Shown piece by piece: positions 1 through 33,741 of a stretch of 33,741 nucleotides of DNA (the first letter of the stretch is position 1; every line of letters begins with the position of its first letter). This stretch comes from Persephonella sp. (GTDB lineage Bacteria > Aquificota > Aquificia > Aquificales > Hydrogenothermaceae), in assembly GCA_030949555.1 (NCBI GenBank), contig JAUZSJ010000058.1, forward strand, positions 1 to 33,741, written 5' to 3'. The notes below the pieces were generated by a model, which saw only the letters and a program-made list of their open reading frames with translations, was not told the origin of the DNA and did no database searches. The position numbers were made by a program, and so were the translations under genes.

Positions 1-1165
1 ATAACGGCTGTTCCTGTTTACCAGATAGGGGATATATATTCCTGACAGACACTCCCCCTTGCCTTCTTCTGGCTCCTTACTGTTTATCCTGTTCTACAGG
101 TCTGTTATGGAAAACAGGCCTTACCTGTGGATATTTACAGGTGTATCTGCAGGGATGGGATTTCTGTCTAAGTTCACGATGGTTCTTTTCTGCCTCCTGC
201 TGTCATTTTTCTGTTTTTTTCAGAAGAGAAATTTTTAAAAGCAGATATTTTTATCTGTCTATCGGGATAGCTTCCCTGTTTACCCTCCCTGTTATTGTGT
301 GGAACTTTTTCCATGATTTTGTTACCTTCAAACATCTACTTGGCTTAGGTGGAGGTAATGTCAGGGAAATAACATTGGAAAAATCCCTCCGTTATGTGGG
401 AGAGTTTATTCTATCCCAGATAGGAATCAGCTCTATTTTTCTGTTTCCATTTTTTGCATACACTCTTTACAGAGGATTTAAGGACAGGAAGAATTACAGA
501 GTTTTTTATCTATGGATACTTCCTGTCTTTGTTTTTTGCTGTTTCTGTATATCGCCAGAAAAAAACATGTTGAGGCAAACTGGCCTGCTTTTGGATATGC
601 TACTTTTTATATCCTGACTGCCTATTACATCTATAAAAACAGGTGGTTTAAGACATTTCTCTTTAGCTTTGTCCTTTCTGTATGGACTATTTTTACCCTC
701 TTTTATCCCTTCTATATAGATAGAATAGGCCTTGGGAAGATATATCCTCCAAAGATTGACCCTCTGCACAGACTTGTAGGATGGGAAGAACTTGGCAAAA
801 AGGTTACACAGATTGTGAAAGAGTTAGAAACAGATAAATACTTCATTTTTTCCCACAGCTATCACATTGCTTCAGAGCTTTCTTTTTATGTGGAGGGAAA
901 TCCTCAAACCTACTGTGTTGTTATCCAGCGGAGGATGAACCAGTTTGACCTGTGGCCGGGACTGGAGCAGTTTGAAGGGAAGGGATACACAGGGATTTAT
1001 GTTAGTTACTGGGGGCTTCCAGAAAAGGTAAAAAGGTCTTTTGATAGGGTTAAAGCCCACTACAAATATGATATCATTTATCGTGGCTGGAAATACAGGA
1101 CTGTTCATATTTATGTTCTTGAAAACTTTAAAAAGCTAAATCAGGATAAGGTGAACAGGTATTGA
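1..1165 (+). CDS. Glycosyltransferase family 39 (ArnT/PMT-like) membrane protein, 5'-partial, frameshifted
   Basis: This is the C-terminal part of a polytopic inner-membrane glycosyltransferase of the GT39 (ArnT/dolichyl-phosphate mannosyltransferase-like) type. Such enzymes move a sugar from a polyprenyl-phosphate donor to a periplasmic acceptor, often lipid A or protein. The start lies outside the window. Readable pieces lie in different frames: an early one with a proline/aspartate-rich loop and a TM segment (about 1-235), one with several TM helices (141-617) and a soluble C-terminal part (512-1165). Breaks fall near 45, 88, 210-235 and 510-617. The stop TGA overlaps the TTG start of the MsbA-like gene, so the two are probably translationally coupled. 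The family call rests on the order of TM segments and the loop pattern; the N-terminal catalytic DE motif is not in the window. The substrate is unknown. Confidence 0.7.
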
Positions 1166-2871
1166 TAGAAAAGGAAAGTCTTACTTTTTTATACAGAACT
1201 TATAAAAAATACTGGCCTTTACTTTTACTTGCACTTTCTGGCTCTATTTTGGAGTCTGCCTCTATGGCAGGTCTTGCATATATGATAAAGGATGTTGTGG
1301 ATGACGTTTTTGTTGAGAAGAGTTACGAAAAGCTGATTGTTATCACCTCTATTTTAATCGGAATAGCTGTCAGTAAACAGATTGGTTTTTTCCTGAAAAA
1401 TTATATATATCCTGCTGTGATTTACAGAGCCCTCAGTGAGCTGAGGGGAAAGATTTATAACCGTATTTTAAGGGCAAAGCCTTCTGTTTTCAGAAAGCAG
1501 TCTTCAGGGGATATAATCAGCAGGGCAACAACAGATGTGGAAAGATTTGGAGAGATTTCCTCAACTATAGGGAACAAACATAATAACAGAGACCTTCACA
1601 GTTATAGGTATTGTAGGAGTCCTTGTATACAGAGACTGGAAGATGTTTATGATTTTTGTTTTTACTGTGCCTGTTCTTGCATTTGCTCTCCAATATTTTG
1701 GGGAAAAAAGGAAAAAGTATTCTAAAAAGCTTCAGGAGAGCTTCTCCCATTATATCCAGCATCTAAGCCAGATTGTGTCTGGCATTGAAGTGGTAAAGCT
1801 GTTTCGTGAAAAGATATTCTTCAGGTATTTTAACAGAATAAACAGTGATTTACTGAAAAGACAGAAAAAAAACAGATTCTACGAGACTGTTTATTTATCT
1901 TCCGTTGAGATTGTGGCCTACACTGCCACAGCAGGAATAATATTTTATGGGGGAGTCAGAATAATAAAAGGGGAGATAACTGCCGGTGATTTCTTCTCAT
2001 TTTTAGGGGGTGTTTTGATACTTGTAAACTCCCTTCAGACCCTCCAGAGGGGAGCAATTAATCTGAAAGCCCTGACTCCTGTAGTTGATAGAATAAAGTA
2101 TGTTTTAAATCTTCCTGTTGAGGAGGATAAAGGAAAAGAGTTTGAGGGCTTGAAAGAAAGCATCACATACAGAGATGTTTCTGTCAAAATGGGAGAAAAT
2201 CTGTTGCTGGAAAATATAAATCTCAAACTGAAAAAAGGTGAGAAGATAGGAATAGTAGGGGCAACAGGCTCTGGAAAGTCAACATTAGTAAAGATACTGC
2301 CGGCACTGATAACTGAGTATTCTGGAGAAGTCTTGATTGATGGTGTTGAGCTGAGGGAATATTCTGTTTTTCTCTGAGGGAGAAGATTGGGATGGTTTCA
2401 CAGGAGGTATTCATATTCAATGACACACTGAGAAACAATCTACTGATAGCAAAACCAGATGCCACAGATGAAGAGCTTATAGAAGCTCTCAAAAAAGCTA
2501 AAGCAGACTTTGTTTTCAGATTAGAAAAGGGTCTTGATACAGTGCTTGGAGAGAAAGGCTCAAGACTGTCTGGTGGCGAAAGGCAGAGGATTTCTATTGC
2601 AAGGATATTTTTGAAAAATCCAGACATTATCATCTTTGACGAAGCAACCTCAGCCCTTGATGTGGAAACAGAGGAATACATTATGGAAGAGACTGGAAAA
2701 TATTTCAAAGATAAGACTGCCCTGATTATCACCCACAGGCTAAAGCTCCTTGAGATAACAGACAGAATAGTTGTTATGGAAAAGGGAAGAGTTGTTGAAG
2801 AGGGAACAAAAGAGGAATTACTGGAGAAAAAGGGAATATTTTACAGATTTTCTGCCATTGCAAACAGCTGA
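1162..2871 (+). CDS. msbA: MsbA-like lipid ABC exporter (fused permease-ATPase), frameshifted
   Basis: This is a type IV ABC half-transporter of about 570 residues: an N-terminal six-helix membrane domain (about 1-330) followed by an ATPase domain. The ATPase shows Walker A GATGSGKST near residue 366, a Q-loop in MVSQEVFIF, signature LSGGERQ near residue 468, Walker B IIIFDEATS and an H-loop ITHR. MsbA-family exporters flip lipid A-core or other lipid-linked molecules across the inner membrane. The start is TTG at 1162, overlapping the glycosyltransferase stop. Frameshifts occur at about 1570-1650, in the membrane domain, and about 2375-2390, just before the Q-loop. Position between a GT39 glycosyltransferase and a PAP2 phosphatase supports an envelope-lipid cargo. 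Another lipid or peptide cargo cannot be excluded. Confidence 0.8.
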
Positions 2872-2896
2872 TGGTAAAATATTCAGAAAAAATCTT

Positions 2897-2904
2897 AAGG
2901 AGGT
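2897..2904 (+). promoter_or_regulatory. Strong Shine-Dalgarno site fixing a TTG start
   Basis: AAGGAGGT lies three bases before TTG at 2908. This near-perfect anti-16S complement supports TTG as the start of the PHP-domain gene; there is no ATG nearby in that frame. Confidence 0.75.
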
Positions 2905-2907
2905 AAG

Positions 2908-3988
2908 TTGTTTTATCTTTTTGTGCTGGTAGCCCTTTTCATACTGCTTTATTTAGAGTTCAGACCTTTTAAGGTCTTGAGAAAAAGAGAAGAAAACAGT
3001 TACCGGAAAGCAGACGTAAAACCTGAGAATTTAAAAAAATACAGTGTTATAGTTCACATTCACACTCAGTTTTCTTTTGACTCCCTCGGCAAACCTTCTG
3101 ACATTAAAAAGGCTGTGGAGGAAAACAGTACAGATTTTGTATTTGTTACAGACCATGATAACGATGATTACAGATTTTTTGAGGACAGTCAGATTTTTGC
3201 AGGTATTGAGAAGAACACACCTGAAGGGAGACTTCTACTGCTTGGAAACAGACTTCCTGTTATCTCCCATCCAAACAACTTTGAGTTTGAGCATTATAGA
3301 TGGAAAGGAGAGTTCAGGAAGGATTATCTGTATGAGATAATCAACATAAAGGATGGGGTTGTATGGAACAAAGTCCTCTCTATTATGTCACTGGTGAAAA
3401 ATATAGTTTTACTCCCCATCACACGAAACATTCTCCACAAATGGAATGCCCTTATACCTTTGGAGAAATGGGTCAGGCTTTTACTTTGCAAGAGCAAGAG
3501 GGCTGAAGATAATTGGCGGTCTTGACCTTCACATAAAGCTTGTTTATCAGGAGCACAGCCACGGCATTTTGATACCATCTTACAGATCTGGATTTAAATG
3601 GCTTGTGAACAGGGTTTATTCCCGTCAGCCCCTTACAGGTAAGGACGAGAGTTCTGAAAGCCTTAAAAGATGGGAATCTTTTTATTTCTCTGAAACAGAC
3701 AGATGGGGATTTCTGGGGAAAGTTTGAAGATAAAGTGTATCTTCCGGGGAGAAAATCCTAAAGGGAACAGCTCTGAACTGTCTGTGTGAAAAAAGTAAAA
3801 CTGTGAAAATATTAAAGTATGAAAACAGTCCTGTTGTTATAACAGAAAAGGGTAGTTTTTCCTACACAGCTAAAAAAGAGGGTTTTTACCACTTTGAGGT
3901 TTACGAGTATGACTTTAAAATAGGAAATCTGTATTTTGGATTTAGACCTCTTATCATAACCAATACCTTTGAGGTGGTAAATGGCTGA
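2908..3988 (+). CDS. Membrane-anchored PHP-domain phosphoesterase, frameshifted
   Basis: This encodes a protein of about 360 residues with an N-terminal TM anchor (residues 1-17) followed by a PHP metal-dependent phosphoesterase domain. Visible PHP motifs are HIHTQFSFDS, TDHDND, a later SHPN and GLDLH; these His/Asp residues are the expected metal ligands. PHP proteins hydrolyse phosphoesters, from nucleotides to histidinol phosphate. The substrate here is not evident. The reading frame breaks near 3480-3525 and again between 3727 and 3803; after joining, a C-terminal beta-rich segment continues to the stop at 3986-3988. The gene follows the MsbA-like gene by 36 bases and overlaps the PAP2 gene by 8, so it probably belongs to the same envelope operon. 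That position suggests a phospholipid- or sugar-phosphate-related role, which is inference. Confidence 0.75.
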
Positions 3989-4539
3989 AAAAAGGATAAT
4001 TCCTCCAGACTGGGAACCGAAGATTAAGTGGAATGTAAAGCTGTTCAGACTTATAAACTCTAAAAGAAGCAAGAATTTAGACAGATTTTATAGATACTTT
4101 TTTTATATGGGTAAAACCTATTCTCTGATTGTATTTTTTCCCATTTTTTTTGTCATGTCAGGAGTAAAAGGTGTTTTACACCTTACTATTTCTTTGATAA
4201 TTACTGGAATACTGATGCCCCTTTTGAAATACACATTCAGACACAAGAGACCTTTCAGACTGCTGGATGACGTTTATCTTTTAGAGCCTGTAACACTGAA
4301 GAGTTTTCCTTCTGCTGATGCTGCCTTTGCATTTACAGTTATGGGTGTTGCTGCTTTTTATGGAAATGTTATGGATTGATTCAGTGTTTGTCTTTTATGC
4401 ACTGCTGATAGCATATGGGAGAGTTTACATGGGAGCTCACTTTCCTGTTGATGTTTTAGTTGGCTCTGTTATTGGGCTGATTTCTGCCTTTGCTGGTGGA
4501 CAGATACTCCCTGAAGTGATTGGTCTGTTAAATAGTTAA
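3981..4539 (+). CDS. PAP2-family membrane phosphatase, frameshifted
   Basis: This is an integral-membrane phosphatidic-acid phosphatase type 2 protein of about 186 residues, the family containing PgpB, undecaprenyl-diphosphate phosphatase and LpxE/LpxT. Motif 1 is K83-x6-R90-P91. Motif 3 is GRVYMGAHFPVDVLVG, which carries the nucleophile His and its Asp. Motif 2 reads SFPSAD at residues 108-113 where the family normally has PSGH, so the usual acid histidine is replaced by Asp. At least four TM helices are visible. ATG at 3981 follows GAGGTGG and overlaps the PHP stop. One frameshift lies in 4318-4379, between motifs 2 and 3. Together with GT39 and MsbA-like genes upstream it probably acts on a lipid phosphate at the periplasmic face, such as lipid A or a polyprenyl carrier. 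Which one is unknown. Confidence 0.85.
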
Positions 4540-4807
4540 CTTACATAGAAAGTATTTATCTGAAGATTCCCCCCCCTGAGGTGGTCATTGGATTGATATA
4601 AAGGCATATTTAACAAATATGGGTGAGGAGTATTACACAGTAAAGGCACAAAAGCTACTTAACAGTGGTGTTGGTAATATGGATTTTGGTAGATTATAAA
4701 AAGTGCAGATAACAGAGAATAAAAAGCCATAGCTGGTTGTTGATTTTGATTATGGGTTTAAAGTTATAGGTGGTGCACAGATAAACCTGAAAAAACTGCT
4801 GGAGTAA
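4540..4807 (+). pseudogene. Unidentified short coding relic between PAP2 gene and tRNA-Gly
   Basis: No intact gene is present in 4540-4866. If one base is restored at the G run near 4580 and the stop at 4697-4699 is bypassed, the stretch reads as a small protein of roughly 85-90 residues. It contains GGHWIDIKAYLTN, then EEYYTVKAQKLLNSG, and ends with VVDFDYGFKVIGG, QINLKKLLE and TAA at 4805-4807. The composition looks coding, but I do not recognise the family. The 'WIDIKxYLT' pattern faintly resembles short phage tail-assembly chaperones; that is weak. No start codon or ribosome site is clear. It may be a real small gene damaged only by sequence errors, or a true remnant beside a tRNA. Confidence 0.35.
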
Positions 4808-4821
4808 GAGGAGAAGCAACC

Positions 4822-4851
4822 TTGACAGGGTAGTTTTTTTGCATATATAAT
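4822..4851 (+). promoter_or_regulatory. Consensus sigma-70 promoter for tRNA-Gly
   Basis: TTGACA at 4822-4827 and TATAAT at 4846-4851 both match the sigma-70 consensus exactly and are separated by 18 bases. Seven of the spacer bases are a T run, so the true spacer may be 17. The predicted start near 4858-4860 is just upstream of the mature tRNA 5' end at 4867. Confidence 0.8.
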
Positions 4852-4866
4852 ATTTCCCTATCTTGG

Positions 4867-4942
4867 GCGAGTGTAGCTCAGTTGGTAGAGCACTTCCTTG
4901 CCAAGGAAGGGGTCGCGGGTTCAAGTCCCGTCACTCGCTCCA
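4867..4942 (+). tRNA. tRNA-Gly (anticodon GCC)
   Basis: The acceptor arms GCGAGTG (4867-4873) and CACTCGC (4932-4938) pair perfectly. The D-arm begins GCTC; the anticodon stem-loop is CTTCC-TTGCCAA-GGAAG with anticodon GCC; the T-loop is TTCAAGT. Discriminator T (4939) is followed by an encoded CCA (4940-4942). Length is 76 bases. U73 is typical for glycine tRNAs. The 3' end lies only four bases from the stop codon of the convergent CorC-like gene, and no separate terminator is visible between them. Confidence 0.97.
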
Positions 4943-4946
4943 CTGT

Positions 4947-6209
4947 TTAGCTTTCCTGCTCTTCTTCTTTTTTAACCTTTTCTATCATAACTTCCTGAAC
5001 TCTTCTTATGTTTATGCTCATTACTGTCAGCTTTATCCCATTTACAGATAGGATTTCTCCCCTTTTAGGCATTCTACCTAACATGTATATAATCATACCT
5101 CCAACAGTTTCGTATGGACCTTCTGGAAGTTTTTCTCCTATCAGTAACTCTACTTCCTTCAGTTCAAGTCTTCCATCAACCACAATTTTGTCCTGAATGT
5201 ACCTTTTATCATTCTTTTTTCTTTCTTTTGAGAACCTCGTCTCTTATCTCCCCTACAATCTCCTCTAAAACATCCTCAAGGGTTATGATTCCCATCGTTG
5301 CTCCCTCTCGTCAACAACAACAGCCATGTGATCCTTAAACTGTTTAAAACCTTTTAGAACGTTAGGAAGACTGGTAAACTCAGGGAGGTATCTTATAGGT
5401 CTGACTATTCTGTCTACTGTGTCTTCTGCGTCTGCATCAACAAGGTCGTAAGCTCGTAAAACACCTACTATCTGGTCTATTCTTTTTTTGTATACCGGTA
5501 TTCTGGAAAAACCTGTGTCTTTAAATATATGTATTATGTCTCTTATCTTGCTTCCCATTGGAACAGCAGCAACATCAGAGAGAGGAACAACTATCTCCCC
5601 TAATCTTCTTTCCTCAAATATCAGAACATTGGCAACGATCTTTTTTTCAAACTCTTCTATACCTTCCGACTCTAAAATAAGGGCATCTAACAGCTCTTCT
5701 CTTGTCAGTATCTTTTCTCTCTTCTCTTTCAGTCTGAAGATAAAGAATACTATCTTCGTTATAACCTTTGCTATGGCAAGAAGTGGGTACAGTATTTTTC
5801 TTGAGATTTCTAAAAATGGGACAATAAAGTATATAAGTCTGTTTGCAAAATGCTGGAAAACACTTTTAGGGATGATTTCTCCAAATAAAAGAGTGAATAT
5901 TATTATTGCTTCGGCAAACAGTTCTTCCTTTGACTGTATAAAGGGAACCGTTGGGGATATTGAGTGTAAAAAGCCTACAAAAAGGGCTGTTATTGTAACG
6001 ATGCTGAGGGTTGTTCCTATCAGTGCAACGGCAACATACTCGTCAAATCTCTTTTCTAAGATTCTGTATATCTTTTCAGCCCTTTTATCTCCATTTTTTG
6101 CAAGATATTTCAGCCTGTTTCTGTCAACAGAGAACAGTGCCAGTTCTTGAGCCGAGAAAAAGTCCTTCTAATATAAGAAAAATATTATCCCAATCAGATA
6201 ACTAATCAT
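4947..6209 (-). CDS. DUF21-CBS-CorC membrane protein (CNNM/hemolysin-C family), copy 1, frameshifted
   Basis: This is a CNNM/CorC-family protein of about 420 residues with an N-terminal DUF21 membrane domain (three to four TM segments, about residues 1-190), a tandem CBS pair (about 210-330) and a C-terminal CorC_HlyC domain ending at 4947. CNNM/CorC proteins are linked to Mg2+ or Co2+ transport and resistance. Landmarks are ELALFSVDRNRLK and FGEIIPKSVF in DUF21, IRDIIHIFKDTGFSRIPVY in CBS1, and the end of CBS2, GIITLEDVLEEIVGEI. ATG at 6209 follows AGGAGG (6211-6217) and overlaps the stop of the upstream paralogue by 8 bases. Breaks occur near 6140-6170, 5285 and 5210. It is the last gene of the OppF-CorC-CorC chain. 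Confidence 0.85.
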
Positions 6210-7482
6210 TTCCTCCTTCTACCCCTTCATCTGGTAGTCTTTCCACAATTACAGATATTATCCTGTTGCTTTCCATCTTCTCTATAGTAAATCTGTAGTT
6301 CTGATAATTAAATGATTCACTTTCCCTTGGAAATCTTTTTAAAAAGTCAAGTATAAATCCTGCTACTGTATCAAACTCGTAATCTTCTGGAAGCTGAAGA
6401 CCTATATCTTCCTCAAGTATTTCCACTTCCAGTTTTCCAGATACTCGCCACCTTTTTTCACCTATTTTCTGTAAGAATGGTTCTTCCACTTCATATTCTT
6501 CTGGAATATCTCCCACAATAAACTCAAGGATGTCCTGAAACGTAATCAAATCCTACCACCGTTCCATGTTCGTCAACAACAATTGCTATGTGGCTCTTGT
6601 TTCTTCAAACTTTTTCATAAGGTCCAAAAGGGTATGAACTCAGGAACAAAGTAGGGTTTTCTCAAAAATCTGTCTATTTTTTCTTCTCTGCCTTCAAATT
6701 TTAGAAATATTATGTCTTTTATGTAAAGAATACCTACAATGTTGTCTAAACTTCCTTCGTAGACAGGTATTCTGCTGTAGTCGTGTCTTTTTATAATACT
6801 TAATACTTCTCTGACAGTTTTCCCCTTTCAATGGCAAATATATCTCTCCGGGAGTCATTATCTCACTGACAGTTACTTCGTGGAGCTCCAGCGCAGCTTC
6901 TATTACTTCTTTCTCCTCTTCTGTAAATATTTTCTTCTCTGTTCCAACTGTTATAATAGAAAGAAGTTCATCTTCAGACAATTTATGGCTTTCAACAGGA
7001 AGCTCCAGTCCAGCCTTTTTCAGAATGTATTCTGCAAGTTTTGTAAATATAAATCTGAAGGGAGTTATGATTATGTAAAAAGTGTAAAAGGGTCTTGCTG
7101 CAAAAAGGGCATATTTTTCTGGATAGTAAGCTCCAACTGTTTTAGGGGTTATCTCTCCAAATGTCAAAATAAGGATAGTCATTATAATAATTGCAACAAA
7201 CAGGTATTCTTTACCTAAATACTGAATGACAATACCGGATGTTACCGCAGAAGCTGTTATGTTTACGAGCTCATTTCCTATCAAAAATGTTACGACTAAC
7301 TCTTTTGGTCTTGAACGGAGCCAGTCTGCAATTGCTGCAGTTTTTTTTCCTTCCTTTGCAAGTCTTTTTATTTTCAGCCAGTCCATTGAGAAAAAAGAGG
7401 ACTCTATCCCGGCAAAAAACGCAGAAAGCAGAAGAAGTATAAACACGAAACTTATTTTCAGTAGAAGTTCATTTTCAAACAA
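6202..7482 (-). CDS. DUF21-CBS-CorC membrane protein (CNNM/hemolysin-C family), copy 2, frameshifted
   Basis: This is a second CNNM/CorC-type protein of about 425 residues, encoded immediately upstream of copy 1 and with the same architecture: DUF21 TM domain (FFAGIESSFFSMDWLKIKRL, FGEITPKTVGAYYP), CBS pair (VSEIMTP at its entry, then a piece containing SRIPVYEGSLDNIVGILYI) and a CorC_HlyC domain (6202-6549). The start is TTG at 7482, 12 bases after GGAGG, and overlaps the stop of the OppF-type ATPase gene. The ATG at 7472 is a less likely alternative. Frameshifts lie near 6820 and in 6550-6690. The two tandem copies differ enough in sequence to be old paralogues, not a recent duplication. 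A role in divalent-cation homeostasis is inferred from the family. Confidence 0.85.
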
Positions 7483-8427
7483 AGTGACAGTAAACCTCCC
7501 TGTCGTTTATTTTTTTGTATTCAGGTTCCATCTTACATACTTCTTCCAGCCAGAGGACACCTTGAGTAAAACAGACATCCTCCTTCTACTTCTTCCCTGT
7601 AAACTTCAGATATCTTTTCAATCTTTTTCCTGTATTCTGGATGCTGAGGGGGAAGTGAATCAATCAGTATTTTTGTGTAAGGATGGGCAGGATTTTTAAG
7701 AACATCCCTCGCATACCCTTTCTCCATTATTTTTCCTCTGTAAAGGACTATTATTCTGTCAGCAAGCATACCAATAACATTCAGATCGTGTGGATATAAA
7801 TAAAAAGCTGATACCTTTTTCTTCTTTCATTTTTTTTATCAGGTTTATTATCTGGAGCTGAACAGTCACATCTAAGGCTGAGGTAGGTTCATCTGCAAGT
7901 ATCATTTTAGGATTGAGAACTATTGCCCTTGCTATCGCCACTCTCTGTCTCTGTCCCCCTGAAAGCTCTGAAGGATATCTACTGAGAAAACTCTCATCTA
8001 AACCTGCATCAACTATAGCTTTTTTTATTCTCTCTTTCCTTTCTTTCTCAGGAAATTTATGTATTATCAGCGGTTCTTCAAGTATCTGGTAAACATTAAA
8101 TCTTGATTTAAGGATGTTCTGGGTCCTGAATATAACAGATGTTTCCCTTCTGAATTTTTTTTCCTCTGATCTGGATAGATTATCTATATCTTTACCCTCA
8201 AATTCTATCTTTCCCTCATCCTTTTCAATAAGTCTGAGAATAAGTTTACCTATTGTTGATTTACCGCTTCCAGACTCTCCTACAATGCCCAAAATCTGAT
8301 TGTAATCAAGAGAAAATGACACATTGTCAACAGCTTTGAAAAACTCTTTTTTGAACAGGGTCTTTTTTGTAAGATACTTCTTTGATAACTGTTCTACTTT
8401 AAGGAGGGGCGGACTATGGCTATCCAT
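7475..8427 (-). CDS. OppF/DppF-type oligopeptide ABC ATPase, frameshifted
   Basis: This is the ATP-binding subunit of a peptide/nickel ABC importer (OppF/DppF type), about 315 residues. It shows Walker A GESGSGKST, signature LSGGQRQ, Walker B MILADEPTS, the 'ALDVTVQ' D-loop region, and the oligopeptide C-terminal domain with NPAHPYTK and the SRCPLA cysteine motif. ATG at 8427 is the only plausible start. A frameshift near 7770-7785 falls at the H-loop and another near 7540; correcting the latter extends the protein through EEVCKMEPEY to TGA at 7475-7477, overlapping the next gene. Around 8101-8130 the frame stays open but the Q-loop is scrambled (see findings). No permease, binding protein or OppD partner is in the window, so it may serve a system encoded elsewhere. 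Confidence 0.85.
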
Positions 8428-8504
8428 TTTTAATCTTTACTGGCACATCTCCTGAAAAATTTTTAAAAAGTATACCACACGGCAGGTTTATTTTTATGAT
8501 TTAT

Positions 8505-9778
8505 TTAACTTTTCAAGTACTGTAAAACTCTCAATATGGTAAGTGTGGGGAACATATCAATAATACCTGTATGTTTTAACTCAAATCCTTTCTCTCTGAG
8601 TATAGAGATATCTCTTGCCAGTGTAGATGGATTACAGGATATGTAGATAATTTTTCTCAGTCCTTTTATTTCTCCCAGTGTACTAACGGTCTTTATGTCC
8701 AGTCCTGTTCTTGGAGGGTCAACAATAACAACCTCAGGGTTTTTCCTGACCATGTATGATAGAGCTTCCGATGACGAAGCTCTTTTGAAAAATGTGTTGC
8801 CTGCTTTGTTAATCTTTCTGTTGTGGTTTGCATCCTGCACAGCATATGGATTAATTTCAACACCGTATACCTTTTCTGCATGTTTTGATATGGGGATTGT
8901 AAATGTTCCAACTCCACAGAAAAGGTCAAAAGCTGTTTTTATCTTTTCCCCTTTCATCTCTTCTTCAACGAGTTTAATCAAACTGTTAATCTGAAATCTG
9001 TTTACCTGAAAAAAAGAATCAGCAGAAACTCTGAATCTAAAGTTTCCTACTGTTTCATAAACAAAAGGAGAGCCTACAAATGTGATTTTTCTAAGAGTTT
9101 TCCCAGAGTTAATGTATATTCCATAACCTGTGATATTTTCACTTATAAATGCTTTTATATGTTTCAGGCTCAGGGGAACTCTTTTTTGACAGGTCTGTTA
9201 AACGCAAATTTTACTGTTATCTGGTTTTCAGAAGATGAGTACAGATGAACTTCTGAAATGTTATAACTAAAAAATGGTAGAATTTCCCTAATGGCAGGCA
9301 GAGAGTCATTTAACTCTTCTTTTATCAGAAAGCAGTTGTTTATGTTGACAATCTCTCTGCTTCCTTTTCTGTAAAAGCCTATTTTTTCCTTTTTTACTTT
9401 TAAACTGAACTCTATTTCTGTAATATAGATGTGAAGGAGACAGGATTGGCTCTCTCAGATTTGTCACCTCAAGTTTTCCTATCCTTTTTAGGTGTTTCAA
9501 CAAAAATCTCGCTTTTATACTCTACCTGCCGGGTGTAATCAATATGAAGGTAATCACACCCTCCACAGTAGGGTAAAAATGAGGACATACAGGCTCTACT
9601 CTGTGGGGAGACTTTTTATAATGGATGTAGCTTCGCATCTTAGATAGCTTTTTTTCTCCTCAGTTATTCTTACCTCTACTTCTTCATCTGGTATAACAAA
9701 AGGGATGAAGCATACTTTACTGTCTATCTTTGCAATAGCTTCTCCGCCGTAAACGAGTTTTTCTATTTTTGTCTGCAT
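8505..9778 (-). CDS. rlmD: 23S rRNA (uracil-C5) methyltransferase, RlmD/RumA type, frameshifted
   Basis: This is a SAM-dependent RNA m5U methyltransferase of the TrmA/RlmC/RlmD family, about 425 residues. An N-terminal TRAM domain (9596-9778) is followed by an iron-sulfur motif, readable after correction as C-x6-C-x2-C (CPHFYPYCGGC, near 9545-9580). The catalytic domain has DLFCGVGTFTIPI (SAM binding), VDPPRTGLD and the nucleophile cysteine in YISCNPSTLARD. The [4Fe-4S] site and TRAM domain together favour RlmD (U1939) or RlmCD over TrmA. The start at 9778 has AAGAAGG upstream. Four or more single-base breaks lie between 8980 and 9600. A 57-base gap separates it from the divergent membrane-protein gene; 77 bases without visible features separate it from the OppF-type gene. 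Confidence 0.85.
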
Positions 9779-9835
9779 CCTGTGCCTTCTTTTGGTTTAA
9801 AATTATTAAATAAATATAACATCTGAGGTGAGTTT

Positions 9836-10999
9836 ATGTTTTACGTTTCAAAGACAACGCCATTTTTCTTTCTTCTTGCTTTTGCAGACCTTTTTATAGC
9901 TGTTTTCTCGTTTGGTATTGGTTTTGACCATGTTTTTGTTGGTATTATGTCTGTGTTTGGTTTTATTCTCCATACTGTTATTGGAGCATCATACCAGATA
10001 ATACCAAACTCCCAGCAGTCTCAGCTCAAGCATGAAAAACTTCAGATATTTGTTTTTTTATCTTCTGCCTTTGCCTCTTTCTTTATGTTTTTGAAAAACT
10101 ATCCTATAGCCTCCCTTTTTACCCTGACAGCGGTAGTGCTCTTTACGGTTCATATTCTCCCTGTGATAAAAAATTACCAGCCTGTTACCATAAAGTTTTT
10201 GACTTTATCCCTCCTGTATATGAATTTAGGCTCTCTCTTTTTTGTTATGGCTTACATTCCTTTAGAGTTTTTACCATTTGTTCCTTTCCAGCTTGCTGTT
10301 CACACTCTAACACTGGGAATGATGCTTAATGCAGTAATTGGTGTTCAGATTGCGTGGATTCCTATGATTTTGATGCATGCCCTGAATCAAAAGGTTGCGA
10401 ATGCTACTTTGATTACATTACAGGTTGGTATTCTGGTTTGTTCTCACTGGATTTGGTATTCTCCCAGTACAAAATTGTAGCAGCAGGCTCTATTGTTGTT
10501 CCTTTAGGGATTTTAATCTTTCTGTGGATTGTATATGATAGCATAAAGAATACAACCCATAAGGAACCTGCTGTATGTAACTAAATTTTTTGTTGTGGGG
10601 CTTGTTTTCTTAGTTTTGGGAACACTTTCTGGAGCACATCTTTCTGGCTCAGAAAATTTTGATATGGTTCCCCTCCACATGACTCTTATGGTATTTGGTT
10701 TTGGTGGGCTTACAATTGCAGGAGCAATGTTCCACCTTCTTCCAAGGGTAGTCTGGAACATGGTTCACGTAAAAAAAGCTCAGGAAGGAAAAAAGATACC
10801 CAATGTGTTTAATGTACTGAACAAAAGAGAGGCAATGATAACTCTGTATGTTATGTCTGTAGGTGTTGTTTTGATGGCAGGGGCAACATTTATAGAGCTG
10901 AATACAGTAAGGTATGTAACAGCTCTTATTTATATGGTGGGACTTCTCCTGTTTTTTAGGGCTCTTTTTTACAGGCTGTTTCTTCTGTATACCCTGTGA
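9836..10999 (+). CDS. Polytopic membrane protein, haem-copper oxidase subunit I / NnrS-like, frameshifted
   Basis: This is an almost entirely hydrophobic protein of about 388 residues with roughly 10-12 TM helices. Histidines recur at helix ends in short motifs: HTVIGASYQIIPNS (early), HTLTLGMMLNAVIGVQ (middle) and PLHMTLMVFGFGGLT with AGAMFHLLPR (late). These resemble the haem-ligand helices of cbb3-type CcoN/NorB and of the haem-copper protein NnrS, but the active-site set is not complete enough to assign an oxidase. ATG at 9836 follows GAGGTGA. Frame breaks lie near 10470 and 10585. The gene stands alone, divergent from rlmD and 57 bases upstream of gyrA. No cytochrome c subunit accompanies it. 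Respiratory or NO-related function is inference; the family name is uncertain. Confidence 0.55.
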
Positions 11000-11056
11000 T
11001 AAAACCCCTCTGAATGTGGTAAAATAATGCTTTAACTTGTTTTGAGGGGTGTATAT

Positions 11057-13453
<2,397 letters not shown>

Positions 13454-13457
<4 letters not shown>

Positions 13458-13666
13458 TATATCTTCTTCTTTTATTTGGAATAGTTGTTGGTCTGTACGC
13501 CATATTTAACAACATAGGAGGAGTTTTTTCTGCCTTCTCCATAAGTGACCCTACACTGAAAACAGCAAAACTCCTCCAGAGTCTCCTTCCTGTTATTGCT
13601 GGTGCTGTTATAGTATGGGTTTCAGCTCTTAACCTTTATGATATGATTAAGAAGAAATCTGAATAA
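13454..13666 (+). CDS. Small two-helix membrane protein coupled to gyrA
   Basis: This is an intact 70-residue protein with two TM helices (about residues 1-20 and 43-62) and a positively charged end, MIKKKSE. I do not recognise a family. GTG at 13454 overlaps the gyrA stop in GTGA and has GATGAGGA immediately upstream, so it is probably translated by coupling from gyrA. Its last 20 bases overlap the 3' end of the convergent addA gene. The open frame, hydrophobic pattern and ribosome site make it more likely real than chance. Confidence 0.65.
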
Positions 13667-16616
13667 CTTCCCCTTTCCACAGAAGACCTAACTGGAAGAT
13701 TATTTCCTTATCTGGGAACAGCTTAGAAACTGCCTTTATGTAATACTCTTTCTGTTTTTCATACTGTTTTACTATATTTCTTTTTTCTTCCTCTGTTTCG
13801 TATCTATTTGTTTTAAAGTCCATTATGTATATCTTACCTTTTTCTGATAAACAAGGTCTATCCTTCCTTCAATAAATCTGTCCCCCTCTTTATGGTGAAA
13901 AGGGAGCTCCCTGAATAATATCTGTCCATCCTTCAGCTCCATATCTATCTGGGAGCTGGGATATCTTTCTAACAGTCTTATCACCTGAGACAGGACAGGT
14001 TTTCTGAACTTTTCTGGAACAGTGGAGGAGAGGCTGTCTACCATCTCTTCTGCTTCTTTCAGAGAAAAACTGTTTAGATTTATCTTCTCCAGTATTCTGT
14101 GGATAAGAACTCCCACATGAATGGAAATCTCGTTACCATTCCCTGAATATGTTTTACTCTTATCTTCTTCCATCAGTTTTGATACAGACACGAACCTTTC
14201 TAACTTTTTTTGGGACAGTAATCTCTTTCCTGTTTCTTCTAAATCTTCGGCGTCTCTTATCTTTTTTAAAATTCTGTCTGGATGTTCCTTCTGGAGGGAA
14301 TAAACCTCTTCTTTCAGTGTGTCTACTTCTTCAACAGGTATCTTTACAGAAGACAGAAAGTTTTTAAAAGAATTCCTGCTGGTCTCTTTTCCCTGAGCTG
14401 ATAAAGAACAGTTTTTCTTCTGCCCTTGTTACAGCCACATAAAAGAGTCTTTCATTTTCCTCTCTTATCTGTTGTTTTTAACTCGTCTTCGTATATTTTG
14501 ATTTCTTTGCTTACTGCGCTTCCCATGTTTACGGCAGGTCTGCTGTAGACGATATGTATATCCCTCAGTTTTATTCTGTCTGGCTCTTTGCTGATAAGGG
14601 GTATGATTATTACCCTATTTTGCAGACCTTTAGAGCGGTGCATCGTCAAAAGCTGGACGCTGTTTTCTTCTGTGGTCTCTGCTTCCCTTTCGTATCCAGA
14701 TTCTATATAGGAGAGGAAATGATAAACAGAAAATCCTTCTCTGCCCAGTTTGTATGCTGTATTTCTAAACTTTTCTAAATTTTTTACTGCCATTTTTCCC
14801 TTTTCTGTGAGGGAGAATGTAAGGAGGATATCTGTTTCTTCATATATCCTGTCTATAATTTCCCCTAAAGACAGGCTGTGTTTTTTATGGATAATCTCTT
14901 TTATCAGATTTATCACAGGATGGTTGAAGGTGAATAGGTTGTCTTTTCTGTCAAATATTTCCCTGTCTTCTATCCCCATTAAAGGGGATTTCAAAACATT
15001 CAACAGGGCAAACTTATCATCAGGATTGTGGATAATTTTAAGGATGTTTACCACTGTCTGAACTTCTTTTGTTTCAAATAGATTACTGTCAGAACTCCCA
15101 GAAACAGGAATACCCCTTTTTAGAAGATGCTCTCTGAAGAATTGGAGGTCGCTGTTTCTGTAAAACAGAGTGGTTATCTCTTTAAACTTATATCCTCCAC
15201 TGACAAGTTTTATTATTAACTGGACTGTCAGGTCTGCCTCCTTTTCTACAGACACCTTTTGTGTATTTATGTGAAACAGTTTTATCTCTTCTGCAGGAAA
15301 ATGTTTGCTATTTGTGACAGGCTTTTTGAATTTTTCTTCTATGTGTGATAGAAAGTGCTGACTGTTTACAAGACTGTTGAAAAACTCTACTAACTGTTTT
15401 CCACTTCTGTAGTTAGTCTCCAGAATCCTGTCTTCAAAGCCTACCTCATTTAAAAATCTGAAATACACATTCAGGTCTGCATCCCTCCATGTGTAAATGC
15501 ACTGTTTAGGGTCTCCAAATATGTAAAGATTGTTGCTGCATATTTTTTTCAGTATTTCTGTCTGGATAGCGTCTGTATCCTGAAACTCGTCAACAAAGAT
15601 GTATCTGAATCTGTTTTTCAGATAGGTAAGCACACTCTCGTTTTCTATCAGAATAGCAGTCTTTTCTAAAATGTCGTTAAAGTCTATCAGCTTTTCTTTT
15701 TTTGAAGGTTTCAACAAAGTCCCAGAACTGGTAAAACTTCCTGAGTATTACCTGTCCGTTGTAATCCCTTGCCGTCAGGTTTAACTTTTTTCCTGTCGTT
15801 ATAATATTTTCCTCAATTTCTAAGAATCTGTCTTCCTTTAAAATCGGTTTTACAACTGTGCGGAAGTATTCCTTTTCCTCAGGGGAAGCATTCCTTAACT
15901 GCCTTTTCACAAGTCTGTCTTTAATTTTCAGAGTTGAAGGGTTTTTTATCTGGTGTTTTAACTGGTGGACGTTGAGATGGAGAATGTTGGGATGTGTTAA
16001 AAGTTGGGGATACTCATTCCACAGGGCAGTTATCCACAGCTCCATCTTTCTTTTCAGACCTTCAATCTCCCTGACAGTGTAATCTAAATCTTCCTTTTCT
16101 ATCTGTCTCTTTGACAGTTTCAGTCTCTGGTTATACAGTGAGGAAAATATCCTCAGCAGTTTCTGGGAGTTTCCCTCAAACAGACTTACAATCTCCTCCC
16201 ACTCCTGTGGGCTTTTCTCAAAATCTTTCTCTATAAATCTTTCAAACATCTCAATTAGAAAAGGCTGAGTGTCGTCAATAATTCTGTAGGAACTGTCAAT
16301 TCCGCAGATGTGGGGGAACTTTTTCAAAATCCTGAGGGAAAACGCTGTGGAATGTTCCTATATAACTGCCACTCAGGAAGACTATCTGTCTGTGGAGCTT
16401 TACTTTTTCCTTTCTGTCTGTGCTGCTGGCTGACAGTCTTTTTGTAATCTCTTCAGATATCCTGTTTTTTATCTCTGATGCCGCTTTTTCTGTAAAGGTT
16501 AAAATCAACATATCTTTTAAAGATATATCTTCCCCTGTGACTTTCTGCAGGACTTCAGACACAAGGGAGTATGTTTTTCCTGTTCCTGCAGATGCTATGT
16601 AGTTTATGTTAGGCAT
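13647..16616 (-). CDS. addA: AddA-type helicase-nuclease (UvrD superfamily 1 helicase + PD-(D/E)XK nuclease), frameshifted
   Basis: This is the ATP-driven 3'-5' helicase and nuclease subunit of an AddAB double-strand-break resection complex, about 990 residues. Helicase motifs run in order: Walker A ASAGTGKTYSL near residue 10, LTFTEKAASEI (Ia), IFVDEFQDTD (II) near residue 341, GDPKQCIYTW (III), LETNYRS (IV), LLTMHRSKGL (V) and VAVTRAEEKLFF (VI). The C-terminal RecB-like nuclease shows the IHRIL histidine, GRIDLVY and, after correcting a break near 13830, MDFKTN followed by a Q-x3-Y element (QKEYY). ATG at 16616 lies 3 bases after the addB stop. Other breaks fall near 16320, 15700, 14450 and 14200-14400. 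The stop at 13647-13649 overlaps the small gene opposite by 20 bases. Confidence 0.88.
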
Positions 16617-16619
16617 CTA

Positions 16620-19208
16620 TCAGCTCACCTCTTTGGGGCAGAAGTATTCAAAGGGGCAGTATTTACACCCTTCGTTTTCAACTGGATAGAACAGGCCTTC
16701 CTCAAGCTCCATAAGAAGCCTGTTTAAATGCTCTTCACTTTCTAATATCTCCTCTCCTGCAGTGTGTGGACAAACTCTCCATTTCTGCTGTTTACAGCCA
16801 GTATACCTACACTTTTTACAGGATATTCCTTCAACAGGTTTTTGTATGCGATTAACTGTATGTATCTGTTCTTTATCTCTTTTTTCAGATTTATATCTCT
16901 CTCTGTGGTTTTGTAGTCGTCATATGTGGTAATAACCATTTCTGTCTGTCTCCACCCTGTCTACTCTACCTGAAAAATATCTGTTTGTGAACCTCTTTTC
17001 TAAGAATTCTTTTAATCTTTCTGCCTTCCCTTTTCAGTCTGTTTATGTCTGACAGGATAAACTGTTCAGGTTTGATATTATTCTGCTAATTCTCTGTTTT
17101 CAAATGGTCTGTAGTGGGGGAAAAGCTGTGGAAGATATTCTTCTAACCTTTTCTGTAGTTTTTAACATCTCAGGAAGTGTTTTATCTATGGGTTTTCTTC
17201 CATACTTTTATAAAATCAAAAAGCATACTGTGAACCTCTTCTCCAATCTTCTCTGGAGGCAGTCTTCTCATATCAGTACTTTTTCTGATTCAAAACCTGC
17301 CATATGTTCAAGGAAAAATCTATAGGGGCAGGTGGCATAAACAGAAAATTTTGTAGGTGAAACAGGGAAAGAGACAGTCAGGTTTAGTCTGAACTCTTCT
17401 TTTTTCAGTTTTTGTGAATTTTTTATCCTGTTCCAGATTTCTTTTAGTGAAGGTATCTGGTTTTTTATGATGGGAGCATAGGCAATTTTCAGCCATTTTG
17501 ATACTGTCCTGTATCCGTCTAATGTCTGTATATGGTTTCCTGTTATCCTTTTTACCTCTTCAATCAGAAAAGATGGGGATTTTACTCCTCTGTAAACACT
17601 TTCCTCTACAGAGGAAAGATACAGCTTTTTTCCCCTGTCTAACAGGGAGCAGAAGTTTGATATCTGCTGCATTAAAAGATGAAATGGATAATCAATCCCT
17701 TCTACAGTGTACAATTTCTTCTGATATTTTGGGAAAAGAGTCGCTGTTTAGATTAAGGAAGAACAGATGGGAAAAGTTATTCCCTTCTGCTGATATGGGA
17801 GATAGTATCTGCACCGTTTCATAATCTGGCCTGTTCTCCCTGTTTTCCTCAAGGAAAAATGTTTCCACTGCAGTTAAAAACTCGCTGTAGGTTACAGTTT
17901 TAAGCAGGTCTTTAAACAAGCTTTTCTCCCTTATCTCTGTTATTATCCTGTCTAAAAAATCTCTGGCCTCTGTATCTTTGATAAATCTGTTTTTTATCTC
18001 TTCTGTTACTTTTATAAACTGTTCTATACTTCCCTTCTGGGGAAACTGATTTACTATTTTCAGCAGTTCCCTACAGCTGGAGAATCTCTAACTGTCTGTA
18101 TGTATCTAAATCTCCATTCTCAGGTAATGATATAATCTGCTTTTCCAGAAGATTTATCTCTTTTATGTTGAGCAGCTCTTCTGACAGAATGCTGAGAACA
18201 GACTCTTTAGAAAAATCATTTTTTTTCAGCTCAAATACAGAAAACAGCTTACTGTAGAGGGGAGTATCTATAAATCTGCTGTTTTCTGTCAGATGGTAAG
18301 GTATGTTAAACGACTGGAATATGTTCTCTATGTAAGGAATATACTTCTCTATTTCTGGGATGATTATGCCTATTTTAGAGAGGGGAATACCTGATACAGT
18401 AAGTCTGAGTATCTTTTTTGCAACAAAAAGCAGCTCTGATATCTCGTTCTGTGTTTTTATTATACATATGTTTTCATTTTTTTCTGGGATGAAGCTGTAG
18501 TCAAATCGGTAGATATATCTGCTGAGACGTTATGTTTTTTATCATTATCCTTTTCCACCTCTGGAAAGCCTGACAGCTCTTCGTAAAACTGTCTGCCCAT
18601 CTTTAAAGTGGTCGTAGCTCTGGTAATAACCTGCATCAAAATGGAAAGGGAGAAATATATAACTGTTTTTTGACAGTTTTACAACTTTTCTGAATAGTCT
18701 CTGATGGAGAGCAGGAACAGACTTTATGCCAAATATAAACAGATGGTCTGTCTGGAAGTCTGTATCAGATTCTACTGCTTTTATGTGGGTATCTTCTCTG
18801 TCAAAATACTGGTCTGACTTGAAATCTTCATATTTTTTGATAATATCCCTGAAAAATGGCTGGTTTATTCTTTCAGCTGATATTCCATACTCCTTTAGCT
18901 GCTGGACAATCAGTCCAAATTCCTCAGCCAGTCCCTCTAAATTACGCTCAATCAGGAATCTTTTAAAAATCATCTCTCTTTCAAAATCCTGGAGGGGCTC
19001 AATCCCTGTTATTCTCTTTGATATGTCTATCAGTGTAAAAAATTCAGCGTTGAACAGACTGCCTGTTTTTTCAACGATAAACTCTTTAAGATATCTTTTC
19101 ATCTGGTTTGTGTGAACAATAAAAGTTTTCCTTTCCTCTCCTTTAGTACCTTCCAGTATGTTTATCGAATTTTTCCTTTAAATAAGAGTAACTTCCACAG
19201 AAAAACAT
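16620..19208 (-). CDS. addB: AddB-type helicase-like/nuclease subunit with Fe-S nuclease domain, frameshifted
   Basis: This is the partner subunit of AddA, about 860 residues. The C-terminal nuclease domain carries the AddB signature: a cysteine in YATCPYRFFLEH (near 17300) and, at the extreme C-terminus, GCKYCPFEYFCP, giving the C...C-x2-C-x5-C set that binds a [4Fe-4S] cluster. The nuclease DYK element is visible as YDDYKT (near 16915). The N-terminus begins MFFCGSYSYLKEKF, with no Walker A GKT/S. ATG at 19206-19208 directly follows the TAG of the upstream exonuclease gene. At least five frame breaks lie near 19145, 18545, 18060-18110, 17700 and 16950-17270. Order exonuclease-addB-addA with 0 to 3 base gaps indicates one operon. 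Confidence 0.83.
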
Positions 19209-20006
19209 CTATATCACCCTTATTTCACCCTGAATACTGTCAATCATCCCCTCAACTGTTGGGAAATTGATAAGCTCGGGAACAGAAAAAAGGTCGTTTA
19301 TGTATGCAAAAAGTTTTGCCGTTGCCTTTACATCTTCAAGACAGTATCTGCTTATTTTCTCAAGGTCTCCATTTTTGAAGTAATTTTTTACATCTTTTCC
19401 ATCTCCTTCCTGTTTGACAGGTATACTGGACAGATAGCACAGATTTTTCAGGGACATTTTTCTACCAAAAAAATCAACAGGAATGTCTATATGATAAGAA
19501 CTGTATCTGTATGTGTAGTTGGGATAATCATTCTCATACCTGTCAAAGCTGTCCAAAAATATGCTGATAAACTTTCTGTCTTCTATATTGTTTATATGTT
19601 TCAGTAAACGGGCTTTAATAACAGGTATGTCAAAATCTTTACCGTTTATGGAGATAAGAACAGGAAATGACCTGATGGCTTTTTTATTTTCTTTTGTGTT
19701 TACAAATGTGTGAGCCTTTTTGAAACTTTCCCAGAATGTATTGAGAAGAGCAGTTTCATCTTCTGAAGAAACAGAGAAAAACTGAGTAATTTCTTTGTCT
19801 TTAATAGTCATGAGGCTGACTGCAACAATCCTGTGGAATGGCTCTTTCAGGAATTCTTCATTATGAAACTTCTCAATTTCCTTTTCATCTCTAACAGTAA
19901 AGAGCATCTCTTCATCAGGAACAGTTTCAATATCAAAAACGAGAAAGTTTCTGAATCTTGACAGATGTCTTTCCCTTTTTTCTTCTATATCTTTCCATCT
20001 CCACAT
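19209..20006 (-). CDS. DEDD 3'-5' exonuclease, PolB-exonuclease-like (DNA_pol_B_exo2 type)
   Basis: This is an intact protein of 265 residues related to the proofreading exonuclease domain of family B DNA polymerases, here as a stand-alone protein. Exo I is FDIETVP (D25, E27), Exo II is NGKDFDIPVIKARL (D124/D126) and Exo III is YCLEDVKATAKLF (D225), a complete DEDDy-type set with Tyr221. DEDD nucleases remove 3'-terminal nucleotides using two metal ions. I chose ATG at 20006 because AGGAGG lies 7 bases upstream; an upstream start at 20039 would put that site inside the gene. Its TAG is immediately followed by the addB ATG. Co-transcription suggests a role with AddAB at broken DNA ends; this is inference. 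Confidence 0.85.
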   Translation of the reverse strand: MWRWKDIEEKRERHLSRFRNFLVFDIETVPDEEMLFTVRDEKEIEKFHNEEFLKEPFHRIVAVSLMTIKDKEITQFFSVSSEDETALLNTFWESFKKAHTFVNTKENKKAIRSFPVLISINGKDFDIPVIKARLLKHINNIEDRKFISIFLDSFDRYENDYPNYTYRYSSYHIDIPVDFFGRKMSLKNLCYLSSIPVKQEGDGKDVKNYFKNGDLEKISRYCLEDVKATAKLFAYINDLFSVPELINFPTVEGMIDSIQGEIRVI

Positions 20007-20013
20007 ACCTGGC

Positions 20014-20019
20014 CCTCCT
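20014..20019 (-). promoter_or_regulatory. Shine-Dalgarno site deciding the exonuclease start
   Basis: AGGAGG on the minus strand sits 7 bases before ATG at 20006. It rules out the upstream start that would add 11 residues. Confidence 0.7.
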
Positions 20020-20097
20020 GACCATCTTAATATTAACATACAATAAAAATGAGGTGTAAACTGGCTGTAAAACAGTTAAAATTATCTGTAAGGGAAG

Positions 20098-22007
20098 ATG
20101 AGAAAAGTTATATCTGCTCTGCTTCACTGGTTTTTGTTTTGTCTCTCTTCTTATGGGGAGGGAGAGTATCATTACTCTTATGAAAAGAGGCTTGAGGGGA
20201 GAGTCTGAACTCTCAAAGAGGACAAGACAGGAAAGCCTCGGGCATATAATAGTTTTTACAAGAAAGAGATCTTGATTTGATGCAGGCCCATACACTGTCT
20301 GACATTCTCAGGCTTGTTCCCCTTTTCAACTTTTTGCCAAACCAGTATGGTGTAGAATCACTCCTTAATCCAGGAAATCCGGTAAATGTTTCTTTCGTAT
20401 TCAGAATTTATATAGACGACCACGAGGTCAGCTCAATTCATACTTACAGTCCTTTCTTACGTATGACAGGTATCCTCTTGATAACATAAACCATGTAGAG
20501 ATTTATTATTCTGCAGGGGCAATATCTGTATCAAACGAGCCCTCCCAGATGATAATAAAGATGTACACAAAAATTCCTTCGAGGGAAAATTCCACAAAAT
20601 TAAGAGCAACAGCAGGAACAAAGAAATCTTACTCTTTTAATTTCTTTTCTGCATACAAAATTGACGGCAACTCTTCATTCCTGCTGAGTTTCAGTAAGTC
20701 ATACTTCAGGTTTCCTCAGCCAGAGATAAATGGTCAGACACTCAACAGAAATCAGTTCAGGAAAAATATATTTTTGAAGTACAGCTATTTTGATACAGAT
20801 GTTGAGCTCTCTGCTGTAGATGTTAAAAGGGGAGGGTTTATGGGACTTTCCTTTGATGCATCTCCAGATTATTCTAACATACAGTCCCTTGATACATATG
20901 TATCAGTAAGACAGAAGTTTGATAAAAATACAAAATTTGTTTTTTCTTACGACCACCAGAAGAGAAAGTACAGGGAGATGAACAGACAGTCTGATGGAGG
21001 TATCTTTGTACCGGGAATATACAGCTTTTTTAATCCACCTACTTACTATTACGAAGATCTTAACTTCCACAAATTTGCCGTTTCTTTAGACAGAAAATTC
21101 AAAAAAGGAAAGAACTCCCTCCTTGCAGGAACATTTCTCAGGTATTACTTCCAGAACACATCAAAAAATGAATATGCAGACTCTTCAGGAGTTCACGACC
21201 TGAAGAAAACTCTGTTTAGAGTAAAAAACTTTTATATAGGCTCTTTTTACATTGAAGACAGCTACTACATTGATGATAAAAACCTTTTTATAGCAGGTTT
21301 GAAGTACGATAGATACAAGTTCTACGGACAGAAAAGCAGGGGAAAGATAAATGGAAGAGCTGGATTTATCTCTTTTCTGAACCACAGTCTTATGTTAAAA
21401 GGTTTTATATCCCGCTACTACATACTTCCATCTATGATTCTTATTGAATCTTCAAAAGAAAAGCTTAATCCAATCAAGTCAACAGTTTTCAACAGAGGCA
21501 AAGTACAGGGCAGGAAAAAATGAGTTCAGATTATTTTATTCATACTACAGGGTAGAGGACCTGATAGTTCTTGATAAAAAATCTGGATTTTTTCTGGACA
21601 CAGATAAAAGCGAAAACTTCCACGGGTACGGTCTTTTCTTTAAAAGATACATTGATGAATTTACAACATTTGAGCTGAACTACTGGATAACAGATGTTGG
21701 TAAGGATAAGTATTCACCGGAGAGGGGAGGATATCTGAGAATAGGCAGGGAGTTTAAAAAAGCCCGGCTTTATGCAGATGTTGTCTATAGAGGTTCTTAC
21801 AGACCATACGGGCTCAGCGTTTCGTCTTCTTATAATCTCCGTCTATCAGCAGGATATCAGTTAACAGGAGGCTGGCATCTTAAAGCTACTGGTGAGAATC
21901 TGCTGAACTCTTCAGAGAAAAGGGCATATATCAGTTATAAAGGGGATATAGGCTATTTCAGTACCAGTTACAGAAGAATACTGATAACATTAGAGAAGGT
22001 GTTTTGA
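20098..22007 (+). CDS. TonB-dependent outer-membrane receptor, frameshifted
   Basis: This is an outer-membrane beta-barrel receptor of about 636 residues. The N-terminus is a signal peptide (MRKVISALLHWFLFCLSSYG, cleavage near residue 20). A plug-like segment follows (TLSDILRLVPLFNFLPNQYG; IDDHEVSSIHTYSPF; NHVEIYYSAGA), then a long barrel rich in alternating aromatic/polar strands (20549-22007), ending in phenylalanine as expected for outer-membrane porin-like barrels. No clear TonB box is visible. ATG at 20098 follows AAGGGA. Frame breaks lie near 20215, 20450 and 21480. The stop overlaps the next gene's TTG by four bases. The ligand is unknown; the operon partners suggest the receptor feeds a c-di-GMP sensor instead of, or as well as, import. 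Confidence 0.8.
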
Positions 22008-22465
22008 GGAAGATTGTAGTTTTTTTAGCTGTTTTTGTATATGTCCTTAAAGGTTTTCCTCAGGAGATAGATAAATCTGTCCTTTATGAGATAAAGATTC
22101 TGGAAAAGCTCGTTATTGATGTTACAAAGAAAAGGTATCCTTCCGTGTATTTTTACGGGGTAAAGAGAGAAAGAATATTTCTTATAAACAGATATTCCAC
22201 ATTAAGACAGGCATACTCGATAGATGATGCAGACTTTGTATTTCTGAAAAACAGAAAAAATCCATTTAAGGCAGAAAAGCCAACCCTTGCCCTTGACTTT
22301 CGCTCTCTGAAAAACTGCAGTCTCTGTATAGGCGTCTTTTCCTGGAAAAATGGAAGGCCAATACTGATACTTTTTCAAGAAAATCTGAATAAGTTTCGAA
22401 TAGTTTTACCAGAGGAATACAGATACTTTATTGAAAGCAAGATGATAAATGTCGGAAAAAGATGA
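22004..22465 (+). CDS. Secreted protein, YfiR-like position, between receptor and GGDEF-EAL gene
   Basis: This is an intact protein of 153 residues with an N-terminal signal sequence (MRKIVVFLAVFVYVLKGFPQ), so it is probably periplasmic. Its layout, a DADFVFL strand, KPTLALDFRSL, IGVFSWKNGRPILILFQ and a C-terminal LPEEYRYFIE, recalls small periplasmic proteins (YfiR/DUF4154-like) found beside membrane diguanylate cyclases, but I cannot confirm membership. Two cysteines (CSLC) lie in the second half. TTG at 22004 overlaps the receptor stop with AGAAGGTG upstream; its own stop overlaps the following ATG in ATGA. A ligand-binding or regulatory link between receptor and cyclase is inferred from this coupling. 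Confidence 0.7.
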   Translation: MRKIVVFLAVFVYVLKGFPQEIDKSVLYEIKILEKLVIDVTKKRYPSVYFYGVKRERIFLINRYSTLRQAYSIDDADFVFLKNRKNPFKAEKPTLALDFRSLKNCSLCIGVFSWKNGRPILILFQENLNKFRIVLPEEYRYFIESKMINVGKR

Positions 22466-24351
22466 ATTTGAAGAATAGGAAGAAAAATTTTGTCTATCTA
22501 ATCTCTGTTTTACTCTTCTCATTCATTGTATATCCTATGCATGTATTCGCTTATACCAATAATTGAAGATAAACTGGAAAGGAAGATTATTGACATATCA
22601 ACAGGAGATGTCATAAATGCCAGTTACGAAGAAGTATATACAGAAACTTCCCTGAAAGCGACTTTCTCCTTGCAGTTCTTTATGACGGGAATTACGAGAA
22701 GAAGCTGAAGAAAATCCTTTCAGTTTTTCTGTCAGAAAGACTAAAGTATATTTTTATTATATACAGGGATTCTGAAGGAAAGTACAAGTATCTTCTTGAT
22801 GTTAGCTCCACAGATGATGTATCAAACCTCATATTTATGCCTTTAAAAGAGGAGAAGGATATCCTTGAGGAGGTTTACAGAGAAAAAAAGAAGAGATTTG
22901 AGATTCACAGGGAGATTGACACTATAGGTATCACATATTATATCCCGCTTGTTCAGTCTGGTTCTGTTAAGTCTGTTCTTATTGCTGATTTCTCTTTTGG
23001 TGTACTGCAGGAAATAAAATCTCTCATCCTTATTGTACAGAGAGCAATACTTGTGTCAAGTGGAGTTATACTGTTCTTTCTTGTGGTTGCAGTTTATAAC
23101 TTCTACAGGAATGTTATACTGAAACAGAGAGCATATATAGATTCCCTTACAGGAATATATAACAGAAACTATCTGGAAGACATAAGGGATGTTATAGACC
23201 TCAGCAGATATGTGGTTCTGATGCTTGATATTGATTTCTTTAAAAACATTAACGATACATATGGTCATCAGGTTGGAGATGAGATTTTAAGAGGTATTGC
23301 AAATCTGCTGAAAAAAAATCTCAGAGATGAAGACATAATAATAAGGTACGGTGGAGAGGAGTTCCTTATCCTGATAAAGAAAAGTAGAGAGGATAAAGAA
23401 GGTAAATGGAGCCTTCAGGTGGCCCAGAAACTTCTTCAGGAGATAAGAGATTTTAAGTACAGAGGAATAAATCTGACAGCCTCTATAGGCCTTAATTTAG
23501 ATACAGATAGGGCAAGGAGCCTTATGGATGCCATAAAGAAGGCTGACATAACTCTGTACAAAGCAAAGAGACATGGAAGAGACAGGATTGAAATTTATAA
23601 GGAAACAAAGGGATATGAGAGGGACATATCCCTTGCAGAGCTTAAGGACATTATAGAAAGTGGAGATGTTGTATGTTTTTATCAACCAGTTATAAATCTG
23701 AAAAACGATACTGTTGTTTATTATGAATCACTTGCCCGTATAAAGTACAGAGAAAAGTATCTTTCTCCTGCACAGTATATAGATATGATAAAAGGAACCT
23801 TTCTTTACTTTAAGTTCACAAAGATTGTTATTGAGTATAATCTGAACATACTGAAAGAATATCCCCGTATGATGATTAGCATAAATATGTCCCCTTCAGA
23901 TTTTCTCAATCAGACGATAATTGATATTTTAACGTCTGTTGATAAAGATACAGTGAAGAGGATAAAACTTGAAGTTTTGGAAACAGAAGATGTACATAAC
24001 TACAACGTACTGAAAGAAAACATTAACAAACTGAAAAATTTTGGATATGACATAGTCCTTGATGATTTTGGTGCAGGATACGTTGATTTCTATTATCTGA
24101 CAGAAATAGATGCGAGATGTATAAAAATAGACGGTTCGGTGATAAAAAAGATTCCTTACAATCAACAGTACTATAAACTTGCTAAACATCTTGTTCAGTT
24201 CTGTAAAGATATTAATAAGATACCTATTGCAGAGTTTGTTGAGAATGGAGAAATTTGCAGGGTTCTTATTGAGCTTGGGATAGAGTATGGGCAGGGCTAT
24301 TACTTCTCAAAACCTCTACCTGCAGATGAAATAAAAGCAGTTTCCAGTTGA
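22462..24351 (+). CDS. Membrane sensor with GGDEF and EAL domains, frameshifted near N-terminus
   Basis: This is a c-di-GMP turnover protein of about 629 residues: TM helix 1 (about residues 8-28), a periplasmic sensor of about 160 residues, TM helix 2 (about 194-215), GGDEF (about 225-385) and EAL (about 395-629). The cyclase site reads RYGGEEF near residue 296 and an inhibitory I-site RDED lies exactly five residues before GGEEF. The phosphodiesterase domain starts ESL instead of EAL but keeps INMSPSDF (Asn), LEVLE (Glu), LDDFGAGY (Asp-Asp), IKIDGS (Lys), AEFVE (Glu) and YGQGYYFSKP (Gln), so both activities look possible. ATG at 22462 overlaps the upstream stop. Breaks at about 22555 and 22650 affect only the sensor region. 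The sensor family is not recognised. Confidence 0.88.
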
Positions 24352-24402
24352 ATAAGTTCCGTAATAAAATATATTTTCTGAAAGTATTTTAAAGGGTTAT
24401 GC

Positions 24403-25026
24403 ATGAAAGTATTTATGGTTGATAATTACGACTCTTTTACGTATAACATAGTCCAGTACCTTTACGAGCTTGGAGCTGATGTTGTTGTTAAAAGAAATGA
24501 TGAGATTTCTCCAGAGGATATAGAGGGTTATGACGTAGATGCTATAGTAATATCCCCAGGTCCCTGTACTCCAAATGAAGCAGGTATATCTGTTCGGGTA
24601 ATAAAGAGATACATGGGAAAGCATCCTATTCTGGGAGTCTGTCTCGGTCATCAATCTATTGGAGCTGCATTTGGAGCAAAGATAGTGAAAGCAAAATGTC
24701 TTATGCATGGTAAAACTTCACTGATTTACCACAGTGGAAAGGGACTGTTTGAAGGAATTCCCTCTCCTTTTAAGGCTGTAAGATACCACTCTCTTGTAAT
24801 AGACAGAAGTACACTTCCTGAGGAGATAGAAATCACAGCGTGGACCGAAGAAGACAACGAGATTATGGCTATACAGCACAAGCATCTTCCCCTGTGGGGG
24901 GTTCAGTTTCACCCTGAATCGGTACTGACAGAATACGGAAAAAAACTCCTTGATAACTTTTTAAAGTTGTCGTCAGATTTTAATCAGAAATTAAAGGGCA
25001 GGTTGAACACTATACCAAACTCCTGA
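24403..25026 (+). CDS. trpG: Anthranilate / aminodeoxychorismate synthase glutamine amidotransferase subunit
   Basis: This is an intact class I glutamine amidotransferase of 207 residues. It begins MKVFMVDNYDSFTYN, typical of TrpG/PabA, and has the oxyanion motif SPGPCTP. The triad is complete: Cys80 in GVCLGHQ, His170 and Glu172 in FHPES. It supplies ammonia from glutamine to TrpE or PabB for tryptophan or folate synthesis; in many bacteria one copy serves both. No trpE or pabB is nearby. ATG at 24403 follows AAAGGG. The last about 14 residues lie antisense to the tamB 3' end and exceed what the family needs, so an indel error may have extended the frame slightly. Confidence 0.92.
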   Translation: MKVFMVDNYDSFTYNIVQYLYELGADVVVKRNDEISPEDIEGYDVDAIVISPGPCTPNEAGISVRVIKRYMGKHPILGVCLGHQSIGAAFGAKIVKAKCLMHGKTSLIYHSGKGLFEGIPSPFKAVRYHSLVIDRSTLPEEIEITAWTEEDNEIMAIQHKHLPLWGVQFHPESVLTEYGKKLLDNFLKLSSDFNQKLKGRLNTIPNS

Positions 25027-28000
25027 TTACCTGTTTCAAAGAATTTGTACTGGAAAGATGTTCTTTCCTTCAGTTTTATGCCGACACCGTACCATCCGCC
25101 GATTTTTTCTTCCTCAACCTGTCCCAGCGGTTTTGAAAGGGCAACGAATATTCTTCTTGTGATATCTCTCTTTCCGTATATAGATGCAGATATACCTGTT
25201 GATGGGGAGTACTGGGGAAGTATGTTTACCTCAAATCCTGTATTGAACAGACCTGTTTTTCCTCAAGGAAACCCAAGGAAGTAATGTGTAAAGCAGGTTT
25301 TCCAACTGTTGTCTATATACACGAAGCATGTTTTCAAGAGCTGAAATGGTGTGTCCTTAAGGAGCAGTGTGCGGACGCATCTCATTTCCGATTTTGGCTG
25401 GACTATGGAGAAGAAGTTGATTTATCTTGGGGTTATAAGCAGAGCCTGAAATATCAATAAATATGAATGTGTCTGCAACAGAAGTAGAAACCCTTGCAGA
25501 TATATAAGGTTCGTTGTTTACAATCTTAATATTTGCCAAAATCAATACTGTACCTGTTTTTCATAAAGTATATCTCTCCGTAAATAATACTGATATTCCC
25601 GTTAACAGAAGGGTTTTTACCTGTCCCTTTAATCTTCAGGTCAAACTCTGCACAAGCCTTGCCCCATTTTCCATATATGTAGAGTGGTATAAAACTTTCA
25701 GCTGATACATCCAGTGATGGAAATCTAAAATGTTCTGGATTTTTGACTGAAACAGTTTCTCTTTTTTCTTTCATTAGGCTGTTTAAATTTTTCTCAAGCC
25801 TTAACTTTCCAGATATTAGAATTTTTCCTCTCAGTTTTCCTTTTAAACTGTTATTTTTTTCATAAAGTTTCAGTTTAAGATCTGAGTTTATATTTCCCTG
25901 AAATATATTCCTGAATTTTACAGGGAGAAACTGGGTATAACTGGAAAAATTTCCAAAAATCTTTTCTGTACTGCCTTACTTCCCTTTATTTTTGGCTGTA
26001 CTCTCTCCGAAGACTGAACCAGCTGTTCTTCCATTAATATCCAGTTTCAGGACACCTTCAGAAATTTCAAGAAGAACCTTCTGAAGATTTACTATTCCCA
26101 CAGTGTATGTGGTTTTTACTTCAAAGTTTTCAGAAAATAGGGATAGATAAAGTTTCTTTTTTAAATCTTTCAACCTGCCGTTAAATGAAAGTCTGTATTT
26201 TAAACCACCAGATGTGTTTATATACCTGGTAACAATGGAAAGCAGATTTCTATCAATCCTTCCCTCAGAATATATGGAAACTGTGCTGTTTTTTATGTCA
26301 TATGAGAATTTTTTTATCTCTCCTGTTATTACCCCACTGAAACGAACAGGTTTGCCTTCAACGATTCCGTTCCTCATTTTTATATTTAAAGGAGAAGACT
26401 CAAAAGTACAAATAGTTTTTTGATACTGTAAAACTTGAGACAAACAGTTTTCCTTCTGCTTTCTCAAAGTATCCAGTTGGAATATTTATACGGCCTGATA
26501 TTCTGTAAAAATTTATCTCTGTTTTTTCAGGGGAGTATTATACTGAGAAGGTCTGTTTTTACCTCTGCACTGATTTCACTATCATTAATAGAAACTGTGT
26601 AATATACATCCGTTTTAACAGCGGTTTCTTTACCTCTGTATCCCCTTTCTTTTAAAAATCCCTTTATACTTTCTATCTCCCCACTAAATCTGCTGTCTAT
26701 ACGGTTTGAATAAACACCTTTTCTGATAAAAAATTTTAGATTACCATCAATCTTTTTTACTTTCAAAGCTCAAACAGAGAATGGATGCTCAGTTTCATCT
26801 TATCAAAGTCTTCCAGCCCCTTACCTGTGATAACAGTTTTCACTTTTCCTCCTGACAGTAACACATTTCCTGAAATCTCCTTAAGTCTATAACCATAAAA
26901 AACAAAATCTTTTCTGTAAAAGGAAGCCTCCATAAACATCTTTTTCTGAAAAATTGCCTTTCGTACTGACAGACACTTCCTGTTTTAGCTTATCTAAAAT
27001 TACTACTCCCTTATCTATCTCTGTTTTTATATTCCAGAATTTGTCCTTTACTCTGATTTTTACTGGTTCCTGTGGCAGTTTTTGGAGTTATATGGCGGAA
27101 AACAGCAGGCATTTTTTCCTTAAAAACTCTTTTGCACTTTGAAATATCACTGTCTTTGAAGTCAAGACTTAGATATAGAGAGAATGGTTCCAGCTTCAGC
27201 GTCAGTAATCCGTCAGTATTTCCTTTTTTAAATGACAGCCTGATATTTTTTGTTGTATTTTCAAACAAAAACTGGAACTGTGTATTTTTTAAAGGCAGGT
27301 TTTTGTAATGGAAGTAGTGTGCTGTTCCCTGAAGGCTGACAGATAAGTCTGGAATACTCCCGTATATTTTTCCTGTTCCATCTATTATCCCGCCAAACCC
27401 ATACCTTTTTCCATAAATGAAACCTTCTGTATTTATGTTATCAAAGGTAACGTCTGCATCAACACTTCCCTTTAACAGTTTTCCAGTGATAAAGCAAAAA
27501 GAGTCTTCATTTTTTAGACTGAGTGAAAATCTCCCGGATTTATTTTCAATACTGAAATCAGAGATGATTTTTCCCTTTCTGAAATAAATTCCGTATATAT
27601 TAAGCTCCCTGCCATCTAATTCTAAAGATAAATCCCCTTTTTCAAAATTAAAAACGGCTTTTCCCCATACTGTTCCGTCAATATCAACAGGTCTGTACAG
27701 ACTGAAGGCTTTTTTTAGATTCATTCCTTTACTGGATACTGTCAGAATTCTGTCTGCATACAAAAACTGTAAAGCTAAATCCCCCAGGGAAGCTCTGCCT
27801 TTTGCTTTAAATGTTCTGTTTTTATAAGCGACAGTAATGTCTGAATTTAAAGTTGCTGCTGAAAGTCTGTCGTACAATATAGATGAGATAGATAAACTAC
27901 CTCCAGTTCTGAAAAATCTTTTTTTAAAAGAAAAATCTATATTTCCAGTATATAACAGATTATTTCCCCTGATTTTGTTGAGCTGAAAACTGTCTGCCTT

Positions 28001-28858
28001 TATGTGCACCTTTCCATCAAATCTGTTTTTTCCACTAAATTTTATACGGCTCTCTGTGTACTTTGCGAAGAAACTGTTTATCCTTAAACTGTCCGAAACA
28101 ATACGACTGTTGCCGTTTAAAATATCTTTATATCTATTAACACTGAACAGGATGTGGAAATTCTCCAGGAGTATACTCCCTGTGTTCAGTTTCTCGCCTT
28201 CAAAACTTCCCTTAAAGGAAAAATTCCCCTCGTAATCAAAACTTCCCCATCCAGTAAGAATGTTTTCATTGATAATAGCTCTTGATTTTTTTACAGATAT
28301 ACTGTTCAACTGAATATCTCCAGAGAAATCTGTAACTTTCCCTGAAAAATCACCAAAGGCAAAATAGAAAGGCCTTTTAATATAAAAACTGTTATAACTG
28401 CTGAGGAATGAAAAATCCTTCAAAGAAAACTTCCCTGAAGGTAAGTCTGCATATATGTCAAGTCTATTGATATCTGACTTTACAAAGTATATGAGAAAAA
28501 ATGCATAGTTCAATGGGTTTTTTTCTTTTCTTTTTTTCTTTTTTTCAGATTTTATGTAGATTTTCCCCCTATTTATATTCACAAATAAAAAAGGCTCACT
28601 TTTTTTTAAAAATTTCAAAATATCTGCCCTCAGTTTTATATCACTTAGTTTTACTGAAAATTCTTCTGACTGAATATTTAGATATCCACACTGAATCTGT
28701 AAATCAGATACTTTACAGTTGTCTTTGAGATTTATCCCAAAATTGTTTGCAATAACAGACCTGTTTTCCCACAAGAATACCAGTGTTAGCAGGATAAGAG
28801 AAATGAGCAGTACTGCTATGGAAAAAACCAAAAATGTGTTGATTAGAAATTTTTTCAT
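24984..28858 (-). CDS. tamB: TamB-like (DUF490) translocation and assembly module protein, frameshifted
   Basis: This is a long AsmA/TamB-superfamily protein of about 1290 residues. A single N-terminal TM helix (MKKFLINTFLVFSIAVLLIS...) anchors it in the inner membrane. The rest is repetitive beta-strand sequence expected to span the periplasm as a lipid- or protein-guiding groove. The C-terminal DUF490 part has ISGSAYNPKIN and, after frame correction, ends with SFQYKFFETGNQEFGIVFNL and a terminal phenylalanine before TGA at 24984-24986. The longest clean stretch is 27011-28858. Downstream breaks occur near 26990, 26780, 26500, 25975, 25780-25970, 25530 and in 25050-25360. No TamA/BamA partner is in the window. 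TATAAT on the minus strand at 28892-28897 is a possible -10 element. YhdP-like or related AsmA proteins are the alternative. Confidence 0.82.
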
Positions 28859-28912
28859 ACTTTGTTAACTTTAATATTATTTAGTAGTAAAATTATAACA
28901 GCTTTTACAAAT

Positions 28913-28918
28913 GGAGGG
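28913..28918 (+). promoter_or_regulatory. Shine-Dalgarno site deciding the TPR gene start
   Basis: GGAGGG lies 7 bases before ATG at 28926. The earlier in-frame ATG at 28911 overlaps this site and has none of its own. Confidence 0.65.
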
Positions 28919-28925
28919 TTTGGAG

Positions 28926-29936
28926 ATGGCCACCTTGGACGTTATTCGGCTTTTAGAAAAGGCAAAGCTGGCCTTCAGCAGTGAAAATTACGAGATGGCG
29001 CAGGTTTATCTTGATGAAGCTCTTATGCAGAGTCCTGATGTTCCTGAGGTGTATTTCTGGAGGGGGAAAGTTGCCACAACAGACCTTAATGACGAGGTTA
29101 TAGAAACTGCCATTGGTGATTTTACACAGGCTATTGAGCTTAAGCCCCAATACTGGGAAGCTTACTTTGAAAGGGGAAAAGTATACCTTTACTTTGACAG
29201 ACTTGAAGAGGCTGAAGAAGACTTTAAAAAGGTTATCCAGATTAATCCTTCCTTTAAAGATGTTTATTCATACCTTGCCCAGATTGAGATACAGAGGGGA
29301 AATGACAAAAAGGCGATGGAATATCTGAACAAGGTAACCACTGGAGGAGATTATAAGTATTACTACAATCTTGGAAAGATATTCCTGAATGCAAAAAGCT
29401 ACCAGGCAGCTATAGATAATCTTTCAAAAGCTCTTGAAGATAACAGATATCTTGTTGACGGCTATTATCTGAGGGCAAAGGCTTACGAAGCTTTAGGTGA
29501 ATACAAAAAGGCTATTAAAGACCTTAAATCAGCTGCAACACTGATGCCTGAAGAGAAGAAGTTTTTCACAGATATGGCAAAGGTTTACTTTAAAAAGGCT
29601 ATGAAAGCAGCAGACGAGGGAAAAATAAGAAAGTCAGCAGACCTTTTTATTGAAGGATTGAAGATAAACTATAACCTGAAGATAGAGCCTGAATACGAGA
29701 AAGTGTTGGAAGAAGCTGCGAAGGATGCAATTAGCAAAAGGGAGTATCAGGAAGCTATATTTTATTTAGAGTTTGCAGAGAGGGTTGTAGATAACAGATG
29801 TGTAGATGAAAACATTCCTTTTGAGGAATGTTATAAAAGAAAGCAGGAGATAAACAACCTGATGAAGGAAGCAGAAAGGGGACTACCCCTTAAAGAGAGA
29901 ATACTGAAAAAACTGAATGATATATACGCAAAGTAG
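28926..29936 (+). CDS. TPR-repeat scaffold protein
   Basis: This is an intact soluble protein of about 336 residues built from six or seven tetratricopeptide repeats. Examples are AIGDFTQAIELKP, AEEDFKKVIQINPS, AIDNLSKALED and AIKDLKSAATLMP, each preceded by the usual Y-x-R/L-G-K/A helix. There is no signal peptide or TM segment, so it is cytoplasmic. TPR proteins mediate protein-protein contacts; no enzymatic domain is attached. I place the start at 28926, not 28911, because of the ribosome site. It lies 8 bases upstream of serS and probably shares its transcript, which may reflect only packing. The partner is unknown. Confidence 0.85.
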   Translation: MATLDVIRLLEKAKLAFSSENYEMAQVYLDEALMQSPDVPEVYFWRGKVATTDLNDEVIETAIGDFTQAIELKPQYWEAYFERGKVYLYFDRLEEAEEDFKKVIQINPSFKDVYSYLAQIEIQRGNDKKAMEYLNKVTTGGDYKYYYNLGKIFLNAKSYQAAIDNLSKALEDNRYLVDGYYLRAKAYEALGEYKKAIKDLKSAATLMPEEKKFFTDMAKVYFKKAMKAADEGKIRKSADLFIEGLKINYNLKIEPEYEKVLEEAAKDAISKREYQEAIFYLEFAERVVDNRCVDENIPFEECYKRKQEINNLMKEAERGLPLKERILKKLNDIYAK

Positions 29937-29944
29937 GAGAGGAG

Positions 29945-31203
<1,259 letters not shown>

Positions 31204-31212
31204 GGTGGGAGA

Positions 31213-32557
31213 GTGATAAAGATAGATTACACAAATGTAATGGCAGAAGTTATCGGAGAGAGGGATGGTATATTGAGAGAAGAACTTCTCTCATTCAGAC
31301 ATTTTGTTGTTGAGACCCATTCCCTGATACAGAAGGAAAAAAACAGAAAGTTTTATTTTTGCAGATTACCCTATCAGGACACTTCAGAGATAAAAGAGTA
31401 TGCAGGTTATATAAGGGGTAGGTTTGACAGTTTTGTTGTTATCGGGATTGGGGGTTCTTCCCTTGGAGCAAGGATGCTTTTTGAAAGTCTTACAGATATA
31501 AACCACAACATAAAAGAGAAGCCTAAAATATTTTTTTTGGAAAATGTAGACCCAGAGAAATTCAAATCTGTCCTGGAGCAGGTAGATATAAAAGCACATG
31601 CTTCAATGTTGTCACAAAATCTGGCTCCACGGTTGAGACTATTGCCAACTTTTCTGTCGTTTTATCTATGTTGAAGAAGGAATTAGGAGAGAAATACAGG
31701 GAAAATCTTGTTTTTACAACAGACCCGAAAAGGTTTTTTAAGAAAATTAGGAGAGCAGGAAAAAGATAAAAATGTTTGATGTGCCGGTACCTGTAGGAGG
31801 TAGATTTTCTGTTTTGTCAGCTGTTGGTCTACTTCCAGCTGCAGTGGCAGGAATTGATATAGATGAGCTTCTGTCTGGAGCAAAAAAGATGGATTTGATA
31901 TGTTCAATAGAAGAACACGTTGAGCATAATCCTGCTTATCTGATAGCCCTCTCCCACTACATAACAAACATGAGAAGAGGAAAGACCATATCTGTGATGA
32001 TGCCTTACAGTGAAAAACTGTCTTCTTTTGTTGACTGGTATCGGCAGCTGTGGGCAGAGAGTTTAGGAAAAGACGGTCTTGGTCAGACCCCTGTAAAGGC
32101 TGTAGGAACAGTTGACCAGCACTCCCAGATACAGCTTTACAGAGAAGGGATAAGAGACAAAATAATAACCTTTATACAGGTGGAAAAGGCAGAGATAGAT
32201 TATAAAATCCCTGAGAAACTTCCTGAAGAAATATCCTATCTGTCTGGTCACTCGCTTCACGAGATACTGAACAAAGAGCTCCTTGGTACAAAAGCTGCCC
32301 TTATAAAAAGTAAAGTTCCTAACATAACCATATCTTTAGATAGAATATCCCCATATAACATAGGAATGCTTGTATATCTTTATGAACTTGCTACAGGTTT
32401 TTCTGGCTATCTATACAAAATAAACCCATTTGACCAGCCGGCTGTTGAGGAGGGTAAGAACTTCACATATGCTCTTATGGGAAGAGAAGGATATCAGGAA
32501 AAGTTAGAAGAGTTTAAAGAGCTTTACAAAGAAAAGTACAAAATAGAAATTCAGTAA
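31213..32557 (+). CDS. pgi: Glucose-6-phosphate isomerase, frameshifted
   Basis: This enzyme interconverts glucose-6-phosphate and fructose-6-phosphate in the cytoplasm; about 445 residues, the usual size of the short bacterial form. Landmarks are VVIGIGGSSLGARM, the phosphate loop readable in a shifted frame as TKSGSTVET (near 31615-31640), VPVGGRFSVLSAVGLLP, GTVDQHSQIQLYREG and the C-terminal INPFDQPAVEEGK with the catalytic-lysine region. GTG at 31213 has GAGGTGGGA upstream. Breaks fall near 31600 and 31730. It is the last gene of the TPR-serS-pgi run and ends just before a hairpin terminator. In an autotroph it would mainly work in the gluconeogenic direction; this is inference. Confidence 0.93.
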
Positions 32558-32580
32558 AAAAGGGGCAAAGGCCCCCTTTT
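32556..32580. terminator. Bidirectional intrinsic terminator between pgi and petC
   Basis: A GGGGC/GCCCC hairpin (32562-32566 with 32571-32575, loop AAAG) is flanked by an A run on the left and CTTTT on the right. It can end transcription from pgi on the plus strand and from petC on the minus strand. One C in the right arm is unpaired and may be a sequence error. Confidence 0.8.
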
Positions 32581-32584
32581 CAGC

Positions 32585-33437
32585 TTAATGGATATTCTTC
32601 CAGATTTTCTTTTTCCACGCGTATGTAAGACCAACCATAACAAGCATGTAAAGGAGGACAATCATACCAATCTTCTGTCTCTGCTCTTTATATGGGTCAG
32701 AAATCTCATCTAAATACTTCATAAGTTCTTCTGTTGCTTCCTGATTTAGCCCAACTCTTGGCATGGAAGTTCCAGGCAGAAGTGCCTGTGGTTTATTGAT
32801 GAAGGAAACCAGATAGTGTTCACCTTTTGCTTTCATAGTTATGGAAAGGTCAGGAGGAACTTTACCTAAATACTTTTTCAGGTTTTCTGGAGGTGTTTCT
32901 GCATATATTTTTTGATACTTTGCACTGTGACATCTTCCACATGCTTCTTTAAAAAGCTCTGCTCCATGAACCTTTTTTGCTGTTGATTCTAAATATGCAA
33001 TTATGTCAGCTATCTGTTCATCGTTAAGCCCCATTGGAGGCATTGAAATCTTTTTAAATTCGGAAGCTTTTGCCGGATCTTTTATAAAATGGAACAGGAA
33101 TTTTTTGTCTGTAAAAGAAGCGACATTAGACAGGTCTGGAGGAACTACGCCAAAAGACATTGCTGCTGTTTTAGCATCCATCGGAGGATTTATACCATCT
33201 GCCTTGAGTCCGTGACATGATGTACAGAACATCTGAAACGCCTCTTTACCTTTAGCAGGGTCTCCATCTAAAGGTGGGGTTGAACCAAGGTCAGAGAACT
33301 GGTAATCAGGCAGATTATGTTTAGGATGGTACTTCTTCTATGTGCTTGTGCATTATGCTGTGAGCCAGTGGTTCAATTCCCCAGTATGTAACTCCTACTA
33401 TAACTATTAAAACTGCTAATATTTTTAACTCTTTCAT
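32585..33437 (-). CDS. petC: Di-haem cytochrome c subunit of the cytochrome bc1 complex, frameshifted
   Basis: This is the cytochrome c1-position subunit of the quinol:cytochrome c oxidoreductase, about 284 residues. An N-terminal TM/signal anchor (MKELKILAVLIVIVGVTYW) leads to two periplasmic cytochrome c domains with haem sites CTSCH (about residues 70-74) and CGRCH. Each is followed by a methionine-ligand region (SMPPMGLNDEQ and SMPRVGLNQEA), and a C-terminal TM helix ends the protein (MIVLLYMLVMVGLTYAW). The duplicated VPPDLS...SMP pattern shows the domains are repeats. A two-haem c subunit resembles epsilonproteobacterial bc1 complexes more than the classical single-haem c1. ATG at 33437 overlaps the petB TAA by one base. 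One break lies near 33335. Confidence 0.9.
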
Positions 33438-33741
33438 TATCTTCCACCTCCAGTTGCCACCTTCTTTTTCTCTATTTTAGAGATTATAGGCAGTGCAGCA
33501 AAGAAGCCAAAGTAAATTAAAGATGTTACAAATCCCATCCAAGCAAACAGTCCTGTAGGTGGCAGTTTTCCAAGTATTGTTAATGCTATAAAATCAGCAA
33601 CGAATATCCACCATACAACTTTAAACATAGGTCTGTGTTTACCACTTATATAAGGGTATGGAGATGTGTCAAGCCACGGTAAAAATAGTGGAAGAAACAT
33701 TGAAAGAAATAAAACCTATAAGTCCTAATGTTTCACTGAAG
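33437..33741 (-). CDS. petB: Cytochrome b subunit of the bc1 complex, C-terminal part, frameshifted
   Basis: This is the 3' end of the petB-type cytochrome b gene, running off the right edge of the window. It shows a TM helix leading into LPWLDTSPYPYISGKHRP, two further hydrophobic helices (WIFVADFIALTILGKLP and LIYFGFFAALPIIS) and a basic tail. This matches the last three helices of cytochrome b, which lie outside the haem-binding bundle and contribute to the quinol site. A frame break lies near 33705-33712; upstream of it LGLIGFISF continues the preceding helix. The petB-petC order with a one-base overlap is that of a standard bc1 operon whose first gene, the Rieske protein, would lie beyond the window. 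Confidence 0.85.

Follow-up and report, generated by a model that had tools for sequence, protein, structure and literature searches.

A TonB-type receptor, a secreted protein and a Cache-GGDEF-EAL enzyme as a candidate trans-envelope c-di-GMP signalling unit in Aquificota and Campylobacterota

Three adjoining genes of a Persephonella sp. contig, encoding an outer-membrane TonB-type receptor (R), a small secreted periplasmic protein (S) and an inner-membrane Cache-GGDEF-EAL enzyme (E), probably constitute a single YfiBNR-like trans-envelope signalling unit, in which the receptor would serve as outer-membrane sensor and its state would be relayed through S to E and on to c-di-GMP. What we observe is an operon with a defined domain make-up and predicted folds that is conserved across lineages, has been duplicated as a whole and has exchanged its output. 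A trans-envelope c-di-GMP unit had been suggested in a first-pass annotation of this DNA, and as a candidate it is supported by the retained R-S-E order, the predicted YfiR-like fold of S and the presence of YfiR itself in similar operons.

The trio and the state of its assembled copy

The analyzed stretch of DNA (33,741 nucleotides, hereafter the window) corresponds to contig C58 in a genome bin of 1.43 Mb that is 55% complete. All three genes, and the two four-base overlaps that join them, were found where the first-pass annotation had placed them (Table 1). As assembled, S is intact but neither R nor E is an open frame, with about eight one- or two-base indels in these two genes relative to the intact orthologue of genome G009 (85% DNA identity), whose R comprises 637 amino acids. 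The operon is intact in relatives, the phosphoglucose isomerase gene of the window (31213-32557) is also split into two pieces, and a second trio of the same MAG is broken too; the frameshifts in R and E are therefore most likely sequence errors of the assembly rather than decay, and a pseudogene reading of the window trio was judged less likely on the same grounds. Indel errors appear to be systematic in this contig. Elsewhere in the window, gyrA (fragment 12837-13457) is possibly another gene hit by such errors, and a 615-aa ORF on the minus strand (27011-28858) has no Pfam match at E 0.001.

Table 1. Features of the trio in the window, and receptor-family copies found apart from S in other genomes
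Feature	Position	Strand	Basis or remark
R, outer-membrane TonB-type receptor gene	20098..22007	+	G009 R by tblastn in three pieces, 60-75% identity; Plug matches in orthologues; indels relative to G009 near 20159, 20265, 20455, 21485
R conserved N-terminal segment, at the usual TonB box location	20164..20275	+	consensus LLxKYExxSxLSxKTKxESxGHxIxFTR
TTGA overlap, R stop/S start	22004..22007	+	read from sequence
S, small secreted periplasmic protein gene (153 aa, intact)	22004..22465	+	YfiR-like predicted fold; no Pfam family
ATGA overlap, S stop/E start	22462..22465	+	read from sequence
E, inner-membrane Cache-GGDEF-EAL enzyme gene	22462..24351	+	indels relative to G009 near 22533, 22621, 22631, 24336
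E, two membrane segments and periplasmic Cache-type sensor domain	22486..23106	+	A4 profile match spanning the broken frame
E, GGDEF domain; active-site GGEEF and I-site RxxD present	23131..23586	+	domain match; orthologue conservation; residues read
E, EAL domain; catalytic residues conserved	23638..24315	+	domain match; orthologue conservation; residues read
Extra R copies without S	G004:C3:63614-65482; G018:C36:95578-97389; G001:C10:31723-33582; G007:C1:1680891-1682747		

By sequence profile (Plug, barrel), R falls into the TonB-dependent receptor class, as had been proposed. Plug matches in orthologues are mostly weak (best E 7.7e-6), lying above the cut-off in loci L064 (26.8 bits) and L088 (24.3 bits) and under it in the other receptors, and one barrel match falls just under its cut-off (R of L036, 25.5 bits against 27); the R of L195 matches neither profile. 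An STN domain was not matched in the scanned R proteins. Ahead of the plug, the core of the N-terminal segment (LLxKYExxSxLSxKTKxESxGH) is kept in 86 of 93 receptors. A simple pattern, which could overlook a degenerate box, detected no TonB box ahead of this segment in 92 of the 93, in agreement with the earlier remark that R has no obvious one. Nevertheless, TonB proteins (TonB_C) are encoded in all 26 genomes checked, which rules out the argument that transport is precluded by a lack of TonB, and R may therefore also transport.

The compartments assigned to the other two proteins were also borne out. A hydrophobic N-terminus consistent with secretion is present in 110 of the 114 S homologues, and in E, where GGDEF and EAL domains were both matched, two hydrophobic regions flank a periplasmic part of about 150 residues in orthologues. 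The predicted model of this periplasmic domain in the G009 orthologue has a Cache-like fold, with the sensor domains of WalK, KinD and chemoreceptors as nearest neighbors, and dCache_1 matches were obtained for 14 of 37 sensor-domain members; no match to HAMP was found in E. Nearly all of 84 enzymes retain the motifs GG[DE]EF, RxxD (I-site) and ExL and the residues N, E, DD, K, E and Q, and E is accordingly predicted, from the catalytic residues of both domains, to be a bifunctional GGDEF-EAL enzyme.

Conservation of the trio and exchange of its output

Homologues of S were identified in 31 of 61 genomes using S as query and, with a broader profile, in 43 of 136 Aquificota genomes and 29 of 200 Campylobacterota genomes from an evenly drawn sample. 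A peptide-pattern scan of the GTDB genome collection yielded 48 confirmed S loci, all in Aquificota, Campylobacterota or older names thereof, although the pattern may overlook divergent members in other phyla. Among the 114 distinct S loci of the two phyla, 104 have R directly upstream of S, 100 have a protein with the E-type periplasmic Cache-type domain downstream, and 78 have the strict R-S-E order with a GGDEF-EAL enzyme, an arrangement that far exceeds chance expectation. A mostly separate occurrence of the three genes, which the first-pass annotation had named as evidence against a unit, was looked for and not seen. The junctions are tight: R and S overlap by four bases in 25 of the 104 pairs, with nearly all the rest between -28 and +3, and the S-E junction is -4 in 46 loci and -7 in 32. 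Conversely, the sensor-domain profile of E matches almost exclusively next to S in 37 relatives. The genes flanking the trio vary between lineages, so that what is conserved as a unit is the trio alone.

Departures from this arrangement are few. The ten S loci without a directly upstream R comprise four at contig edges, three in which R is present but frameshifted or fused, and three with no R next to S (L042, L043 and L184). The first two belong to one Aquificota genus in which S and E are preceded by about 240 bases and an unrelated 306-aa gene. Several genomes also carry extra R-family copies without S (Table 1), one of which, in G004, lies directly upstream of a trio; these copies, some adjoining a trio, may be further receptors that signal through one S-E pair.

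The three proteins have diverged in concert. Over 69 full trios, comparison of the R, S and E distance matrices gave Mantel r of 0.82-0.90 (shuffled maximum 0.11), a congruence to which shared ancestry contributes in part. Two paralogous trios in Persephonella are distant in R, S and E alike, which indicates that these trios diverged as units.

The third gene most commonly encodes a Cache-GGDEF-EAL protein (84 loci). It lacks a detected EAL domain in nine loci, some of which are contig ends or frameshifts, and L181, L186, L191 and L200 contain apparently complete Cache-GGDEF genes of 382-392 aa. Five loci of Campylobacterota (L189, L192, L194, L195 and L196) have a third gene with the E-type periplasmic domain (E 1e-27 to 4e-35 by profile), joined to a histidine kinase in the four of them that were classified, with the reading of L192 resting on its close similarity to L189. 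Because an EAL-domain protein comes next after the Cache-histidine kinase (a REC-PAS-EAL protein in L189 and L195, where this was checked), the phosphorelay of L189, L194, L195 and L196 seems to end in c-di-GMP breakdown. In L077 and L198 the third gene is a kinase with a different sensor region, and in an Aquificaceae group R is instead preceded by a GGDEF gene whose periplasmic domain is of the E type (L053 and L204; L054 is similar). The bifunctional output initially ascribed to the unit thus holds for 84 loci but does not extend to the GGDEF-only and histidine-kinase versions, and what the loci have in common is R, S and a signal transducer of the inner membrane, with control of c-di-GMP as the end point in nearly every case. 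This exchange of outputs provides the strongest evidence that R and S act as the input of the enzyme.

The candidate adaptor and its relation to YfiR

In searches against Pfam and NCBIfam, S matched no family, and a sequence-profile search of the PDB with S returned chance matches alone. Its AlphaFold model (pLDDT 90) consists of one alpha/beta lobe, for which Foldseek returned 3LKV as best match, followed by single-domain binding proteins of Rhodothermus and many YfiR chains (probability 0.85-0.99, TM-score about 0.5), with 3LFT lower in the list. Its conserved surface lies around W114, G117-P119 and the LPxEYxxYIE motif at the C-terminus. The nearest structural relatives of YfiR are 3LFT and 3LKV (PMC4655355), so that both neighbors are common to YfiR and the predicted model of S.

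These similarities raise the question of whether S is a true, highly divergent YfiR (DUF4154), in which case the operon would be the YfiR-type operon of Aquificota and Campylobacterota. This is a matter of naming that is compatible with the proposed relay, and we rate it as a serious possibility, falling slightly short of an even chance. The predicted fold is similar and S occupies the same operon position as DUF4154 genes; the DUF4154 profile (PF13689), however, matched none of 37 S members at E up to 10, and DUF4154 was absent from the 136 Aquificota genomes searched. Profile comparison of full-length S with YfiR gave a probability of 86-88%, partly a signal-peptide effect, which dropped to a weak 10% after removal of the signal peptide. 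The trimmed alignment is nonetheless co-linear, and its score of 23.5 exceeds those of all 100 column shuffles (maximum 16.6) and of decoys (maximum 17.0). With a score above shuffles and decoys but a low probability, these profile comparisons make common descent of S and YfiR plausible and no more. If our reading is right, S represents a new periplasmic adaptor family.

The proposed relay, its alternatives and related systems

In the relay that we propose, the barrel of R would bind an extracellular ligand, changing the state of the periplasm-facing plug and N-terminal segment. S, with its predicted single-lobe, YfiR-like fold, would pass the new state on to E at its periplasmic Cache domain; it would probably do so as a binding partner of E that R captures or releases. 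E would then shift the balance between synthesis (GGDEF) and breakdown (EAL), so that altered c-di-GMP would lead to altered attachment or motility. Elsewhere, the same R-S-Cache input would act on a GGDEF domain alone or on a histidine kinase paired with a REC-PAS-EAL regulator. Within this scheme we infer ligand binding, the contacts of S with R and with E, the sign of control and the effect on attachment or motility. A broader version, which we advance only tentatively and consider less probable than the relay itself, is that R, S and the Cache domain form a portable input module: a receptor devoid of a TonB box would sense rather than transport, and a new adaptor family would pass its state to any attached Cache output, be it c-di-GMP synthesis, c-di-GMP breakdown or phosphorelay.

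The resemblance of S to periplasmic substrate-binding proteins, including the single-domain ones from Rhodothermus marinus, also suggests a different route, in which R imports a nutrient, S serves as its single-lobe carrier and the ligand itself is sensed by the Cache domain of E, without any protein-protein relay. Cache domains frequently bind small ligands, and TonB is encoded in these genomes. On the other hand, no TonB box was recognized in R, inspection of ORF maps revealed no permease or ABC transporter as a constant neighbor of the trio, and YfiR, which has the same structural neighbors as S, is a protein-binding repressor; we therefore regard direct sensing of an imported nutrient as unlikely. 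It is highly improbable that R, S and E merely share an operon and a transcript, with S unrelated to the other two and no direct functional link among them: adjacent genes can share a transcript without interacting and R copies do occur alone, but the order is kept across two phyla and many genomic contexts, the trees are congruent, duplication has involved the whole unit, and R-S-Cache has stayed together while the output domain was exchanged.

Few systems are known that couple an outer-membrane event to cytoplasmic c-di-GMP, the best-studied tripartite case being YfiBNR (P. aeruginosa, E. coli) and HmsCDE (Y. pestis). YfiR acts as a repressor of YfiN, with whose periplasmic domain it interacts, and is itself sequestered by YfiB at the outer membrane (PMC4655355). 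Like these systems, the trio combines in a single operon an outer-membrane part, a small periplasmic protein and an inner-membrane GGDEF enzyme with a periplasmic sensor domain; S is predicted to resemble YfiR in fold, and the trio probably works like YfiBNR. It differs from both in having a TonB-type barrel where YfiB is an OmpA-like lipoprotein, and in an output that can be exchanged for a histidine kinase. Furthermore, S falls outside DUF4154, and where YfiN consists of a periplasmic PAS-like domain, HAMP and GGDEF, E combines a Cache-type domain and GGDEF with an additional EAL domain and gives no match to HAMP. Given an adaptor that misses DUF4154, a TonB-type outer-membrane partner and an enzyme without HAMP, we do not classify the trio as a member of YfiBNR.

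TonB-type receptors are usually tied to transport or to sigma-factor control, and the TonB-dependent transducers of the FecA-FecR-FecI type share with the trio an outer-membrane receptor that passes a signal inward, but R has no STN domain, the trio includes no anti-sigma/sigma pair and its proposed relay ends in c-di-GMP. E resembles LapD and other periplasmic-sensor GGDEF-EAL proteins in being an inner-membrane protein with a periplasmic sensor, GGDEF and EAL. The catalytic domains of LapD are degenerate and it acts on a protease; in E, by contrast, the catalytic residues are intact and the partners are R and S. The literature searched, outside which most subscription papers fell, yielded no description of a TonB receptor combined with a YfiR-type adaptor and a GGDEF protein. 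If the proposal is correct, vent bacteria from two phyla possess a widespread c-di-GMP circuit that is driven by a receptor and includes a new adaptor family, and its natural output swaps would allow direct testing in culturable Sulfurimonas, Arcobacter or Persephonella.

The layout of receptor, adaptor and cyclase seems to be a broader design, as genuine DUF4154 genes of Campylobacterota (L120-L135) adjoin TonB-type receptors and GGDEF genes; similar receptor-YfiR operons may, we presume, exist in Proteobacteria. The Campylobacterota operons (e.g., L121, L130 and L134) share with the trio an adjoining TonB barrel, periplasmic adaptor and GGDEF enzyme, but their adaptor is a recognizable YfiR (PF13689), their gene order varies among loci and, in L130, the only locus checked in this respect, the output is a GGDEF protein without EAL. 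In L125, YfiR is fused to GGDEF.
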